Source of the DNA: Streptomyces indicus
GTDB taxonomy: Bacteria > Actinomycetota > Actinomycetes > Streptomycetales > Streptomycetaceae
Assembly: GCF_900100315.1 (NCBI RefSeq)
Contig: NZ_FNFF01000004.1
Location: 372,001 to 436,000 of the forward strand
Direction: 5' to 3'
Length of the DNA: 64,000 nt
The notes beneath the pieces are model-generated. The model made no database searches. It was not told the origin of the DNA and was given only the letters and a program-made list of their open reading frames with translations. A program made the translations under genes and the position numbers. Shown here piece by piece: positions 1 to 64,000 of the stretch (positions within the stretch are counted from its first letter, which is position 1; the number at the start of each line of letters is the position of its first letter).

Positions 1-355
1 CGCGGCTCTAGGCTATGCGGGTATCCGCGTGGCCGGACGCACGGAGGAGCCCTTCGTGAGGTATGCCGCGGGAGGCGTGACCACCTGGATCACGGCCCAG
101 GCCGTGATCAACATCGGTGCGGTGCTCGGCCTGCTGCCGATCGCCGGAGTCCCGCTCCCGCTGTTCTCCTACGGGGGCTCGGCGCTGCTGCCGACCATGT
201 TCGCGATCGGTCTGCTGATCGCGTTCGCGCGCGATGAACCCGCGGCGCGGGCCGCGCTTGCCATGAGGTCGTCGGCCTCTGGTAAGAAGCGGGCTGCGGG
301 GAGATGGAACACGATGCGACGGCGCACCAAGGTGCGGCCGTCCGGAGAGCGGTGA
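1..355 (+). CDS. ftsW: FtsW, C-terminal part (5' end outside window)
   Basis: This is the last 117 codons of the SEDS-family glycan polymerase and lipid II-associated membrane protein of the septum; the reading frame enters at base 2. The SEDS signature PLPLFSYGGSA is visible near residue 55, followed by a last membrane helix and a short basic cytoplasmic tail rich in Arg and Lys (KKRAAGRWNTMRRR). It lies 6 bp upstream of murG, as expected for the division and cell-wall cluster. The family assignment is firm from the signature and neighbours. Nothing can be said about the N-terminal helices. Confidence 0.95.
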   Translation, partial: AALGYAGIRVAGRTEEPFVRYAAGGVTTWITAQAVINIGAVLGLLPIAGVPLPLFSYGGSALLPTMFAIGLLIAFARDEPAARAALAMRSSASGKKRAAGRWNTMRRRTKVRPSGER

Positions 356-361
356 ATTTCG

Positions 362-1456
362 GTGCATGTCGTACTCGCCGGTGGGGGGACCGCCGGCCAC
401 ATCGAGCCCGCGCTCGCCCTCGCGGACGCCCTGCGCAGGCAGGACCCGACCACGGGCATCACGGCCCTGGGCACGGAGCGTGGACTCGAGACCCGGCTCG
501 TACCCGAGCGCGGCTATGAGCTCGCGCTGATCCCCGCCGTACCGCTCCCGCGCAAGCCCACCCCCGAACTGCTCACGGTCCCGGGCCGCCTGCGCGGCAC
601 CATCAAGGCCGCCGAGCAGGTCCTGGAGCGCACCAAGGCCGACGCCGTCTGCGGCTTCGGCGGATACGTCGCCCTCCCCGCGTACTTCGCGGCCAAGCGC
701 CTGGGCGTGCCGATCATCGTGCACGAGGCCAACGCGCGCCCCGGTCTGGCCAACAAGATCGGTTCGCGGTACGCGGCCGCCGTCGCGGTCTCGACCCCCG
801 ACAGCAAGCTGCGCGGCGCCCGTTACGTGGGCATCCCCCTGCGCCGCACCATCGCCACCCTCGACCGCGCCCGGGTCCGCCCCGAGGCCCGCGCCGCGTT
901 CGGCCTCGACCCCAACCTGCCCACGCTGCTCGTCTCCGGCGGCTCGCAGGGCGCCCGCCGCCTCAACGAGGTGGTCCAGCAGGCCGTTCCGTTCCTGCAG
1001 CGCGCCGGCATCCAGGTCCTGCACGCGGTCGGCCCCAAGAACGAACTGCCGCAGGTGCAGCAGATGCCGGGGATGCCCCCGTACATCCCGGTACCGTACG
1101 TGGACCGGATGGATCTCGCGTACGCCGCGGCCGACATGATGCTCTGCCGCGCGGGCGCGATGACCGTCGCCGAGCTCTCCGCCGTCGGACTCCCGGCCGC
1201 CTACGTCCCGCTGCCCATCGGCAACGGCGAACAGCGGCTCAACGCCCAGCCGGTGGTCAAGGCGGGCGGCGGACTCCTCGTCGACGACGCGGAACTGACG
1301 CCGGAGTGGGTCCAGCACAACGTGCTGCCCGTCCTCGCCGATCCGCACCGTCTGTTCGAGATGTCCCGCGCCGCCTCGGAGTTCGGCCGCAGGGACGCCG
1401 ACGAACTCCTGGTCGGCATGGTGTACGAGGCGATCGCGGCACGCCACCGGGCGTGA
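362..1456 (+). CDS. murG: MurG, UDP-GlcNAc:lipid I N-acetylglucosaminyltransferase
   Basis: MurG transfers GlcNAc to undecaprenyl-pyrophosphoryl-MurNAc-pentapeptide to make lipid II at the inner face of the membrane. The 364-aa length is normal. The N-terminal glycine loop GGGTAGHIEPALALAD, the central SGGSQGARRLNE loop of the second Rossmann domain, and the donor-site segment CRAGAMTVAELSAVGLP with the later GNGEQRLNAQ are all present. The GTG start is 6 bp after ftsW, so the two are probably cotranscribed. The last 19 bp including the TGA are repeated just downstream, before ftsQ. Confidence 0.98.
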   Translation: MHVVLAGGGTAGHIEPALALADALRRQDPTTGITALGTERGLETRLVPERGYELALIPAVPLPRKPTPELLTVPGRLRGTIKAAEQVLERTKADAVCGFGGYVALPAYFAAKRLGVPIIVHEANARPGLANKIGSRYAAAVAVSTPDSKLRGARYVGIPLRRTIATLDRARVRPEARAAFGLDPNLPTLLVSGGSQGARRLNEVVQQAVPFLQRAGIQVLHAVGPKNELPQVQQMPGMPPYIPVPYVDRMDLAYAAADMMLCRAGAMTVAELSAVGLPAAYVPLPIGNGEQRLNAQPVVKAGGGLLVDDAELTPEWVQHNVLPVLADPHRLFEMSRAASEFGRRDADELLVGMVYEAIAARHRA

Positions 1457-1495
1457 GCCTTCGCCGATCCGAAGCGGCACGCCACAGGGCGTGAG
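1439..1495 (+). repeat. 19-bp direct repeat across the murG stop codon
   Basis: Positions 1439-1457 and 1477-1495 match at 18 of 19 bases. The first copy holds the murG TGA; the second holds the GTG at 1491, the most upstream possible ftsQ start. The repeat period is 38 bp. Confidence 0.85.
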
Positions 1496-1508
1496 AAGGC
1501 AGGCGAGC

Positions 1509-2297
1509 GTGGCCGGATCCTCAGCTGTCACCGGTGAGCGGCGGCGGTCGGACGCACCGGCCCGCCCGCCGTGGCCGACCGCCCGCCGCCGCCTTCCTTC
1601 CCCGCGGCTGCTGCTCGTCGTCGCCGTCCTGACGACGGTCGTCGGCGGCGCGGCCATCTGGCTTTTGTACGGATCCGAGTGGCTGCGGGTGGAGCGCGTC
1701 ACCACCTCCGGGACGCGGGTCCTGACCCCCGAAGAGGTCCTGGACGCCGCGTCCGTTCCGGTCGGTGCACCGCTGATTTCCGTCGACGCGGAGGCGATTG
1801 AGGACCGGTTGCGACGCGAACTGCCGCGTATCGACTCGGTGGACGCGGTGCGTTCCTGGCCGCACGGAATCGCGCTGAAAGTGACCGAACGCAAGCCCGT
1901 TCTGCTGCTGGAAAAAGACGGCAAATTCGTCGAAGTGGACGCCGAAGGCGTACGGTTCGCGACCGTCACCAGCCCGCCGAAGAACGTGCCGAAGCTGCAA
2001 TTGACCGCCGACCGTTCGCCGAGTCTGCACCGCTTCGGCATCGACCGGCTGCTCGTCGAAGCCGTGGAAGTGGCACGCGACATCCCGCCCGTGGTGGCTT
2101 CCCGGACCCGCACGATGGAAGTGCGTTCATATGACTCCATCTCCCTGGAGTTGACCGACGGCCGGACCGTCGACTGGGGAAGCGGCGAGAAGGGTGAGTC
2201 GAAGGCCGCCGCGTTGACCGCCCTGATGAAAGCGGCTCCGGATGCTGAGCACTTCGATGTGAGCGCCCCCACCTCCCCTGCCGTATCAGGGAGTTGA
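1509..2297 (+). CDS. ftsQ: FtsQ/DivIB cell division protein
   Basis: FtsQ is a bitopic division protein that links early and late divisome proteins. It has a proline/arginine-rich cytoplasmic tail, one membrane helix (LLLVVAVLTTVVGGAAIWLL), then a POTRA domain beginning SEWLRVERVTTSG and a beta domain to the C terminus. I prefer GTG 1509 because GAAGG lies about 9 nt upstream and Streptomyces FtsQ proteins usually begin Met-Ala-Gly. The in-frame GTG at 1491 would add six residues and has no clear ribosome site. It is in the same operon as murG; ftsZ follows after a 285-bp regulatory gap. Confidence 0.95.
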   Translation: MAGSSAVTGERRRSDAPARPPWPTARRRLPSPRLLLVVAVLTTVVGGAAIWLLYGSEWLRVERVTTSGTRVLTPEEVLDAASVPVGAPLISVDAEAIEDRLRRELPRIDSVDAVRSWPHGIALKVTERKPVLLLEKDGKFVEVDAEGVRFATVTSPPKNVPKLQLTADRSPSLHRFGIDRLLVEAVEVARDIPPVVASRTRTMEVRSYDSISLELTDGRTVDWGSGEKGESKAAALTALMKAAPDAEHFDVSAPTSPAVSGS

Positions 2298-2387
2298 CGT
2301 ACATACGCCCTGGCCAGCACCCTGGTTGGTCAGCGCAACGGCTGATCACATAGGGTGAAAAGAAAAACGGGAGGTTCGGCGTGTTCG

Positions 2388-2417
2388 TTGAACGCGCGCC
2401 ACTTGTCGACTTAGTGT
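2388..2417 (+). promoter_or_regulatory. Candidate ftsZ promoter (-35 TTGAAC, -10 TAGTGT)
   Basis: TTGAAC (2388-2393) and TAGTGT (2412-2417) are separated by 18 bp and fit the vegetative Streptomyces promoter pattern. A second TANNNT box, TAGGGT, is at 2351-2356. In S. coelicolor ftsZ is known to be driven by several promoters in this gap, one of them sporulation-specific. Which of these boxes corresponds to which promoter cannot be told from sequence. Confidence 0.6.
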
Positions 2418-2462
2418 CCTGTTCGGAAGGGTCAGACAAAGACCAGCAACAGACGCACTGGT

Positions 2463-2487
2463 AACCCTAAACTTCAGCGTTAGGGTT
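2463..2487. promoter_or_regulatory. Perfect 8-bp inverted repeat in the ftsZ leader
   Basis: AACCCTAA and TTAGGGTT flank a 9-nt spacer about 95 bp upstream of the ftsZ start and downstream of the candidate promoters. It is AT-richer than its surroundings and has no T-run, so an operator or leader structure is more likely than a terminator. A WhiA-like GACAC is at 2552-2556. Confidence 0.55.
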
Positions 2488-2582
2488 CGGGTCGGCGCTC
2501 GGACCGTCCCCATTCGACATCAGTCGTCGCCGCGCACGACCGGCGGGCGACGACACGTAACTCGAGGCGAGAGGCCTTCGAC

Positions 2583-3791
2583 GTGGCAGCACCGCAGAAC
2601 TACCTCGCAGTCATCAAAGTCATCGGTGTCGGCGGCGGTGGTGTCAATGCCATCAACCGGATGATCGAGGTCGGTCTCAAGGGTGTCGAGTTCATCGCCA
2701 TCAACACCGACGCGCAAGCCCTGTTGATGAGCGACGCCGACGTCAAGCTCGACGTCGGCCGTGAACTCACCCGCGGACTCGGCGCCGGCGCCAACCCGGC
2801 CGTCGGACGCAAGGCCGCAGAGGACCACCGCGAGGAGATCGAGGAGGTCCTCAAGGGGGCCGACATGGTCTTCGTCACCGCCGGTGAAGGCGGCGGCACC
2901 GGCACCGGCGGCGCACCCGTCGTGGCCAACATCGCCCGCTCCCTCGGTGCCCTCACCATCGGTGTGGTCACCCGCCCGTTCACCTTCGAGGGTCGCCGCC
3001 GCGCGAACCAGGCGGAGGACGGCATCGCGGAGCTCCGCGAAGAGGTCGACACCCTCATCGTCATCCCCAACGACCGGCTCCTGTCCATCTCGGACCGCCA
3101 GGTCTCCGTCCTCGACGCGTTCAAGTCGGCGGACCAGGTCCTGCTCTCCGGTGTCCAGGGCATCACCGACCTCATCACCACGCCGGGTCTGATCAACCTC
3201 GACTTCGCGGACGTCAAGTCCGTGATGTCCGAGGCGGGTTCGGCGCTCATGGGCATCGGCTCGGCGCGCGGCGACGACCGCGCGGTGGCCGCCGCGGAGA
3301 TGGCGATCTCCTCGCCGCTCCTGGAGGCGTCCATCGACGGCGCCCGCGGTGTGCTGCTCTCCATCTCCGGCGGCAGCGACCTCGGTCTCTTCGAGATCAA
3401 CGAGGCCGCCCAGCTGGTGAGCGAGGCCGCGCACCCCGAGGCCAACATCATCTTCGGTGCCGTCATCGACGACGCGCTCGGCGACGAGGTCCGCGTCACG
3501 GTCATCGCGGCCGGTTTCGACGGCGGCCAGCCGCCGGCCAAGCGGGACAACGTGATCGGCGCCTCCTCCACCAAGCGCGAGGAGCCGACTCCCGTACGCC
3601 AGGAATCGCGCCCGGCGTTCGGCGGTCTCGGCAGCGTGACCCCGCGCGAGGAGGCCGTGACTCCCGAGCCGGTCGCCGAGAAGCCGGCCGAGACCCCGGC
3701 CGCGCCGATCGCCCCGCCGCAGGTTCCGCCGGCCCGTCCCTACCAGGACAGCCAGGCCGAAGAGCTGGATGTACCGGACTTCCTGAAGTGA
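2583..3791 (+). CDS. ftsZ: FtsZ, tubulin-like division GTPase
   Basis: FtsZ polymerises into the cytokinetic ring; in Streptomyces it builds sporulation septa ladders and vegetative cross-walls. The glycine-rich GTP-binding signature [14 protein letters not shown] and the T7 synergy loop [11 protein letters not shown] are intact. A disordered Pro/Glu linker follows and ends in the conserved C-terminal peptide ELDVPDFLK, which docks SepF and other partners. The length of 402 aa is standard. GTG at 2583 follows a GAGAGG-type ribosome site. The TGA overlaps the GTG start of pgeF by 4 bp. Confidence 0.99.
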
Positions 3792-4540
3792 CACCGGTAC
3801 CCATAGCGGCACAGCAGGATCACGTGAGCGGCGGCGGCGTTCACTTCGCCTTCACCAACCGGTGGGGTGGAGTGAGCGCCGCTCCGTACGAGCAGCTCAA
3901 TCTGGGCGGAGCGGTCGGCGACGACCCCGCGGCCGTGCTCCGCAATCGCGAACTCGCCGCGCATTCCCTGGGGATCGACCCCGGCAGGGTCGTCTGGATG
4001 AACCAGGTGCACGGCAAGGACGTCGCCGTCGTCGACGGGCCCTGGGACTCCGGAACGGAGATCCCTTCCGTGGACGGGGTGGTGACCGCCCGCCGGGGCC
4101 TGGCCCTCGCGGTGCTCACCGCCGACTGCACCCCCGTACTCCTCGCCGACCCCGAGGCCGGCGTCATCGGCGCCGCGCACGCGGGGCGGCCGGGGATGGT
4201 GGCGGGCGTGGTGCCCGAGACCGTCGAGGCGATGCGCAAGCTGGGCGCCGAGCCCGAGCGGATCATCGCGCGCACGGGACCCGCGGTCTGCGGCCGGTGC
4301 TACGAAGTACCCGACGCGATGCGCGCGGAGGTCGCGGCCGTCGAGCCCGCGGCTCACGCGGAGACCAGCTGGGGAACGCCGGCCGTCGACGTGACGGCAG
4401 GTGTGCGGGCCCAGTTGGAACGGCTCGGTGTACGGGACCTCGCGGGGTCCGGCGTGTGCACCCGGGAATCCGCGGACCACTTCTCGTACCGCCGAGACCG
4501 CACCACCGGGCGGCTCGCAAGCTACATCTGGCTGGACTGA
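3788..4540 (+). CDS. pgeF: PgeF/YlmD, peptidoglycan-editing (laccase-domain, YfiH family) protein
   Basis: A single-domain 250-aa member of the YfiH/multicopper-polyphenol-oxidase family. E. coli PgeF is reported to remove wrongly built UDP-MurNAc-peptides, which fits the neighbourhood. Expected metal and active-site segments are [21 protein letters not shown] and AAHAGRPGM. The GTG start overlaps the ftsZ stop (GTGA), so translation is probably coupled. The ftsZ-ylmD-ylmE-sepF-ylmG-divIVA order is conserved in Gram-positive bacteria. The exact substrate in actinomycetes is inference. Confidence 0.92.
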
Positions 4541-4546
4541 TACGAC

Positions 4547-5314
4547 ATGACGGACCGTACGACGGACACGGCGGACGGGATGGACCCGAGGGACCCGGCG
4601 GAGCGCAAGGCCGAACTCGCCGCGAATCTCGCGGAGGTGGAGGAGCGGATCGCGGCCGCGTGCACCGCGGCCGGCCGGGCCCGCGACGAGGTGACGCTCA
4701 TCGTGGTCACCAAGACGTTCCCCGCGAGCGATGTCCGCCACCTCGCCGAACTCGGCGTCCGCCATGTCGCCGAGAACCGGGACCAGGACGCGGCCCCCAA
4801 GGCGGCGGCGTGCGCGGACCTCGATCTGCACTGGCACTTCGTCGGCCAGCTGCAGACCAACAAGGTTCGTTCCGTGGTGGGTTATGCCGACGTGGTGCAG
4901 TCGGTCGACCGTGCGAAGCTCGTCACCTCGCTGTCGGCGGCGGCTGTTCGCGCGGAGCGTGAAGTGGGCTGTCTCATCCAGGTCGCACTCGACGCCGAGG
5001 TCGGCGGACGAGGGGACCGCGGAGGCGTGGCCCCGGACGGAATCGAGGAGTTGGCGGCGCTTGTCGCGGAATCTCCCGGATTGCGGATCGACGGTCTGAT
5101 GACGGTCGCTCCACTGGCAGGACCGTACGCCGGTGAGCAACTCAAGGCGTTCAAGCGGCTGATGGATTTGTCGACTGACCTGCGCCGCGCCCATCCGGCT
5201 GCGAACATGGTCTCGGCAGGGATGAGTGCGGACCTCGAACAGGCCGTGGCGGCCGGAGCGACACATGTACGCGTCGGCACTGCGGTACTCGGAGTCCGTC
5301 CCCGGCTCGGGTAA
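4547..5314 (+). CDS. ylmE: YlmE, YggS-family PLP-binding homeostasis protein
   Basis: A 255-aa protein of the YggS/PROSC family, a single alanine-racemase-like barrel that binds pyridoxal phosphate without known catalysis and buffers cellular PLP. Visible features are the PLP-lysine segment [10 protein letters not shown], the conserved [12 protein letters not shown] (variant of the family HxIGxxQxNK) and the phosphate-binding end [20 protein letters not shown]. It lies 6 bp after pgeF in the division operon. Confidence 0.93.
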
Positions 5315-5439
5315 CGTCGCCAAGAAGTCGGACCACAGCAGAAAATATGGTCATTCTCGCAGATCAGCGGGGATATCCAGTGGATCGTGGGCACTTGGCG
5401 GCGCCGCGCGTATCCACCTCAGAGCGGAGGACTCAGAGC

Positions 5440-6087
5440 ATGGCCGGCGCGATGCGCAAGATGGCGGTCTACCTCGGCCTCGTGGAGGACGACGGTTACG
5501 ACGGCCGGGGCTTCGACCCCGATGACGAGTTCGAACCCGAGCTGGAGCCCGAGCCCGAGCGGGACCGCAGGCGGCACGAGCCGTCGCGTGAACTGCACCG
5601 TGAGGAACCGGAGCGAAAGGTGCAAACTCCCGCACCGCGGGCACCTGTTTCACCGTCCGTCCCCGTTCCCGCGGGCGGCTCGAGTGCGCTTTCGGCTGAA
5701 ATCGGACGTCCCGCTCGAATCGCCCCCGTGGCATCCATCACACCTGAACGTCAGAGCCTGGAGAAGAACGCACCGGTGATCATGCCCAAGGTTGTGTCCG
5801 AGCGGGAGCCGTACCGCATCACGACATTGCACCCGCGGACCTACAACGAGGCCCGTACCATCGGGGAACACTTCCGTGAGGGCACTCCGGTGATCATGAA
5901 TTTGACCGAGATGGATGACACGGACGCCAAGCGTCTGGTGGACTTCGCAGCCGGTCTGGTCTTCGGACTGCACGGCAGCATCGAGCGGGTGACACAGAAA
6001 GTGTTCCTGTTGTCTCCTGCTAACGTCGATGTCACGGCGGAGGACAAGGCCCGCATCGCAGAGGGCGGGTTCTTCAACCAGAGCTGA
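5440..6087 (+). CDS. sepF: SepF, FtsZ membrane anchor
   Basis: SepF tethers FtsZ to the membrane at the septum. The first ~14 residues ([14 protein letters not shown]) form the amphipathic targeting helix. An acidic/basic Glu-Pro-Arg linker runs to about residue 120, then the globular SepF (DUF552) domain starts near [12 protein letters not shown] and contains [12 protein letters not shown] and the dimer segment [14 protein letters not shown] 5440 is chosen because AGCGGAGG precedes it by 9 nt. The 215-aa length is typical of Streptomyces SepF. Confidence 0.96.
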
Positions 6088-6146
6088 GACGCAGTACCGG
6101 TAAGAACACGAGCAGCACGAGACATGGGGAGAGGGAAGCGCGAGTC

Positions 6147-6431
6147 ATGAGCGTTGTCTGGGATGTGCTCTACATCGCGTTGACGTTGTTCCTCATCGTG
6201 TTGATCTTCCGGTTGGTCATGGACTACGTCTTCCAGTTCGCCCGCTCATGGCAACCCGGCAAGGCGATGGTGGTCGTTCTGGAGGCCACCTACACTGTCA
6301 CTGATCCACCGCTCAAGCTTCTGCGGCGGTTCATCCCGCCGCTGCGTCTCGGGGGCGTGGCGCTCGACCTGTCCTTCTTCGTGCTGATGATCATCGTCTA
6401 CATCCTGATCTCCGTTGTGAGCCGGCTGTGA
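6147..6431 (+). CDS. ylmG: YlmG, YggT-family membrane protein
   Basis: A 94-aa protein with two membrane helices (residues ~4-25 and ~72-92) and a middle loop carrying the family motif TDPPLKLLRRFIPPLRLGG. YggT/YlmG proteins are linked to division-site and nucleoid organisation in bacteria and plastids, but their biochemical role is not settled. GGGAGAGGGAA provides the ribosome site. It sits between sepF and divIVA as in other Gram-positives. Confidence 0.93.
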   Translation: MSVVWDVLYIALTLFLIVLIFRLVMDYVFQFARSWQPGKAMVVVLEATYTVTDPPLKLLRRFIPPLRLGGVALDLSFFVLMIIVYILISVVSRL

Positions 6432-6486
6432 GCACGATGTCCATTACGGTCTTGCCGAATGCCGACGACTACGTTGAGGTGAAGAG

Positions 6487-7572
6487 ATGCCGTTGACCCC
6501 CGAGGACGTGCGGAACAAGCAGTTCACGACCGTCCGCCTCCGAGAAGGCTATGACGAGGACGAGGTCGATGCCTTCCTCGATGAGGTCGAAGCCGAACTG
6601 ACCCGCCTGCTCCGCGAGAACGAGGACCTGCGCGCCAAGCTGGCCGCCGCGACGCGTGCCGCCGCGCAGAACCAGCAGCAGGGCATGCGCAAGCCCCCGG
6701 AGCCGCAGGACCAGCGTGGTCCCGGTGCGCCCGTGCCCGCCGGCATATCGGGTCCGCCGCAGCAGATGGGCGGCCCCATGGGAGGCCCGCCGCAGCTGCC
6801 CAGCGGTGCCCCGCAGCTTCCGGCCGGTCCCGGTGGACACGGTCCGCAGGGTCCCGGTCCGCAGGGCCCCGGCCCGATGCAGGGCGGCCCCATGGGCGGT
6901 CCGATGGGCGGCCCCATGGGCAACCACGGTCCGCAGATGCCGCAGCCCGGTCAGGGTCCCGGCGGCGACAGCGCCGCCCGCGTGCTGTCCCTGGCGCAGC
7001 AGACCGCCGACCAGGCGATCGCGGAGGCCCGCTCCGAGGCCAACAAGATCGTCGGCGAGGCGCGCAGCCGTGCCGAGGGCCTCGAGCGTGACGCCCGTGC
7101 CAAGGCCGACGCCCTGGAGCGGGACGCGCAGGAGAAGCACCGCGTCGCGATGGGCTCCCTGGAGTCCGCCCGCGCCACCCTCGAGCGCAAGGTCGAGGAC
7201 CTGCGCGGCTTCGAGCGCGAGTACCGCACGCGTCTGAAGTCCTACCTGGAGTCGCAGCTGCGCCAGCTGGAGACGCAGGCGGACGACTCGCTCGCCCCGC
7301 CGCGTACCCCCGCGACCGCGTCGCTGCCCGCCTCCCCGTCGATGGCTCCGGCCGGTGCCGGTGCGCCCTCCATGGGCGGCCACACCATGGGCGGCAACCA
7401 GTCGATGGGCGGCCAGCAGTCCATGGCCGGTGCTCCGTCGTACGGCGGTCAGCAGCAGATGTCGCCGGCGATGACCCAGCCGATGGCGCCGGTGCGGCCG
7501 CAGGCTCCGCAGCCGATGCAGCAGGCGCCGTCGCCGATGCGCGGATTCCTCATCGACGAGGACGACAACTGA
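6487..7572 (+). CDS. divIVA: DivIVA/Wag31 polar growth coiled-coil protein
   Basis: DivIVA is essential in Streptomyces for tip extension and branching; it binds negatively curved membrane at hyphal tips. The N-terminal DivIVA domain ([13 protein letters not shown], then a coiled coil to ~60) is followed by a Gln/Gly/Pro/Met-rich insert (~60-160), a second coiled coil (residues ~165-260) and a second Met/Gly/Gln-rich tail ending [10 protein letters not shown]. This two-coil, low-complexity-linker design is typical of streptomycete DivIVA. A strong terminator follows. Confidence 0.97.
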
Positions 7573-7617
7573 CGGGCGGTACGCGCCTGATGTGCGCGTA
7601 GCCGTCGGCGGCTTGTA

Positions 7618-7658
7618 GGGCCGGGCCCCGGGATCTGATCCCGGGGCCCGGCCCTTTT
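7618..7658 (+). terminator. Terminator after divIVA
   Basis: A perfect 17-bp stem (7618-7634 with 7638-7654), three-base loop CTG, followed by TTTT. It is one of the clearest rho-independent structures in the window. Confidence 0.9.
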
Positions 7659-7698
7659 GTATGCCTGGCGGTGTCCAGTTGTACGGCGGTACGCACCG

Positions 7699-7751
7699 CC
7701 GAAGGCCCGGCACCGCTCGATCCACTGGATCGGGTGGGGCCGGGCCTTCGG
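7699..7751. terminator. Hairpin between divIVA and ileS
   Basis: CCGAAGGCCCGGC pairs with GCCGGGCCTTCGG around an inner palindrome (CGATCCACTGGATCG). It could serve either convergent transcript; it has no T-run. Confidence 0.55.
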
Positions 7752-7803
7752 GTTGCCAGGGCGGATAGTTGGCCGGGCTGGGATCGGTGGGGGCTGCCTG
7801 CGG

Positions 7804-7900
7804 CGCCTTTTCCCTCACCCGCCCCTTCCCGAAACCGGGGCTCCGCCCCGGACCCCGCATCCGACCTGCGGTCGGATCGCCTCAAACGCCGGCGGGGCTT
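7804..7900. repeat. Streptomyces-type intergenic repeat sequence
   Basis: The stretch with GAAACCGGGGCTCCGCCCCG and later CTCAAACGCCGGCGGGGCT resembles a sequence I know as dispersed in many Streptomyces intergenic regions. It contains short self-complementary arms and no plausible gene. The identification is from memory. Confidence 0.5.
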
Positions 7901-7904
7901 ACAT

Positions 7905-7940
7905 GGTTGTCCGGCCCGGGCGGTGCCGGGCCGGACAACC
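7905..7940 (-). terminator. Terminator of ileS
   Basis: A 15-bp perfect stem, GGTTGTCCGGCCCGG with CCGGGCCGGACAACC, and a six-base loop, starting 6 bp beyond the ileS stop codon. Confidence 0.8.
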
Positions 7941-7946
7941 TGCCGC

Positions 7947-10900
7947 CTACGCCTCGGTCCTGCGCAGCCGGAACGTCAGGCCCAGGGCCTCGTCCGTGAA
8001 CGGGTCGCCGTACGAGTCGTCGGCCTCGCCCTGCGCGTAGTCCACCGCCAGGACCTCGTCCGCGATGAGTTCCGCGTGTTCGGTGAGGGCTTCCGTCAGG
8101 GCCGCGTCCTTGGACGTCCAGCGCACCGCGATGCGGTCCGCCACGTCGAAGCCGCTGTTCTTGCGGGCCTCCTGGATCAGGCGGATCGCGTCACGGGCCA
8201 GGCCGGCTCGGCGCAGTTCCTCGCTGATCTCCAGGTCGAGGGCGACGGTGGCGCCCGCCTCGGACGCGACGGACCAGCCCTCGCGCGGGGTCTCCGTGAT
8301 GAAGACCTCGTCCGGGGTCAGGGTCACGGTCTCGCCGTTGACCTCGACCGTCGCCGTGCCCTCGCGCAGGGCGAGGGAGAGGGCGGCGGCGTCCGCGTTC
8401 GCGACCGCCTTCGCCATGTCCTGGACGCCCTTGCCGAAACGCTTGCCCAGCGCGCGGAAGTTGGCCTTCGCCGTGGTGTCCACCAGCGAGCCGCCGACCT
8501 CGCTCAACGAGGCCAGGGACTGGACGTTGAGTTCCTCCGTGATCTGCGCGCGGAGCTCCTCGCCGAGCTGCTCGAAGCCGACCGCCGCGATCAGGGCCCG
8601 GGAGAGCGGCTGGCGGGTCTTCACGCCCGACTCGGCGCGGGTCGCGCGGCCGAGTTCGACCAGGCGGCGGACCAGTGCCATCTGCGAGGAAAGGGACGGG
8701 TCCACAAGGGACTTGTCCGTCTCCGGCCAGGTGGAGAGGTGGACCGACTCCGGGGCGCCCGGCGTCACCGGGACGACCAGGTCCTGCCAGACCCGCTCGG
8801 TGATGAACGGGGTCAGCGGGGCCATCAGGCGCGTGACCGTCTCGACCACCTCGTGCAGCGTGCGCAGCGCCGCCTTGTCGCCCTGCCAGAAGCGGCGACG
8901 CGAGCGGCGCACGTACCAGTTGGAGAGGTCGTCGACGAACGCCGAGAGGAGCTTGCCGGCGCGCTGGGTGTCGTAGGCCTCCATGGCCTCGGTGGTCTGC
9001 TCGACGAGCGTGTTCAGCTCGGAGAGCAACCAGCGGTCCAGGAGCGGGCGTTCGGCCGCGGCCGGGTCGGCGTCCGAGGGGGCCCACTTCGACGTACGGG
9101 CGTACAGGGCCTGGAAGGCCACCGTGTTCCAGTACGTGAGGAGGGTCTTGCGGACGACCTCCTGGATCGTGCCGTGGCCCACGCGGCGCGCGGCCCACGG
9201 GGAGCCGCCGGCCGCCATGAACCAGCGCACCGCGTCCGCGCCGTGCTGGTCCATGAGCGGGATCGGCTGCAGGATGTTGCCCAGGTGCTTGGACATCTTG
9301 CGGCCGTCCTCGGCGAGGATGTGGCCGAGGCAGACCACGTTCTCGTAACTGGACTTGTCGAAGACCAGCGTGCCGACGGCCATCAGCGTGTAGAACCAGC
9401 CGCGGGTCTGGTCGATGGCCTCGCTGATGAACTGCGCGGGGTAGCGGCTCTCGAAGAGCTCCTTGTTCTTGTACGGGTAGCCCCACTGCGCGAACGGCAT
9501 CGAACCCGAGTCGTACCAGGCGTCGATGACCTCCGGCACGCGGACCGCGGTCAGTTCACACCCGTTGTGGGTGCAGGTGAAGGTGACGTCGTCGATGTAC
9601 GGGCGGTGCGGGTCGAGCCCGGACTGGTCGGTGCCGCTCAGCTCGGAGAGCTCGGCGCGGGAGCCGACGCAGGTGAGGTGGTTCTCCTCGCAGCGCCAGA
9701 TCGGCAGCGGGGTGCCCCAGTAGCGGTTGCGGGACAGGGCCCAGTCGATGTTGTTGTTCAGCCAGTCGCCGAAGCGGCCGTGCTTCACCGAGTCCGGGAA
9801 CCAGTTGGTCTTCTCGTTCTCTTCGAGGAGACGGTCCTTGACGGCGGTGGTGCGGATGTACCAGGACGGCTGCGCGTAGTAGAGCAGCGCCGTGTGGCAG
9901 CGCCAGCAGTGCGGGTAGCTGTGCTCGTACGGGATGTGCTTGAAGAGCAGGCCGCGCTCGTCGAGGTCCGCGGTGAGCTTCTCGTCGGCCTTCTTGAAGA
10001 AGACGCCGCCGACCATCGGGACCTCGGGCGAGAAGGTGCCGTCGGGCAGGACCGGGTTCACCACCGGGAGGTCGTACGCCTTGCAGACCAGGAGGTCGTC
10101 GGCGCCGAACGCGGGGGACTGGTGGACCAGACCCGTACCGTCCTCGGTCGTCACGTACTCGGCGTTGACGACGAAGTGCGCGGGAGCCGGGAACTCCACG
10201 AGCTCGAACGGACGTTGGTAGTTCCAGCGCTCCATTTCGGCGCCCGTGAAGGTCTGGCCGGTGGCCTCCCAGCCCTCGCCCAGCGCCTTGGCGAGCAGCG
10301 GCTCGGCGACCACGAGCTTCTCGGTGCCGTTGGTGGCGACCACGTACGTGACGTCGGGGTGGGCGGCGACGGCGGTGTTGGACACGAGGGTCCACGGCGT
10401 CGTCGTCCAGACCAGGAGCGCGGCTTCGCCCGCCAGAGGACCGGAGGTGAGGGGGAAACGGACGAAGACCGACGGGTCGACGACCGTCTCGTAGCCCTGC
10501 GCGAGCTCGTGGTCCGACAGGCCCGTGCCGCAGCGCGGGCACCAGGGGGCGACGCGGTGGTCCTGCACGAGCAGGCCCTTGTTGAAGATCTCCTTCAGCG
10601 ACCACCACACGGACTCCACGTACTCGGGGTCCATGGTGCGGTAGGCGTCGTCGAGGTCCACCCAGTAACCCATGCGGGTCGTGAGCTCGGCGAAGGCGTC
10701 GGTGTGCCGGGTCACGGACTCACGGCACTTCGCGTTGAACGCGGCGATGCCGTAGTCCTCGATGTCCTTCTTGCCGGAGAAGCCCAGCTCCTTCTCGACG
10801 GCGAGCTCGACCGGGAGGCCGTGGCAGTCCCAGCCGGCCTTGCGGCCCACGTGGTAGCCCCGCATGGTGCGGAAGCGCGGGAAGACGTCCTTGAAGACGC

Positions 10901-11090
10901 GGGCCTCGATGTGGTGGGCGCCCGGCATGCCGTTGGCGGTCGGCGGGCCCTCGTAGAACACCCACTCCGGGCGTCCCTCGGACTGCTCGAGGCTCTTCGC
11001 GAAGATCTTCTGCTCGCGCCAGAAGTCGAGCACCGCGTGCTCGAGGGCGGGCAGGTCGACCTGGGCGGGTACCTGCTGGTACTGCGTCAT
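7947..11090 (-). CDS. ileS: Isoleucyl-tRNA synthetase, type 2 (eukaryote-like)
   Basis: Charges tRNA-Ile. The 1047-aa protein has the class I HIGH-equivalent at residues 57-60 (PGAHH) and the KMSKS loop as KMSKH (Lys598). The sequence GWDCHGLPVELAVEKELG after the first motif marks the type-2 IleRS group found in eukaryotes and in some bacteria, often less sensitive to mupirocin. That property is known for the group and not shown here. The CP1 editing domain and a long anticodon-binding C-terminal region are present. ATG at 11090 follows GGAGGA by 6 nt, and expression is apparently controlled by the T-box leader. Confidence 0.97.
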   Translation of the reverse strand: MTQYQQVPAQVDLPALEHAVLDFWREQKIFAKSLEQSEGRPEWVFYEGPPTANGMPGAHHIEARVFKDVFPRFRTMRGYHVGRKAGWDCHGLPVELAVEKELGFSGKKDIEDYGIAAFNAKCRESVTRHTDAFAELTTRMGYWVDLDDAYRTMDPEYVESVWWSLKEIFNKGLLVQDHRVAPWCPRCGTGLSDHELAQGYETVVDPSVFVRFPLTSGPLAGEAALLVWTTTPWTLVSNTAVAAHPDVTYVVATNGTEKLVVAEPLLAKALGEGWEATGQTFTGAEMERWNYQRPFELVEFPAPAHFVVNAEYVTTEDGTGLVHQSPAFGADDLLVCKAYDLPVVNPVLPDGTFSPEVPMVGGVFFKKADEKLTADLDERGLLFKHIPYEHSYPHCWRCHTALLYYAQPSWYIRTTAVKDRLLEENEKTNWFPDSVKHGRFGDWLNNNIDWALSRNRYWGTPLPIWRCEENHLTCVGSRAELSELSGTDQSGLDPHRPYIDDVTFTCTHNGCELTAVRVPEVIDAWYDSGSMPFAQWGYPYKNKELFESRYPAQFISEAIDQTRGWFYTLMAVGTLVFDKSSYENVVCLGHILAEDGRKMSKHLGNILQPIPLMDQHGADAVRWFMAAGGSPWAARRVGHGTIQEVVRKTLLTYWNTVAFQALYARTSKWAPSDADPAAAERPLLDRWLLSELNTLVEQTTEAMEAYDTQRAGKLLSAFVDDLSNWYVRRSRRRFWQGDKAALRTLHEVVETVTRLMAPLTPFITERVWQDLVVPVTPGAPESVHLSTWPETDKSLVDPSLSSQMALVRRLVELGRATRAESGVKTRQPLSRALIAAVGFEQLGEELRAQITEELNVQSLASLSEVGGSLVDTTAKANFRALGKRFGKGVQDMAKAVANADAAALSLALREGTATVEVNGETVTLTPDEVFITETPREGWSVASEAGATVALDLEISEELRRAGLARDAIRLIQEARKNSGFDVADRIAVRWTSKDAALTEALTEHAELIADEVLAVDYAQGEADDSYGDPFTDEALGLTFRLRRTEA

Positions 11091-11379
11091 CTGTCGTCCT
11101 CCGGCGGATGTGCTGCCTTCCGTCGGAGGGACGAGTGCCTGCTGCCTGTCGCGCAGGGCTCCCGCGGTACCACCCTCCTTGGCCCTCCGGCGTGTGCCGG
11201 TGAGCCCCCTCATTGGGGTCGCGATGCCGGGTCTACTGACCGCTCGCTGACTGCTGCGGCTTTCTTCCGGCGGCTCCGGGGTGATCTTCACGCTCGCGCT
11301 CGCCCCCGGGCTCACACCGTCCCCGGGTCGCTCTGGGCTGCGTACGGACGCTACTCGTCCCCATCCACGCCTTTTCGCT
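11091..11379 (-). promoter_or_regulatory. T-box riboswitch leader of ileS (translational type)
   Basis: On the minus strand the exact T-box consensus AGGGTGGTACCGCG is at 11163-11176. Its UGGU can pair with the ACCA end of uncharged tRNA-Ile. Downstream CCCUCCG (11124-11130) is complementary to the ileS Shine-Dalgarno CGGAGG (11097-11103), so the switch probably hides or frees the ribosome site. An AUC triplet (11283-11285) in the 5' part is a candidate specifier. A TACACT -10 box at 11386-11391 would start the RNA near 11379. Uncharged tRNA-Ile should open the leader. Confidence 0.88.
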
Positions 11380-11687
11380 GCCCCCAGTGTACGGGGCGCG
11401 GGGCGGCCCGGCCGACCGGTTTTCGGGCTTCGGACGGGCCCTCGGGACCCCGCGCCGGAGGGGGCCGGAGTGACCCGAATGGCCATACGTGCCCCGGACG
11501 GGCTCCGGCGGGAGCGGAGCCGCGGATTACGGGGCGGGGAGCTGGGCACAACGGATGCAGACCCGTCGCGTGGGCGTCGCGGGGCGGGCGGATCGGGCGG
11601 CGTGCCCCGTTGCCGCGGGCCTGGAGTCGATTTATCGTCCCAGCACGATTCGCGAGCAAGATCACAATATGTGAAGGGGCCGCGGCC
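11380..11687. other. Divergent promoter region between ileS and the dksA-like gene
   Basis: About 300 bp with no credible coding frame. It holds the presumed ileS promoter at the left end and, toward the right, AT-richer sequence (GATTTATCG, ATCACAATATG) that is a likely promoter for the rightward gene. I find nothing else in it. Confidence 0.5.
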
Positions 11688-12971
11688 ATGGTGGCGAAAA
11701 AGACCGCCGAACAGCACTCGGCGTCGAGCAGATCCACTTCCGCGGCGAAGGACGTGAGCGGCAAGAAGTCGACCGCGGCCGCGGCGCCTCGTACGGACAA
11801 GGCGGTGAAGTCCACCTCGGCGGTCAGGAAGACCGCGGCAGGGGAGAAGAAGACCGCCGCCGCGAAGAAGAAGGCGGCGGCCGGGGAGGCGGCGGCCGGG
11901 GCGGCGGGTGAGCAGTCGGGGGGTGGGCAGACCGCGGGCGCGGCGGCTGAGCAGGCCGACGCCAAGAAGACGGCCAAGGCGGCGAAGTCCGCGAAGGCTG
12001 CGAAGACCACCGCGAAGTCCGCGAAGACCAGCGCGACGTCGGTGGCCGGTGAGGCCGCGGCCGCGAAGACGGCGGCTGAGAAGACAGCTGCCAAGAAGAC
12101 GGCCGCGAAGAAGACGACGGCCACGAAGTCGACGGTCAAGAAGGCGGCAGCCAAGAAGGCGGCGGCCAAGGAGACGGCCGCGGAGAAGAGCGGTACGGAG
12201 GCGGGTGCCGCCGGGGAGACCGCGGTCGAGGCCGCGGCGAAGGCGCCCGCGAAGAAGGCCGCGGCCAAGAAGACCGTGGCCAAGAAGGCCGCGGCGAAGA
12301 AGTCCGTCGCCGGTGCGGCGGCCGAGGAGAAGAGCACGGCGGCCGCGAAGGCGCCGGCCAGGAAGACGACCGCCGGGAAGACGGCGGACGGCAAGGCGCA
12401 CAGCAGGTCCGAAGGCAAGGCAGCACAGAGCAAGCCGGACAGCAGCGAACAGGCCGCGAAGCAGACAGGAGCCAGGTCGGTGGGTGCGAAGAAGGCTGTG
12501 AAGACTGTGGAGACGGCCGCGTCGGGCAAGGGCGGCGGCGCGGTGCCCAAGGCGCGTACCGTCGAGGCCGCTCCCGGCGAGCTCGCCGTCCGTCCCGGTG
12601 AGGACCCGTGGACGCCGGAGGAGGTCGCGGAAGTCCGTACGGAGCTGCAGACCGAGGTCGAGCGGCTGCGGGCGGAGATCATCGCGGGCGAGGAGGCCCT
12701 CGCCGGCCTGATGCGCGACTCGGGCGACGGCGCCGGGGACGACCAGGCCGACACCGGCACAAAGAACATCACGCGCGAGCACGAGATGGCCCTCGCCAAC
12801 AATGCGCGCGAGATGCTCGAGCAGAGCGAGCGTGCCCTGGAGCGCCTGGACGCGGGCACGTACGGCCTGTGCGAGAACTGCGGGAACCCGATCGGCAAGG
12901 CGCGGGTGCAGGCTTTCCCGCGGGCGACCCTGTGCGTCGAGTGCAAGCAGAAGCAGGAACGGCGGTTCTGA
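11688..12971 (+). CDS. DksA/TraR C4 zinc-finger protein with long Lys/Ala-rich tail
   Basis: A 427-aa protein made of two parts. Residues 1 to ~290 are almost only Lys, Ala, Thr, Ser and Gly in KKTAAKKTA-like repeats, resembling histone H1 tails and the C-terminal tail of Streptomyces HupS. The C-terminal ~120 residues form a TraR/DksA-type domain: a coiled coil (EEVAEVRTELQTEVERLRAE), then a four-cysteine finger at Cys395, 398, 416 and 419 (CENCG...CVECK). DksA proteins act in the RNA polymerase secondary channel; TraR/CarD-like roles are possible. DNA binding by the tail is inference. The ATG has AAGGGG 8 nt upstream. Confidence 0.85.
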   Translation: MVAKKTAEQHSASSRSTSAAKDVSGKKSTAAAAPRTDKAVKSTSAVRKTAAGEKKTAAAKKKAAAGEAAAGAAGEQSGGGQTAGAAAEQADAKKTAKAAKSAKAAKTTAKSAKTSATSVAGEAAAAKTAAEKTAAKKTAAKKTTATKSTVKKAAAKKAAAKETAAEKSGTEAGAAGETAVEAAAKAPAKKAAAKKTVAKKAAAKKSVAGAAAEEKSTAAAKAPARKTTAGKTADGKAHSRSEGKAAQSKPDSSEQAAKQTGARSVGAKKAVKTVETAASGKGGGAVPKARTVEAAPGELAVRPGEDPWTPEEVAEVRTELQTEVERLRAEIIAGEEALAGLMRDSGDGAGDDQADTGTKNITREHEMALANNAREMLEQSERALERLDAGTYGLCENCGNPIGKARVQAFPRATLCVECKQKQERRF

Positions 12972-13106
12972 CGCCGGGACCGGGAGGTGCCGCGCTTCCG
13001 GGAGGGGGCGCGGTCGCCCGTACAGGAACGGTGCTCCTGAGGCTCGGACGCCGTACGTATGTGTCGTACCCTCGTGCCAGTCAGGCATCTAGGTTGAGGG
13101 ACTCAC

Positions 13107-13808
13107 GTGGCAGAGGCGGAGAGCATCATCGGTACGCCGGATGTTGAGGGCGCGGAGCCGGAGCAGGGCCCGCGGTCCGAGGGAGTCCTGGGGGACGAGA
13201 AGGACGGCAAGGCGGACGGAAAGGCGGACCGCGCGGAGGCCGGGCAGTCCGATCAGGCCGAGAAGCCCGATCAGCCCGATCAGCCCGATCAGTCCGATGA
13301 GGCCGAGAAGGCCGCCCCCAAGGGGCCGCGCCGGATCGCCGCGCTGTTCGCCGTGGCCGCGGTGGCCTACGCCCTCGACCTGATCAGCAAGATGATCGTG
13401 GTCGCCAAGCTGGAGCACCACGAGCCGATCGACATCATCGGCGACTGGCTGCGCTTCGAGGCGATCCGCAACGCGGGCGCGGCCTTCGGCATGGGCCAGG
13501 CCTTCACCATCGTGTTCACCTGCATCGCCGCCGCGGTGATCGTGGTGATCGTGCGGCTCGCCCGCAAGCTCTACAGCCTGCCCTGGGCCATCGCGCTCGG
13601 TCTGCTGCTCGGCGGTGCGCTCGGCAACCTCACGGACCGGCTGTTCCGCGCTCCCGGTGTGTTCGAGGGGCATGTGGTCGACTTCATCGCGCCGAAGAAC
13701 TTCGCGGTGTTCAACCTGGCGGACTCGGCGATCGTGTGCGGCGGCATCCTGATCGTGATCCTGTCCTTCAAGGGCCTCGACCCGGACGGCACGGTCCACA
13801 AGGACTGA
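13107..13808 (+). CDS. lspA: Prolipoprotein signal peptidase II
   Basis: LspA cleaves signal peptides of lipid-modified prolipoproteins in the membrane. Four membrane helices and both catalytic aspartate motifs are visible: GNLTDRLFR and [12 protein letters not shown], plus NAGAAFGMG. The 233-aa length exceeds the ~160-170 of most LspA proteins because of a ~75-residue charged N-terminal extension that includes [14 protein letters not shown], encoded by near-tandem GATCAGCCC repeats (about 13252-13296). The GTG start is preceded by GAGGGA. The partner enzyme Lgt is at the right end of the window. Confidence 0.95.
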
Positions 13809-13830
13809 GCCCACCCCCCTCCGTGTCACC

Positions 13831-13860
13831 GCAGCCCCGGCCCCGTAAGGCCGGGGCTGC
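13831..13860 (+). terminator. Hairpin after lspA
   Basis: A 12-bp perfect stem (GCAGCCCCGGCC with GGCCGGGGCTGC) and a CCGTAA loop, with no T-run. It separates lspA from the rluD promoter. Confidence 0.7.
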
Positions 13861-13893
13861 ACTGCTGCGGACGAGGAGTGCGTGGCGGTCGGT

Positions 13894-13906
13894 CATAATT
13901 TCGGGG
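13894..13906 (+). promoter_or_regulatory. -10 box CATAAT for a leaderless rluD transcript
   Basis: CATAAT at 13894-13899 ends 6 nt before GTG 13906, so transcription would begin at the start codon. No ribosome site precedes that GTG. Confidence 0.6.
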
Positions 13907-14850
13907 TGAGTACACACCCCGAGGTCCGCAGTCTGCCCGTACCCGACGGCCTGGAGGGCGAGCGCGTCGACGCCGCCATCTCCCGTATGTTCGGCTTCTC
14001 CCGCACCAAGGCCGCCGAGCTGGCCGCCGCAGGAAAGGTGCAGGTCGACGGGGCTGTGGTCGGCAAGTCCGAGCGCGTGCACGGCGGGGCGTGGCTCGAG
14101 GTGGAGATGCCCCAGGCGCCCGCGCCGGTGCAGATCGTGGCCGAGCCCGTCGAGGGCATGGAGATCGTGTACGACGACGAGGACATCGTCGTGATCGTGA
14201 AGCCCGTGGGCGTGGCCGCGCACCCCTCGCCGGGCTGGACCGGGACCACCGTGATCGGCGGTCTCGCGGCCGCCGGGTACCGGATCTCCACGTCCGGTGC
14301 GGCCGAGCGGCAGGGCGTGGTGCACCGCCTCGACGTCGGCACGTCCGGCCTGATGGTGGTCGCCAAGTCGGAGCGTGCGTACACCTCGCTCAAGCGGCAG
14401 TTCAAGGAGCGCGTGCCGGAGAAGCGGTACCACACGCTGGTGCAGGGGCACCCGGATCCGCTGAGCGGCACCATCGACGCGCCCATCGGGCGCCACCCGC
14501 AGCACGACTACAAGTGGGCCGTGACCGCCGACGGCAAGCCGTCCGTCACGCACTACGACCTGATCGAGGCCTACCGCTCGGCCTCGCTGCTCGACGTGAA
14601 GCTGGAGACCGGGCGCACCCACCAGATCCGCGTCCACATGTCGGCCCACCGGCACCCGTGCGTGGGCGACCTGACGTACGGCGCCGACCCGACGCTCGCC
14701 AAGCGCCTCGGCCTCACGCGGCAGTGGCTGCACGCCGTCAAGCTCGGCTTCGAGCACCCCGCGGACGGCCGCTGGGTCGAGTTCGAGAGCTCGTACCCGG
14801 ACGACCTGCAGAAGGCGCTGGACCTGATCGCGGCGGAGACCTACGGATGA
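13906..14850 (+). CDS. rluD: RluD-family 23S rRNA pseudouridine synthase
   Basis: Converts uridines of 23S rRNA to pseudouridine. It has an N-terminal S4 RNA-binding domain ([20 protein letters not shown]) and the catalytic RluA/D core with Asp in [27 protein letters not shown] marks the end of the active-site fold. GTG 13906 is preferred over GTG 13882 because the -10 box lies between them and the protein then begins at its conserved [14 protein letters not shown]. Its stop overlaps the next start (ATGA). Which uridines it targets is not deducible. Confidence 0.92.
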
Positions 14851-15398
14851 GCGACGGGGCTGTGCCGGCCGGTGGGCCGGTGAGCGAGGGCGGGCCTGCG
14901 GTCTTCGTGGTGAGCGAGGGCGGGGCCGCGGCCTTCGTGGTGCGCGAGGCCGTGACGGCCGAGGACCGCGAGGCCTGCTTCGCCGTGCGCAAGGAGGTCT
15001 TCGTCCGCGAGCAGGGCGTACCCGAGGAGATCGAGTACGACGCGTACGACGACGGGGCCGTGCACGTGCTCGCGGTGCGGGCCGACGACGGCCTGCCGCT
15101 GGGTACCGGACGGCTGCTGCTCGGCGAGGCCGCGCTCGCGAAGACCGGGGATCCTGCGGTGGGTTCGCTCGGCCGGCTCGCGGTGGCCAAGGCGGCGCGC
15201 GGGCTCGGGGTCGGCGCCGCGCTGGTGCGGGCCATCGAGGAGTGCGCCCGGGCGCGCGGGCTTTCCGGGGTGGATCTGCACGCGCAGACGCATGCGCTCG
15301 GGTTCTACGAGCGGCTCGGGTATGTGGCGTACGGGCCGGAGTTCGACGACGCCGGGATGCCGCATCGCGGGATGCGGCGGGAGCTGACGGCCGGCTGA
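14847..15398 (+). CDS. GNAT-family N-acetyltransferase (ElaA-like)
   Basis: A 183-aa acetyl-CoA-dependent acetyltransferase. The acetyl-CoA loop is near [13 protein letters not shown] and the C-terminal GNAT pattern near [16 protein letters not shown]; the N-terminal [15 protein letters not shown] is typical of ElaA-like enzymes. The substrate is unknown. It overlaps rluD by 4 bp. Residues ~12-32 contain an approximate internal duplication ([10 protein letters not shown] then [10 protein letters not shown]) from a ~36-bp DNA repeat, and three 14-bp repeats begin at its stop codon. Confidence 0.85.
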
Positions 15399-15440
15399 GG
15401 CTGTTCAGGACCGGCTGTTCAGGACCGGCCGTTCAGGACC
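15399..15440 (+). repeat. Three tandem 14-bp repeats after the GNAT stop
   Basis: GGCTGTTCAGGACC, GGCTGTTCAGGACC and GGCCGTTCAGGACC follow the TGA directly; the last coding bases CCGGCTG match the unit junction. Confidence 0.9.
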
Positions 15441-15569
15441 CGCAGTGCAGGCCTGGCGGCGCAGGGCGTCGTGGGTGACGGCGAGCGGGCTCCGGAGCTG
15501 CTGTTTGGGGTGTATGTCCGGATAGTGGCACCCTGGGGTTCTTGATCGGATCGGGCGGTCGGAGGACCC

Positions 15570-17159
15570 GTGGAACAGTTGGCGCTGCTCTTCGTGCTGT
15601 TGCTCGGGGCCGTGGTGAGCGTGCCGATCGGGGAGCGGCTGAAGCTGCCGGCTCCGGTGCTCATGACGCTCGCCGGGATCGTGCTCGCGCTGATCCCGTT
15701 CGTGCCCAACGTCGAGATCAACCCGGAGTACATCCTTCCGCTGGTGCTGCCGCCGCTGCTCTACGCCTCCGTGCAGCGCACCTCCTGGCGGCAGTTCGCG
15801 GCCAACGTGCGGCCGATCCTGCTGCTCGCCGTCGCGCTCGTGTTCGTGACCACCGTGGCCGTCGCCGCCGTGGCCAACGCGCTGGTGCCCGGGCTGCCGA
15901 TCGCCGCCGCCGTGGCGCTCGGCGCCCTGGTCGCACCGCCCGACCCGGTGGCCGCGACGGCCGTGGCCGGTCAACTCGGGCTGCCGCGGCGGCTCGTGTC
16001 GATCCTCGAAGGCGAGGGTCTCTTCAACGACGTGACGGCCATCGTGCTCTACCACGTGGCCATCGGGGCCGCCGTGAGCGGGACCTTCTCGCTGCCGCGG
16101 GCCGCGCTGGAGCTGGTGCTCTCCGCGGTCGTCGCCGTCGCGGTGGGCGTGGCGCTGGGCTGGGCCACCAACAAGCTCATCGGGCTGCTCGAGGACGCGA
16201 CGCTGCAGGTGGGGCTCACCCTGCTCGTGCCGTTCGTGTCGTATGTCGCGGCCGAGGAGCTCATGGGGTCGGGGGTGCTCGCCGTCCTGGTCACCGCGCT
16301 GTTCATCGCCGAGTACGCCGCCGACGCCGACGACGTGATGGGGCGGCTGGTCAACCGGAGCTTCTGGGAGATCGTCGACACCCTCGTGACCGGCATCGCC
16401 TTCGGCCTGATCGGTCTCGAACTGCACAACGCGCTGAACGCCGCCGAAGGCCGGTGGGCCGAGTGGAGCGGCTGGGCCGCCGCGGTGGTCGGAGTCGTCG
16501 TGTTCGTACGGCTGTTGTGGCTGCTTCCGGCGACCTGGCTGGCGAAGAAGCTGCATGACCGGCGGGACGTGGACGAGGAGATCCCCGTCAGCTGGCGCGA
16601 GACCGTGGTCATGTGGTGGTCGGGGATGCGGGGCGTGGCATCCGTCGCGCTGGCCCTCGCCGTGCCGCTGACGATGGACGACGGCTCGCCCTTCCCCGGC
16701 CGGGACCAGATCGTCTTCATCGCCTTCGGGGTCATCATGGTCACGCTCGTCCTCCAGGGCCTGACCCTGCCCTGGCTGGTGCGCAGGCTCGGGGTCGAGG
16801 CGGACGCGGAGGCCGAGGACGCCTTCGAACGGCAGCTCGCGCTGCGCGCCACCAAGGCGGCCAAGGCGCGCCTCAAGGAGATCGAGGCGGTCGAGGAACT
16901 GTCCCAGGAGTCCGTGGAGCAGCTGAGCCGCGCGGCGCTCGACATCGGGATGCGTATCAACCCCGACATGCTCGACGACACCCACCGCAAGGACCACTTC
17001 GCCCAGCGGGCCGCCAAGATGAAGCGGATGCGGTCGATCCGCGGCGAGATGCTGTCGGCGGCCCGGCACGAGGTGCTTGCCGCGCGCAGCGAGCCCGGGG
17101 CCGATCCGGAGATCGTGGACCGGGTGCTGCGGCATCTGGATGTGCGCAGTCTGCGGTGA
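15570..17159 (+). CDS. CPA1-family cation/proton antiporter
   Basis: A 529-aa Na+(K+)/H+ exchanger of the NhaP/CPA1 type with about 12 membrane helices up to residue ~410 and a cytoplasmic helical tail rich in Arg, Lys and Glu. The ion-site motif DPVAATAVAG and the following EGEGLFNDVTAIVLY, the CPA1 hallmark, are clear. GTG 15570 has GGAGGA 5 nt upstream. It is a single gene. Cation preference is not readable; the tail may sense pH or nucleotides. Confidence 0.92.
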   Translation: MEQLALLFVLLLGAVVSVPIGERLKLPAPVLMTLAGIVLALIPFVPNVEINPEYILPLVLPPLLYASVQRTSWRQFAANVRPILLLAVALVFVTTVAVAAVANALVPGLPIAAAVALGALVAPPDPVAATAVAGQLGLPRRLVSILEGEGLFNDVTAIVLYHVAIGAAVSGTFSLPRAALELVLSAVVAVAVGVALGWATNKLIGLLEDATLQVGLTLLVPFVSYVAAEELMGSGVLAVLVTALFIAEYAADADDVMGRLVNRSFWEIVDTLVTGIAFGLIGLELHNALNAAEGRWAEWSGWAAAVVGVVVFVRLLWLLPATWLAKKLHDRRDVDEEIPVSWRETVVMWWSGMRGVASVALALAVPLTMDDGSPFPGRDQIVFIAFGVIMVTLVLQGLTLPWLVRRLGVEADAEAEDAFERQLALRATKAAKARLKEIEAVEELSQESVEQLSRAALDIGMRINPDMLDDTHRKDHFAQRAAKMKRMRSIRGEMLSAARHEVLAARSEPGADPEIVDRVLRHLDVRSLR

Positions 17160-17248
17160 GGCGGAGTCGCGGGCGGCGGTCAGGCGGTGCGGTGGCGCGG
17201 CGGAGGGGCGGAGCGGCGGGCTCCGGTTCGGGTGGGATGGCGATCAAC

Positions 17249-17285
17249 TGACCTGTCGCGTGCGGGACTTCGTACGATCGCCGTA
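17249..17285 (+). promoter_or_regulatory. Leaderless promoter of the SDR gene
   Basis: CTGACC (17249-17254), an 18-bp spacer and TACGAT (17273-17278) end 6 nt before the ATG, with no ribosome site. Confidence 0.65.
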
Positions 17286-18028
17286 TGACGCGCAATGTGG
17301 TGATCAGTGGTGGGGGTACGGGGATCGGGCGCGCGGCCGCCCAGGTCTTCGCGGCGGACGGGGACCGGGTGCTGCTGCTCGGGCGGCGGCGGGAGGTCCT
17401 GGAGAAGGCGGGGGTGCCGGGCGCCCTCACGTATGCCGCCGACCTGGCGGAGCCCGAACAGGTGCGGGGCGTCCGGGAGTTCGTGGCCGCCGAGCTGGAC
17501 GGGCGGGTCGATGTGCTGATCCACAGCGCCGGCGGGAACGGAGGTCTGGAACCGGCGCCCGAGAGCGAGGACCCGCTCGACGCGGTCGCCCACGCCTGGA
17601 GCGTCAACTTCCGGATCAACACGCTCACGGCCGCCCTGCTCACCGAGGCGCTGCGCGAGCAGCTGGCCGCTCCGGGCGGCCGGGTGCTGTTCCTCAGCTC
17701 CATCGCCGCCTACCGCGGGTCGGGTTCGGGTGCGTACGCCGGGGCCAAGGCCGCGCTGCACCCGTATGCCCACGACCTCGCGCGCGAGCTCGGGCCGCGC
17801 GGCGTCACCGTGAACCTGGTGGCGCCCGGCTATGTCGAGGACACCGAGTTCTTCGGCGCGGGCATGCCCGCGGAGCGGCGGGCGGCGCGGATCGCGGAGA
17901 CCTCCACCGGGCGTGCGGGCACCCCCGAGGACGTGGCACAGACGCTGCACTGGCTCGCCTCGCCCGCCGCCGGCCACATCACCTCACAGGTGATCCAGGT
18001 CAACGGCGGGGCGGAGCGCGGGCATTGA
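17285..18028 (+). CDS. Short-chain dehydrogenase/reductase
   Basis: A 247-aa NAD(P)-dependent classical SDR. It shows the dinucleotide loop SGGGTGIGRAAA, an Asn-Gly-like motif replaced by HSAGGNGG, the catalytic Ser in LFLSSIAAYRG and the Tyr-x-x-x-Lys pair in GAYAGAKAALH. The end GHITSQVIQVNGG is typical of FabG-like enzymes. Substrate is unknown. The GRRREV pattern after the second strand suggests NADP(H) preference (inference). Confidence 0.9.
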   Translation: MTRNVVISGGGTGIGRAAAQVFAADGDRVLLLGRRREVLEKAGVPGALTYAADLAEPEQVRGVREFVAAELDGRVDVLIHSAGGNGGLEPAPESEDPLDAVAHAWSVNFRINTLTAALLTEALREQLAAPGGRVLFLSSIAAYRGSGSGAYAGAKAALHPYAHDLARELGPRGVTVNLVAPGYVEDTEFFGAGMPAERRAARIAETSTGRAGTPEDVAQTLHWLASPAAGHITSQVIQVNGGAERGH

Positions 18029-18067
18029 GCACCTGACCCGCGCCCGGCTTCGCGACCGTACGGAACC

Positions 18068-18095
18068 GGCCGCCTCCGCCCGCACGGAGGCGGCC
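18068..18095. terminator. Bidirectional terminator between SDR and MscS genes
   Basis: A perfect 11-bp stem, GGCCGCCTCCG with CGGAGGCGGCC, between convergent genes. Confidence 0.75.
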
Positions 18096-18117
18096 TCAGG
18101 CGCGTCCGCGCCGGGCC

Positions 18118-19212
18118 TCAGCCGCGCCCCGTCCGCGGGGAGGACCCGTCCGGTGCGGAGTGGTCCGCCGAGCCGTTCGGATGGGGTGCGGCGAACGAGG
18201 TCATGATGCGCGGCAGGGCGTACGGATGGTTGTCGGCGAGCCAGCCGATGAGCTGCTCGCGCACCGTCACCCGCACCGTCCAGATGTCGTCCGCGTCCTT
18301 GGCCGTGGCCAGGGCGCGGACCTGGATCGTGGTCGGGGTGGTGTCGGTGACCGCGAGGCCCCAGTCGCGCCCGTCCCACGCCTTGCACTCGCGCAGGATG
18401 TCGTGGAGCTTCTGGCGCATCTCGTGCACCGGCGCCGAGTGGTCGAGGTGGAAGAAGACGGTGCCGGTCATCTGGGCGCCGCCGCGCGACCAGTTCTCGA
18501 AGGGCTTCGAGGTGAAGTACGAGACCGGCATGGTGATCCGGCGCTCGTCCCAGGTGCGCACGGTCAGGAAGGTGAGCGTGATCTCGTCGACCGTGCCCCA
18601 CTCGCCGTCCACGACCACGGTGTCGCCGAGGCGCACCATGTCGCCGAACGCGATCTGGAACCCGGCGAAGAGGTTGCCGAGGGTCGACTGGGCGGCGATA
18701 CCGGCGACGATGCCGAGCACGCCGGCGGAGGCCAGCATCGAGGTCCCGACCGTGCGCATCGCCGGGAAGGTCAGCAGCATGGCGGCCGCCGCCACGACGC
18801 CGACCACCGCGGTGACCACGCGCATGATCAGGCTCACCTGGGTGCGCACCCTGCGCAGCCGGGCCGGGTCGTGGCTGCGCGCGGCGTACCGCGCGTAGGT
18901 GGACTCGACCACCGCCGCGGCGATCCGCACCACCAGCCAGGCGCAGGACCCGATGAGGAGCAGCGTGAGCACCTGGCCGATGCCCGCCTCATGGTCCTCG
19001 AGCACCTTCATCTCGCGGTACGTGCCGCGCAACAGGGCGATGAGCAGCACGCATTGCAGCGGTATGCGGCAGCGGCGCAGCAGACCCCACAGCGGAGTCT
19101 GCGGGTTGCGGGCGTCGACACGACGCAGCAGACGGTCGGCGAGCCATCCGATGGCCAGCGTGACGACCACGGCGGCGCCGATGACGATCAACGGTCGCAG
19201 CACGTTCTCCAT
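18118..19212 (-). CDS. MscS-family mechanosensitive ion channel
   Basis: A 364-aa small-conductance mechanosensitive channel that releases solutes on osmotic downshock. It has N-terminal membrane helices, then the pore helix TM3 (AGVLGIVAGIAAQSTLGNL), and the beta domain beginning AFGDMVRLGDTVVVDGEWG with TVDEITLTFLTVRTWDERRI. An alpha/beta C-terminal cage and a disordered tail follow. ATG 19212 has GGAGGC upstream. It is divergent from the next gene with only 30 bp between starts. Confidence 0.93.
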   Translation of the reverse strand: MENVLRPLIVIGAAVVVTLAIGWLADRLLRRVDARNPQTPLWGLLRRCRIPLQCVLLIALLRGTYREMKVLEDHEAGIGQVLTLLLIGSCAWLVVRIAAAVVESTYARYAARSHDPARLRRVRTQVSLIMRVVTAVVGVVAAAAMLLTFPAMRTVGTSMLASAGVLGIVAGIAAQSTLGNLFAGFQIAFGDMVRLGDTVVVDGEWGTVDEITLTFLTVRTWDERRITMPVSYFTSKPFENWSRGGAQMTGTVFFHLDHSAPVHEMRQKLHDILRECKAWDGRDWGLAVTDTTPTTIQVRALATAKDADDIWTVRVTVREQLIGWLADNHPYALPRIMTSFAAPHPNGSADHSAPDGSSPRTGRG

Positions 19213-19230
19213 GCCTCCGAGAGTAGGTGG

Positions 19231-19243
19231 CACGATGGCCTCA
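19231..19243 (+). promoter_or_regulatory. -10 box CACGAT for leaderless hydrolase transcript
   Basis: CACGAT (19231-19236) ends 6 nt before the ATG. The flanking TGGCACGATGGC is identical to that before the gene at 35792. Confidence 0.55.
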
Positions 19244-19812
19244 TGAACATCGTGCTTTTCCATTCCGTCTACGGCCTGCGCCCCGCCGTGCATGCCGCCG
19301 CGGAGCGTCTGAGGGCGGCCGGTCATCAGGTGCACGTACCCGATCTCTACGAGGGCAAGACCGCGGACGACGTGGAGGAAGCCAGGAAGATCAAAGACGG
19401 GATCGGCACGGACGAGCTGCTCCGTCGTGCCGTGGCCGCCGCCGCCCCGCACTCGGAGAGCGGACTCGTCTACGCCGGGTTCTCGCTCGGCGCGGCCCTC
19501 GCGCAGAATGTCGCGCTCGCCGACGAGAAGGCCCGCGGCCTGCTGCTTCTGCACGGCACCTCGGACCTCCCTGAGGACGCCTCCGTGGACGAGCTGCCGG
19601 TGCAGCTGCACGTGGCCGAGCCGGACCCCTTCGAGCCGGACGACTGGCTGAGCGCCTGGTACCTGAACATGCGCAAGGCCGGCGCCGATGTGGAGATCTT
19701 CCGCTATCGCGGCGCCGGGCACCTCTACACCGACCCGGAGCTGCCGGACTACGACGCCGATGCGGCGGAGCAGACCTGGCAGGTGGCGCTGGGGTTCCTG
19801 GAGACGCTCTAG
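19243..19812 (+). CDS. Dienelactone-hydrolase-like alpha/beta hydrolase
   Basis: A 189-aa minimal alpha/beta hydrolase. The nucleophile elbow is GFSLGAA, Asp comes from the VAEPDPFEPDD loop and the catalytic His from GAGHLYTD. The start IVLFHSVYGLRP is the usual oxyanion strand. The order and spacing match the DLH family, but a Ser rather than Cys nucleophile makes a general esterase/lipase role possible. It stands alone, convergent with the kinase gene. Confidence 0.85.
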   Translation: MNIVLFHSVYGLRPAVHAAAERLRAAGHQVHVPDLYEGKTADDVEEARKIKDGIGTDELLRRAVAAAAPHSESGLVYAGFSLGAALAQNVALADEKARGLLLLHGTSDLPEDASVDELPVQLHVAEPDPFEPDDWLSAWYLNMRKAGADVEIFRYRGAGHLYTDPELPDYDADAAEQTWQVALGFLETL

Positions 19813-19855
19813 GAGCTTGGGCCCGGACGGGTGGTGGAGGCGGGGACGGCCCGGG

Positions 19856-21499
19856 TCAGTCGCGCCGGCAGGTGCCCGACGGAGCCGACGCCGGCGGGTA
19901 GCACTGGAGGTCGAAGTCGGCCGGATAGCGGCTGACGAAGCGGCCCACGCACTGGTTCCGGTCCGTCAGGCCCCGCTCGGCGCAGTACGCGAGGGCCGCG
20001 CGGCCGTCCTGGAACGGGCCCGTGTAGAACACCCAGAACCCGGGCCTGAGCGAGGCGTAGTCGTCGCTGAGCACGTACGAGGCGTTCGGCACGGTCTCCC
20101 GCAGCTTCGCAAGGCGCGCGTCGCGGGCCGCCGTACCGCTCGACTCCGGCTCGGAGTGCAGCATCGCCACCCAGCGGCCCGCGGCCGGGATCGGGTCCGC
20201 TGATCCGGTGGGCGGCGGGCTGTCCGACGGTTTGCCGGAGGGGTCCTCCTGCGAGGGGGGCCGGTCCTGTGCCGAGTCCCGCGCGGAGGACCCGGACTCC
20301 GGGGAAGCGCCGCCGGCGGTGCCCCCGCCCTTCCCTTCCGCGCCCGCGCCGCCCTCCTCGCGCAGCGAGAACACCAGCGCCGTCGCCGCCACCACCGCCA
20401 CGGCCACCGCGACGGCCGCGACGATCACGGGGGTACGGCTCGCGCGACGCCGGGACGCGGGCTCGGGCGCGGTCGGCGCCGAGGCGTGCGGGCCGTCGGT
20501 ACGGGTGGGCGCGGACGGGTCGGCGCCGCCGGTCTGCGGGGGGAGGGACGGCGTGGGCGCGGGTGGCGGCGGCGGGAGCGCCGGTGTGTGCGCCGTGAGC
20601 GTAGGTGCCTGGGCCGTCGGATCTCCCGGGTGCGGGGCCGGCTCGCGCCCCGCCGCCACCTCGGCCAGCATCGCGTCGAGCCGTTCCGCGTCGGGCCGCG
20701 CCGCCGGATCCCGTACGAGAAGGGCCTCGAGCACCGGGGTCAGCGGGCCAGAGCGGACCGGCGGGGGCGGCTGCTCGTCGAGCACGGCGGCCAGCGTGGC
20801 GAACGTCGTGCCGCGGCGCAGCGGCGAGACGCCCTCGACCGCCGTGTACAGGACGAGGCCGAGCGACCACAGGTCGGAGGACGGATCGCCGTCGGCGCCG
20901 CGGATGCGCTCGGGGGCCATGTACTCCGGGGAGCCGACCATCTCGCCGGTCTGGGTGAGGGAGCTGGAACCCTGGAGGGCGGCGATGCCGAAGTCCGTGA
21001 GCACCGCCCGGGGCGCGCCGGCCTGCTCGCCCGGGCCGCCGCGGGTGTCCTCGCAGAGCATGACGTTCGCGGGCTTCACGTCGCGGTGCTGGATCCCCGC
21101 CGCGTGCGCGGCACGCAGTGCGGAGAGCACCTGGCGGCCCACGCGCGCGGCCTCGACGGGCGTCAACGGCCCGTCGGCCAGGCGGTCCTGGAGCGTCCGG
21201 CCGCTCAGGAGCTCCATCACGATCCAGGGGTGGGCCGCGCCCTCGGGCTGAAGGACCTGGTGGATGGTCACCACATGGGGGTGGCTGAGCCGCGCGAGCG
21301 CCCGCGCCTCGCGCAGCACCCGTTCGCGCAGCAGGGTGTTCTGCTCGACGAACGCGGGGTCGAGTGCCCGTACTTCCTTGAGCGCCACCTCGCGGTCGAG
21401 CGCCGTGTCGCGGGCGCGCCACACCGTGCCCATGCCGCCGCGGCCGGCGCGCGCGATGAGCTCGAAGCGGCCGTCGATGATGTCACCGGGAGCACTCAC
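19856..21499 (-). CDS. Membrane Ser/Thr protein kinase (PknB-like) with SPOR-like extracellular domain
   Basis: A 547-aa Hanks-type kinase. All key residues are present: glycine loop GRGGMGTVW, Lys41, catalytic HRDVKPANVM (Asp140), DFGIA and GSPEYMAPER. A Pro-rich juxtamembrane stretch (~280-355) leads to one membrane helix (VIVAAVAVAVAVVAATALVF). Outside are a Gly/Ser linker and a ~105-residue domain with WVAMLHSEP, FWVFYTGPF, AALAYC and four Cys residues, which resembles a SPOR-type peptidoglycan-binding fold. PASTA repeats are absent. The ligand is unknown; glycan sensing is inference. Confidence 0.92.
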   Translation of the reverse strand: MSAPGDIIDGRFELIARAGRGGMGTVWRARDTALDREVALKEVRALDPAFVEQNTLLRERVLREARALARLSHPHVVTIHQVLQPEGAAHPWIVMELLSGRTLQDRLADGPLTPVEAARVGRQVLSALRAAHAAGIQHRDVKPANVMLCEDTRGGPGEQAGAPRAVLTDFGIAALQGSSSLTQTGEMVGSPEYMAPERIRGADGDPSSDLWSLGLVLYTAVEGVSPLRRGTTFATLAAVLDEQPPPPVRSGPLTPVLEALLVRDPAARPDAERLDAMLAEVAAGREPAPHPGDPTAQAPTLTAHTPALPPPPPAPTPSLPPQTGGADPSAPTRTDGPHASAPTAPEPASRRRASRTPVIVAAVAVAVAVVAATALVFSLREEGGAGAEGKGGGTAGGASPESGSSARDSAQDRPPSQEDPSGKPSDSPPPTGSADPIPAAGRWVAMLHSEPESSGTAARDARLAKLRETVPNASYVLSDDYASLRPGFWVFYTGPFQDGRAALAYCAERGLTDRNQCVGRFVSRYPADFDLQCYPPASAPSGTCRRD

Positions 21500-21667
21500 T
21501 GAAGTTCCCCGTCCCCCTCTGCCCCGTCTGTCGGAGCCCAGAGTAGAGGGGAGCGGGGAGAGTCACGCAGGGCGGTGGCCCGAGGCACCGCAGGGTGGTG
21601 GCCCGAGGTCACGCGCGATGGTGCCCCCGGGCCGGGCCGGGTCCGGGATCAGGACCAGGCTCCAGGG

Positions 21668-22654
21668 TCAGGCGCGGTACGCCGCCCAGCTGTCCTGCAT
21701 GCGCTTGGCCTGGCCGACCGTGAACTGGTACATGCAGCTGTCGTACGTGTAGTCCATGAAGTTGTGGATCGGGTCCACGCCCGGCTTGCGGGTGCAGGAG
21801 TCCTGACCCTCGGGGCAGGCGAAGGCCGGCTCCTTCTCGGCCGCGGTGTCGTCGACGTAGTCGCCCTTGCCGCTGCATCCGCCCTGGAACGTGTGGTACA
21901 GCCCCATCCAGTGGCCGACCTCGTGGGTGCCGGTGTCGCCCTCGTTGTAGTTGGCCGCCGAGCCGCCCGGCAGAGAGGAGTCCAGGACGACCACGCCGTC
22001 GTCGGTGGGGTTGGAGTTGTACGAGGACGGGAAGGTGGCCCAGCCCAGCAGGCCGCCGCCGAGCTTCGCGGTGTAGAAGTTCAGCGCGTCGGCGCCGCCC
22101 TTGCGCAGCGAGGACTTCATCGCCTTCTCGGCCGCCGAGCCCGGCTGGATGCCGTTGTACCAGGAGGCGTTGTCGGTGTAGTCGGTGCCGGCCAGCGCGA
22201 ACTGGAAGCCGGAGTCCGCGTTGCCGGTGCCCTGGCCGCCGAACCCGGCGTTCAGGACGTCGAGTTGGTTGGCGATGTCGGTGGCCGTGAGCTTGCCGGT
22301 CTCCCCGTCGTGGACGACGTGGAAGTACACCGGAATCGTGGTGGTGGCCGCGGCCGAGGTGCGCTGTCCGCTCGCGCGCAGGCGGTCGAGTCTGCGCTGC
22401 AGGTCCGCGTCCATGGCCTGGGCCTTGGCCGCGCTGACCTCGTTGGGCTCGTGCGCGTGCGCGGCGCCCGCCTTGGTCTCGCGGGCGGCGCTGACACCCT
22501 GGTCCTCGCACTCTGCCGTTGTGGGGGCGGCAGGTGCGGCGGTGGCGGCGCCGCTGGGGGCGGAGAGCGGTGCCAGCATCAGGGTTCCGGCCACCACGGC
22601 GGTGGAGAGCAGCCGGCCCCGCGTGCGGGGGGATATGCGGGCGAAGGGGAGCAT
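21668..22654 (-). CDS. Secreted zinc metalloprotease (M43, pappalysin-like)
   Basis: A 328-aa exported protease. The signal peptide covers residues ~1-40 (basic start, hydrophobic core, Ala-rich end). The zinc motif [11 protein letters not shown] and the downstream Met-turn [11 protein letters not shown] are typical of the M43 metzincins. Cysteines near [10 protein letters not shown] and [10 protein letters not shown] suggest disulfides. The propeptide probably spans to about residue 105. GAGGAG precedes the ATG. Targets are unknown; related enzymes digest extracellular protein. Confidence 0.9.
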
Positions 22655-22845
22655 GACGGACTCCTCGCGAAAGCGACAGGTGGGGAGACAGGGAGGGAAT
22701 TCCTCGCTGCCGCGGGGAGATTACGTGGCCATGTCAGGCCTTGAGGAGCGTGGAACTGGACCGATGAAGTGTCCGGTGAATCGGGCCAAGCGGGAGAAAA
22801 TCTTCTGTGGCCTTCGAGGTTTGAGACAGGAAAGCAACAACAGGA
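22655..22845. other. Upstream region of the metalloprotease gene
   Basis: About 190 bp of leader and promoter sequence for the minus-strand protease, with AT-richer patches (GAGAAAATC, GAGACAGGAAAG). I see no clear promoter pair and no gene. Confidence 0.4.
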
Positions 22846-22904
22846 GTCACGGGGGCGGGTGGTGTGTCCGGGTTCGCGGCCCGGACGTCACCACCCGCCG
22901 TGAC
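22846..22904 (-). terminator. Long hairpin downstream of phoD
   Basis: Arms GTCACGG...CGGGTGGTG and CACCACCCGCCGTGAC enclose a second stem, GTCCGGG-TTCGCGG-CCCGGAC. It lies 48 bp beyond the phoD stop codon and before the protease promoter region. Confidence 0.75.
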
Positions 22905-22951
22905 GCTGTGATCTGTTCTTAACGCGCAGACGAGTGGCCGGAATTGACCGT

Positions 22952-24631
22952 TCAGGCCACCGGCCGGTCCGCGCGTTCGACCTTCTGCGTCCCGCCGGCC
23001 GTCCGGTACGAGCGGGCCCACTTCGCGGTCGCGCCCGCGTCGGTCTTGTCGGAGAGGACGAAGTAGTCCATCTGCGCCCGCGCCGGTGTGACGTCGAGGA
23101 TCCCGTAGCCGTGGCTGTCCATGTCCAGCCACTTCACATGGCGGTTGGCCGCCTTGATGGCGCCGACCGCGACCAAGGACACGGTGTGCGGGGCCACGCC
23201 CAGGATGTCGTCGATGTTGTCCGAGGTGACCGAGGTGACCACGAATTCGGTCGCGGCCGATTTCGAGAAGGGGTACGTGGCGGCCCTGAGCGGGACGTCG
23301 TTGGCCCACGCCATGTGGATGTCGCCGGTCAGGAACACCGTGTCTTTGATGCCGCGGTCCGTCAGGTGCGCGAGCAGTTCACGGCGGTCGTCGGTGTAGC
23401 CGTCCCACTGGTCGACGTTGACCGCGAGCCCTTCCTTCGGCAGCCCCAGCAACTCCGCCAGCGGGCCCAGGAGATGGGCCGGTACGGAACCGAAGGCCAT
23501 CGGCGAGATCATCACCGACGTCCCGACCAGCTTCCACTGCGCCTGCGACCGGCTCAGGCCGTCCTTCAGCCAGTCCAGCTGCGCCCGGCCGGTGATCGTA
23601 CGGTCCGGGTCGTCCACCTTGCCGCTGCCGATGCCCGCCTGCTGGTCGCGGAAGGAGCGCAGGTCGAGCAGGTGCAGATCGGCGAGTTTGCCGTAGCGGA
23701 TCCGCCGGTAGACCGTGCCCTCGGTGGCGGGCCGCACCGGCATCCACTCGAAGTAGGCCTGCTTGGCGGCCCGTACGCGGTCCGCGTACGCACCCTCCGT
23801 GCCGGGCGTGTGGTTCTCGGCGCCGCCCGACCAGGCGTCGTTGGCCACCTCGTGGTCGTCCCAGATCGCGATCACCGGGTGGCGCGCGTGCACCGCCTGG
23901 AGGTCCGCGTCGGTCTTGTAGTGGCCGTGCCGCAGCCGGTAGTCGGCGAGGGTGAGGATCTCGTGCGCCGGCTGCTGCGCCCGCAGGACCTCGTCGGTCG
24001 CGGGGTAACCGCCGCTCGCGTACTCGTAGATGTAGTCGCCGAGGTGCAGCACCGCGTCCAGGTCCTGGCGCGCGGCGAGATGGCGGTACGCGGAGAAGTA
24101 GCCCGCTTCGTAGTTGGCGCAGGACACCACGCCGAAGCGGACGCCGGCGGCCGCGGCGTCGTACGCGGGGGTCGTGCGCGTACGGCCGGTCGCCGAGGTC
24201 GTGGGGCCGCAGACGAAGCGGAAGTAGTAGTCGGTGGCGGGTATGAGGCCGCGGACGTCCGCCTTGACCGTGTGGTCGGAGGCGGCCCGCGCGGTCACCG
24301 TGCCCTGCGCGACGATCCGGGCGAAGGACTTGTCCTCGGCGAGCTCCCAGCGCACCTCGGTGTCCTCGCCGAGTCCGGAACCGGGAGTGGCCGCGGGTAT
24401 CGGCGTCACGCGCGTCCACAGCAGTACGCCGTCGGGCAGCGGGTCGCCGGAGGCCACCCCGTGCAGGAAGGCGGGGGCCTGCGCGACGGCCTGCGCGGGC
24501 AGGGCACCGGCCGCGAGCGGGGCGGCGACGGCGGCGGTCGCGGCGGCCTTGACGACCGTACGGCGACGGGGAGTTGAGGCGGTGGTGGGCTCCTGCGGAG
24601 CCTGGAGTCTACTGGTCACGAGGGCCGACAT
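22952..24631 (-). CDS. phoD: PhoD-type alkaline phosphatase/phosphodiesterase
   Basis: A 559-aa Tat-exported calcium/iron-dependent phosphatase that recovers phosphate from organic esters. The Tat signal has the twin arginines in [13 protein letters not shown]. Metal-site segments are [32 protein letters not shown] and [11 protein letters not shown]. An N-terminal Fn3-like domain precedes the catalytic domain. In Streptomyces phoD is part of the PhoP regulon; I do not see a convincing PHO box here. A 12-bp palindrome abuts the start codon. Confidence 0.94.
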
Positions 24632-24643
24632 TACTGATCAGTA
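24632..24643. promoter_or_regulatory. 12-bp perfect palindrome at the phoD start
   Basis: TACTGATCAGTA lies directly upstream of the phoD ATG, with no space for a ribosome site. It may be an operator or part of a leaderless start. Confidence 0.4.
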
Positions 24644-24647
24644 CGCG

Positions 24648-24686
24648 CGAAGAGCGGGCGAACCGTGAAAGTTCGCCCGCTCTTCG
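24648..24686 (-). terminator. Terminator downstream of the DsbA-like gene
   Basis: A perfect 16-bp stem, CGAAGAGCGGGCGAAC with GTTCGCCCGCTCTTCG, and a 7-base loop. Confidence 0.85.
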
Positions 24687-24693
24687 GCTGCGC

Positions 24694-24768
24694 GTCGACT
24701 CAGGACACGTCGACTCAGGACCTGTCGGCTCAGGACATGCCGACTCAGGACATGCCGACTCAGGACAT
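24694..24768. repeat. Five tandem 15-bp repeats
   Basis: Units are GTCGACTCAGGACAC, then variants ending GCCGACTCAGGACAT twice. They sit between the stop of the DsbA-like gene (ending at 24780) and its terminator. Confidence 0.95.
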
Positions 24769-24779
24769 GCGGACCGGCC

Positions 24780-25577
24780 CTACTTGGTCACACCCGCCGT
24801 CTTCAGCGCGGCTTCCCAGCCCGCCACGTCCGAAGGCGTCTCGATCCGCTTGTCGTTGATCTTGATCGTCGGCGTGCCGGTGACGTCGTCGGCGTTCTGG
24901 AAGGCGTCGCTCATCTTCATCGCCCAGGGGTCGTACGTGCCGTTCCTGACGTCCTTCTGGAAGTCCTTGTTGTTCTTGAGCGCGTCCACCGAGTTCGCCA
25001 CCTTGATCAGGTAGTCGTCGTCGGCGAACTCGTCGCTGGACTCCGAGGGGTGGTACTCCTTCGAGTACAGCGCCGACTTGTAGTCGAGGAAGGCCTCCGG
25101 GCTGACGTTCAGGGCCGCGCCCATCGCGCTCAGCGCGTTCTTCGAACCCTCGCCGGACAGGTTCCCGTCGAGGAAGGTGCCGATGGTGAACGACAGCTTG
25201 TAGTCGCCGTCCTCCATGCCCTTGTTGATCGCCTCGCCGATCGTCTGCTCCATCGAGGCGCAGGCCGGGCAGCGGGCGTCCTCGTAGAGGTGGACGGTGT
25301 TCTTCTTCGCGTCGCCGATGGTCACGGTCGAGCCGTTCTCACCGGAGGCGTTCGCGGGCACGACCACCTTGGCCTCGGCCGCCTTGTCCCAGCCGCTGGG
25401 CTCGTTGGCCTGCATGATCAGGAAGCCGGCGCCGGCCGCGACGGCGAGGACGCCGACCACGCTCACGCCGACGATGACCTGCCGGCGTGCCTTGTCCTTC
25501 TTGGCCTGCCGCTCCCGCTCGGCCCGCAGCCGCTCGCGGGCCGCTGCCTTGGACGCCTGGCTGTTGCGCTTGCTCAT
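24780..25577 (-). CDS. DsbA/thioredoxin-fold membrane-anchored protein (paralogue 1)
   Basis: A 265-aa thiol-disulfide protein with a charged N-terminal tail (RERLRAERERQAKKDKARR), one membrane helix (VIVGVSVVGVLAVAAGAGFLI), and an extracytoplasmic thioredoxin-like domain. The active site is CPAC in EDARCPACASMEQ, and the cis-Pro loop is GTPTIKIND. It probably assists disulfide formation in secreted proteins. ATG 25577 is chosen for its GGAGA site. A paralogue lies at 62321, next to lgt. Confidence 0.9.
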   Translation of the reverse strand: MSKRNSQASKAAARERLRAERERQAKKDKARRQVIVGVSVVGVLAVAAGAGFLIMQANEPSGWDKAAEAKVVVPANASGENGSTVTIGDAKKNTVHLYEDARCPACASMEQTIGEAINKGMEDGDYKLSFTIGTFLDGNLSGEGSKNALSAMGAALNVSPEAFLDYKSALYSKEYHPSESSDEFADDDYLIKVANSVDALKNNKDFQKDVRNGTYDPWAMKMSDAFQNADDVTGTPTIKINDKRIETPSDVAGWEAALKTAGVTK

Positions 25578-25623
25578 GACTCGATCTCCGTTGAAAAAAG
25601 GGTGGATTCGCTTGACCGGTGGC

Positions 25624-26307
25624 TCAGAGAGCAGCCGGGCGAGGCGGTCCACGCCGGCCCACGCAGTGGGCGATGAGCAGCGGAGAGAGAGGGCGGGTCT
25701 GCTGGGCGGTGCGCACGACGCGGCGTACCGGGGCGGGCTGCGCGGTGACCGCGGCCACCGCGACCGCGAGCGGCCGGAAGGCCACCGCGACCATGGCGCG
25801 CACCAGCTGGGCGAAGGCCTGCTCGCCGCGGCGCAGCCAGGCCGCGGCGCCCAGACCGATCACGACATGGGCCGCGAGCAGGAACCAGGCGGCCGAGGGG
25901 TCGGCCGAGGCGAGCAGCTCGGCGGCGGGGCGCGGACCCGCGCCCGTGACCTGCGCGAGCGAGGCGCCCATCTCGGAGCCGCCGCACAGGACGTCGAGTC
26001 CGAAGGAGCGCAGGGTGCCGGCGATCGGGCCGCCGGTCTCGCCGTAACAGACGTGCTGGCCGGTGGTGAAGACCGTGTCGGCGGCCAGTTCGAGCGGCAC
26101 CACGAGCGCCGCGATCGACCAGAAGCCGCGCTCGCGTCCGGCGAGCAGATACGCGAGCAGGAACACGCCGCCGGCCACCGCGGCGACCGTGCCGAGCGGC
26201 AGCGGGACCTTTGAGAGCAGCACGTGGGAAGCCGCGGACAGCGTCACGACCAGAGCCGTGAACAGCGCCGCCCGCAGCACCCTCGGCTGCGTCCCCGATA
26301 TGTCCAT
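25624..26307 (-). CDS. Integral membrane protein of unknown function
   Basis: A 227-aa protein with about four to five hydrophobic segments (residues ~11-30, 38-55, 63-80, 140-158 and 170-190) and a Cys-Gly pair of loops (VCYGETGG, VLCGGSEMG) between them. The C-terminal ~35 residues are basic and Pro/Arg-rich. It lies 46 bp upstream of the DsbA-like gene on the same strand, so the two may be cotranscribed. The loop cysteines could be DsbA substrates or electron partners, which is speculation. Confidence 0.75.
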   Translation of the reverse strand: MDISGTQPRVLRAALFTALVVTLSAASHVLLSKVPLPLGTVAAVAGGVFLLAYLLAGRERGFWSIAALVVPLELAADTVFTTGQHVCYGETGGPIAGTLRSFGLDVLCGGSEMGASLAQVTGAGPRPAAELLASADPSAAWFLLAAHVVIGLGAAAWLRRGEQAFAQLVRAMVAVAFRPLAVAVAAVTAQPAPVRRVVRTAQQTRPLSPLLIAHCVGRRGPPRPAAL

Positions 26308-26382
26308 CGCTGCGAGTCTGCCAGACGGATAAGTAAAGGTCGGCTCAGGGTTTCCTGTGAAGGGCCCCGGGCTGCCGGACCC

Positions 26383-27711
26383 TTACAGACCCGGAATCCG
26401 ACCGTTACGGAACAGGTCCACGAAGATCTGGTAGTCCTGGCGGGCCCGCGCTCCGTAGGTGTGCGCGAACTCCACGAGCAGCGGCGCGAAGCCCTCCTCG
26501 TCGGCGGCGATCGCGGCGTCGATGGCGCGCTCGGTGGAGAAGGGCACCAGGCCCGTGTAGCCGCTCTCGTCATCCGCGGCCGCGTGCATGGCCGCGGTCG
26601 CCCGGCCGAGGTCCGCCACGACGGCGGCGATCTGCTCCGTGTCGTCGATGTCCGACCAGTCGAGGTCCACGGCGTACGGCGAGACCTCCGCGACCAGCTG
26701 GCCCTGGCCGTCCAGCTCCGTCCAGCCGAGCCACGGGTCGGCGTGCGCCTGGAGGGCGCGCTGCGAGATCACCGTGCGGTGGCCCTCGTGCCGGAAGTAC
26801 GAGCGGATCGCCTGGTCCGTGATGTGCCGCGAGACCGCCGGGGTCTGGGCCTGCTTCATGTAGATCACGACATCGTTCTCGAGGGCGTCGGAGTTGCCCT
26901 CGAGCAGGATGTTGTACGAGGGCAGGCCGGCCGAGCCGATGCCGATCCCGCGCCGGCCCACGACGTCCTTCACGCGGTAGGAGTCGGGGCGGGTCAGGGA
27001 GGACTCCGGGAGCGTCTCCAGGTAGCCGTCGAAGGCGGCGAGCACCTTGTAGCGCGTGGCCGCGTCCAGCTCGATCGAGCCGCCGCCGGGCGCGAAGCGG
27101 CGCTCGAAATCGCGGATCTCGGTCATCGAGTCGAGCAGCGAGAACCGGGTCAGGGAGCGGGCGGCGCGCAGCGCGTTGAGCAGCGGGCCCTCGGCGGTGT
27201 CCAGCGTGAAGGGCGGAACCTCGTCGTCCTTGGCGCCGGTGGCCAGGGCGTGGATGCGCTCGCGGTAGGCCGCCGCGTAGATCGTCACCAGCTCGCTGAT
27301 CTGCTCGTCGCTCAGCGCCTTCGAGTAGCCGATCAGCGCCACGGAGGCGGCGAAGCGCTTGAGGTCCCAGGTGAAGGGGCCCACGTAGGCCTCGTCGAAA
27401 TCATTGACATTGAAGATCAGGCGGCCGGTGGAGTCCATGTACGTGCCGAAGTTCTCCGCGTGGAGATCGCCGTGGATCCACACCCGGCCCGTGCGGTCGT
27501 CAAGGAACGGGCCGCCGTGCTGCTCGCGCTCCAGGTCGCGGTAGAAGAGGCAGGCCGTACCGCGGTAGAAGGCGAAGGCCGAGGCCGCCATCTTGCGGAA
27601 CTTGACCCGGAACGCGGCCGGGTCGGCGGCGAGCAACTCGCCGAACGCGGTGTCGAAGACGGCGAGAATCTGCTCGCCGCGTTCTTCGGCGCCCGTCTGC
27701 GTGACCGACAT
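26383..27711 (-). CDS. DUF2252 protein (kinase-like fold)
   Basis: A 442-aa cytoplasmic protein of the DUF2252 family. The segment VWIHGDLHAENFG looks like the phosphotransferase catalytic loop of aminoglycoside-kinase-like folds, followed by FNVNDFDEAYVGPF, like a metal-binding Asp loop. KFRKMAASAFAFYRGT is the family N-terminal signature. Function is not established. ATG 27711 has AGGAGG 8 nt upstream, which rules out the longer form. It is divergent from dnaE. Confidence 0.88.
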   Translation of the reverse strand: MSVTQTGAEERGEQILAVFDTAFGELLAADPAAFRVKFRKMAASAFAFYRGTACLFYRDLEREQHGGPFLDDRTGRVWIHGDLHAENFGTYMDSTGRLIFNVNDFDEAYVGPFTWDLKRFAASVALIGYSKALSDEQISELVTIYAAAYRERIHALATGAKDDEVPPFTLDTAEGPLLNALRAARSLTRFSLLDSMTEIRDFERRFAPGGGSIELDAATRYKVLAAFDGYLETLPESSLTRPDSYRVKDVVGRRGIGIGSAGLPSYNILLEGNSDALENDVVIYMKQAQTPAVSRHITDQAIRSYFRHEGHRTVISQRALQAHADPWLGWTELDGQGQLVAEVSPYAVDLDWSDIDDTEQIAAVVADLGRATAAMHAAADDESGYTGLVPFSTERAIDAAIAADEEGFAPLLVEFAHTYGARARQDYQIFVDLFRNGRIPGL

Positions 27712-27810
27712 GCCTGGTGCCTCCTGGTGCAAAAACTTCGGTCGGATGTTCCGTCCGTACCAACGCCCGACCGTACCCGGAAGTGCCCGCGACCTGTCAG
27801 TGGGCAGACG

Positions 27811-27816
27811 TAGACT
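27811..27816 (+). promoter_or_regulatory. Candidate dnaE -10 box TAGACT
   Basis: TAGACT lies 53 nt upstream of the dnaE start. A matching -35 is not convincing. Confidence 0.35.
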
Positions 27817-27869
27817 TCATGCCCGTCGCCCCCCTCTGTCGCCGAGCCTTTTCCCGGAGGTCTTCCGCC

Positions 27870-30800
27870 GTGACCAAGCCGCCGTTCACGCACCTGCACG
27901 TGCACACGCAGTACTCGCTCCTCGACGGTGCCGCGCGGCTCAAGGACATGTTCAAGGCGGCCACCGACATGGGCATGACCCACGTCGCGATGACCGACCA
28001 CGGCAACCTGCACGGGGCGTACGACTTCTTCCACTCCGCGCAGAAGGCGGGCGTCGTGCCGATCATCGGCATCGAGGCGTACGTGGCCCCGGAGTCCCGG
28101 CGCAACAAGCGGAAGATCCAGTGGGGCCAGCCGCACCAGAAGCGCGACGACGTGTCCGGTTCGGGTGGTTATACGCACAAGACGATCTGGGCGGCGAACA
28201 AGACCGGACTGCACAACCTCTTCAAGCTCTCCTCGGATGCCTACGCCGAGGGCTGGCTGCAGAAGTGGCCGCGTATGGACAAGGAGACGATCTCCCAGTG
28301 GAGCGAGGGCCTGATCGCCTCCACCGGCTGTCCGTCCGGTGAGCTGCAGACCCGGCTTCGCCTCGGCCAGTTCGACGAGGCGCTCAAGGCGGCCTCCGAG
28401 TACCAGGACATCTTCGGCAAGGACCGGTACTTCCTGGAGTTGATGGACCACGGCATCGAGATCGAGCGCCGGGTGCGCGACGGCCTCCTGGAGATCGGCA
28501 AGAAGCTCGGCATCCCGCCGCTGGTCACCAACGACTCGCACTACACGTACGCGCACGAGGCGAGCGCCCACGACGCCCTGCTGTGCATCCAGACCGGCAA
28601 GAACCTGAGCGACCCCGACCGCTTCCGCTTCGACGGCACCGGCTACTACCTGAAGTCGACCGACGAGATGTACGCGATCGACTCCTCGGACGCCTGGCAG
28701 GAGGGCTGCCGCAACACCCTCCTGGTGGCCGAGCAGATCGACACCACCGGCATGTTCGAGAAGCGCGACCTCATGCCGAAGTTCGAGATCCCGGAAGAGG
28801 GCTACACCGAGGTCACCTGGTTCAAGGAGGAGGTGCGGCGCGGCATGGCCCGCCGCTATCCGAACGGTGTCCCGGAGGACCGCCAGAAGCAGGCGGACTA
28901 CGAGATGGACGTCATCATCCAGATGGGGTTCCCGGGCTACTTCCTCGTCGTCGCCGACTTCATCATGTGGGCCAAGAACAACGGCATCGCGGTCGGCCCC
29001 GGCCGAGGCTCCGCGGCCGGCTCGATCGTGGCGTACGCGATGGGCATCACCGACCTCGACCCGATCGAGCACGGCCTGATCTTCGAGCGCTTCCTCAACC
29101 CCGAGCGCGTCTCCATGCCCGATGTCGACATCGACTTCGACGAGCGTCGGCGCGTCGAGGTGATCAGGTATGTGACCGAGAAGTACGGCGCCGACAAGGT
29201 CGCCATGATCGGCACGTACGGAAAGATCAAGGCGAAGAACGCCATCAAGGACTCCGCCCGCGTCCTCGGCTACCCGTACGCGATGGGCGACCGGCTCACC
29301 AAGGCCATGCCCGCCGACGTCCTCGGCAAGGGCATCGACCTCGACGGCATCACGAACCCGCAGCACCCGCGCTACAGCGAGGCCGGCGAGATCCGTGCGA
29401 TGTACGAGAACGAGCCGGATGTGAAGAAGGTCATCGACACCGCCAAGGGTGTCGAGGGCCTGGTCCGGCAGATGGGTGTGCACGCGGCCGGCGTGATCAT
29501 GTCCAGCGAGCCGATCGTGGACCACGCCCCGATCTGGGTGCGGCACACCGACGGCGTCACCATCACGCAGTGGGACTACCCGCAGTGCGAGTCGCTCGGC
29601 CTGCTCAAGATGGACTTCCTGGGCCTGCGCAACCTCACCATCATGGACGACGCCCAGAAGATGGTGAAGGCCAACAAGGGCATCGACCTGGAGCTCCTCG
29701 ACGTCCCGCTCGACGACCCCAAGACGTATGAACTGCTGTGCCGCGGCGACACGTTGGGCGTCTTCCAGTTCGACGGCGGCCCGATGCGTTCGCTGCTCCG
29801 CCAGATGCAGCCCGACAACTTCGAGGACATCTCCGCCGTCTCGGCCCTGTACCGGCCGGGCCCGATGGGCATGAACTCGCACATCAACTACGCGGAGCGC
29901 AAGAACGGCCGCCAGGAGATCACGCCGATCCACCCGGAGCTCGAGGAGCCCCTGAAGGAGACGCTGGGCCTGACCTACGGCCTCATCGTGTACCAGGAGC
30001 AGGTGCAGAAGGCCGCGCAGATCGTCGCCGGCTACTCGCTCGGCGAGGCCGACATCCTGCGCCGCGTGATGGGCAAGAAGAAGCCGGAGGAGCTGGAGAA
30101 GAACTTCACCATCTTCCAGGCGGGCGCCAAGAAGAACGGCTATTCCGACGAGGCGATCCAGGCCCTGTGGGACGTCCTGGTGCCGTTCGCCGGCTATGCG
30201 TTCAACAAGGCGCACTCCTCCGCGTACGGTCTCGTCACGTACTGGACCGCTTATCTCAAGGCGAATTACCCGGCCGAATACATGGCGGCGCTGCTCACCT
30301 CGGTGAAGGACGACAAGGACAAGTCCGCGGTCTATCTGAACGAATGCCGCCGCATGGGCATCAAGGTGCTGCCGCCGAATGTCAACGAATCGGAGCAGAA
30401 CTTCGCGGCCCAGGGCGACGACGTCATTCTGTTCGGTCTCTCCGCGGTGCGTAACGTCGGTACGAACGTCGTCGAGTCGATCATCCGCAGCCGCAAGGCG
30501 AAGGGGAAGTACTCCTCCTTCCCCGACTATCTCGACAAGGTCGAGGCCGTCGCCTGCAACAAGCGCACCACGGAATCCCTGATCAAGGCCGGCGCCTTCG
30601 ACACGATGGGGCACACCCGCAAGGGCCTCACCGCGCAGTACGAGCCGATGATCGACAACGTCGTGCAGGTCAAGCGCAAGGAGGCCGAGGGGCAGTTCGA
30701 CCTCTTCGGAGGCATGGGCGACGAGGGCGCATCGGACGAGCCCGGCTTCGGGCTCGACGTCGAGTTCTCCACCGACGAGTGGGAGAAGACCTATCTCCTC

Positions 30801-31415
30801 GCGCAGGAGCGCGAGATGCTCGGTCTGTACGTCTCCGACCACCCGCTCTTCGGACTGGAGCACGTGCTCCAGGACAAGGCGGACGCGGGCATCGGCCAGC
30901 TCACCGGCGGCGACTTCTCCGACGGCGCGGTCGTCACCATCGGCGGCATCATCTCGGGCCTCCAGCGCAAGATGACCAAGCAGGGCAACGCGTGGGCGAT
31001 CGCCACCGTGGAGGACCTCGCGGGCTCCATCGAGTGCATGTTCTTCCCGGCCACCTACCAGCTGGTCTCGACCCAACTCGTCGAGGACGCCGTGGTGTTC
31101 GTGAAGGGCCGCCTCGACAAGCGCGAGGACGTGCCGCGCCTGGTCGCGATGGAGATGCAGGTGCCCGACCTGTCCAACGCGGGCACCAACGCGCCCGTGA
31201 TCATCACCATCCCGACGGTCAAGGTCACCCCGCCGATGGTCAGCCGGCTCGGCGAGATCCTCAGCCACCACAAGGGCAACTCCGAGGTGCGCATCAAGCT
31301 CCAGGGCGCCCGCAAGACCACCGTCCTGCGGCTCGACCGGCACCGGGTGCAGCCGGACCCGGCGCTCTTCGGTGACTTGAAGGTGCTGCTCGGACCGTCC
31401 TGCCTGGCCGGCTGA
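27870..31415 (+). CDS. dnaE: DNA polymerase III alpha subunit DnaE1
   Basis: The replicative polymerase, 1181 aa. The N-terminal PHP domain shows HLHVHTQYSLLDG, MTDHGNLHGAYDFF and TNDSHYTYAHEA. The palm catalytic aspartates are in PDVDIDFDERR (about residue 417). The fingers contain FVPFAGYAFNKAHSSAYG-like sequence, and a C-terminal OB fold follows DGAVVTIGGIISG. The intact PHP histidines suggest it may keep the PHP exonuclease proofreading known in mycobacterial DnaE1. GTG 27870 has CCCGGAGG 9 nt upstream. Confidence 0.98.
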   Translation: MTKPPFTHLHVHTQYSLLDGAARLKDMFKAATDMGMTHVAMTDHGNLHGAYDFFHSAQKAGVVPIIGIEAYVAPESRRNKRKIQWGQPHQKRDDVSGSGGYTHKTIWAANKTGLHNLFKLSSDAYAEGWLQKWPRMDKETISQWSEGLIASTGCPSGELQTRLRLGQFDEALKAASEYQDIFGKDRYFLELMDHGIEIERRVRDGLLEIGKKLGIPPLVTNDSHYTYAHEASAHDALLCIQTGKNLSDPDRFRFDGTGYYLKSTDEMYAIDSSDAWQEGCRNTLLVAEQIDTTGMFEKRDLMPKFEIPEEGYTEVTWFKEEVRRGMARRYPNGVPEDRQKQADYEMDVIIQMGFPGYFLVVADFIMWAKNNGIAVGPGRGSAAGSIVAYAMGITDLDPIEHGLIFERFLNPERVSMPDVDIDFDERRRVEVIRYVTEKYGADKVAMIGTYGKIKAKNAIKDSARVLGYPYAMGDRLTKAMPADVLGKGIDLDGITNPQHPRYSEAGEIRAMYENEPDVKKVIDTAKGVEGLVRQMGVHAAGVIMSSEPIVDHAPIWVRHTDGVTITQWDYPQCESLGLLKMDFLGLRNLTIMDDAQKMVKANKGIDLELLDVPLDDPKTYELLCRGDTLGVFQFDGGPMRSLLRQMQPDNFEDISAVSALYRPGPMGMNSHINYAERKNGRQEITPIHPELEEPLKETLGLTYGLIVYQEQVQKAAQIVAGYSLGEADILRRVMGKKKPEELEKNFTIFQAGAKKNGYSDEAIQALWDVLVPFAGYAFNKAHSSAYGLVTYWTAYLKANYPAEYMAALLTSVKDDKDKSAVYLNECRRMGIKVLPPNVNESEQNFAAQGDDVILFGLSAVRNVGTNVVESIIRSRKAKGKYSSFPDYLDKVEAVACNKRTTESLIKAGAFDTMGHTRKGLTAQYEPMIDNVVQVKRKEAEGQFDLFGGMGDEGASDEPGFGLDVEFSTDEWEKTYLLAQEREMLGLYVSDHPLFGLEHVLQDKADAGIGQLTGGDFSDGAVVTIGGIISGLQRKMTKQGNAWAIATVEDLAGSIECMFFPATYQLVSTQLVEDAVVFVKGRLDKREDVPRLVAMEMQVPDLSNAGTNAPVIITIPTVKVTPPMVSRLGEILSHHKGNSEVRIKLQGARKTTVLRLDRHRVQPDPALFGDLKVLLGPSCLAG

Positions 31416-31496
31416 CGGCTTCGGAGCGAGGGCGGCCGCGGGGGACTGCCAGTTGCGGCGGGCCAACGGCCTTGCCGTACAGATGAGTTGACAACG

Positions 31497-31530
31497 CCAA
31501 GGGGCGCGCCCGGAAGGACGCGCCCCTTGG
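31497..31530. terminator. Terminator between dnaE and the 57-aa gene
   Basis: A perfect 12-bp stem, CCAAGGGGCGCG with CGCGCCCCTTGG, with a 10-base loop, between convergent genes. Confidence 0.85.
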
Positions 31531-31558
31531 GTGTGCCTGGACCGGACCTGGCCGGTGC

Positions 31559-31732
31559 TCAGTTGTGGCCGAACTTCTTCTGCCGCTTACCACCACCGCT
31601 TGCGAACTGCGCGGGGCTGGGGGCCTGCTCGGCTGCGGACTCGACCTGCTCGGCGCCGCGCTGAGACTGCTCCTGCTGCGCTCCTCGCTGCTGCTGGCCG
31701 CGCTGCTGCTGACGGTTCTTGTTCTTGGCCAT
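31559..31732 (-). CDS. 57-aa Lys/Gln/Arg-rich small protein
   Basis: A short gene that standard length cut-offs miss. Its protein begins MAKNKNRQQQRGQQQ, is rich in Gln, Arg and Ala and ends GGGKRQKKFGHN. CAGGAGG is 8 nt upstream of the ATG. I recall similar small basic proteins in Streptomyces genomes. The sequence is probably disordered; RNA or ribosome binding is possible but unproven. The terminator after it and its ribosome site support a real gene. Confidence 0.8.
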   Translation of the reverse strand: MAKNKNRQQQRGQQQRGAQQEQSQRGAEQVESAAEQAPSPAQFASGGGKRQKKFGHN

Positions 31733-32066
31733 GGTGATCTGCCTCCTGAGGGGGATCTAGGGGCCAGGGCCGCGACCAGATTCACATATGCCGACATGCC
31801 GCGCATTTCGAAGAATTACCGTGCGTGATAAGGGCTGTCGGGGCGTGTTCTTCCGGGGCCTTCGAGAGTGGTCTTCCGCGGCCTTCGAGAGTGATGGTCC
31901 GTTGATGTGCGGGTACGGGGCACGCAAGTTCCCGATGCGCCACGCCGAAGATCGAGTTCCGGCCGTTAACCTCCGCGCCTTCGGGCAGACTCGAAGACAA
32001 CCCCGTTGCAAACCCGCCCCGCATTCCCGCCCTCCGCGGGAGCGCCTCGGGCCTCTTGGGAAGAGG
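31733..32066. other. Divergent intergenic region with a 22-bp tandem duplication
   Basis: About 330 bp without a credible gene. It contains TCTTCCGGGGCCTTCGAGAG at 31849 repeated with one change at 31872 (period 23), AT-rich sequence near 31780-31830, and presumably the promoters of both flanking genes. Confidence 0.6.
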
Positions 32067-33287
32067 GTGGAACGCGTGGACCGCTGCGTCGTCCTGGTGG
32101 ACGCCGGCTACTTGCTCGGCGCCGCCGCGAGCCTGCTCGCCGGTGAACCCTCCCGGTCGCGGATCACCGTCGACCACGCCGCCCTCATCCAGGCCCTGCG
32201 AGAACGTGCGGAGGCGGAGACCCAGCAGCCGCTCCTGCGCATCTACTGGTTCGACGGCGCCCCCGACCGCGTACCGCAGCCCGAGCACCGCAGGCTGCGC
32301 GTGATGTCCCGCGTCACCGTCCGGCTCGGCGCCCTGACCCGCAGCGACGGGCGCTGGGCGCAGAAGGGCGTGGACGCGGCCATGCACGCCGAGCTGACCG
32401 AGCTCGCGCGCAACCGGGCCTGCTCGGACATCGTGCTCGTGACCGGCGACGGGGACCTGCTGCCCGGTCTCATGTCCGCCAAGGAGCACGGGGTCGCCGT
32501 CCACCTCTGGGCCGTGCAGGCCGCCGACGGCGACTACAACCAGTCCGAGGACCTGGTGGCCGAGGCCGACGAGCGCCGGGTGCTCGACCGCGCCTGGATC
32601 ACCCAGGCCGTACGGGCCAGGGAGCTCGCGGGGATCTGCGCGCCGCAGCCCGCGCCCCGGCCGGAGATCGCCGCGATCCTCTCGGCGCCGCTGCCGGACT
32701 CGGCGCTCGCCGAGCACGCCACCGAGGCCCCGTCCCGCAACGGTGCCGCCGCCTCCGCCGAGCACGCCTCCGCGGAGCGGCACACCTCGGCCAAGGGCGT
32801 GCCCACGCCGAAGGACCTCGCGGCGCTGCGCGGCCCCGGCACGCAGCCGGCCCAGCACCCCTCGAACGCGACGCTGCGGTGGTCCTCCGACAAGGGCTGG
32901 ATCGACCGTCCCGGCACCCCGCAGGAGCCCGCGGAGGTGGCCTCGCTGCCGACCCTCGCGCAGCTGACCACGGCCGAGCAGCGGTGGGCGGACCGCGAGG
33001 AGGACATCACGACCGTGGGCGGCGACCCGTTCGAGGTCGGGCAGGTCTTCGCGCGGCGGTGGCTGGCGCGGCTGCCGGACCCGGCCGGACGCCAGAAGCT
33101 GTCCGTCCTGTACCCGCGCATTCCGCACCGGATCGACGGGGAGCTGCTGCGCTACGCGGCCAGGTTCGGGCTGCTCGCCCACAAGGACGACCAGATCGAC
33201 GAGCACGACCGGTACGCGATCCGGGCGGGCTTCTGGCGGGAGATCGACGTACGGACGGGGGCGGGGGAGCCGGTGTCCGCGGAGTGA
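32067..33287 (+). CDS. NYN/PIN-like nuclease-domain protein
   Basis: A 406-aa protein. Residues ~4-180 form a NYN (LabA/Limkain-type PIN-like) domain: VVLVDAGYLLGAAASLL with the first Asp, IYWFDGAPD, KGVDAAMHAEL, and VTGDGDLLPGLMSAKEHG carrying further metal-binding Asp residues. This fold is a putative metal-dependent RNase. A flexible Ala/Pro-rich linker and a C-terminal winged-helix-like region (~310-395) follow. GTG 32067 (ValGluArgVal) and GTG 32076 are both possible; I choose 32067 for its GGGAAGAGG site. Its RNA target is unknown. Confidence 0.85.
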   Translation: MERVDRCVVLVDAGYLLGAAASLLAGEPSRSRITVDHAALIQALRERAEAETQQPLLRIYWFDGAPDRVPQPEHRRLRVMSRVTVRLGALTRSDGRWAQKGVDAAMHAELTELARNRACSDIVLVTGDGDLLPGLMSAKEHGVAVHLWAVQAADGDYNQSEDLVAEADERRVLDRAWITQAVRARELAGICAPQPAPRPEIAAILSAPLPDSALAEHATEAPSRNGAAASAEHASAERHTSAKGVPTPKDLAALRGPGTQPAQHPSNATLRWSSDKGWIDRPGTPQEPAEVASLPTLAQLTTAEQRWADREEDITTVGGDPFEVGQVFARRWLARLPDPAGRQKLSVLYPRIPHRIDGELLRYAARFGLLAHKDDQIDEHDRYAIRAGFWREIDVRTGAGEPVSAE

Positions 33288-33320
33288 GCCTCCGCGGAGT
33301 GAGCCTCCGCGGGGTGGGCC
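33276..33320 (+). repeat. Three 15-bp repeats across the NYN gene stop
   Basis: TCCGCGGAGTGAGCC occurs at 33276 and 33291, then degenerates at 33306. The period is a multiple of three, so the TGA is repeated in frame. Confidence 0.9.
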
Positions 33321-33790
33321 TCGGGGGAGTGGCCCCCGGGGGAGTGGGTCTGGGTGCGTGAGTCTCGGGGAGTGGGCCTGGGCGGGTGAGTCTCAGGGAG
33401 CCGGGCCTGGGCGCGGGAGCCTCGGGAACCCGATCTCCGTGAGCGGGCCTCATTCCCGGAGCGCCCCCGGCTCGCCGCGCCTCACGCCGACCCGCGCTTC
33501 ATGGATCCTCGCCTCACGCCGAGCCTCGGCACATCTCGACCCGCGCTTCACCGAGCCGCGCCTCACGGGGCCGTTGCCTCACGCCGACCCGCTTCACCGG
33601 ACCGCCCCTCACGCCGAGTCGTCCTTTACGGACCTGCGTCTCACGCCGGCGCGCGCCTCACCGACCCGCGCCTCATCTCGATCCGCGGCCCACCGACACC
33701 CGCCTCACGCCGACGCGCGCCTCACGCCGACCCGCGCCACACCCACCCGCACTTCGCCGACCGACGTCACACTCACCCCCGCCTCACCCC
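33288..33790. repeat. Degenerate minisatellite, two opposite-strand families
   Basis: About 500 bp with no gene. To about 33430 it consists of G-rich units such as GAGTCTCGGGGAGTGGGCCTG; from about 33470 to 33780 it consists of C-rich units around CCTCACGCCGACCCGCG. The two halves are roughly complementary in composition and could fold onto each other. Confidence 0.8.
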
Positions 33791-33853
33791 GCCCCGCAAG
33801 GACGAGATCGGCCGAAAGGTGGCCCGGGGGCAAAGGGTGCGGGTCGGGTCCCG

Positions 33854-33868
33854 TAGGCTGCTTCGTCG
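33854..33868 (+). promoter_or_regulatory. -10 box TAGGCT for leaderless ABC transcript
   Basis: TAGGCT (33854-33859) ends 8 nt before GTG 33868, and no ribosome site is seen. Confidence 0.6.
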
Positions 33869-34893
33869 TGAGTGCGCGCCCCCGACCCGACACGGCAGAC
33901 GGCAAGGATGCCGTGTGCGTGGTGCGGGATCTGGTCAAGACGTATCCCGCTACCCGCGGGCGGCGCGGTGTGCCCGCGACGCCCGAGGTCAGGGCCACGG
34001 ACGGGATCTCCCTAGAGGTCCGGCGCGGTGAGATCTTCGGGCTGCTCGGCCCCAACGGAGCCGGCAAGTCCACCCTCGTACGGCAGCTGACGGGCCTGAT
34101 GCGGCCCGACTCCGGCAGCGTCGAGATCCTCGGCCACGACATCGTGCGCCACCCCGAGCGGGCCGCGCGGATCCTCGCGTACCTCGGCCAGGAGTCCACC
34201 GCGCTCGACGAGCTGACGGTCGCGCTCGCCGCCGAGACCACGGCGCGGCTGCGCGGGCTCTCCCTGAAGGACGCCCGCGCCGAGCGGGACGCCGTGATCG
34301 ACGAACTGGGCCTCGGGGCCCTCGCCTCGCGGCCGCTCAAGAAGCTCTCGGGCGGCCAGCGGCGGCTCGCCTGCTTCGCCACCGCGCTGGTCGGCGAGCG
34401 CTCGCTGCTCGTCCTCGACGAGCCCACCACCGGGATGGACCCCGTCGCCCGCCGCGCCGTCTGGGCCGCCGTGGACCGGCGCCGCGCCGAGCGGGGCACC
34501 ACGGTGCTGCTCGTGACCCACAACGTGATCGAGGCCGAGACGGTCCTCGACCGGGTGGCCGTGCTGGAAGAAGGCCGCGTCATCGCCTGCGACACCCCCG
34601 GCGGGCTCAAGAGCGCCGTCGCGGGCGAGGTGCGCCTGGAACTCGTATGGCGGGAGAAGGCGCCGCTCGACGTGCCCGAGGTGTCCGCGCTGCGCGGATC
34701 CGCGCAGGAGACCGGGCGGCGCTGGACGCTGCGGCTCGGACCCGAGGAGGCGCGGGCCGCCGTGGCCGCCGTCACCGGGGGCGAGGCGTTCGCGGCACTG
34801 GACGACTTCACGCTGGCCACGCCGAGCCTCGAGGACGTCTACCTCGCACTCGGCGGCCGGACCGACGGAGCAAAGGGGCTGGTGAAGGCGTGA
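33868..34893 (+). CDS. ABC transporter ATP-binding protein (exporter type)
   Basis: A 341-aa ATPase with Walker A LLGPNGAGKST, signature KLSGGQRRLACF, Walker B LLVLDEPTTGMDP and the switch His in VTHNVIEAE. A ~70-residue C-terminal extension after the nucleotide domain is usual for drug/Nod-factor exporters (DrrA-like). Its stop overlaps the permease GTG by 4 bp. The substrate is unknown. Confidence 0.93.
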   Translation: MSARPRPDTADGKDAVCVVRDLVKTYPATRGRRGVPATPEVRATDGISLEVRRGEIFGLLGPNGAGKSTLVRQLTGLMRPDSGSVEILGHDIVRHPERAARILAYLGQESTALDELTVALAAETTARLRGLSLKDARAERDAVIDELGLGALASRPLKKLSGGQRRLACFATALVGERSLLVLDEPTTGMDPVARRAVWAAVDRRRAERGTTVLLVTHNVIEAETVLDRVAVLEEGRVIACDTPGGLKSAVAGEVRLELVWREKAPLDVPEVSALRGSAQETGRRWTLRLGPEEARAAVAAVTGGEAFAALDDFTLATPSLEDVYLALGGRTDGAKGLVKA

Positions 34894-35711
34894 GCGTGGT
34901 GCCTGTCGAGGCGGTCGCCGGGACGAGGGCCGCCGAGGCCGCACCGGGCACGGCAGAGGCCGAGCTGGCCCCCCGTGCGCGGCTGCTGCCCTCGCTGGCC
35001 GCGGTCTACCGCGCGCAGCTCTCGCGGGCGCGGGTGGCCCGTATCCCGCTGCTGTTCGTGGCGACCTTCCAGTCCGTCGGGATCATGATCCTGATGCGCG
35101 GGGTGGTCGACGGCGGGGCCGAGGCGCGGGCCGTGGTCGCCGGCTCCTCCGTCCTGGTCGTCGCGTTCGTCGCGCTCAACCTGCTCGCGCAGTACTTCGG
35201 GCAGCTGCGGGCCAGCGGCGGGCTCGACCACTACGCCACACTGCCCGTGCCGCCCTCGGCCGTGGTGCTCGGGGCGGCGGCCGCGTACGCCTCCTTCACC
35301 GCGCCCGGCACGATCGTCACCGCCGTGGTCGGCAGCGTGCTCTTCGGCCTTCCGCTCACGCACCTGTGGGTGCTCATCGCAGTCATCCCGCTCGCGGGCG
35401 CCGCGCTCGCCGGACTCGGTGCCGCGCTCGGCCTGCTCGCGCCCCGGCCCGAACTGGCCACGCTGCTCGGCCAGTTGGGCATGTCCGCGGCGCTGCTGCT
35501 CGGTGTGCTGCCCGCGGACGGCATGCCCGCGCTGCTCCAGTACGCCCGCGACCTGCTGCCCTCCACGTACGGCGTGGAGGCCTTCGCCCGCACCTTCGAG
35601 CCCGGCCCCGACTGGGGCGCCGTCGCACTCGACCTGGGCGTCTGCGCCGCCGTCGGTGTGGTCTCGCTGGCCGCCGCGACCTGGGCGTACCGCAGGGCCG
35701 CGGTCCGCTGA
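34890..35711 (+). CDS. ABC transporter permease (ABC-2 type)
   Basis: A 273-aa membrane protein with six hydrophobic segments of the ABC-2 family (DrrB-like). It has an N-terminal cytoplasmic segment, LYRAQLSRARVAR-like basic entry, and the loop GGLDHYATLPVPPSAVVLG. It is coupled to the ATPase gene by a GTGA overlap, so the pair forms one exporter. Confidence 0.9.
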   Translation: MSVVPVEAVAGTRAAEAAPGTAEAELAPRARLLPSLAAVYRAQLSRARVARIPLLFVATFQSVGIMILMRGVVDGGAEARAVVAGSSVLVVAFVALNLLAQYFGQLRASGGLDHYATLPVPPSAVVLGAAAAYASFTAPGTIVTAVVGSVLFGLPLTHLWVLIAVIPLAGAALAGLGAALGLLAPRPELATLLGQLGMSAALLLGVLPADGMPALLQYARDLLPSTYGVEAFARTFEPGPDWGAVALDLGVCAAVGVVSLAAATWAYRRAAVR

Positions 35712-35779
35712 CCTCCCCGCAAGGGCCCGCCCCGACCCCCGATCGGCGGCCCACTCCTGGGCGGATCGGTGAGGCCTGG

Positions 35780-35792
35780 CACGATGGCAGGG
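35780..35792 (+). promoter_or_regulatory. -10 box CACGAT for leaderless DUF2567 transcript
   Basis: CACGAT (35780-35785) ends 6 nt before GTG 35792. The context is the same TGGCACGATGGC found at 19229. Confidence 0.55.
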
Positions 35793-36565
35793 TGACCGCA
35801 CCGCTGACACCGCCGCAGAAGCCGCACCCGAACCAGCCGAGCGACCCCTGGCAGGCCCCGCCGCGGGTCCCCGCCGAGTCGTACGCGGCGGGCGGTCCCG
35901 GGATGGCGACGGAGCTGCGGGACGCGGCCCTGATCGTGGTGGGGTTCGCGGTGGCCGGTGTGGTGCTCGGGGTCCTGTGGGCCTGGCTCGCGCCGCATGT
36001 GCCGCTCGTCTCGGACGGCAAGGCCGTCTTCCTCGGGGACACCGAGGGGGAGCAGGCGATCGGTGCGGACGGAACGTTCATCCTGCTCGCGCTGGCCTGC
36101 GGCGCCGTGACCGGGGCCCTGGTCTTCCTGCTGAGGCGGCACGGCGGCATCCCGCTGGTGGTCGCGGTGGGTGTCGGCGGGCTGCTGGCCTCGGTGGTCG
36201 CCTGGCGGCTCGGTCTGGTCTTCGGGCCGGGCGACGACGTCGTGGCGCGCGCCAAGGAGGCCGGCGAGGGGGTCGCGTTCGACGCGCCCCTGGAGCTGAA
36301 CGCCAAGGGGGCGCTGCTCGCCTGGCCGATCGCCGCGCTCGCGGTGCACCTGGCGCTCACGGCGCTGTTCGGGCCGCGCGACCCGGAGCCGCCGCTGCCC
36401 GGCGGCTGGGACGCCCCGCACCCGACGGACGGGTACGGGACGCCGCACGATCCCGGACAGGCGCCGTACCACCCCGACCCGGCTTCGCACGGCCCCGGCC
36501 AGGCGCCGTACAGCCCGGGCAAGTCGCCGCACGCTCCGGGCCAGCCGCCGCACGGCGCCGGCTGA
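35792..36565 (+). CDS. DUF2567-type membrane protein with Pro/Gly/His tail
   Basis: A 257-aa protein with a Pro-rich start, four membrane helices (residues ~45-65, 95-112, 118-137 and 165-187) and a ~65-residue C-terminal tail of repeated Pro-Gly-His-Tyr motifs (GQAPYHPDP, GQAPYSPGK, GQPPHGAG). The function is unknown. The predicted extracytoplasmic loop contains DGKAVFLGDTEGEQAIGADG, which fits DUF2567 as I recall it. Confidence 0.75.
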   Translation: MTAPLTPPQKPHPNQPSDPWQAPPRVPAESYAAGGPGMATELRDAALIVVGFAVAGVVLGVLWAWLAPHVPLVSDGKAVFLGDTEGEQAIGADGTFILLALACGAVTGALVFLLRRHGGIPLVVAVGVGGLLASVVAWRLGLVFGPGDDVVARAKEAGEGVAFDAPLELNAKGALLAWPIAALAVHLALTALFGPRDPEPPLPGGWDAPHPTDGYGTPHDPGQAPYHPDPASHGPGQAPYSPGKSPHAPGQPPHGAG

Positions 36566-36574
36566 CCGGCCTGC

Positions 36575-36649
36575 CTAGGCGGGGCGCCTCCCGTGGTTCG
36601 CCTTGCCCTTCTTGATCCGCCACTTCCGCTTGCGCGTCTTCTTCGACAT
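36575..36649 (-). CDS. 24-aa bL37-like ribosomal protein
   Basis: A complete 25-codon frame encoding MSKKTRKRKWRIKKGKANHG followed by RRPA. Eleven of 24 residues are Lys or Arg. It matches the short actinobacterial 50S protein bL37 described from mycobacterial ribosomes, which has the same KANHGKRP-type end (from memory). GAGGA lies just upstream of the ATG. The gene is too short for usual gene callers. Confidence 0.75.
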   Translation of the reverse strand: MSKKTRKRKWRIKKGKANHGRRPA

Positions 36650-36722
36650 GTCCTCGGTACTTAACCGAGAACGGCCGGTACGCCTAGGGGGCTTGCACGC
36701 CCCGGCCCCACCCGAGGCGGAC

Positions 36723-36788
36723 GTTCGAGGCTCAGCCCCGGCCGACCAGTGCGAGGTTCGAGGCTCAGCCCCGGCCGACCGGTGCGAG
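36723..36788. repeat. 33-bp tandem duplication at the 3' end of ybaK
   Basis: Copies 36723-36755 and 36756-36788 differ at one base. The second contains the ybaK stop; because the unit is 11 codons long, the first repeats it in frame. Confidence 0.95.
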
Positions 36789-37265
36789 CACCGCGTCCGT
36801 GAGCTTCGCCAGGTCCGCCGGTGCCAGCTCGACCTCCAGGCCGCGGCGGCCCGCCGAGATGCAGATGGTGTCGTGCGCCGAGGCCGATTCGTCCAGGACC
36901 GTACGCAGCTTCTTGCGCTGGCCGAGCGGGGAGATCCCGCCGCGTACGTACCCCGTGGTGCGCTCGGCGGCGGCCGGGTCGGCCATCGCCGCGCGCTTGC
37001 CGCCCACCGCGGAGGCGAGGGCCTTGAGGTCGAGGGTGCCGGCGACGGGGACCACGGCCACGGTCAGCTCGCCGTCCACATCGGCGACGAGGGTCTTGAA
37101 CACCCGCTCCGGCGAGACGCCCATGGCCTGCGCCGCCTCCTCGCCGTAGGACGGGTGCGAGGGGTCGTGCTCGTAGCTGTGCACCGTGAACGGGACGCCC
37201 GCCGCCGTCAGCGCCACCGTCGCCGGAGTGCCCCCGGCCTGCTGCTTCTTCGACTTCTTCGCCAC
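36765..37265 (-). CDS. ybaK: YbaK/EbsC aminoacyl-tRNA deacylase
   Basis: A 166-aa YbaK-type trans-editing enzyme that hydrolyses Cys-tRNA-Pro. The catalytic Lys lies in RVFKTLVADVDG, and GGISPLGQRKKL carries the conserved Gly-x-x-Ser/Pro loop. GTG 37265 is 16 bp downstream of the end of the LON-domain gene, so the pair may be an operon. Substrate assignment follows the family. Confidence 0.9.
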   Translation of the reverse strand: MAKKSKKQQAGGTPATVALTAAGVPFTVHSYEHDPSHPSYGEEAAQAMGVSPERVFKTLVADVDGELTVAVVPVAGTLDLKALASAVGGKRAAMADPAAAERTTGYVRGGISPLGQRKKLRTVLDESASAHDTICISAGRRGLEVELAPADLAKLTDAVLAPVGRG

Positions 37266-37281
37266 TGCGTTGCTCCGCGCG

Positions 37282-38031
37282 TCAGTTGAGGCTGGTCGGT
37301 GCCCGGGTCAGCTCGACCGCGGGCAGCGAGGGCAGGTTACGGAGCAGGGCCGTCTCGGAGCGAAGGAGTTTCAGCTCCTCATGCAGCCGGCTCGCCGTGT
37401 CCGCCGCCTCCAGGAGACGCTGCTTCGCCGGGACGTCGAGCACCGCGGCGGCCGCCACCAGGTACGACACCACCGAAGGGTCGTCCGGCAGTTCGGCGCC
37501 GGTGGCGAGGCTGCGCTCGCGGGCCCCGGCAAGGCGCTTCTGGTACGCGCGGAACGCCCGCAGCACGCCCTCGGCGAGCGCGCCCGCCTCCTCGCCCTGC
37601 TCCTCGGGCAGCTCTTCGAGTTCCGCCGTCAGATACGCGCCGCTCGCGTCCACCGACAGCAGCCGCACCCGGGTGGTGCCCGTGGCCAGCACCTCGAAGC
37701 TGCCGTCGGCGCGCTCGCGCACCGTGGCCGCGTCGGCGATGCAGCCCACCGCGTGGAAGGCCTTCAGGGGGTCCTCGCCGAAGCCGGCGGCCGGGCCCTT
37801 CTCGACGGTGGCCGTCTGGTCCGGCAGTCCGGGCGCCGCCGGGGCCACCTCGTGTCCGTCGCGGATCGCCACGACCGCGAAGCGGCGCGCCTCCTCGGCC
37901 TCCTCGGGCGCGGCCTTGACCAGATCGCGCATCATGGCCCGATAGCGCGCCTCGAAGACGTTCAGGGGCAGCACGAGACCCGGGAACAGCACGGTGTTCA
38001 GCGGGAAGAGCGGAAGCCGGACGGTGGTCAC
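37282..38031 (-). CDS. LON substrate-binding-domain protein
   Basis: A 249-aa protein with only the N-terminal substrate-binding domain of Lon protease (LPLFPLNTVLFPGLVLPLN) and a C-terminal helical part; there is no ATPase or protease domain. Stand-alone LON-domain proteins are common in actinobacteria and of unknown role. The GTG start is only 14 bp from a MITE-like element, and TAAGGT formed at the junction is its only apparent -10 box (38040-38045). Confidence 0.88.
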   Translation of the reverse strand: MTTVRLPLFPLNTVLFPGLVLPLNVFEARYRAMMRDLVKAAPEEAEEARRFAVVAIRDGHEVAPAAPGLPDQTATVEKGPAAGFGEDPLKAFHAVGCIADAATVRERADGSFEVLATGTTRVRLLSVDASGAYLTAELEELPEEQGEEAGALAEGVLRAFRAYQKRLAGARERSLATGAELPDDPSVVSYLVAAAAVLDVPAKQRLLEAADTASRLHEELKLLRSETALLRNLPSLPAVELTRAPTSLN

Positions 38032-38045
38032 GGCTCTTTACCTTA

Positions 38046-38294
38046 GGGCCTGTCTTCAGTCTCCCGTCTGTCGGGCGACGCCTGGCACGCACGCTCGCTG
38101 CGTTGTCGTCGGTCGCCGACTCCCCCAAGCTCTCGGCTTCGCTCGAGCAGGGGGGACCCCCATCGCGTCGACTCCCTCCTCCGCCTTGCGATCGCACGCT
38201 CCCCCAAGCTCTCGACTGCGCTCGAGCAGGGGGGACCCCCATGACGCCGCCCGACCGCCCCTTCGGGCGACGACGGGAGACTGAGGACAGGCCC
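38046..38294. mobile_element. MITE-like 249-bp element
   Basis: Terminal inverted repeats of 23 bp (38046-38068 and 38272-38294), starting GGGCCTGTC, differ at one base. TA flanks both ends, as a target duplication would. There is no coding frame inside. Two 44-bp copies of an internal palindrome-rich unit are present. The ends resemble those of IS5/IS630-type elements, from memory, so a transposase elsewhere may move it. Confidence 0.8.
38120..38242. repeat. Two 44-bp copies of a C/G-run palindrome unit
   Basis: 38120-38163 and 38199-38242 match except at two bases: CTCCCCCAAGCTCTCG, a short spacer, then CTCGAGCAGGGGGGACCCCC. A shortened variant is at 57779-57809, before the HGxxPAAW gene. 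Confidence 0.85.
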
Positions 38295-39295
38295 TAGTGG
38301 CCGCCCGGAGTGCGCCGTGCCCGCAGTGGTGTGGCCGAGGCGACCTCCAGGCGGACGCCGTCGCGCAGCTCCAGGAACTGGCCGAGCGGGTCGTCCGAGA
38401 TCCGGTCCCAGGGGAACGAGGTCGCCTGCGCTCCGATCAGACGCAGCTGCTCCAGGGCGTCCTGCCAGCGTTCGAGGCGGATCAGGACGTACGTGAGGAC
38501 GTTGCGGACCTCCGCCGGATACGGGTCGCCCGCCTCGTACGCGGCCGAGAGCACGATCGCGCGGTCGGCGGCGGCGTCCAGACGTGCGCGCGGCACGCTG
38601 GAGCCGGGACCGGTCAGATACGCGAGGGCGGCGCGGGCCGGCAGGGCGTGGATCAGCGAACCGGGCAGGGCGTCCTCGGCGGCCCGCTCCGCGAAGTCGA
38701 AGCACTCGCGGTGCGAGCCGTACCAGGCGGCCGAGAGGTACTGGACCGCGGAGGTGTGGCAGCCGTAGTGGTGCGAGGCACGGCTCGTGGCCTCCTGCCA
38801 CAGCGCGTCGAAGACGCCGCGCGAGGCATGGGTCCCGCGGGCGTGGTCGAGCGCGAGGCGCCAGGGGACCGGGTCGCGCGGGTGGCCCGCGGCGGAGGCG
38901 GCGCCGATCAACGGCGCGGCGTCGCGCAGCAGTTCCGCGTACGCGGGGGACTCCCAGGCGCGGGCCAGGGCCAGCTCGGCCTTCACGAGCAGGGCGTCCG
39001 GGTCCTGCGGACGGTCGGCGAGCCAGCGCTCGAACCAGTCGGGCCTGCTCCGGGCGAAGGCGGCGAGCCGCCGGGAGTACAGGTCGCGGCTCTCCCACGC
39101 GGCCTCTTCGCGGGTGGCCGCGAGCAGCTGTGCCGCGGACTCGTAGTCGTCCCGGCCGGCCGCGACGAGGGCGGGGGCCAGCCGGTCGTCGGGTGCGTCG
39201 AGCAGCATCTCGTCGTCGGCCGGGAGGCCGAGGGCGAGATGCCGGGTGTGCTTGAGCATCCGGGCGGTGCCGATGAGAGCGCGTAGCAGTGCCAT
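38294..39295 (-). CDS. Hypothetical helical-repeat protein, stop codon at element border
   Basis: A 333-aa soluble protein I cannot name. Its sequence alternates amphipathic helices with Ala/Leu/Asp/Trp-rich motifs (DRPQDPDALLVKAELALARA) typical of TPR-like superhelices. A His/Tyr/Cys patch ASHHYGCHTSAVQYLSAAWYG lies near residue 175. The TAG stop takes its third base from the last base of the MITE-like element. It lies downstream of, and in the same direction as, the next minus-strand gene, 98 bp away. Confidence 0.75.
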   Translation of the reverse strand: MALLRALIGTARMLKHTRHLALGLPADDEMLLDAPDDRLAPALVAAGRDDYESAAQLLAATREEAAWESRDLYSRRLAAFARSRPDWFERWLADRPQDPDALLVKAELALARAWESPAYAELLRDAAPLIGAASAAGHPRDPVPWRLALDHARGTHASRGVFDALWQEATSRASHHYGCHTSAVQYLSAAWYGSHRECFDFAERAAEDALPGSLIHALPARAALAYLTGPGSSVPRARLDAAADRAIVLSAAYEAGDPYPAEVRNVLTYVLIRLERWQDALEQLRLIGAQATSFPWDRISDDPLGQFLELRDGVRLEVASATPLRARRTPGGH

Positions 39296-39393
39296 GGTGC
39301 GGGGGAAGACCGGTGAGCTGGGCGGATGGTTGCCGCCCGGTCGGTAACGGTTCGGGTGCGCGGTGCCGCGGGGTGCGGCGGACCGCGGGGCCG

Positions 39394-40953
39394 TCAGCCG
39401 CGACGCAGCAGCCGCGAGGCCCCCGCCGCCACCGTCGTCGCCAGGACCCAGCCGAGCAGCACGAGGGACGCGGCCAGCCACTGCCACAGGCCCGAGACCC
39501 GCCAGTAGCCGTCCTGGCCGAGGTTGATCACCGGCAGGATCAGGTCGAGGGCGTAGAGGACCGAGTTGTACGCGGGGCCCTCGCCCGCCTTCATCGCCGC
39601 CGGGTCGTAGTACGAGAAGGCATAGCCGCCCAGCGCCCACAGGACCGCCATCCACAGCGCCGCACGGCCGGGCTTGTAGCCGTACGCGACCGTCCAGTCC
39701 TGTGCGTAGCCCCAGAGCTTGGCCGCGACCGGCAGGGTCTGGCGGCGGCGCCGCTGCTTGGCGAGGAGTACCGCGCGGGCCTCGGAGTCCTCGCCGGTGT
39801 CGCGGAGCACGGCGGCGAGGCGTTCGTACGGCTCCGGGTTGTACTCGGGCGTGGCCGCCTCCACCCACGCGAGGCGCGCGGGCAGCGCGAACTTGTCGAC
39901 GGGGATCAGGTTCTCGTACGCGAAGCCGTTCATTTCCAGGTGCCCGGGGCCCGGCCAGCTCACCGCCCGGTCGCGCAGGCTGGTCACCTTCGCACCGGAG
40001 AGCACCACCTTGCCGCCCTCGGGCCGCTCGCCGAGGAAGCGCAGCTCGGCGGTCTGCACCCGGCGCAGCGACAGCTGGTGGTCCTCGCCCATGATGAGAC
40101 GGGCCCGGTCGAAGTCGATGGCGTCGGTGAAGCGGCCGTCGTCGAGCCGGATGCCGCCGCGGCACTCGAAGCGCTGGATCCGCATCCCGCGCGCCGGGGT
40201 GGCGCCCGCCGTGAACACGGGGTCGGTGACGGCGGCCGGGGTCAGGTAGAGGGCGCGCTCGACGGTGAGCTGCGGGGCGTTGAGCGCGTACTTGCCCGCC
40301 TCGTTGAGCAGTCGGCTGCCGCGCAGGCTCAGGGAGACGCCGATCTTGGCGCCGCGCATCCGGAACTCCCCGTAGGACTCCATCAGTTCGGCCTGGAGGT
40401 CCTGGCCGACCGAGAGCCCGTCCGCGTTGACCGAGCGGTCGCGCCGGTCGCTGTGCACCACGGCCTGGCTGAGCAGCAGGTCGGTGCCGATCTGCGCGTC
40501 CGAGAGCCGGATGCCGCGGTGCACGTGGCAGCGCGGCAGATGCAGGTCGCCCTCGGTGTGCAGCCGGGCGGCCTCCAGGCGCGGTATCGAGCAGTTGGAC
40601 AGGCGCAGGGTGGTGAAGCGGCTCTCGGGGAGCGAGATCTCCTTCTCGAAGCGGCAGTCCTTGAACTCCACGTACGGGGTGACGGTGCCGCCCGCGACGT
40701 CGAGGTAGTCCGTGATGAGGACGCCGGTGAGCTTGACGGAGGAGACCCTGCCGTCGCGTGCGGGCGGGCCCGCGAGCATCAGCATGCACACCACGCGGGC
40801 GCGCACGCTGCGGTCCTCGCCCCAGTGGTGCACGCCGTGCGGGTCGTCCACCGCGGGGTTGCCGGTCGACAGGTCGTAGCGCGAACCGTTCTGGAACGCC
40901 TGCCACATCCCGACCTCGGCGGGCGTCAGGTCGTCCGGCATCTCCACCGTCAC
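39394..40953 (-). CDS. Membrane protein with beta-helix-like repeats
   Basis: A 519-aa protein. Residues ~40-330 contain many short turns with alternating hydrophobic residues (FEKEISLPESRFTTLRLSN, LHLPRCHVHRGIRL), suggesting a right-handed beta-helix as in pentapeptide-repeat or bactofilin folds. The C terminus has two membrane helices around a loop with PAMKAGEGPAYNSVLYALDL. GTG 40953 is preferred for the GGGAGG 10 nt upstream; M at 40941 is an alternative. Function unknown. Confidence 0.7.
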   Translation of the reverse strand: MTVEMPDDLTPAEVGMWQAFQNGSRYDLSTGNPAVDDPHGVHHWGEDRSVRARVVCMLMLAGPPARDGRVSSVKLTGVLITDYLDVAGGTVTPYVEFKDCRFEKEISLPESRFTTLRLSNCSIPRLEAARLHTEGDLHLPRCHVHRGIRLSDAQIGTDLLLSQAVVHSDRRDRSVNADGLSVGQDLQAELMESYGEFRMRGAKIGVSLSLRGSRLLNEAGKYALNAPQLTVERALYLTPAAVTDPVFTAGATPARGMRIQRFECRGGIRLDDGRFTDAIDFDRARLIMGEDHQLSLRRVQTAELRFLGERPEGGKVVLSGAKVTSLRDRAVSWPGPGHLEMNGFAYENLIPVDKFALPARLAWVEAATPEYNPEPYERLAAVLRDTGEDSEARAVLLAKQRRRRQTLPVAAKLWGYAQDWTVAYGYKPGRAALWMAVLWALGGYAFSYYDPAAMKAGEGPAYNSVLYALDLILPVINLGQDGYWRVSGLWQWLAASLVLLGWVLATTVAAGASRLLRRG

Positions 40954-41179
40954 CTCGGTACGTCCTCCCCGTGCCCGGGCCGGCCCCGCTCGGGCCGGCC
41001 GCGCCCGTACTCCTGCTGCTCGCACACGTGTGTCATGCGTACGGGTGTGATGCCCGGACGGTGACCGGCTGAACGCTAGTGGTGCGCGGGATTCTCGCGT
41101 TTCCGTGGGGATCGGTATCGGCCAAGGTGCGCGTGTGCGATTCTGCGGCGCACGAGGTCACGACCCTGGGGAGGGACGC
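40954..41179. other. Divergent promoter region
   Basis: About 225 bp between divergent genes. No convincing gene or promoter pair is visible; GGGGATCGGTATCGG near 41107 is the most AT-rich part. Confidence 0.4.
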
Positions 41180-41659
41180 ATGGCGGGCGGGGACATGACG
41201 GGCGGGCGGGACATGGCGGGTGGGGGCATGGCGGGTGAGGGCCTGAGGGGCGAGGGCATGACGGGCGGGGCAGCGCAGGGATGGCCGGCCGGCGTCGAAG
41301 GACGGCCGTGGGTGATGGCCAATGAGCTGCTGGCGTTCGTGATCGAGCTCGCCGCCGTCGGGGCGCTGGCGTGGTGGGGGTTCGCGACCGGCGAGGGCCT
41401 CGCGCTCAGCGTGCTCCTGGGGCTCGGGACACCCGCGGCCGCGGTCACGCTGTGGGGACTGTACGCCGCGCCGAAGGCGAAGCGGCGGCCCGGGCTGCCC
41501 GGCGTACTCGCGGTGAAGGCGCTGGTCCTCGGCGGGGGAGCGGCGGCCCTGTACGGGCTCGGGCACCCGGTCGCGGCCCTGATCGCGGCGGCCGTGGTCG
41601 TGGCGAACACCGCGGTGGCCGAGACGACCCGCAGAGCCCCGGCCCGCACCGGCACCTGA
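41180..41659 (+). CDS. YrdB-family (DUF2568) membrane protein
   Basis: A 159-aa protein. The first ~40 residues are Met/Gly repeats (MAGGDMTGG, MAGGGMAGEG) from DNA repeats of GGCATGGCGGGTG type, followed by four membrane helices starting at WVMANELLAFVIELAAVGAL and including TLWGLYAAPKAKRR. Helix layout matches YrdB proteins. ATG 41180 has GGGAGGGA upstream; a GTG start at about codon 45 would remove the repeat part. Role unknown. Confidence 0.75.
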   Translation: MAGGDMTGGRDMAGGGMAGEGLRGEGMTGGAAQGWPAGVEGRPWVMANELLAFVIELAAVGALAWWGFATGEGLALSVLLGLGTPAAAVTLWGLYAAPKAKRRPGLPGVLAVKALVLGGGAAALYGLGHPVAALIAAAVVVANTAVAETTRRAPARTGT

Positions 41660-41666
41660 CGCGGGC

Positions 41667-41700
41667 AGGGCGCCCCCGGACCGGACCCGGCCGGCGCCCT
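41667..41700 (+). terminator. Weak terminator after the YrdB gene
   Basis: AGGGCGCC pairs with GGCGCCCT across 18 nt; no T-run. Confidence 0.45.
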
Positions 41701-41721
41701 CCCGTACCGGCCACCGGTGCA

Positions 41722-41745
41722 CGCGTATCAGCCCGTGGATACGCG
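41722..41745. promoter_or_regulatory. Candidate operator of the his operon
   Basis: CGCGTATC and GATACGCG form perfect 8-bp arms separated by 8 nt, 38 nt upstream of hisD, near where its promoter must lie (GAGAAT at 41770-41775 is the possible -10). Confidence 0.55.
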
Positions 41746-41782
41746 CGACGGCCGTCCGCGGCCGTCTGAGAGAATTGGCCAC

Positions 41783-43105
41783 GTGATCTCTCGAATCGAC
41801 CTGCGCGGCAGCGCCCTCCCCGAGGGCGCCGACCTGCGCGACCTGCTGCCCCGTGCCGACTTCGACGTCGCGGCCGCCCTGGACAAGGTGCGTCCGATCT
41901 GCGAGGACGTGCATCATCGCGGGGACGCGGCGCTGGTCGAGTACGCGGAGAAGTTCGACGGCGTGCAGCTGACGAGCGTACGGGTGCCGGCCGAGGCCCT
42001 GCAGAAGGCGCTCGCCGCGCTCGATCCGCAGGTCAGGGCCGCGCTCGAGGAGTCGATCAAGCGCGCCCGCACGGTGCACCGCGAGCAGCGCCGGTCCACG
42101 CACACCACACAGGTGGTGCCCGGCGGCAGCGTGACCGAGAAGTGGGTTCCGGTCGAGCGCGTCGGTCTGTACGCACCGGGCGGCCGCTCGGTGTACCCGT
42201 CGTCCGTGATCATGAACGTCGTCCCGGCCCAGGAGGCCGGAGTCGAGTCCATCGCGCTCGCCTCGCCCGCGCAGGCCGAGTTCGACGGCCTGCCGCACCC
42301 GACGATCCTGGCGGCCTGCGCGCTGCTCGGCGTCGACGAGGTGTACGCGGCCGGCGGCGCCACCGCCGTGGCGATGTTCGCGTACGGCACCGAGTCCTGC
42401 CCGCCCGCGAACATGGTGACCGGCCCGGGCAACATCTGGGTCGCGGCCGCCAAGCGCTACTTCACCGGCAAGATCGGCATCGACGCGGAGGCCGGCCCGA
42501 CGGAGATCGCCGTCCTCGCCGACGACACCGCCGACCCGGTGCACGTGGCCTCCGACCTGATCAGCCAGGCCGAGCACGACCCGCTGGCCGCGGCCGTCCT
42601 CGTCACGGACAGCGAGGCGCTCGCCGACGCGGTGGAGCGCGAGCTGGAGCCGCAGGTCGCCGCGAGCAAGCACATCGAGGACCGGATCGTGCCCGCCCTC
42701 AAGGGCGAGCAGTCCGCGATCGTCCTCGTGGACACCCTGGAGGACGGCCTCAAGGTCGTCGATGCGTACGGGGCCGAGCACCTGGAGATCCAGACCGCGG
42801 ACGCCGTCGCCGTGGCGGACCGCGTCAAGAACGCCGGCGCGATCTTCGTCGGCCCCTGGGCCCCGGTCTCGCTCGGCGACTACGCGGCCGGATCGAACCA
42901 CGTCCTGCCCACCGGCGGCTGCGCCTGCCACTCCTCGGGCCTGAGCGTGCAGTCCTTCCTGCGCGGCATCCACATCGTGGACTACACGCAGGACGCCCTC
43001 GCCGACGTCGCCCACCACGTGGTGACGCTGGCGGAGGCGGAGGATCTGCCGGCGCACGGTGCCGCCATCAAGGCACGGTTCGGGTGGAAGGTTCCCAGCA
43101 AGTGA
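41783..43105 (+). CDS. hisD: Histidinol dehydrogenase
   Basis: Catalyses the last two oxidations, L-histidinol to L-histidine, with NAD+ and zinc. The 440-aa enzyme shows the signature around [18 protein letters not shown], zinc/substrate ligands in [10 protein letters not shown] and [10 protein letters not shown], and [18 protein letters not shown]. The GTG start at 41783 has no clear ribosome site. It is the first gene of the his operon; its stop overlaps hisC. Confidence 0.98.
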
Positions 43106-44214
43106 CCGGTATCGACGACCTCCCCATCCGCGAGGAGCTGAAGGGCAAGTCCCCTTACGGCGCGCCCCAGTTGGACGTCCCCGTCCGCCTGAACACCAAC
43201 GAGAACCCGTACCCGCTGCCCGAGCCCCTCGTGCAGCGCATCGCCGAACGCGTCACCGAGGCGGCCCGGAACCTCAACCGCTACCCGGACCGCGACGCCG
43301 TGGAGCTCCGCACCGAGCTCGCCCGCTATCTGACGCGGACGGCCGGGCACGAGGTCCGGGTCGAGAACGTGTGGGCGGCCAACGGGTCCAACGAGGTCAT
43401 CCAGCAGCTGCTCCAGACCTTCGGCGGCCCCGGCCGCACGGCCATCGGCTTCGAGCCCTCGTACTCGATGCACGGGCTCATCTCGCGCGGTACGGGCACC
43501 GGTTGGATCTCCGGGCCGCGCAACGACGACTTCACCATCGACGTCGAGGCGGCGACGAAGGCGATCGCGGAGCACGCGCCGGACGTCACCTTCATCACTT
43601 CGCCCAACAACCCGACGGGCACGGCCGTCGAGGCCGAGACGGTGCTCGCGCTGTACGAGGCCGCGCAGGCCGCCAAGCCTTCCCTCGTGGTGGTCGACGA
43701 GGCGTACATCGAGTTCAGCCACGGCGCCTCGCTGCTGCCGCTCATCGAGGGCCGGCCGAACCTCGTTGTCTCGCGCACCATGTCCAAGGCCTTCGGCGCG
43801 GCCGGTCTGCGCCTCGGCTATCTCGCCGCGCACCCCGCCGTGGTGGACGCGGTGCAGCTGGTCCGGCTTCCGTACCACCTGTCGGCCATCACGCAGGCCA
43901 CCGCGCTCGCGGCCCTGGAGCACACCGACACCCTGCTCGCGTACGTGGAGCAGCTGAAGCAGGAGCGCGACCGGCTCGTCGACGGGCTGCGCGCGCTCGG
44001 CTACGACGTCACGCCGTCCGACGCCAACTTCGTTCAGTTCGGACGGTTCGAAGATGCCCACGCCGTCTGGCAGCAGATCCTCGACCGGGGCGTCCTGGTC
44101 CGGGACAACGGCGTACCGGGCTGGCTGCGGGTGACCGCGGGCACGCCCGAGGAGAACGACGCGTTCCTCGACGCGGTAAAGGACCTCAAGAAGGAGCAGG
44201 AGCACAGCGCATGA
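43102..44214 (+). CDS. hisC: Histidinol-phosphate aminotransferase
   Basis: A 370-aa PLP-dependent fold-type I transaminase that makes histidinol phosphate from imidazole acetol phosphate. [33 protein letters not shown] and the PLP-lysine loop [17 protein letters not shown] are all intact. It overlaps hisD by 4 bp (GTGA) and hisB by 4 bp (ATGA). Confidence 0.97.
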
Positions 44215-44804
44215 GCCGCATCGGACGCGTGGAGCGGACCACCAAGGAGACCGCGGTCGTCGTCGAGATCGACCTCGACGGCAGCGGAAAGGTCGATGTG
44301 TCGACCGGGGTCGGCTTCTACGACCACATGCTCGACCAGCTCGGCCGGCACGGCCTGTTCGACCTCACGGTGAAGACCGAGGGCGACCTCCACATCGACT
44401 CGCACCACACCATCGAGGACACCGCGCTCGCCCTCGGCGCCGCCTTCAAGCAGGCGCTCGGCGACAAGGTCGGCATCTACCGCTTCGGCAACTGCACCGT
44501 CCCCCTTGACGAGTCGCTGGCCCAGGTGACCGTGGACCTGTCGGGCCGCCCGTACCTCGTGCACACCGAGCCCGAGAACATGGCGCCGATGATCGGCTCG
44601 TACGACACGACGATGACCCGGCACATCCTGGAGTCCTTCGTCGCGCAGGCCCAGATCGCGCTGCACGTGCACGTCCCGTACGGGCGCAACGCGCACCACA
44701 TCGTCGAGTGCCAGTTCAAGGCGCTGGCCCGCGCGCTGCGTTACGCCTCCGAGCGCGACCCGCGCGCGGCCGGCATCCTCCCGTCGACCAAGGGCGCACT
44801 GTGA
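44211..44804 (+). CDS. hisB: Imidazoleglycerol-phosphate dehydratase
   Basis: A 197-aa monofunctional IGPD (no HisN phosphatase domain). The duplicated metal motifs are present: [27 protein letters not shown], and [19 protein letters not shown]-like [14 protein letters not shown]. It dehydrates imidazoleglycerol phosphate to imidazole acetol phosphate. Confidence 0.98.
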
Positions 44805-44968
44805 CCGGCCTCTCCACCATCCTGATCTTCGTCGGCCTGTTCCTCGCCGGCGGTGCCTATTCCTTCAGCAAGCAGCAGATGCCCAAGGGCGTCATCGTGC
44901 TGCTCGCCATCGCCTCCGCGATGTGCCTGGTCGCGGGAGTCCTGCGGATTCAGGGGATCTGGGAATGA
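44801..44968 (+). CDS. 55-aa membrane protein inside the his operon
   Basis: Two membrane helices ([19 protein letters not shown] and [19 protein letters not shown]) joined by a short SKQQMPK loop. It overlaps hisB (GTGA) and hisH (ATGA) on both sides, so it is translated as part of the operon. No histidine-pathway role is known to me; membrane anchoring or a leader-type function is possible. Confidence 0.85.
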
Positions 44969-45606
44969 CAGCAACCAAGAAGGTCGTGGTCTTCGACTAC
45001 GGCTTCGGCAACGTCCGGTCCGCCGAGCGCGCCCTCGCCCGCGTGGGTGCCGACGTCGAGATCACCCGCGACTTCGACAAGGCGATGAACGCCGACGGGC
45101 TCCTCGTCCCCGGCGTCGGCGCCTTCGAGGCCTGCATGAACGGGCTCAAGCAGGCCCGCGGCGACTGGATCGTGGGCCGCCGCCTGTCCGGCGGCCGCCC
45201 GGTGATGGGCATCTGCGTCGGCATGCAGATCCTCTTCGCGCGCGGCATCGAGCACGGCGTGGAGACCGAGGGCCTCGACGAGTGGCCCGGCACGGTCGGC
45301 CCGTTGCAGGCCGACATCGTTCCGCACATGGGCTGGAACACGGTGGAGGCCCCGGCCGGTTCCCAGCTGTTCTCGGGCCTGGACGCGGACGCCCGCTACT
45401 ACTTCGTGCACTCGTACGCGGTCCACGACTGGACCCTCGAGTCGAACAACCCCACGATCACCGCCCCGCTCGTCACCTGGTCCACGCACGGCAAGCCCTT
45501 CGTGGCCGCCGTGGAGAACGGTGCGTTGTGGGCCACCCAGTTCCACCCCGAGAAGTCCGGCGACGCCGGTGCGCAGCTCCTGACCAACTGGATCGGAACC
45601 CTGTAA
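44965..45606 (+). CDS. hisH: Imidazole glycerol phosphate synthase, glutaminase subunit
   Basis: A 213-aa class I glutamine amidotransferase that supplies ammonia to HisF. The nucleophilic Cys is in [11 protein letters not shown] and the His-Glu pair in [12 protein letters not shown]. The oxyanion segment [10 protein letters not shown] is present. It overlaps the small membrane gene by 4 bp and priA by 1 bp. Confidence 0.98.
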
Positions 45607-46334
45607 TGGCTTCGAAGCTCGAACTCCTCCCCGCCGTCGACGTTCGCGACGGCCAGGCCGTCCGTCTCGTCCACGGCGAGTCCGGTACGGAGACCTCGTA
45701 CGGCTCCCCGCTCGAAGCCGCCCTCGCGTGGCAGAACGCGGGCGCCGAGTGGCTGCATCTGGTGGACCTGGACGCCGCGTTCGGCACCGGCGACAACCGC
45801 GCCCTGATCGCCGAGGTCACCGGCGCGATGGACATCAAGGTCGAGCTCTCCGGCGGCATCCGCGACGACGCCTCCCTGGAGGCCGCGCTCGCCACCGGCT
45901 GCACCCGCGTCAACCTGGGCACGGCCGCCCTGGAGACCCCCGAGTGGGTGGCCAAGGTCATCGCCTCGCACGGAGACAAGATCGCGGTCGGCCTCGACGT
46001 GCGCGGCACGACGCTGCGCGGCCGCGGCTGGACCCGCGACGGCGGCGACCTGTACGAGACCCTGGAGCGCCTCAACTCCGAGGGCTGCGCCCGCTATGTC
46101 GTCACCGACATCGCGAAGGACGGCACGCTCCAGGGCCCGAACCTGGAGCTCCTGAAGAACGTCTGCGCGGCCACGGACCGCCCGGTCGTCGCCTCGGGCG
46201 GTGTCTCGTCGCTGGACGACCTGCGCGCGATCGCCTCCCTCGTCCCGCTCGGCGTCGAGGGCTCGATCGTCGGAAAGGCGCTCTACGCCAAGCAGTTCAC
46301 GCTGGAAGAGGCCCTGGAGGCTGTGTCCGTATGA
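45606..46334 (+). CDS. priA: PriA, bifunctional HisA/TrpF isomerase
   Basis: A 242-aa (beta-alpha)8 barrel, the actinobacterial enzyme that isomerises both ProFAR (histidine) and phosphoribosyl anthranilate (tryptophan). Catalytic Asp residues are in [13 protein letters not shown] and [14 protein letters not shown]; phosphate loops are ELSGGIRDD and [13 protein letters not shown]. No separate trpF appears among the his and trp genes in the window, in line with PriA serving both pathways. Confidence 0.95.
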
Positions 46335-46735
46335 CATCCGACGGTGTGCGGCGCGTGCAGTCCGGGTCCCCCTGGGAGGAGACCTTCGGGTTCGCGCGCG
46401 CCGTGGCCGCGGGCGACCGCGTGGTGGTCGGCGGCACGACCTCGTTCCGCGGCGATGTCCTGCACGGCGAGGGCGACCCGTACGAGCAGGCCCGGGTCGC
46501 CATCGCCAACGCACTCGAAGCGCTCGGCGAGTTCGGCCTGGACGCCTCGCACGTCATCCGCACCCGCATGCTCCTGATCCACGCACGCGACGCCGAGGAC
46601 GTGGGCCGCGCCCACAAGGAGTTCTTCGACTCCGTACGCCCCGCCACGACGCTCGCCGTCGTCGCCGGGTTCGTCGACCCGCGCATCCTGGTCGAAATCG
46701 AGCTGGAAGCCTTCCGAGGAGAAACAAGCGCATGA
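46331..46735 (+). CDS. RidA/YjgF-family protein in the his operon
   Basis: A 134-aa RidA-like protein. The family clears reactive enamine/imine intermediates released by PLP enzymes. The ligand-binding Arg is in [15 protein letters not shown], and [17 protein letters not shown] matches the middle of the fold. It overlaps both priA and hisF by 4 bp. Placement suggests protection from products of the his pathway (inference). Confidence 0.88.
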
Positions 46736-47487
46736 CTCTCGCCGTCCGTGTGATCCCCTGCCTGGACGTCGACAACGGCCGGGTCGTCAAGGGAGTCAAC
46801 TTCCAGAACCTGCGCGACGCGGGCGACCCCGTCGAGATGGCCAAGGTGTACGACGCCGAAGGCGCCGACGAGCTGACCTTCCTCGACATCACCGCCTCGT
46901 CCGGCAACCGCGAGACCACGTACGACGTCGTCCGCCGCACCGCCGAGCAGGTCTTCATCCCGCTCACGGTGGGCGGCGGCGTGCGCACGGCCGAGGACGT
47001 GGACAAGCTCCTGCGCGCGGGCGCGGACAAGGTGGGCGTGAACACGGCCGCTATCGCGCGCCCCGACCTGATCCGCGAGATCGCCGAGCGCTTCGGCCGC
47101 CAGGTGCTCGTGCTCTCGGTCGACGCCCGCCGCACGGAGTCGGGCTCCTTCGAGGTCACGACCCACGGCGGACGCAAGTCGGCCGGCATCGACGCGGTCG
47201 AATGGGCCCACCGGGCCGCCGAGTTGGGCGCGGGCGAGATCCTGCTCAACTCGATGGACGCGGACGGCACCAAGGACGGCTACGACATCGAGATGATCGA
47301 GGCCGTACGCAAGCACGTCACCGTCCCCGTGATCGCCTCGGGCGGCGCGGGCAGGCTGGAACACTTCGCCCCGGCGGTGGCGGCGGGCGCCGACGCCGTA
47401 CTCGCCGCGTCCGTCTTCCACTTCGGCGATCTGCGGATCGGCGATGTGAAGGGGGCGCTGCGGGGGGCTGGGCATCCGGTGCGCTGA
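46732..47487 (+). CDS. hisF: Imidazole glycerol phosphate synthase, cyclase subunit
   Basis: A 251-aa (beta-alpha)8 barrel partner of HisH. Catalytic Asp residues are in [15 protein letters not shown] and [12 protein letters not shown]; phosphate sites are [11 protein letters not shown] and [11 protein letters not shown]. Last gene of the operon; the final 12 bp including TGA are duplicated downstream (47495-47506). Confidence 0.98.
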
Positions 47488-47592
47488 GCACGGGGGTGCG
47501 CTGAGCGCCTACGCCGCCTTGGGCACGCCCGCGGTCGGTTCGCCGCCCGCGCGGCCCGACGAGACCCCACGGGGAAGAGTGCGCAGGATCAG

Positions 47593-47643
47593 TTGCGCAA
47601 TTTTCGTTGCGCAACTTTTCTTTCGTACCTACGCTCGGTGTCA
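47593..47643 (+). promoter_or_regulatory. Promoter-operator of the arsR-type gene
   Basis: Two TTGCGCAA palindromes (47593-47600 and 47607-47614) lie in register, 14 bp apart. The second contains TTGCGC as the -35, 17 bp before -10 TACGCT (47630-47635), with the ATG 7 nt further on. A repressor bound there would block the polymerase directly. Confidence 0.7.
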
Positions 47644-48233
47644 TGACGGAGACCAGGCGCATCACCGACGTCGCCACGCTCAAGGCGATGGGGCACCCGC
47701 TGCGGGTGCGGCTCTACGGGGACCTGTACATGCGCGGCACGGCCACCGCCTCCCAGTTGGCCGAGGGGCTGGACGACGGTACGGCGGTCAGTCTCGTCAG
47801 CTATCACCTGCGCAAGCTGGCCGAGCACGGGCTGATCGAGGAGGCGCCGCGCGAGGACGGGGGAGACGGGCGCGAGCGCTGGTGGCGGCCCGCGCAGGAG
47901 TCGCTGCGCATCGACAGCGCCGACTTCCGTGACAGTCCGGAGGGTGCGGCCGCCCACACCGCGTTGGCGCGCGTGATCTACGAGCAGCGGCGCGAGCACT
48001 ATCTGCGCTTCCTGGAGCAGCGCTCGGGCTGGAGCGAGGAGTGGCAGGACGCCTCCGACGCCTCGGACTTCCTTGTCCGGGCCACGGCCGCCGAGTTGAA
48101 GGAGCTCACGGCCGAACTGCACGCGGTCGTCAAGCGCTACCAGGACAAGGGCCGGGCGGCCGAAGCGGCCGGCGACGGCGAGGGGCGCGAGACGGCCGCG
48201 ATCCACCTCTACGGCTTCCCCTTCCGCCCGTGA
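47643..48233 (+). CDS. ArsR/HTH_20-type transcriptional regulator
   Basis: A 196-aa winged-helix regulator: LKAMGHPLRVRLYGDL, then the recognition helix region AVSLVSYHLRKLAEHGLIEE and an acidic-basic wing (EDGGDGRERWW). There are no Cys pairs for metal sensing. The C-terminal ~90 residues are helical. It is coupled by GTGA overlap to an MFS exporter, so it most likely represses the pair; the effector is unknown. Confidence 0.88.
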   Translation: MTETRRITDVATLKAMGHPLRVRLYGDLYMRGTATASQLAEGLDDGTAVSLVSYHLRKLAEHGLIEEAPREDGGDGRERWWRPAQESLRIDSADFRDSPEGAAAHTALARVIYEQRREHYLRFLEQRSGWSEEWQDASDASDFLVRATAAELKELTAELHAVVKRYQDKGRAAEAAGDGEGRETAAIHLYGFPFRP

Positions 48234-49591
48234 GCGCCATACCCGCGGGTGCCGAGCGCCCCGCCCACCGCGACCCCAACGTCCTGCGCTGGCTCGGGGC
48301 CTACGGGTCCTCGATGATCGGCGACTCCGTCTACTTCATCGCCCTCTCCTGGGCCGCCGCCCGCTCCGGCAGCGCGGCCCAGGCCGGGCTCGTCATGGCG
48401 GTCAGCGCCGTCCCCCGCGCCCTCCTGATGCTGTACGGAGGCGTGATCGCCGACCGGCTCGGGCCGCGGCGTGTGGTGATCGGCTCGGACGCCGTGCGCT
48501 TCGCGGTGATCCTCGTCGCGGCTGGGCTCCTGGTCGCCGTGCAGCCCGGTATCTGGTTCCTGGCGCTGATCGCGCTGGTCTTCGGCGCGGTGGACGCGGT
48601 GTTCATGCCCGCGGTGGGTGCGCTGCCCCCGCGGATCACCGGACCCTCCCAACTCGCCCGCGTCCAGGGCCTGCGGGGCCTGGCCGGCCGGATCGCGCTC
48701 GTGACGGGCGGGCCGCTCGGCGGGTTCGCGGTGGCGCTCGGCGGGTCGGCGGCCGCGTTCGCCGTGGCGGCCGGGCTGTTCGGCGTATCGCTGGTGCTGC
48801 TTCTGGCCGTACGCGTAAGGAAGTTGACCTCGCGGGACGAGACCGGCACCGAAGGGGCGGCGCCTGAGAAGGGCCAGCTGCGGGCCGGGCTGCGGTACAT
48901 CCGCCGGCACCGCGTGCTGCTGCCGCTGATCGTCGCGATGGGTGTCACGGAGCTCGGGTTCTCCGGGCCCGCCAACATCGGCATCGTGCTGCTCGCGGAC
49001 GAGCGGGGGTGGGGTGCGTCGGGCATGGGCCTGGCCATCTCGGCGTTCGGTGTCGGCGCGGGCGCCGCCTCGCTGCTGCTCGCCGTGCGCGGCAGGCTGC
49101 CGCGGGCCGGGCTGCTGCGCTCGGTGTGCGAGGTCTTCGGCGCCGTGGCGCTCGCCGCGATCGCCTTCGCGCCCTCGCCTGCGGTCGGCGCGGTCGCCTG
49201 CCTCTTCGTCGGACTGCTCGGCGGTATGGGCGGCGCGCTCAGCGGCGCCCTGCTGCAGACCCAGTCCGATCCCGCGTACATCGGGCGGGTGACCTCGGTG
49301 TACATGCTGATCGCCGTGGGCCTCGCGCCCCTGTGCTACCCGGTGGTCGGGGCCGCGATCGGAGTCTGGGGCACCCGCCCCGTGTTCGTGGCCTGCGCCT
49401 CCCTGATCCTGGTCGGCTCGGCGACCGGCCTGGCGTCGAAGCCGCTGAGGAAGGCGGAACTGCCGGGCGGGCAGGGGGCGTTCGTGGAGAGCGCCTCGCG
49501 CACCACTGCGGCTGCGGCGAACTCCTCGGGCGGCGTGCCGGCCGTGGCCAACCCGGGCGTGGCCGCGCCCTCGACGAGCGAGGGGTGCTGA
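48230..49591 (+). CDS. MFS-family efflux transporter
   Basis: A 453-aa protein with about 12 membrane helices of the enterobactin/macrolide-exporter-like MFS group (DHA3). The loop motif AEDRLGPRRVVIGSD-like VIADRLGPRRVVIGS lies between helices 2 and 3. A ~45-residue Ala/Ser tail follows. Being coupled to the ArsR-type gene suggests inducible export of a toxic compound (inference). Confidence 0.9.
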   Translation: MSAIPAGAERPAHRDPNVLRWLGAYGSSMIGDSVYFIALSWAAARSGSAAQAGLVMAVSAVPRALLMLYGGVIADRLGPRRVVIGSDAVRFAVILVAAGLLVAVQPGIWFLALIALVFGAVDAVFMPAVGALPPRITGPSQLARVQGLRGLAGRIALVTGGPLGGFAVALGGSAAAFAVAAGLFGVSLVLLLAVRVRKLTSRDETGTEGAAPEKGQLRAGLRYIRRHRVLLPLIVAMGVTELGFSGPANIGIVLLADERGWGASGMGLAISAFGVGAGAASLLLAVRGRLPRAGLLRSVCEVFGAVALAAIAFAPSPAVGAVACLFVGLLGGMGGALSGALLQTQSDPAYIGRVTSVYMLIAVGLAPLCYPVVGAAIGVWGTRPVFVACASLILVGSATGLASKPLRKAELPGGQGAFVESASRTTAAAANSSGGVPAVANPGVAAPSTSEGC

Positions 49592-49880
49592 GCCTGTGGA
49601 CCGTGCAGGCCGTTGCGTGCAGGGCCGCCCGGTCACCCCGTAGACCCGAGCGTTCCCTCCGCGTATCGCGGCCTGATGGCACGTCATACAGCGGCGTACA
49701 AACAGGAGTTGAGCGAACGGCACTGGTGATTTCGCCGATGCACGCATTCCGGTTCCCTCGCGACAGTGGCGGCTGTCACTGACCCAGGTGGCGTCGTACG
49801 GAGCCGGCACGGCCCGCGGACAGGGCCGGTGAGCCGTCGGTTTCGTGCGGCGCGGCCTTCCACGAGAGGAACCCCCCGTC
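49592..49880. other. Intergenic region before the cutinase gene
   Basis: About 290 bp. AT-richer sequence (CATACAGCGGCGTACAAACAGG) near 49685-49705 may hold the cutinase promoter. AGAGGA at 49865 is the ribosome site. Nothing else is recognised. Confidence 0.45.
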
Positions 49881-50825
49881 GTGCAGCAGTTCACCGACGA
49901 GAGCCGCACCACGCCCCTCGCCTCTGCCCCCGTTCCCGCGCAGCGCAGCCGCCGTTCCCGCGGCCTGCGCGCCGCCCTCGCCGGGTTCCTGGCCGTCGGC
50001 GCCCTGATGACCTCGCAGACCGTCACCGCCCACGGCGCCGACAACCCGTACGAGCGCGGGCCGGCCCCCACCCAGTCCAGCATCGAGGCCTCCCGCGGTC
50101 CCTACGCCGTCTCCCAGACCTCCGTGTCCTCCCTCAGCGCCTCCGGCTTCGGCGGCGGCACCATCTACTACCCGACCACCACGAGCGACGGCACGTTCGG
50201 CGCGGTGGTCATATCGCCCGGCTTCACCGCGTACGAGTCCTCCATCGCCTGGCTCGGACCCCGCCTCGCCTCCCAGGGCTTCGTGGTGTTCACCATCGAC
50301 ACCCTCACCACCCTCGACCAGCCCGACAGCCGCGGCCGCCAACTCCTCGCCGCACTCGACCACTTGACCCAGCGCAGCACCGTGCGCAGCCGTGTGGACG
50401 CGAGCCGGCTCGGGGTCATGGGCCACTCGATGGGCGGCGGCGGCACGCTTGAAGCCGCCAAGAGCAGGCCCTCGCTCCAGGCCGCGATCCCCCTGACCGG
50501 CTGGAACACCGACAAGACCTGGCCCGAGATCCAGACGCCCACGCTCGTGATCGGCGCCGACGGGGACACCATCGCTCCGGTGTCCTCGCACTCCGAGCCC
50601 TTCTATCAGAGCCTGCCGTCCTCGCTGGACAAGGCCTACCTGGAACTCAACGGCGCGAGCCACTTCACGCCCAACACCTCGAACACCACCATCGCGAAGT
50701 ACAGCATTTCCTGGCTGAAGCGCTTCATCGACAACGACACCCGCTACGAGCAGTTCCTCTGCCCGCTGCCGCGCCCGAGCCTGACGATCGAGGAGTACCG
50801 GGGCAACTGCCCGCACTCGGGCTGA
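49881..50825 (+). CDS. Secreted cutinase / PET-hydrolase-like polyesterase
   Basis: A 314-aa protein. A signal peptide with basic start ([10 protein letters not shown]) ends around residue 52; the mature part begins [12 protein letters not shown], as in Thermobifida cutinases. Catalytic Ser183 (GHSMGG), Asp229 ([10 protein letters not shown]) and His261 (GASHFTPN), the oxyanion loop GFTAYES (Phe115), Trp208 (TGWNTDK) and the C-terminal Cys294-Cys310 pair are present. Of the TfCut2 calcium ligands Asp174/Asp204/Glu253, only the first is kept (Asp227); the others are Asn257 and Asn285. It should hydrolyse cutin-type polyesters; activity on PET is inference. Confidence 0.9.
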
Positions 50826-50868
50826 CCCGCTCCTGGACGGCGGGGTTCCGCAGGGGGTTACGCGGCAG

Positions 50869-50882
50869 TAGCGTGAGGCGCG
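50869..50882 (+). promoter_or_regulatory. -10 box TAGCGT for leaderless LAL-regulator transcript
   Basis: TAGCGT (50869-50874) ends 7 nt before GTG 50882; no ribosome site. Confidence 0.55.
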
Positions 50883-53245
50883 TGACCCCTGCGGACCGGT
50901 GGGAACCCGTATCCCCGCTGTACGGCAGAGGCCGCGAACTGGCCCGGTGCGCACGCGAGTTGGAGCGCCTCCGGGTCGGTCGCGGCCGGTCGCTCGTGCT
51001 CACGTCGGACCCCGGACTCGGGCGCACGGCGCTGCTGCGGCACCTCGCCGCCACCTTCCGCGGCGGGACGGCCCGCCTCGCCCCGGCCGTCCCGCCCCAC
51101 GGCCCCCGCGACGAACTCCTCGGCCTCCTCTACGGCGGTACGGCGGCCGAGCCGCTGCGCACCGCCCTGCTCCGTGCCGCCCGCGAACAGCCCCTCCTGG
51201 TCTGCGTGGACGACCTGCACCTGTGGCCCGCGGACCCGCGCCGCGCCCTGTGCGGCCTGGCGCGCTCGCTCACCGCCGCACCGGCACCGCTCGCCCTGTT
51301 CCTGTCCGTGGCCGCCCACCGCGCCGCCGCCGTCCCGGACGAACTGCCCGTGCTGCGGCTGGACCCGCTGGACGACGCGGCAGCCCACGCGTACCTGACC
51401 CGCCTCACCGCAGGGCGGCGCCTCCCCTCCGCGACGAGCGCCCGACTCGTCCACGAAGCGGCCGGAAGCCCGCTGGTTCTCCAGGAGTTGGTGGAGGGGC
51501 TCCGGGGCCGTGACGGCGAAGACGGTGCTGACCGTGAGGGCGATGGCGGCTCCCCGGATACGGGTGATACGGGGGATGCGACTGACGCGGTTGACGTGGC
51601 TGACATAGGGCGAGCCGGCTCCCCACCCGCCACCCGCCCCGCTCGCGCCCTGCGCCTCGTCGTCGCCGCCGAGCGGGCGCGGCTCGCGGGCCGGCCCGAG
51701 CAGGCGGCCCGGCTGCTCGGCCCCGTACGGCGGCTGTCGCTGCCCGACGAAGTGACCGGGCAGGCCCAACTCGTCCACGGGCTCCTGGAGTCGGGCGAGG
51801 GCCCGGTGGCCGACGCCCGCGCTTCGCTGCTGCTCGCCGCCCGGCTGCTCACCCCGCACGACCCCCGGCAGGCCCTGCGCGCCCGGCTCGCCGCCGCCGA
51901 GGCCTCCTGGGCGATGGGGGATGCGGCCGCGTACCGCGAGGCACTCGTCCCGCTGGCCGGACCCACGGGCGTACCGGGGGGCGAGGGTGCGTTCGCCACG
52001 CAGCTGCGGACGTATCTGCGCGGTATGGACGCCGTGTTGAGCGGCGACCCGCACGCCTTCGCCGCGGGACGCGGCACCCTGCGCAGCGTCGTCGAAGCCG
52101 CCGAGAGCGCGGACGCGGCGGAGGCCGCGACGGACGAGGCCGAGCTCCTCGTGTGCGCAGGCGCCGCCGCGCTCGTCGTCGGCGACCTCACCGCGGCCTG
52201 CCGGCTCGGCAGCCGGGCCCTCGCCGTGGCCCGGGCGCGCGGCCGCTTCACCGTGGTGCCGAAGGCCCTGGAGCAGCTCGCGTACGGGGAGTTGCGGGCC
52301 GGCCGGCACGCGCGGGCCCGCGCACACGCCGAGGAGGGCGTGCGCGCCTCCCGCCGCACAGGCCGCCGCAACGACCTCGCCCACCACCACGCGATCCTCG
52401 CCCTTGTCGCCTCGCTCGACCAGGACGCCCGTACGGTCGCGCAGTACGCCGCGGCCGCCGAGGAGACCGCCGTGCGCCACGGGCTCCTCCAGGCCGAGAC
52501 CCTCGCGCAGTGGGCGCGGGCCCGCGCCGACCTGGCCCGCGGCCGCCCGCAGGAGGCGGCGGCCCGGCTGCATCCGCTGCTCGCGCAGGGCCGCGCCCGG
52601 GGGCACTTCGCGGTACGGATGCTCGCCGTGCCCTGCTTCGTCGAGGCGTCCGTGCTCGCCGGGCGGTCCGACGAAGCCCGGGCCGCGGTGGGGGAGTTCG
52701 CGCTGTGGGCGGGGTTCGGGCACGACCCGCAGGCCCCGGCCCAGCTGCTGCGCTGCCGTGCCCTGCTGGCCGCCGACGAGGATCCGGACCGTGCGGCCGC
52801 CCTCTACCCCGAGGCCCTGGCCCGGCACGATGCGGCGGACGGCGACTTCGAGCGCGCCCGCACCGCCCTCCTGTACGGCAAGTGGCTGCGCCGGGCCCGT
52901 AAACCCGCCAAGGCGCGCGACGCCCTGCGGGACGCGCTGATCGCCTTCGAACGGTGCGGCGCCGGTGCCTGGGCCGCCCAGGCGGCGGCCGAGCTCCGGG
53001 CCACCGGCGAGGCCGCCGCGCCCCAACTCCCGGACACCTTGGACGGGTTGACCCCGCAGCAGGTGCGGATCGCCCGCCTGGTGGCCGAGGGCGCCACGAA
53101 CCGCGAGGTGGCCCGCCACCTGTCCGTCAGCCCGCGCACCGTCGACCACCACCTGCGCAACGTCTTCGCCGCGCTGGGGGTCCGCTCCCGCGTGGAGCTG
53201 GCACGTGCGGTGACGCGGGCGGACGGGGCGCGGACGGACGCCTAG
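50882..53245 (+). CDS. LAL-type LuxR-family regulator
   Basis: A 787-aa regulator: N-terminal AAA-type ATPase domain with altered Walker A (DPGLGRTALL, Arg replaces the usual Lys) and Walker B LLVCVDDLHLW, a long helical TPR-like region (~260-715), and a C-terminal LuxR HTH (LTPQQVRIARLVAEGATNREVARHLSVSPRTVDHH in three pieces). The ATPase-TPR boundary holds an acidic low-complexity insert (residues ~205-240, Asp/Gly/Thr-rich). LAL proteins often control secondary metabolism or carbon use; the target is unknown. Confidence 0.88.
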   Translation: MTPADRWEPVSPLYGRGRELARCARELERLRVGRGRSLVLTSDPGLGRTALLRHLAATFRGGTARLAPAVPPHGPRDELLGLLYGGTAAEPLRTALLRAAREQPLLVCVDDLHLWPADPRRALCGLARSLTAAPAPLALFLSVAAHRAAAVPDELPVLRLDPLDDAAAHAYLTRLTAGRRLPSATSARLVHEAAGSPLVLQELVEGLRGRDGEDGADREGDGGSPDTGDTGDATDAVDVADIGRAGSPPATRPARALRLVVAAERARLAGRPEQAARLLGPVRRLSLPDEVTGQAQLVHGLLESGEGPVADARASLLLAARLLTPHDPRQALRARLAAAEASWAMGDAAAYREALVPLAGPTGVPGGEGAFATQLRTYLRGMDAVLSGDPHAFAAGRGTLRSVVEAAESADAAEAATDEAELLVCAGAAALVVGDLTAACRLGSRALAVARARGRFTVVPKALEQLAYGELRAGRHARARAHAEEGVRASRRTGRRNDLAHHHAILALVASLDQDARTVAQYAAAAEETAVRHGLLQAETLAQWARARADLARGRPQEAAARLHPLLAQGRARGHFAVRMLAVPCFVEASVLAGRSDEARAAVGEFALWAGFGHDPQAPAQLLRCRALLAADEDPDRAAALYPEALARHDAADGDFERARTALLYGKWLRRARKPAKARDALRDALIAFERCGAGAWAAQAAAELRATGEAAAPQLPDTLDGLTPQQVRIARLVAEGATNREVARHLSVSPRTVDHHLRNVFAALGVRSRVELARAVTRADGARTDA

Positions 53246-53370
53246 CAGAGGCCGCCGTGCGCCCGCAGCCGAAGAATCCTCGCCCGGACGCGAATCCTTT
53301 CCGCGCCCGCCCGTCTCTCATCCACGAACCGGCCGTACGGGCCGGACGGAACCAGGAGGAGACGTACAGG

Positions 53371-53457
53371 ATGGTCACTGGCCTCATCGTGATCGGCGCC
53401 CTGCTCGTGGGCGCGTGCAGTCTGCATCTCATGCGGCGTTACAGGAGCCGGAGTTGA
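53371..53457 (+). CDS. 28-aa hydrophobic peptide coupled to a sigma factor gene
   Basis: ATG with AGGAGGAG 8 nt upstream encodes one membrane helix (VTGLIVIGALLVGACSLHLM) and a basic end RRYRSRS. Its TGA overlaps a TTG start of the ECF sigma gene (TTGA, 53454-53457). It could be a translated leader that couples sigma synthesis, or a true membrane microprotein. The strong ribosome site favours translation. Confidence 0.65.
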   Translation: MVTGLIVIGALLVGACSLHLMRRYRSRS

Positions 53458-54026
53458 ACCGACGCTTCACCTGGCCGGACGAGCGGCTGATCAAGGCCGC
53501 CCAGGACGGCGACCACAGCTCGCTGACCACCGTCGTCATGGAATCGCAGCCGCACGTACGGAAGTTCGCCCGCTCCCTGTGCGCCTCGCCGCAGGACGCG
53601 GAGGACGCCGCGCAGGAGGCGCTGATCATCCTCTACCGGAAGATCGGCACGCTGCGGGCCACGGGGGCGCTCGCCTCGTGGATGTTCCGGATCGTGCGCA
53701 ACGAGTGCCTTCGGCAGCTGCGGACGCTCACGGCGCCCGGCGGTACGGCACCCGAACAGGTCGAGCAGGTCGAGCAGGTCGAGTCGTCCGCGGAGCACGC
53801 CGTGCTGCACCGCCTGGAAGCCGAGCGGATCGCGGCCGCGGTGCGCGCGCTGCCCCGCGACCAGCGGCAGGTCCTGATCATGCGGGACATCCAGGGCCTG
53901 CCGGGCCGGACCGTGGCCGCGGCGCTCGGCCTGAGCACGGCGGCCATGAAGTCCCGGCTGCACCGCGCCCGCGCGGCCCTCAGGGACGCATTGGACGCCA
54001 CGGAGAGAGGAGAGGTACAGCCATGA
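53454..54026 (+). CDS. ECF-type RNA polymerase sigma factor
   Basis: About 190 aa. Sigma region 2 spans VMESQPHVRKFARSL to SWMFRIVRNECLRQL, and region 4 spans LPRDQRQVLIMRDIQGLPG to AMKSRLHRARAALR. The linker holds Gln-Val-Glu repeats (EQVEQVEQVE). TTG 53454 is chosen because AGGAGCCGGAG precedes it and it overlaps the peptide stop. An upstream GTG at 53415 would add 13 residues and one TTA leucine codon (53439-53441), implying bldA dependence; it has no ribosome site. It overlaps the next gene by 4 bp. Confidence 0.85.
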   Translation: MNRRFTWPDERLIKAAQDGDHSSLTTVVMESQPHVRKFARSLCASPQDAEDAAQEALIILYRKIGTLRATGALASWMFRIVRNECLRQLRTLTAPGGTAPEQVEQVEQVESSAEHAVLHRLEAERIAAAVRALPRDQRQVLIMRDIQGLPGRTVAAALGLSTAAMKSRLHRARAALRDALDATERGEVQP

Positions 54027-54283
54027 GCACCCCACAGCCCCGTGACTACGCGAGCAGCTCCGTCCCGCGCCACCTCGCACGCGGAGCCGTCGGCTTCGGG
54101 CTGATCGCCGGCGCGCTCGCCCTGGTGCCCTTCGCCGGACCCCTCGCCCTGCTCGGGGCCCTGCCCGCGCTGATCGCCTTCCGCGGCTGCCCCACCTGCT
54201 GGGCGGTCGGCCTCGTGCAGACCGTCTCGCGGGGAAGGCTGCGGCGGCAGTGCACGGACGGGGTCTGCACCCTCACCCGGTGA
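54023..54283 (+). CDS. DUF2892-like membrane protein with CxxC motif
   Basis: An 86-aa protein with two close membrane helices (AVGFGLIAGALALVPFAGPLALLGALPALIAF in two parts) followed by RGCPTCWAVGLVQT and a C-terminal CTDGVCTLTR. The RGCPTCW motif is typical of YgaP-type DUF2892 proteins. The two cysteine pairs could be redox active. The ATGA overlap with the sigma gene suggests a functional partner, perhaps a membrane anti-sigma or thiol sensor; this is inference. Confidence 0.75.
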   Translation: MSTPQPRDYASSSVPRHLARGAVGFGLIAGALALVPFAGPLALLGALPALIAFRGCPTCWAVGLVQTVSRGRLRRQCTDGVCTLTR

Positions 54284-54337
54284 CGGCCGGGGCCCTCACC
54301 CGGTGACCCGTGGAGCCCGCCGGGGGCGGCGGGCGGC

Positions 54338-54973
54338 TCAGAGGCCGAGCTGCTTGGCCCCCTGGAGCCGCTCGATCGCTTCCTTGTCGCCCTCCACCTC
54401 GACCTTCGCCGCCTCCTGGCGCCCGAAGACGTACATCGTCAGCTCACCCGGCTCACCGGTCACCGTCACGACCGGGGTGCCGCGGTGGGCGACGACCGTC
54501 TGGCCGTCGGGGCGGCGCAGGACCATGCCGACGGGGGCCTTGCGGCCGAGCAGGCGGGCCGACTTCTCCAGGCGGGACCACAGCGCGTTCGAGAACACCG
54601 CGTCCAGGGTGCGCGGCGACCAGTCCTCCTGGGCGCGGCGCACGTCCTCGGCGTGCACGTAGAACTCCACCGCGTTCGCCGCCTCGTCCACCTGCTTGAG
54701 GGAGTACGGCGAGAAACGCGGCGGACCCGTACGGATGAGCTGGATCAGCTCCTCGTACGGCTTCTCCGTGTACTCCGCCATCACCTTCTCCAGGCGGCTC
54801 TCCAGCGCCTTGATCAGGATGCCGCCCGCGGCGTCCGCGCGGCGCTCGCGCACCACGACGTGCGCGGCGAGATCCCGCGTCTTCCAGCCCTCGCACAGAG
54901 TGGGCGCCTCGGGGCCCGCGGCCTCCAACAGATCGGCGAGGAGCAGCCGTTCACGCTTGGCATGGGTCGACAT
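54338..54973 (-). CDS. TIGR03085-family metal-binding protein (DinB/MDMPI-like)
   Basis: A 211-aa protein with the N-terminal mycothiol-dependent maleylpyruvate isomerase-like four-helix fold: [34 protein letters not shown] (first metal His) and [13 protein letters not shown] (second His). Such proteins are thiol- or metal-dependent enzymes of unknown substrate. ATG 54973 is the first of two neighbouring candidates. It stands between the sigma factor set and hisI. Confidence 0.85.
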
Positions 54974-55076
54974 GGTGGCCAGCGTACGTCCGCCCAGGCC
55001 CGACGGCCATGGGACGCCCGCTCCGTGCGGCCCGTCCGGGTCCCGGACAGCGGCCCGGAAGCCGGCCCGGATCACG

Positions 55077-55090
55077 CACAATGGGCCCCA
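55077..55090 (+). promoter_or_regulatory. -10 box CACAAT for leaderless hisI transcript
   Basis: CACAAT (55077-55082) ends 7 nt before ATG 55090; no ribosome site is seen. Confidence 0.55.
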
Positions 55091-55458
55091 TGACCAGCAC
55101 CCCCCGGCCCAGCGACCTCGACCCGGAGATCGCCGCGCGGCTCAAGCGCAGCCCCGACGGACTCGTCCCGGCGATCGCCCAGCAGTACGACACCGGCGAG
55201 GTGCTCATGCTGGGCTGGATGGACGACGAGGCGCTGCACCGCACGCTCACCACCGGACGCTGCACGTACTGGTCGCGCAGCCGCCAGGAGTACTGGGTCA
55301 AGGGCGACACCTCGGGTCACTTCCAGTACGTGAAGTCGGTCGCCCTCGACTGCGACGCCGATACCGTCCTCGTCAAGGTCGACCAGGTCGGCGCCGCCTG
55401 CCACACCGGCGCCCGCACCTGCTTCGACGCCGACGTGCTCCCGCTCACCCAGCCCTGA
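55090..55458 (+). CDS. hisI: Phosphoribosyl-AMP cyclohydrolase
   Basis: A 122-aa zinc enzyme opening the adenine ring of PR-AMP in histidine synthesis; no HisE pyrophosphohydrolase domain is fused. Magnesium Asp residues are in [13 protein letters not shown] and the zinc cysteines in [12 protein letters not shown]. It lies 7.6 kb from the main his operon, next to trpE, as in other streptomycetes. Confidence 0.97.
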
Positions 55459-55492
55459 TCCGCGTACGTACAACTGGTTAAGGTCACCGCCC

Positions 55493-57004
55493 ATGGACCT
55501 CGAGACGTTCCGCAAGCTCGCCACCGACCGCCGGGTGATCCCGGTCAGCCGCCGCCTCCTCGCGGACGGCGACACCCCGGTCGGGCTCTACCGCAAGCTC
55601 GCGGCGGAACGCCCCGGCACCTTCCTGCTCGAGTCCGCCGAGAACGGCCGCTCCTGGTCGCGGTACTCGTTCGTGGGCGTGCGCAGCGCCGCCACGCTCA
55701 CCGAGCGCGAAGGCCGGGCGCACTGGCTGGGCACCCCGCCCGTCGGCGTGCCGGTCGACGGCGACCCCCTGGAGGCCCTGCGCGCCACCGTCGAGGCCCT
55801 GCACACCCCGAACGACGTGGCCGGGGCGGAGGGGCTGCCGCACCTGTCGGGCGGCATGGTCGGCTACCTCGGCTACGACATCGTGCGCCGCCTGGAGAAG
55901 ATCGGCCCCGGTGAGCGGGACGACCTGAAGCTGCCCGAGCTGACGATGATGCTCGCCAGCGACCTGGCGGTCCTCGACCACTGGGACGGCAGTGTCGTCC
56001 TGATCGCCAACGCCATCAACCACAACGACCTCGACACGGGCGTGGACGAGTCCTACGCGGACGCCGTGGCCCGCCTCGACGCGATGGAGGCCGACCTCTC
56101 GCGGCCGCTCGCCCAGCCGCCCGCGGTGCTGCCGCCCTCCGAACTCCCGGAGTTCTCCGCGCCGTTGTGGGGCGGCGAGCAGTACCAGGACGCCGTCGAG
56201 GACATCAAGGAGCGCATCCGCGCGGGCGAGGCCTTCCAGGTCGTGCCCTCGCAGCGCTTCGAAACCGCCTGCACGGCAAGCGCGTTGGACGTCTACCGGG
56301 TGCTGCGGGCCACCAACCCGTCCCCGTACATGTACCTCTTCCGGTTCGAGGACTTCGACATCGTGGGCTCGTCCCCCGAGGCCCTGGTCAAGGTCGAGGA
56401 CGGCCGCGCGATGGTGCACCCCATCGCCGGTACGCGGCCGCGCGGCGCCACCCCGCAGGAGGACCAGGCGCTCGCCGACGAGCTGCTCGCCGACGCCAAG
56501 GAGCGCGCCGAGCACCTCATGCTGGTCGACCTCGGGCGCAACGACCTGGGACGCGTCTGCGCCCCCGGCTCCGTCGAGGTCGTCGACTTCATGTCCATCG
56601 AGCGCTACTCGCACGTGATGCACATCGTCTCCACCGTCACCGGCCGGGTCGCCGAGGGCCGCAGCGCCTTCGACGTGCTCACCGCCTGCTTCCCCGCCGG
56701 CACCCTCTCGGGCGCCCCCAAGCCGCGCGCGATGCAGATCATCGACGAGCTGGAGCCCTCCCGCCGGGGTCTGTACGGCGGCTGTGTCGGATATCTCGAC
56801 TTCGCCGGCGACTCCGACACCGCCATCGCCATCCGTACGGCCCTCATCCGCGACGGCGTCGCCTACGTGCAGGCCGGGGCCGGTGTCGTCGCCGACTCGG
56901 ACCCCGTCGCCGAGGACACGGAGTGCCGCAACAAGGCCGCCGCGGTGCTGCGCGCGGTGCACACCGCCAACCGCCTGAACCGCACGGCGGCCGGTGAGGG
57001 ATAG
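55493..57004 (+). CDS. trpE: Anthranilate synthase component I
   Basis: A 503-aa chorismate-using enzyme that starts tryptophan synthesis. Feedback/binding segments [62 protein letters not shown] and [15 protein letters not shown] are intact. The N-terminal LLES motif is the tryptophan-binding site, so it should be Trp-inhibited. TAAGGT (55479-55484) ends 8 nt before the ATG. TrpG is not in the window. Confidence 0.97.
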
Positions 57005-57011
57005 TGGAGGG

Positions 57012-57650
57012 GTGACTGCCGTACCCAAGGCCCGCACCTCCCCGGACTCCGACGCGGCCAAGACCTCCTCACCGGGCGGCCGCCGCAGCCTGGCCGCCGC
57101 CCTGCTGCTCGGCGCGCTCGGCGCGACCGTCGCGCTGCTCGCGTCCCGTCAGCCCTGGGCCGAGGGCGAGGCGCAGACCGTCGGCGGCGCGCTGCACCAG
57201 AGCGCCACCGGCAGCGACGTGACCGGGGTGCCGGCGGCCCTCGCCATAGTGGGCCTGGCCGCACTCGTCGCCGTCTTCGCCGTACGCCGCTCCGGCCGCG
57301 TCCTCGTCTCGCTCCTGCTCGCCCTGAGCGGCGCGGGCATCGTGGCGGCCGGCCTGCTCGGCGCCTCGGACACCGCGGCACTCGACGAGAAGGCCGCCAC
57401 CGTGACCGGCGACGCCACCGCGCAGATCTCCGCCGTCTCGCACAGCGTCTGGCCGTACGTGGCCTGCGCGGGCGGCGCGTTGCTCCTGGTCGCCGGCCTG
57501 CTCGCGCTGCGCTTCGGCTCCCGCTGGCCCGCGATGGGCGGCCGCTACGAGCGCGGCTCCGGCCCCCGTACCCGCAAGCAGAAGGTCGACCCCGACCGCC
57601 CCGAGGACCTGTGGAAGGCCCTCGACCGCGGCGAGGACCCGACCGGCTGA
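57012..57650 (+). CDS. Trp-operon-associated membrane protein (TIGR02234)
   Basis: A 212-aa protein with four membrane helices: SLAAALLLGALGATVALLAS, a long loop, then VPAALAIVGLAALVAVFAV, VLVSLLLALSGAGIVAAGLL and VACAGGALLLVAGLLAL. The first helix is followed by RQPWAEGE, which matches the family in my memory. The tail is basic and Asp/Glu-rich. It starts 7 bp after trpE (GGAGG site), so it is cotranscribed. Role unknown. The last 17 bp before the stop recur 22 bp later. Confidence 0.85.
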   Translation: MTAVPKARTSPDSDAAKTSSPGGRRSLAAALLLGALGATVALLASRQPWAEGEAQTVGGALHQSATGSDVTGVPAALAIVGLAALVAVFAVRRSGRVLVSLLLALSGAGIVAAGLLGASDTAALDEKAATVTGDATAQISAVSHSVWPYVACAGGALLLVAGLLALRFGSRWPAMGGRYERGSGPRTRKQKVDPDRPEDLWKALDRGEDPTG

Positions 57651-57778
57651 GGGCGAGGACCCGACCGGCGGAACCGGCGGCGACGCACCGCACCACACCA
57701 ACCGCGGGCCCGCGCGCAGTTCCCGCCCCGCCATGCGCGACAATGGGCGCAAGCTTTCGGAGAACCCGCGGACCCTCA

Positions 57779-57809
57779 CCCCCGAGCTCGTCGAGCAGGG
57801 GGCACCCCA
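57779..57809. repeat. Third copy of the C/G-run palindrome unit
   Basis: CCCCCGAGCTCGTCGAGCAG followed by GGGGCACCCCA is a shortened variant of the 44-bp units inside the MITE-like element at 38 kb. Confidence 0.65.
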
Positions 57810-57833
57810 GGGGCAAGTAACAAGGAGAACGTC

Positions 57834-58052
57834 ATGGCCCATGACCACGGACACACCCCGGCTGCCTGGGCCGGCTCGATCATCGCGTTCATCGGCTTCT
57901 GCGTCGCCGGTGCCTTCATGGTGATGGACAACCCGATCGGCTTCTGGGCCGGTGCGATCGTCATCGCCGCGGGCGGTGTCATCGGTGGTGTCATGCGCGC
58001 GGCCGGCATGGGCCAGAAGCCCAAGCGCCAGATCCTCGTGAACGAGAGCTGA
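57834..58052 (+). CDS. 72-aa HGxxPAAW-motif membrane protein
   Basis: A short protein with the start MAHDHGHTPAAWAGS, two membrane helices (IIAFIGFCVAGAFMVM and GFWAGAIVIAAGGVIGGVM) and a Lys/Gln tail. The HGHTPAAW motif defines a small actinobacterial family of unknown function. AAGGAGA is 6 nt upstream. It lies in the trp neighbourhood, followed by a strong hairpin. Confidence 0.88.
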   Translation: MAHDHGHTPAAWAGSIIAFIGFCVAGAFMVMDNPIGFWAGAIVIAAGGVIGGVMRAAGMGQKPKRQILVNES

Positions 58053-58075
58053 GCCGGCCTCTTTCCCCTGCACGG

Positions 58076-58108
58076 TGGGGCGTGACCCGGTCGCCGGGTC
58101 ACGCCCCA
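58076..58108 (+). terminator. Terminator after the HGxxPAAW gene
   Basis: A 15-bp stem, TGGGGCGTGACCCGG with CCGGGTCACGCCCCA, and a TCG loop. Confidence 0.85.
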
Positions 58109-58206
58109 TCTGCATGCCGTGGCGCAGTACGGCACCTGGCTCCCCTGCATGCGGCCGCGCCGTGCGCACCCGGCCCGCACACCGGGCGCCGCCGCACGCG
58201 CCGGGG

Positions 58207-58219
58207 CAGAATGCGGGAG
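58207..58219 (+). promoter_or_regulatory. -10 box CAGAAT for leaderless DUF2752 transcript
   Basis: CAGAAT (58207-58212) ends 6 nt before GTG 58219. Confidence 0.5.
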
Positions 58220-58878
58220 TGACCGCAGAACGCACCGCGCAGCCGCAGGGCCCGCCCCCGCCCGGCCCGCCGCACGCGCCCCCGCCCGGCCTGCCGCACG
58301 CGCAGCCGCCCGGCCCGCCGCACGCGCAGCCCTCCGGCCCGCGGCAGTCCTTTGGACCGCAGCAGCTGACCGGGGAGCCGCAGCAGCTGACCGGGGAGCC
58401 GCAGCAGCCGTCAGGGGACCCGCAGCAGCCGTCAGGGGACCCGCAGCAGTGGAGCCCGCAGCCCGCGGCGCCCCGCACCGCCGCGCGGGGACGCCGACTG
58501 CTCGGCCCGGTGGCCGCACTCGCCGCCACCGCCGCGGCCGTCGCGTACGTCGGCTCGGTCGACCCCAACGAGCCAGGCCACTACCCGGCCTGCCCGCTGC
58601 TGCGCACCACCGGCCTGTTCTGCCCCGGCTGCGGCGGCCTGCGCTGCGTCCACGCCCTCGTGCACGGCGATCTGCCCGCCGCCCTGGGCGCCAACGCGAT
58701 GGCGGTCGTGGGCTTCGTGATCGCCGCGTTCGTCTGGATCCTGTGGCTGCGGCGCGCGTGGCGCGGCGGGCCCACCGGGTTCACGGTCCGCTCGTCGTAC
58801 GCGTGGGCCTTCGGCGGACTGCTCGCCGTCTTCACTGTCGTACGGAATCTGCCGTTCGGGGATTTCCTGCACCCGTGA
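58219..58878 (+). CDS. DUF2752 membrane protein with Pro/Gln repeat N-terminus
   Basis: A 219-aa protein. Residues ~10-80 are repeats of PGPPHAQP and QQLTGEPQQ / QQPSGDPQQ type, encoded by tandem DNA repeats (58256-58445). The DUF2752 core follows: CPLLRTTGLFCPGCGGLR with its paired cysteines, then two to three membrane helices (ALGANAMAVVGFVIAAFVW, YAWAFGGLLAVFTVV). Function unknown. GTG 58219 is chosen for the -10 box and because the longer frame starts inside a terminator. Confidence 0.82.
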   Translation: MTAERTAQPQGPPPPGPPHAPPPGLPHAQPPGPPHAQPSGPRQSFGPQQLTGEPQQLTGEPQQPSGDPQQPSGDPQQWSPQPAAPRTAARGRRLLGPVAALAATAAAVAYVGSVDPNEPGHYPACPLLRTTGLFCPGCGGLRCVHALVHGDLPAALGANAMAVVGFVIAAFVWILWLRRAWRGGPTGFTVRSSYAWAFGGLLAVFTVVRNLPFGDFLHP

Positions 58879-59069
58879 CCGGCGGGGTCCGGGCGCCGCC
58901 GCGTGCCAGGTATGTCCAGGAAGTGGGACCGGCGTCAACCGGATGCGGGCCCTTCGCCCTCCTGCGGATACCATCGCAGTGGCCCTCGGTACTCCGTCCG
59001 GACCGAGAGGGCGCCGACACCGACCGACGCCCGTTGCCATGACCGCCGCTACGGAAGGGGACCACTCGC

Positions 59070-59879
59070 GTGAGTGTGCTCGACGAGATCATCGAAGGCG
59101 TCCGCGAGGACCTCGCCGAACGGCAGGCGCGCGTCAGCCTCGAGGAGCTCAAGGAGCGTGCGGCGAAGGCCCCCCAGGCCAAGGACGGGGTCGCGGCCCT
59201 GCGCGGCGACAGCGTCAAGGTGATCTGCGAGGTCAAGCGCTCCAGCCCGTCGAAGGGCGCGCTCGCCGCGATCGCCGACCCGGCCGGGCTCGCCGCCGAC
59301 TACGAGGCGGGCGGCGCCGCCGTCATCTCCGTGCTCACCGAGGAGCGCCGCTTCGGCGGCTCGCTCGCGGACCTGGAGGCCGTGCGCGCCAAGGTGGACA
59401 TCCCGGTCCTGCGCAAGGACTTCATCGTCACCTCGTACCAGCTCTGGGAGGCCCGTGCCTACGGTGCCGACCTGGTGCTCCTGATCGTCGCGGCCCTCGA
59501 CCAGGAGGCCCTGGTCTCCCTGATCGAGCGCGCCGAGTCCATCGGTCTGACGCCGCTGGTCGAGGTGCACGACGAGGACGAGGTCGAGCGTGCGGTGGAG
59601 GCCGGCGCGAAGATCATCGGCGTCAATGCGCGCGACCTCAAGACCCTCAAGGTCGACCGCGGCACCTTCTCGCGGGTCGCCCCCGAGATCCCCGACCACA
59701 TCGTCAAGATCGCCGAGTCCGGCGTCCGCGGTCCGCACGACCTGATCGCGTACGCCAACGACGGCGCCGACGCCGTGCTCGTCGGCGAGTCCCTGGTCAC
59801 CGGCAAGGACCCGCGGTCCGCCGTCGTGGACCTGGTCGCCGCCGGCGCCCACCCCGCCCTGCGCCACGGACGGGGCTGA
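59070..59879 (+). CDS. trpC: Indole-3-glycerol-phosphate synthase
   Basis: A 269-aa (beta-alpha)8 barrel that closes the indole ring. Catalytic residues lie in [12 protein letters not shown] (Lys), [10 protein letters not shown]-like [14 protein letters not shown] and [12 protein letters not shown]; phosphate site [19 protein letters not shown] precedes the GTG. There is no Trp-rich leader peptide upstream, so classical attenuation is unlikely. First gene of trpC-trpM-trpB-trpA. Confidence 0.97.
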
Positions 59880-59888
59880 CAGCTCACC

Positions 59889-60044
59889 ATGCCCATCGCC
59901 CGCCGCCTCGCACCCGGTTGCCGCCCTCGCGGCTGCCGGGCGCCCGCGCGGCGTGTGCACGGGCGCCGGGTGCGCTACGTGATCGGGGACGAGCCCGGTC
60001 AGATCAACGGGATGCGATGGCCCGGGCGGACCGTCCGCCCGTAA
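59889..60044 (+). CDS. trpM: TrpM (TrpX), small modulator of tryptophan synthesis
   Basis: A 51-aa basic peptide between trpC and trpB, too short for usual gene callers. It is rich in Arg and Pro (MPIARRLAPGCRPRGCRAP), with a C-terminal RYVIGDEPGQINGMRWPGR. In S. coelicolor the gene in this place (formerly trpX) is reported to modulate tryptophan synthesis and development. It starts 9 bp after trpC. Only one Trp codon is present, so it does not look like an attenuator. Confidence 0.85.
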   Translation: MPIARRLAPGCRPRGCRAPARRVHGRRVRYVIGDEPGQINGMRWPGRTVRP

Positions 60045-60166
60045 GCCGTCGGCTGCCACCCCTTCGTGCGGTGGGCGGCTCCGTCGGGCGATCCCGTCAT
60101 ACCCTGACCCTCGCAAACCCGACATCCGGGGCAGCTGCGCCTGTCCCGACGTAGGAGCATCTCGTC

Positions 60167-61426
60167 ATGCCCAGCGACAACAACGCGTTCTTCGTACCCG
60201 AACCCCAGGGTCAAGTGCCCACCCCCGAGGGCTACTTCGGTAAGTTCGGCGGCAAGTTCATCCCCGAGGCGCTGGTCGCCGCCGTGGACGAAGTGGCCGT
60301 CGAGTTCGAAAAGGCCAAGCAGGACCCCGAGTTCGCCCGCGAGCTCAGCGAACTCCTGGTCAACTACACCGGCCGTCCCAGCGCCCTGACCGAGGTGCCG
60401 CGCTTCGCGCAGCACGCGGGCGGCGGCCGTGTCTTCCTCAAGCGCGAGGACCTCAACCACACCGGCTCGCACAAGATCAACAACGTGCTCGGCCAGGCGC
60501 TGCTCACCAAGCGCATGGGCAAGCCGAAGGTGATCGCCGAGACCGGCGCCGGCCAGCACGGCGTCGCCACCGCCACCGCCTGCGCGCTCTTCGGCCTCGA
60601 ATGCACCATCTACATGGGCGAGATCGACACGCAGCGCCAGGCGCTCAACGTCGCGCGCATGCGGATGCTCGGCGCCGAGGTCATCGCCGTGAAGTCCGGC
60701 TCGCGGACCCTGAAGGACGCGGTGAACGAGGCCTTCCGCGCCTGGGTCGCCAACGTCGAGGACACCCACTACCTCTTCGGTACGGCCGCGGGCCCGCACC
60801 CCTTCCCGGCCATGGTGCGCGACTTCCAGCGCATCATCGGCGTCGAGGCCCGCCGCCAGATCCAGGAGCGCGCGGGCCGGCTGCCGGACGCGGCCGTCGC
60901 CTGCGTCGGCGGCGGCTCCAACGCCATCGGTCTCTTCCACGCCTTCCTCGACGACACCGACGTACGGCTCATCGGCGCGGAGGCCGGCGGCCACGGTGTC
61001 GAGAGCGGCGAGCACGCGGCCACCCTCACGGCCGGCGACCCCGGCATCCTGCACGGTTCGCGTTCGTACGTGATCCAGGACGAGGAGGGCCAGATCATCG
61101 AGCCCTACTCGATCTCGGCCGGGCTCGACTACCCGGGCATCGGCGCGGAGCACGCGTATCTGAAGGACAGCGGGCGCGCCGAGTACCTCCCGGTCACCGA
61201 CGACGAGGCGATGCAGGCCCTGCGGCTGCTCTCGCAGACCGAGGGCATCATCCCGGCCATCGAGAGCGCCCACGCCCTCGCGGCCGCCCTGCGGATCGGC
61301 CGGGACCTCGGTGAGGACGGCCTGATGGTCGTCAACCTCTCCGGACGCGGCGACAAGGACATGGACACGGCGGCCCGGTACTTCGGGTACTACGACGCTT
61401 CTGAGAACGCGGGGGAGTCCAAGTGA
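60167..61426 (+). CDS. trpB: Tryptophan synthase beta chain
   Basis: A 419-aa PLP enzyme joining indole and serine. The PLP lysine is in [15 protein letters not shown], catalytic Glu in [13 protein letters not shown], and the phosphate loop [12 protein letters not shown]. The N-terminal [15 protein letters not shown] is typical. GTAGGAGC provides the ribosome site. The stop overlaps trpA by 4 bp. Confidence 0.98.
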
Positions 61427-62241
61427 GCGGGAACATCGAGCTGTTGAACACCGCCCTCGCCGGGACGAAGGCCGAGGGCCGGGCAGCGCTGATCGCCTAC
61501 CTGCCCGCCGGCTTCCCCTCCGTCGACGGCGGCATCGACGCCGTCAAGGCCGCCTTCGAGGGCGGCGCGGACATCGTCGAGGTAGGACTGCCCTACAGCG
61601 ACCCGGTGCTCGACGGACCGGTCATCCAGACCGCCGACGACATCGCGCTGAAGAACGGCCTCAAGATCGCCGACGTGATGCGCACGGTCCGCGAGGCGCA
61701 CGAGGCCACCGGCAAGCCCGTCCTCGTCATGACGTATTGGAACCCGATCGACCGCTACGGCGTCGAGCGCTTCACCGCCGAGCTCGCCGAGGCGGGCGGC
61801 GCGGGCTGCATCCTGCCCGACCTGCCGGTCCAGGAGTCCGCGCTGTGGCGCGAGCACGCCGCCAAGCACGACCTCGCCACCGTCTTCGTGGTCGCGCCCA
61901 GCAGCAAGGACGCGCGTCTGAAGGAGATCACCGCGGCGGGCTCCGGCTTCGTCTACGCGGCCTCCCTGATGGGCGTCACCGGCACGCGCGAGTCCGTGGG
62001 CGAGGCGGCCGAGGACCTGGTGCAGCGCACCAAGGCCACCACCGACCTGCCCGTCTGCGTGGGTCTCGGCGTCTCGAACCGCGAACAGGCCGCGGAAGTC
62101 GCCCAGTTCGCGGACGGGGTGATCGTCGGCTCGGCGTTCGTCAAGGCGATGCTTGACGCCCCGGACGAGGCGGCGGGCGTGGCGGCCGTCCGCCGGCTCG
62201 CGGGTGAGCTGGCGGAAGGTGTCCGCGCGAAGCGGAGCTGA
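61423..62241 (+). CDS. trpA: Tryptophan synthase alpha chain
   Basis: A 272-aa barrel that cleaves indole-glycerol phosphate. Catalytic Glu and Asp lie in [17 protein letters not shown] (Glu in [10 protein letters not shown]); phosphate site [13 protein letters not shown] with [12 protein letters not shown]. It forms the alpha2beta2 complex with TrpB. Closed by a strong terminator. Confidence 0.98.
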
Positions 62242-62277
62242 TCGCGTACGCCGCTCATCCATACGGGTGGACATGGG

Positions 62278-62307
62278 ACCGGGGAGGCACGCTCGTGCCT
62301 CCCCGGT
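62278..62307 (+). terminator. Terminator of the trp operon
   Basis: A perfect 13-bp stem, ACCGGGGAGGCAC with GTGCCTCCCCGGT, and a 4-base loop, followed by TCGTTT. It ends 13 nt before the next start codon. Confidence 0.88.
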
Positions 62308-62320
62308 TCGTTTGCGGATT

Positions 62321-63097
62321 GTGAGCGAGAAGAACCGTGAGGGAAAGCGTGCCGCCCGCGACCGGCTGGCACAGGAGCGGGAACAGCAGAAGGCCCGTGA
62401 CAAGCGTCGTCGTGCCCTGATCGTGGTCAGTGCCGTGGTAGGTGTGCTCGGTCTGGCCGCCATCGCCGGAGTGATCGCGGCCAATGCGGGCGGGGACAAG
62501 AAGGACACCTCGGGCCCGGTGGTCCCGCCCGCAGGGGCGAGCGGCGAGGACAAGCTGGTGATCCCGGTCGGCAAGGACAGCGCCAAGTCCACGCTCACCG
62601 TCTGGGAGGACTTCCGCTGCCCGGCCTGCGCCTCCTTCGAGGCCCAGTACAGCCCGACGATCAACGAGCTCGCCGAGAAGGGGCAGCTCAAGGTCGAGTA
62701 CCGGCTGGCGACGATCATCGACGGCAACATGGGCGGGACCGGGTCGGTGAACGCGGGGAATGCCGCGGCCTGCGCCCAGGACGCCGGGAAGTTCACGGCG
62801 TACCACGACGTCCTCTACAAGAACCAGCCGGAGGAGACGGACGACGCCTTCGGCAAGGACAGCCGGCTGCTCGAGCTCGCGAAGGAGGTCGAGGGCCTCG
62901 ACAGTGCGGACTTCAAGAAGTGCGTCGAGGACGGCACGCACGCGAGCTGGGTGAACAAGTCGAACGACGCTTTCCGCGCCGGCAAGTTCACGGGCACGCC
63001 GACCGTGCTGCTCGACGGCAAGAACATCTTCGCGGACCAGAAGAACCCGCTGACGCCCGAGCAGCTGAAGAAGCAGGTGGAGGAGGCGGCCGAGTAG
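62321..63097 (+). CDS. DsbA/thioredoxin-fold membrane-anchored protein (paralogue 2)
   Basis: A 258-aa relative of the protein at 24780-25577 with the same layout: charged tail (REGKRAARDRLAQEREQQ), one membrane helix (ALIVVSAVVGVLGLAAIAGVI) and an extracytoplasmic domain with CPAC (EDFRCPACASFEA) and cis-Pro GTPTVLLDG. GTG 62321 follows the trp terminator by 13 nt and has no ribosome site, so its start and promoter are uncertain. It lies upstream of lgt. Confidence 0.88.
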   Translation: MSEKNREGKRAARDRLAQEREQQKARDKRRRALIVVSAVVGVLGLAAIAGVIAANAGGDKKDTSGPVVPPAGASGEDKLVIPVGKDSAKSTLTVWEDFRCPACASFEAQYSPTINELAEKGQLKVEYRLATIIDGNMGGTGSVNAGNAAACAQDAGKFTAYHDVLYKNQPEETDDAFGKDSRLLELAKEVEGLDSADFKKCVEDGTHASWVNKSNDAFRAGKFTGTPTVLLDGKNIFADQKNPLTPEQLKKQVEEAAE

Positions 63098-63116
63098 CCG
63101 CCGCGGCGACCCTGCG

Positions 63117-63146
63117 AAGGCCCCGTCCGGTCCCGGGCGGGGCCTT
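63117..63146 (+). terminator. Terminator before lgt
   Basis: AAGGCCCCGTCC pairs with GGGCGGGGCCTT (one G-U pair), followed by TCC. Confidence 0.75.
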
Positions 63147-63238
63147 TCCGTCCGTACGCGTCTTCACAGGGACGGGGCGGCGGGCTTGTTATCAGGCCGT
63201 TAGGCCAGCCGGAGTGCCGCGTACCGGACCCGGCAAGG

Positions 63239-63244
63239 TAGCGT
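63239..63244 (+). promoter_or_regulatory. Candidate lgt -10 box TAGCGT
   Basis: TAGCGT ends 10 nt before the lgt ATG; a leader of only about 3 nt would result. Confidence 0.45.
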
Positions 63245-63254
63245 CGACCCCGCC

Positions 63255-64000
63255 ATGGAAATCCTTGCATCGATCCCCAGCCCGTCGAAGGGTGAAATCG
63301 ACCTCTTCGGCCTTCCTCTGCGCGGCTACGCCTTCGCCATCATCATCGGTGTCTTCGTCGCCGTATGGATCGGCGGCAAGCGCTGGGTCGCCCGCGGCGG
63401 CAAGCCCGGCACGGTGGCCGACATCGCCGTGTGGGCCGTGCCCTTCGGCCTCATCGGCGGCCGCCTCTACCACGTGATCACCGACAACGACCTCTACTTC
63501 GGTGAGGGTCGCAACTGGGTGGACGCGTTCAAGATCTGGGAAGGCGGCCTCGGTATCTGGGGCGCCATCGCCCTCGGCGGACTCGGCGCCTGGATCGGCT
63601 GCCGCCGCCGCGGCATCCCGCTGCCCGCCTGGGCCGACGCGGTCGCGCCGGGCATCGCCCTCGCGCAGGCCATCGGCCGCTGGGGCAACTGGTTCAACCA
63701 GGAGCTGTACGGACGCGCCACCGACCTGCCGTGGGCCCTCGAGATCACGCGCTCCGACGGCGGCCGCGTGCCGGGCACGTACCACCCGACCTTCCTCTAC
63801 GAGTCGCTGTGGTGCATCGGTGTCGCCCTGCTCGTCATCTGGGCCGACCGGCGCTTCAAGCTCGGGCACGGGCGGGCGTTCGCGCTGTACGTGGCCGGGT
63901 ACTGCGTGGGCCGCGGCTGGATCGAGTACATGCGCGTGGACGACGTCCAGCTGAACGATGTGCTCGGGCTGCGGTTCAACGTGTGGACGTCGATCGTGAT
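63255..64000 (+). CDS. lgt: Phosphatidylglycerol:prolipoprotein diacylglyceryl transferase (3' end outside window)
   Basis: The first 248 codons of Lgt, which attaches diacylglycerol to the lipobox cysteine before LspA cleavage. The start is LASIPSPSKGEIDLFGLPLR; the family signature GRWGNWFNQELYG appears near residue 140, and HPTFLYESLW holds the conserved Glu. About five of seven membrane helices are in view. The frame is open to the window end. Confidence 0.95.
   Translation, partial: MEILASIPSPSKGEIDLFGLPLRGYAFAIIIGVFVAVWIGGKRWVARGGKPGTVADIAVWAVPFGLIGGRLYHVITDNDLYFGEGRNWVDAFKIWEGGLGIWGAIALGGLGAWIGCRRRGIPLPAWADAVAPGIALAQAIGRWGNWFNQELYGRATDLPWALEITRSDGGRVPGTYHPTFLYESLWCIGVALLVIWADRRFKLGHGRAFALYVAGYCVGRGWIEYMRVDDVQLNDVLGLRFNVWTSIV

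Follow-up and report, generated by a model that had tools for sequence, protein, structure and literature searches.

A 249-bp insertion between gene B and the LON gene

Positions 38046 to 38294 of the window (the whole stretch of 64,000 nucleotides that was analyzed) raise the question of how a piece of 249 bp came to lie between two genes and what it did to them. On the minus strand, gene B (38294 to 39295), which has no Pfam match, precedes a gene encoding a LON substrate-binding domain (37282 to 38031; PF02190; E value, 1.2e-36). The initial annotation had placed between them a MITE-like element with 23-bp inverted termini, containing one mismatch and flanked by TA, and these features were seen as claimed: the left terminal repeat (38046 to 38068, plus strand) and the right one (38272 to 38294, minus strand) form, together with the TA copies at 38044 to 38045 and 38295 to 38296, inverted arms of 25 nucleotides (38044 to 38068 and 38272 to 38296) that are 96% complementary. 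The terminus was matched twice within the window, whereas 100 shuffled versions gave 0.00 matches on average. Since the two sides of this copy read TTAG and CTAG, a 4-bp duplication of CTAG was rejected.

The alignment with relatives lacking the element, which had been proposed as a check, bears out the insertion. Among 80 orthologous B-LON loci (those kept of 261 relatives), the gap between the two genes measures 5 to 11 bp in 73, 22 to 70 bp in six, and 155 bp in one; in a further set of 20 loci with both genes, which overlaps the first in some genomes, it measures 5 to 11 bp in 19. In the closest relative, Streptomyces mesophilus (L082; gene B 88% identical), the site is empty and reads ..GH TAA GGTAGAGAGTC GTG, and the window without the element and one TA reads ..GH TAA GGTAAAGAGCC GTG. 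With empty sites in relatives and inverted termini flanked by a duplicated TA, the stretch is a real insertion at TA, and it is of the MITE type, being short and noncoding, with terminal inverted repeats, a target duplication, and an empty site (general MITE features are described in PMC2229807).

The proposed genome-wide search for other copies was likewise productive. The genome itself (an 8.2-Mb assembly of 45 contigs, whose nearest named relatives are Streptomyces) contains two closely similar copies, each about 180 bp long (G000:C25 and G000:C38) and mutually 98% alike, as well as pieces elsewhere and four matches to a covariance model of the element's core. Because the ~180-bp copies lack two 43-bp stretches of the window copy (38121 to 38163 and 38200 to 38242, both plus strand), and because these two stretches are one repeat that is also dispersed alone, at seven further places in this genome and many places in relatives, the 249 bp are a composite of a MITE and two nested repeats. 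This composite nature and a long, strand-biased hairpin are the two points that the initial annotation missed. The first nested unit sits at the hairpin's apical loop and the second in one arm, and each replaces 4 to 5 bp of the plain MITE. The 43-bp repeat is palindromic (TCCCCCAAGCTCTCG..CGAGCAGGGGGGACCCCCAT) and was found nested in MITEs at several positions, also at L048, L275, L281, and L283.

A conserved folded core with variable ends

MITEs are normally recognized by ends common to one helper and by decaying interiors. In the family described here, this conservation is inverted, the core arms varying less than the terminal repeats (mean difference between elements of 0.22, versus 0.41 at terminal positions 3 to 20). 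Simple 16-nucleotide clustering divided 81 elements with defined ends into 25 terminus types, a few of them doubtful end calls without TA. The core covariance model found matches in 69 of 81 sampled Streptomyces genomes and, in the class sample, in 39 of 148 genomes and 17 of 81 genera. The window element is one member of a widespread actinobacterial family, in which the folded middle is conserved and the ends vary to resemble different transposons, and this family is a more interesting result than the single insertion. Searches of open full-text articles yielded neither such a Streptomyces element family nor the 43-bp unit.

In the window, the conserved hairpin core (38084 to 38202, minus strand) matches covariance model R1 only partially (39.6 bits; G000:C27:410084-410202) because of the nested units, and one arm carries a side hairpin, CGCCCGAAGGGGCG on the minus strand (38256 to 38269), seen in sequence and folding. 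The better-folding hairpin RNA of this IS5-type MITE is that of the minus strand (z score, -7.0), and an unnested copy reaches -142.5 kcal/mol on one strand (z score, -13.3) versus -111.7 on the other. All 31 nonredundant elements, which are related by descent, fold better on the same strand. The core alignment (A2) holds 26 of the 28 elements of set A1, which was drawn from 57 found elements by keeping nonredundant ones with a clear core, adding L003 and L083, and leaving out five of 243 to 249 bp. The core covaries: 92.1% of the alignment cells pair (80.9% in shuffles), the covariation score is 0.348, compared with 0.158 for shuffles, and it collapses in slid versions; of 500 shuffles, uncontrolled for relatedness, none reached any of five measures of structured-RNA covariation. 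A search of five loci against Rfam returned no match over the gathering score, the best being at chance level (25.3 bits against a cutoff of 70).

We infer from these features that the core is probably conserved as a single-stranded RNA structure. A serious competitor, to which we give a chance somewhat short of even, is that the interior is conserved as DNA, through sites for the transposase or for host proteins or through arm-to-arm repair of the palindrome, with the strand bias inherited from one ancestor and no function as RNA; no transcript is known. The excess of G-U over A-C cells (164 versus 14) is open to such an account, since the motif GTGCGTGC, present on the same strand in both arms, by itself accounts for 91 of those 164 G-U cells. 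Counted by pair type, moreover, departures from the majority are 15 for G-U and 11 for A-C, and because this difference is not significant, much of the G-U bias may be inherited. Outside the motif, however, G-U cells still outnumber A-C cells (73 versus 12), and both the same-strand folding of all 31 elements, read with their common descent in mind, and the covariation that is lost in slid versions argue for the RNA reading.

Several variations on the core were observed. The apical stem (columns 38 to 65 of A2) changes almost completely between subfamilies and mostly still pairs; two alternative lower stems occur (GCAAGGCGG/CAACGC and GGCGTGCCGG/CCGGTGC); and there is a subfamily of 243 to 246 bp (L228, L235, L236, L238, and L270, in genomes G208 and G071) in which long additional arms separate the ends from the core.

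Many of the variable ends are IS5-like. DUF4096/PF13340-type IS5-family elements, which we take to be the IS427-like group, have the same CTAG-type target, ends (GG..TGTC), and TA flanks as the MITE, which has no transposase, and many MITE ends resemble those of particular insertion sequences (ISs). Of 60 such loci examined in the same genus, 23 have TA-flanked repeats, and 19 of these 23, several of which are copies of one IS, lie between CTA and TAG, so that their ends take the form CTA/GG.../TAG. Some IS end is matched at 15 or more of 18 positions by 32 of 91 element entries, and when only the ten inner bases are compared, 40 of 77 unique MITE ends match one of 23 listed IS ends at 8 or more positions, against a mean of 0.57 in a shuffle null whose occasional high values extend to a maximum of 19 at 8/10. 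In one genome, an IS5-family IS and a MITE adjoin head-to-tail, with one TA common to both. For an actinobacterial IS5 element, a CTAG direct repeat has been reported (PMC9241763).

The genome of the window copy carries an IS5-family IS, the ends of which are unlike those of the window copy beyond the common outer bases; no IS with the exact terminus was found in this genome, and the best match to any collected IS end was 14 of 18. Furthermore, in 3 of 10 genomes searched, all three being non-Streptomyces carriers of the core, DUF4096 gave no match, so other transposases must act there. An IS5-family remnant in two DUF4096 frames (L163; G000:C14, from 7418 leftwards) has one end, TAGGGCCTGTCCGGCGGATCAT, of a type that terminates MITEs in other species (e.g., L431).

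Possibly, although we put this forward as a rather doubtful reading, the family is a transposase-agnostic parasite, the interior of which would have been repeatedly re-ended from IS5-family and some non-DUF4096 transposons, outliving its helpers, and would persist in dense, high-GC genomes by way of stop codons restored by its terminal G. If this is true, the interior would serve, in RNA or single-stranded form, some purpose under selection, such as aiding its own transposition or silencing. Two questions become testable in this family: whether nonautonomous elements change helpers and whether the interior of a MITE is under selection.

Set beside known elements by description only, the family has partial counterparts. 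RUP of Streptococcus pneumoniae is short, has a TA target, and is presumed to be mobilized in trans by an IS whose ends are similar (PMC2229807); that description links it to a single IS (IS630-Spn1), whereas the Streptomyces interior carries about 25 terminus types. ERIC and Correia/NEMIS are MITEs of 100 to 200 bp from other hosts, their ends bearing TA and their transcripts forming stem-loops, and the description available in PMC2229807 makes no mention of a conserved interior with exchanged ends. For BOX, also of S. pneumoniae, PMC3049150 reports 36 genes with a stop codon inside the repeat and no good evidence of truncation; here, in contrast, the stop is rebuilt precisely from the duplicated TA and the terminal G.

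Insertions at stop codons

A MITE at the end of a gene has been described (PMC5896051), and in the present family this arrangement is common. The 23-base terminus pattern (at most three mismatches) occurs in 41 of 199 Streptomyces genomes, and a reversed control pattern occurs in none. A first set consisted of 100 fetched copies of this pattern and five loci from the genome of the window copy; of these 105 loci, 99 yielded a usable end, and ends that lacked an intact TA or had a 15-nucleotide flank in common were left out before counting. C precedes TA at 140 of 151 ends, CTAG being the preferred target. At 71 of 151 ends, TA and the G of the element give an in-frame stop to the coding frame that scores best, a count obtained after the threshold and window of the coding classifier had been relaxed (41 of 185 in an earlier, stricter run). 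At least one end completes the stop of a neighboring gene in 65 of the 99 copies and in 27 of 35 copies of a second set, whose ends are diverse (CTAG at 55 of 70 junctions). Among control CTAG sites from 800 kb of five of these genomes, treated with the relaxed classifier, 34 of 114 have a stop-completing frame (Fisher test, 2.6e-7 for the first set and 1.0e-6 for the second). The copies show the CTAG/YTAR target with TA duplication of an element mobilized by the IS5 family, and an IS5 transposase probably moves the MITE in trans.

For the G000:C38 copy, which lies at a stop codon, a second empty-site comparison covered 29 orthologues, and 28 of them end at the same residue (the 29 stops being 17 TAG, 11 TGA, and 1 TAA). 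In annotated plasmids, three coding sequences end in TA plus the G of the element; of the other three plasmids, one record is unannotated there, one has no coding sequence at the ends, and in one a coding sequence ends inside the element. The possibility that stop-completing ends are mostly insertions into tyrosine codons (TAC) was rejected, since it needs G or A before the other TA, where C or T stands at 146 of 151 ends.

Stop codons are probably favored because insertion there is harmless, and the stop-codon rule explains how insertions can build up in gene-dense genomes without truncating proteins. Two other explanations of the pattern appear improbable. The transposase might actively target the 3' ends of genes, instead of merely preferring CTAG with subsequent loss of harmful insertions; an enrichment of 2.2- to 2.6-fold relative to CTAG sites from this genus is what such targeting would give, but purifying selection against insertions in genes and promoters yields an equal enrichment, and only surviving insertions are seen. 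Slightly less probable still is that the hairpin serves the host as a transcription terminator, attenuator, or RNase III site, and that the element persists at gene ends for this reason and not because it is harmless there. A very stable, covarying hairpin (with the z score of -13.3 in the unnested copy) enriched at gene 3' ends would suit this role, yet its orientation shows no bias with respect to the stop-completed gene, the better-folding strand being sense at 30 ends versus 33 (the second set divides evenly, 15 to 15), and the B-LON site is empty in most relatives.

Besides full-length elements, the pattern search also matched copies of about 60 bp (L205, L255, L284, L303, and others) in which two termini stand almost back to back, with no core between them.

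Consequences for gene B and the LON gene

Judged from the sequence, the insertion between gene B and the LON gene leaves both formally intact and is one case of this general pattern. As the initial annotation had noted, the element supplies the third base of the TAG stop of gene B (38294 to 38296, minus strand), which consists of the target TA at 38295 to 38296 and the C at 38294, the terminal G of the element on the coding strand. The claim that the gene was trimmed thereby did not hold up: the reconstructed empty site (..GGH TAA, 11 nucleotides, GTG) and that of S. mesophilus (..RGH TAA, 11 nucleotides, GTG) match, so the stop of gene B was already at that residue before the insertion, and no residue was lost.

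The other TA copy forms, with the AGGT next to it, the sequence TAAGGT (38040 to 38045, minus strand), which had been named as the -10 box of the LON gene. As a candidate, this box stands. Sufficient upstream sequence was present at 108 LON loci, and GTG was aligned at 105 of them (the window's own locus is included, and some genomes count twice); in all 105, a TANNNT box ends 6 to 8 nucleotides before this GTG, against a chance expectation of 0.6% at random positions. The distance is exactly 8 nucleotides in 102 of the 105; the box reads TAGGCT in 50, TACGCT in 40, and TAAGGT in 3. Such a box would fit a leaderless promoter. Its supposed creation by the left junction does not stand, since TA is the duplicated target, AGGT is host DNA, and the box of S. 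mesophilus also lies 8 nucleotides before GTG; the -10-like box is ancestral, and the insertion changed only the sequence upstream of it. In species with an adjacent TAG or TAA stop, the TA of the box doubles as the stop codon of gene B.

The explanation that we favor, and hold with considerable confidence, begins with a nonautonomous MITE that an IS5-family (DUF4096-type) transposase, targeting CTAG or YTAR and duplicating TA, would have mobilized in trans. The element entered a CTAA site, predicted to read CACTAAGGT when empty, whose single TA began both the TAA stop of gene B and the LON -10 box. Duplication of this shared TA left both intact: one copy combined with the G at which the element begins to give gene B a new TAG stop at the same residue, and the other, followed by the host's AGGT, kept TAAGGT for the LON gene. 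Counting against this explanation are the failure to find an IS with the exact terminus in this genome, the three core-carrying genomes in which DUF4096 gave no match, and the relaxation of the coding classifier. The initial reading, in which the insertion shortened gene B and the left junction made a new -10 box, drew on the last base of the stop lying inside the element and on TAAGGT lying at the junction, and it can be set aside with hardly any reservation, given that element-free S. mesophilus has an equivalent TAA stop and the same TAAGGT and that the box recurs at all 105 aligned loci.

The same B-LON TA has been entered by another element. In Streptomyces sp. NRRL B-3428 (L083, positions 4018 to 4203), a different MITE of 186 bp, with ends GGGGGTGTCCGGCGGATCA, accounts for the one long B-LON gap; its left flank reads CA instead of TA, and gene B reads on into it. 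We rejected a single inherited insertion as the origin of both elements: the TA site is common to them, and their ends and core subtypes differ.

Follow-up and report, generated by a model that had tools for sequence, protein, structure and literature searches.

ECF σ factors are usually understood through their partner anti-σ factors. In the SigR–RsrA system, a redox-controlled, positively autoregulated ECF σ factor is paired with a zinc anti-σ factor, and the cassette described here would share with this system both the thiol theme and positive autoregulation. The cassette, however, has no zinc anti-σ factor of the HxxxCxxC type; what adjoins its σ factor is a membrane protein with two helices or a redoxin.

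A missing anti-σ gene is not new in itself, because ECF σ factors without one are known in Streptomyces, namely SigE and SigQ (both ECF39) and AntA (ECF282) (PMC8999054). Like these proteins, the σ factor of the present cassette has two domains and no adjoining cognate anti-σ gene. It differs from them in that its promoter motif is found almost exclusively at its own operon and in that neither a two-component system nor a protease gene is conserved next to it. Another described locus is that of Streptomyces venezuelae RS00060, an ECF σ gene that is co-transcribed with RS00065, which encodes a 102-amino-acid, one-helix protein (PMC11256431), and that is upregulated after ethanol shock at 48 h (PMC9769785). 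As 102 amino acids is a possible length for the third protein of our cassette (p3, see below) in some related species, RS00060 and RS00065 may be orthologous to the σ factor and p3, and may thus represent the same system. The σ group itself may already carry a number in the ECF classification. What is unusual about the cassette is the combination of a promoter found nearly only at its own operon, independence from genomic context, the exchange of effectors around one σ–promoter pair, and two protein families that have no model in Pfam, NCBIfam, or PHROGs.

A peptide, an ECF σ factor, and a membrane protein form a compact cassette

The cassette is located in a 64,000-nucleotide stretch of DNA (the window) on contig C27 of an 8.2-Mb, 45-contig, Streptomyces-type genome. 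It comprises three consecutive open reading frames, which encode a 28-amino-acid, single-helix membrane peptide (MVTGLIVIGALLVGACSLHLMRRYRSRS, positions 53371–53457), a 190-amino-acid ECF σ factor (53454–54026), and p3, an 86-amino-acid helical-hairpin membrane protein with a CPxCW and a CxxxxC motif (54023–54283). The peptide gene is preceded by a Shine–Dalgarno sequence, AGGAGG (53354–53359), and, further upstream, by a predicted autoregulatory promoter of the ECF type, GAATCCTTTCCGCGCCCGCCCGTCTCTCAT (53292–53321), which consists of GAATCC, 17 bases, and CTC and was identified by motif conservation. All these elements are on the forward strand. The σ gene starts with a TTG codon that matches the ATG start of its relatives in the alignment.

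The window sequence again displays the four-base overlaps described in the initial annotation, TTGA at the peptide/σ junction and ATGA at the σ/p3 junction. The σ/p3 overlap is common in relatives, but four bases are not the rule at the peptide/σ junction: in the clade of the window, most Streptomyces members have a ~40-nt spacer there, and in the other clade the overlap is ~8.

The σ factor matches Sigma70_r2 (9e-17) and Sigma70_r4_2 (7e-15) of Pfam, both above the cut-off, and the general ECF model TIGR02937, also above the cut-off, with the nearest named subfamilies falling far below their own cut-offs. With regions 2 and 4 only, a length of ~190 amino acids, and no region 3, it is an ECF (group IV) σ factor.

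The trio recurs in several families

A species-level genome scan returned 329 relatives of p3, and the best 80 of these were read together with two plasmid loci. The peptide, the σ factor, and p3 occur together in 80 of these 82 further loci (σ directly upstream of p3 in 80, peptide present in 80), a recurrence that exceeds chance. The gene order, the conservation of which outside its own genome the initial annotation had left to be checked, is therefore kept, and the proposed coupled unit with a thiol theme is supported as conserved and probably undescribed. The trio is present in Streptomyces, Kitasatospora, Embleya, Nonomuraea, Streptosporangium, Nocardia, Kribbella, and others, and also on large replicons of Streptomyces, Embleya, and Nonomuraea that are recorded as plasmids. 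Both loci without a σ factor are naturally damaged. L085 has lost most of its σ gene but retains the promoter, the peptide, and p3; in L099, a transposase-like gene is located directly upstream of p3 and the remainder of the cassette is lost.

Across 150 Streptomyces genomes, p3 was found in 26 (plus one spurious match) and the σ factor (E ≤ 1e-45) in 25, so that 24 of the 27 genomes with either match have both. The two genomes with p3 only turned out to contain an adjacent σ reading frame after all, damaged in one of them. A decaying cassette, with a frameshifted σ gene and a p3 gene broken by a stop codon, was observed in genome G078 (L027).

No flanking gene family that could serve as a functional clue is shared by more than six of 80 loci, and the cassette is thus self-contained. 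A phylum-wide p3 profile search of 396 genomes yielded, outside Streptomyces, only chance short matches, as this sample is thin. In several species (L089, L096, L100, L104, L106–L109), the cassette is positioned ~4 kb away from the end of a contig, which possibly reflects a chromosome-end repeat.

Conserved features of the peptide and p3

The reading frame of the peptide is intact in all 87 loci that have both the σ factor and p3, and a ribosome binding site-like motif precedes it in each of them. Cys16 is invariant in this set, and the basic RR tail is nearly so. The mean pN of 0.29 compares with a pS of 0.40, and pN is lower than pS in 82% of pairs. Judging from this conservation, the peptide is a real gene. 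Its basic C-terminus and short N-terminus suggest an N-out, C-in topology, in which, by the positive-inside rule, the helix end that bears Cys16 would face the cytoplasm. The peptide has no match in Pfam, NCBIfam, or PHROGs. We rejected two candidate identities: an LPXTG annotation on a RefSeq-derived plasmid, as the peptide contains no LPXTG motif, and S. venezuelae PepX (PMC11256431), which is 19 amino acids long, has no transmembrane helix, and is encoded between other genes.

The CPTCW motif (C56/C59) and the second cysteine pair (C77/C82) that had been noticed in p3 are indeed present and invariant in 38 relatives, although cysteine conservation by itself is weak evidence because many residues are invariant at 60–80% identity. 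The non-membrane parts of p3 are ~17 and 27 residues long. Its AF2 model, with a mean pLDDT of only 67 and hence low confidence, contains two long helices, a short helix, and a β-hairpin that carries C77 and C82. A fold search of the PDB with this model and a PDB profile search gave no significant match, and p3 belongs to no Pfam, NCBIfam, or PHROGs family.

The initial annotation had named p3 a DUF2892 protein (PF11127, now YgaP-like_TM), and this assignment did not withstand HMM and profile–profile tests. Neither p3 nor 20 relatives exceeded the 25.3-bit threshold of PF11127; p3 had no match to this family at E ≤ 1, and none of the 21 p3-family sequences had one at E ≤ 5. The hhalign probability of the p3 profile against 16 actinobacterial PF11127 members was 0.2%, and the only PF11127 gene of the same genome is on another contig. 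The original impression is understandable because the two layouts are similar by eye, each with a two-helix hairpin, CP where the second helix ends, and a GL motif thereafter; p3, however, has an extra tryptophan and the second cysteine pair and is without HMM or profile–profile support for the relationship.

Neither p3 nor the peptide matches any anti-σ family, and the invariant His17 of p3 is far from Cys56/59, unlike the HxxxCxxC arrangement of zinc anti-σ factors (ZAS/RsrA). That no classical zinc anti-σ factor adjoins the σ gene, as had been stated, is therefore correct.

One predicted promoter type is found upstream of the operon

The motif GAATCC-N17-CTCYYRT precedes the cassette at 75 of the 82 loci and at all 30 Nocardia loci examined. 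The spacing of 17 is kept in 74/80 loci, in 22/24 redoxin-type loci (see below), and in 6/6 Nocardia loci with σ and p3. The motif is retained across operon types with the exception of G669, where none was seen.

In 24 Streptomyces genomes searched with at most one mismatch, the motif located the operon in 21 and gave five other matches, compared to three for the reversed pattern. A second pattern, applied to 53 genomes with zero or one mismatch, marked the operon in 38 of the 40 σ-bearing genomes, which had three additional sites with one mismatch and no additional exact site, and gave no match in the 13 genomes without the σ factor. The bipartite motif, which would correspond to the −35 and −10 elements of an ECF-type promoter, is conserved upstream of the different operon types and is linked to the presence of the σ factor. 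From this distribution we infer that the σ factor reads the GAATCC-N17-CTCYYRT promoter of its own operon. As the motif is found almost only there, the recognizable regulon of the σ factor is the operon itself, within the sensitivity of a motif search that would miss weaker or more degenerate promoters. One Nocardia copy with a single mismatch (L222; G640:C86:3194-3223) precedes a gene for a possible secreted protein and could be a second target or a chance occurrence.

p3 is replaced by a redoxin or a hydrolase in other lineages

The first sign of replacement was a σ factor without p3 in two Nocardia genomes of the phylum sample. Based on gene coordinates and reading, 94 of 150 Nocardia genomes contain the σ factor, which is accompanied by p3 in 68, by a redoxin in 25 (24 read as loci, and G669), and by an α/β hydrolase in one; two types of σ operon were never seen in one Nocardia genome. 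The peptide was found in none of the 24 redoxin-type loci read. In the hydrolase-type Nocardia genome (G645), the order is peptide, σ factor, hydrolase, which shows that the peptide is not strictly tied to p3. A hydrolase of the same kind follows the promoter and the σ factor in the Streptomyces genome G077, which has neither peptide nor p3, bringing to two the genomes in which p3 is replaced by this enzyme.

The Nocardia redoxin is a member of the AhpC/TSA family (AhpC-TSA, PF00578; 1e-20, 74 bits, above the cut-off) and resembles Mycobacterium tuberculosis AhpE (Rv2238c) at ~1e-11. It carries a CPxC motif, CPLC, the second cysteine of which aligns with the AhpE cysteine and occupies the catalytic position, and its best NCBIfam match, which is below the cut-off, is a SelL-related redox protein. 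The redoxin gene is not present in the window. The σ factors of redoxin-type operons form one clade (support 0.99) inside an otherwise p3-type group, with modest support for the rooting.

Copies of p3 are also found on their own. The redoxin-type Nocardia genome G600 has a lone p3 homolog on contig C22 (45% identity over 66 residues) in which CPTCW is kept and the second cysteine pair is lost, and the promoter, one of the three additional sites with one mismatch, is directly upstream of it. G594 carries a further p3 copy, which is frameshifted and located 15 kb from the operon, with the promoter in front and no σ gene. That p3 can stand alone after the promoter suits an output gene more than an obligate local inhibitor, and both copies may be decaying, considering the lost cysteine pair of one and the broken frame of the other. 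Judged by where it occurs, p3 behaves like a swappable output.

Proposed mechanism and its alternatives

On balance, we favor a model in which the locus is a self-contained, positively autoregulated ECF stress cassette that has no recognizable anti-σ factor and delivers a membrane thiol effector. The σ factor would read a single promoter type, located before its own operon, and thereby produce more σ factor and one downstream effector. In the window, this effector would be p3, a small membrane hairpin whose four cysteines would form a site on the cytoplasmic side. The peptide, with its invariant cysteine expected at a similar depth, would accompany p3 and may be its partner subunit. The effector of other lineages would be an AhpC/TSA-type redoxin with a CPxC motif or an α/β hydrolase. 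Restraint would probably be exerted by the σ factor itself, through Cys43 and Cys85, and/or by the effector as it removes the signal. From sequence comparison we infer the thiol-stress role, the topology, the pairing of the peptide with p3, and a σ factor under redox control. Thiol or oxidant stress is indicated because the two common effectors share CPxC, and the hydrolase variant widens the range to electrophile or ester detoxification. The swap of p3 for a redoxin or a hydrolase points to a stress-protection device and not to the usual σ/anti-σ pair.

An autoregulated σ factor needs a brake, and p3 has several properties that would suit one: it is a membrane protein with four invariant cysteines, it is encoded directly downstream in the operon, and an anti-σ factor of unknown family has been suggested for the 102-amino-acid S. 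venezuelae protein described above (PMC11256431). We nonetheless consider it doubtful that p3 is a membrane-bound, cysteine-based anti-σ factor of a new family, with the redoxin as its soluble, redox-sensing counterpart in Nocardia. The σ factor is kept in 25 Nocardia genomes without an adjacent p3, the lone p3 homolog of G600 stands behind the promoter and away from its σ factor, the same slot is taken by a hydrolase in two genomes, no anti-σ family is matched, and the non-membrane parts of p3 are very short compared to class I anti-σ domains. The suggestion of the initial annotation that the peptide or p3 is a thiol-sensitive anti-σ factor is weakened by the same Nocardia genomes (the peptide being absent from the 24 read) and by the lone p3, and we do not favor it. 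As the σ factor survives with three different neighbors, and without the peptide in the redoxin-type loci read, neither protein is a universal anti-σ factor. An unseen inhibitor is likely because an inhibitor-free autoregulated σ factor should run away, and the candidates for this role include p3, the peptide, and the redoxin.

A purely transcriptional cascade, in which the operon is first switched on by a regulator or promoter from outside, the σ factor serves only to amplify, and the signal is unrelated to thiols, appears unlikely. The anti-σ-free ECF σ factors SigE and SigQ are controlled in this manner (PMC8999054), and the α/β hydrolase variant shows no evident link to thiol chemistry, but no regulator gene is conserved beside the cassette, which is found on plasmids and in varied contexts, and both common effectors carry CPxC.

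The σ factor might also be its own redox sensor. Cys43 and Cys85 are present in all 112 members of the σ group, compared to 0/7 and 1/7 paralogues, respectively, and are candidates for σ restraint. Cys85 is near the end of region 2, and Cys43 is five residues before DAED (residues 48–51), a motif in contact with RNA polymerase at which ECF43 is controlled by phosphorylation (PMC8999054). A thiol switch at Cys43 is an attractive idea, although the conservation of these cysteines is suggestive only, since at 60–80% identity many residues are invariant. In its fullest form, which we regard as speculative and unlikely, a reversible thiol change at Cys43, together with Cys85, would gate the binding of RNA polymerase, the cassette would be a one-protein sensor and transcription factor that switches on only itself and a plug-in thiol effector, and the peptide–p3 membrane complex would be a new membrane thiol enzyme or metal site.

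Finally, it is very unlikely that the peptide is an inhibitor whose basic tail tethers the σ factor to the membrane, or a leader that couples and limits σ translation: it precedes the σ gene in 87/87 σ/p3 loci and in a hydrolase-type operon, its gene overlaps the σ start or ends shortly before it, and it has an invariant cysteine, but it was not found in the 24 redoxin-type loci or in hydrolase-type G077, which have the same type of σ factor and promoter, and a leader would not need the residue-level conservation that is seen in its helix, cysteine, and RR.

For the favored model of a stress cassette with exchangeable effectors, the association of one σ–promoter pair with a membrane cysteine protein, a redoxin, or a hydrolase means that the effector is easily read off, and the exchange provides a natural comparison for finding the signal. 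The σ factor and its promoter are also a candidate orthogonal pair.

Genes flanking the cassette in the window

The gene facing the cassette (54338–54975, reverse strand) encodes a mycothiol-dependent maleylpyruvate isomerase-like protein (MDMPI_N); the link to mycothiol is tempting, but this neighbor is not conserved elsewhere. Directly upstream of the cassette (50873–53245, forward strand) is a gene for a large LuxR-type regulator of the LAL type, which has an AAA ATPase domain at its N-terminus and is not conserved beside other copies of the cassette. Further upstream (49845–50825, forward strand), the window encodes a polyester hydrolase that matches the Pfam PETase (PET hydrolase-like) family at 2.7e-125, a close fit to cutinases and PET-degrading enzymes.
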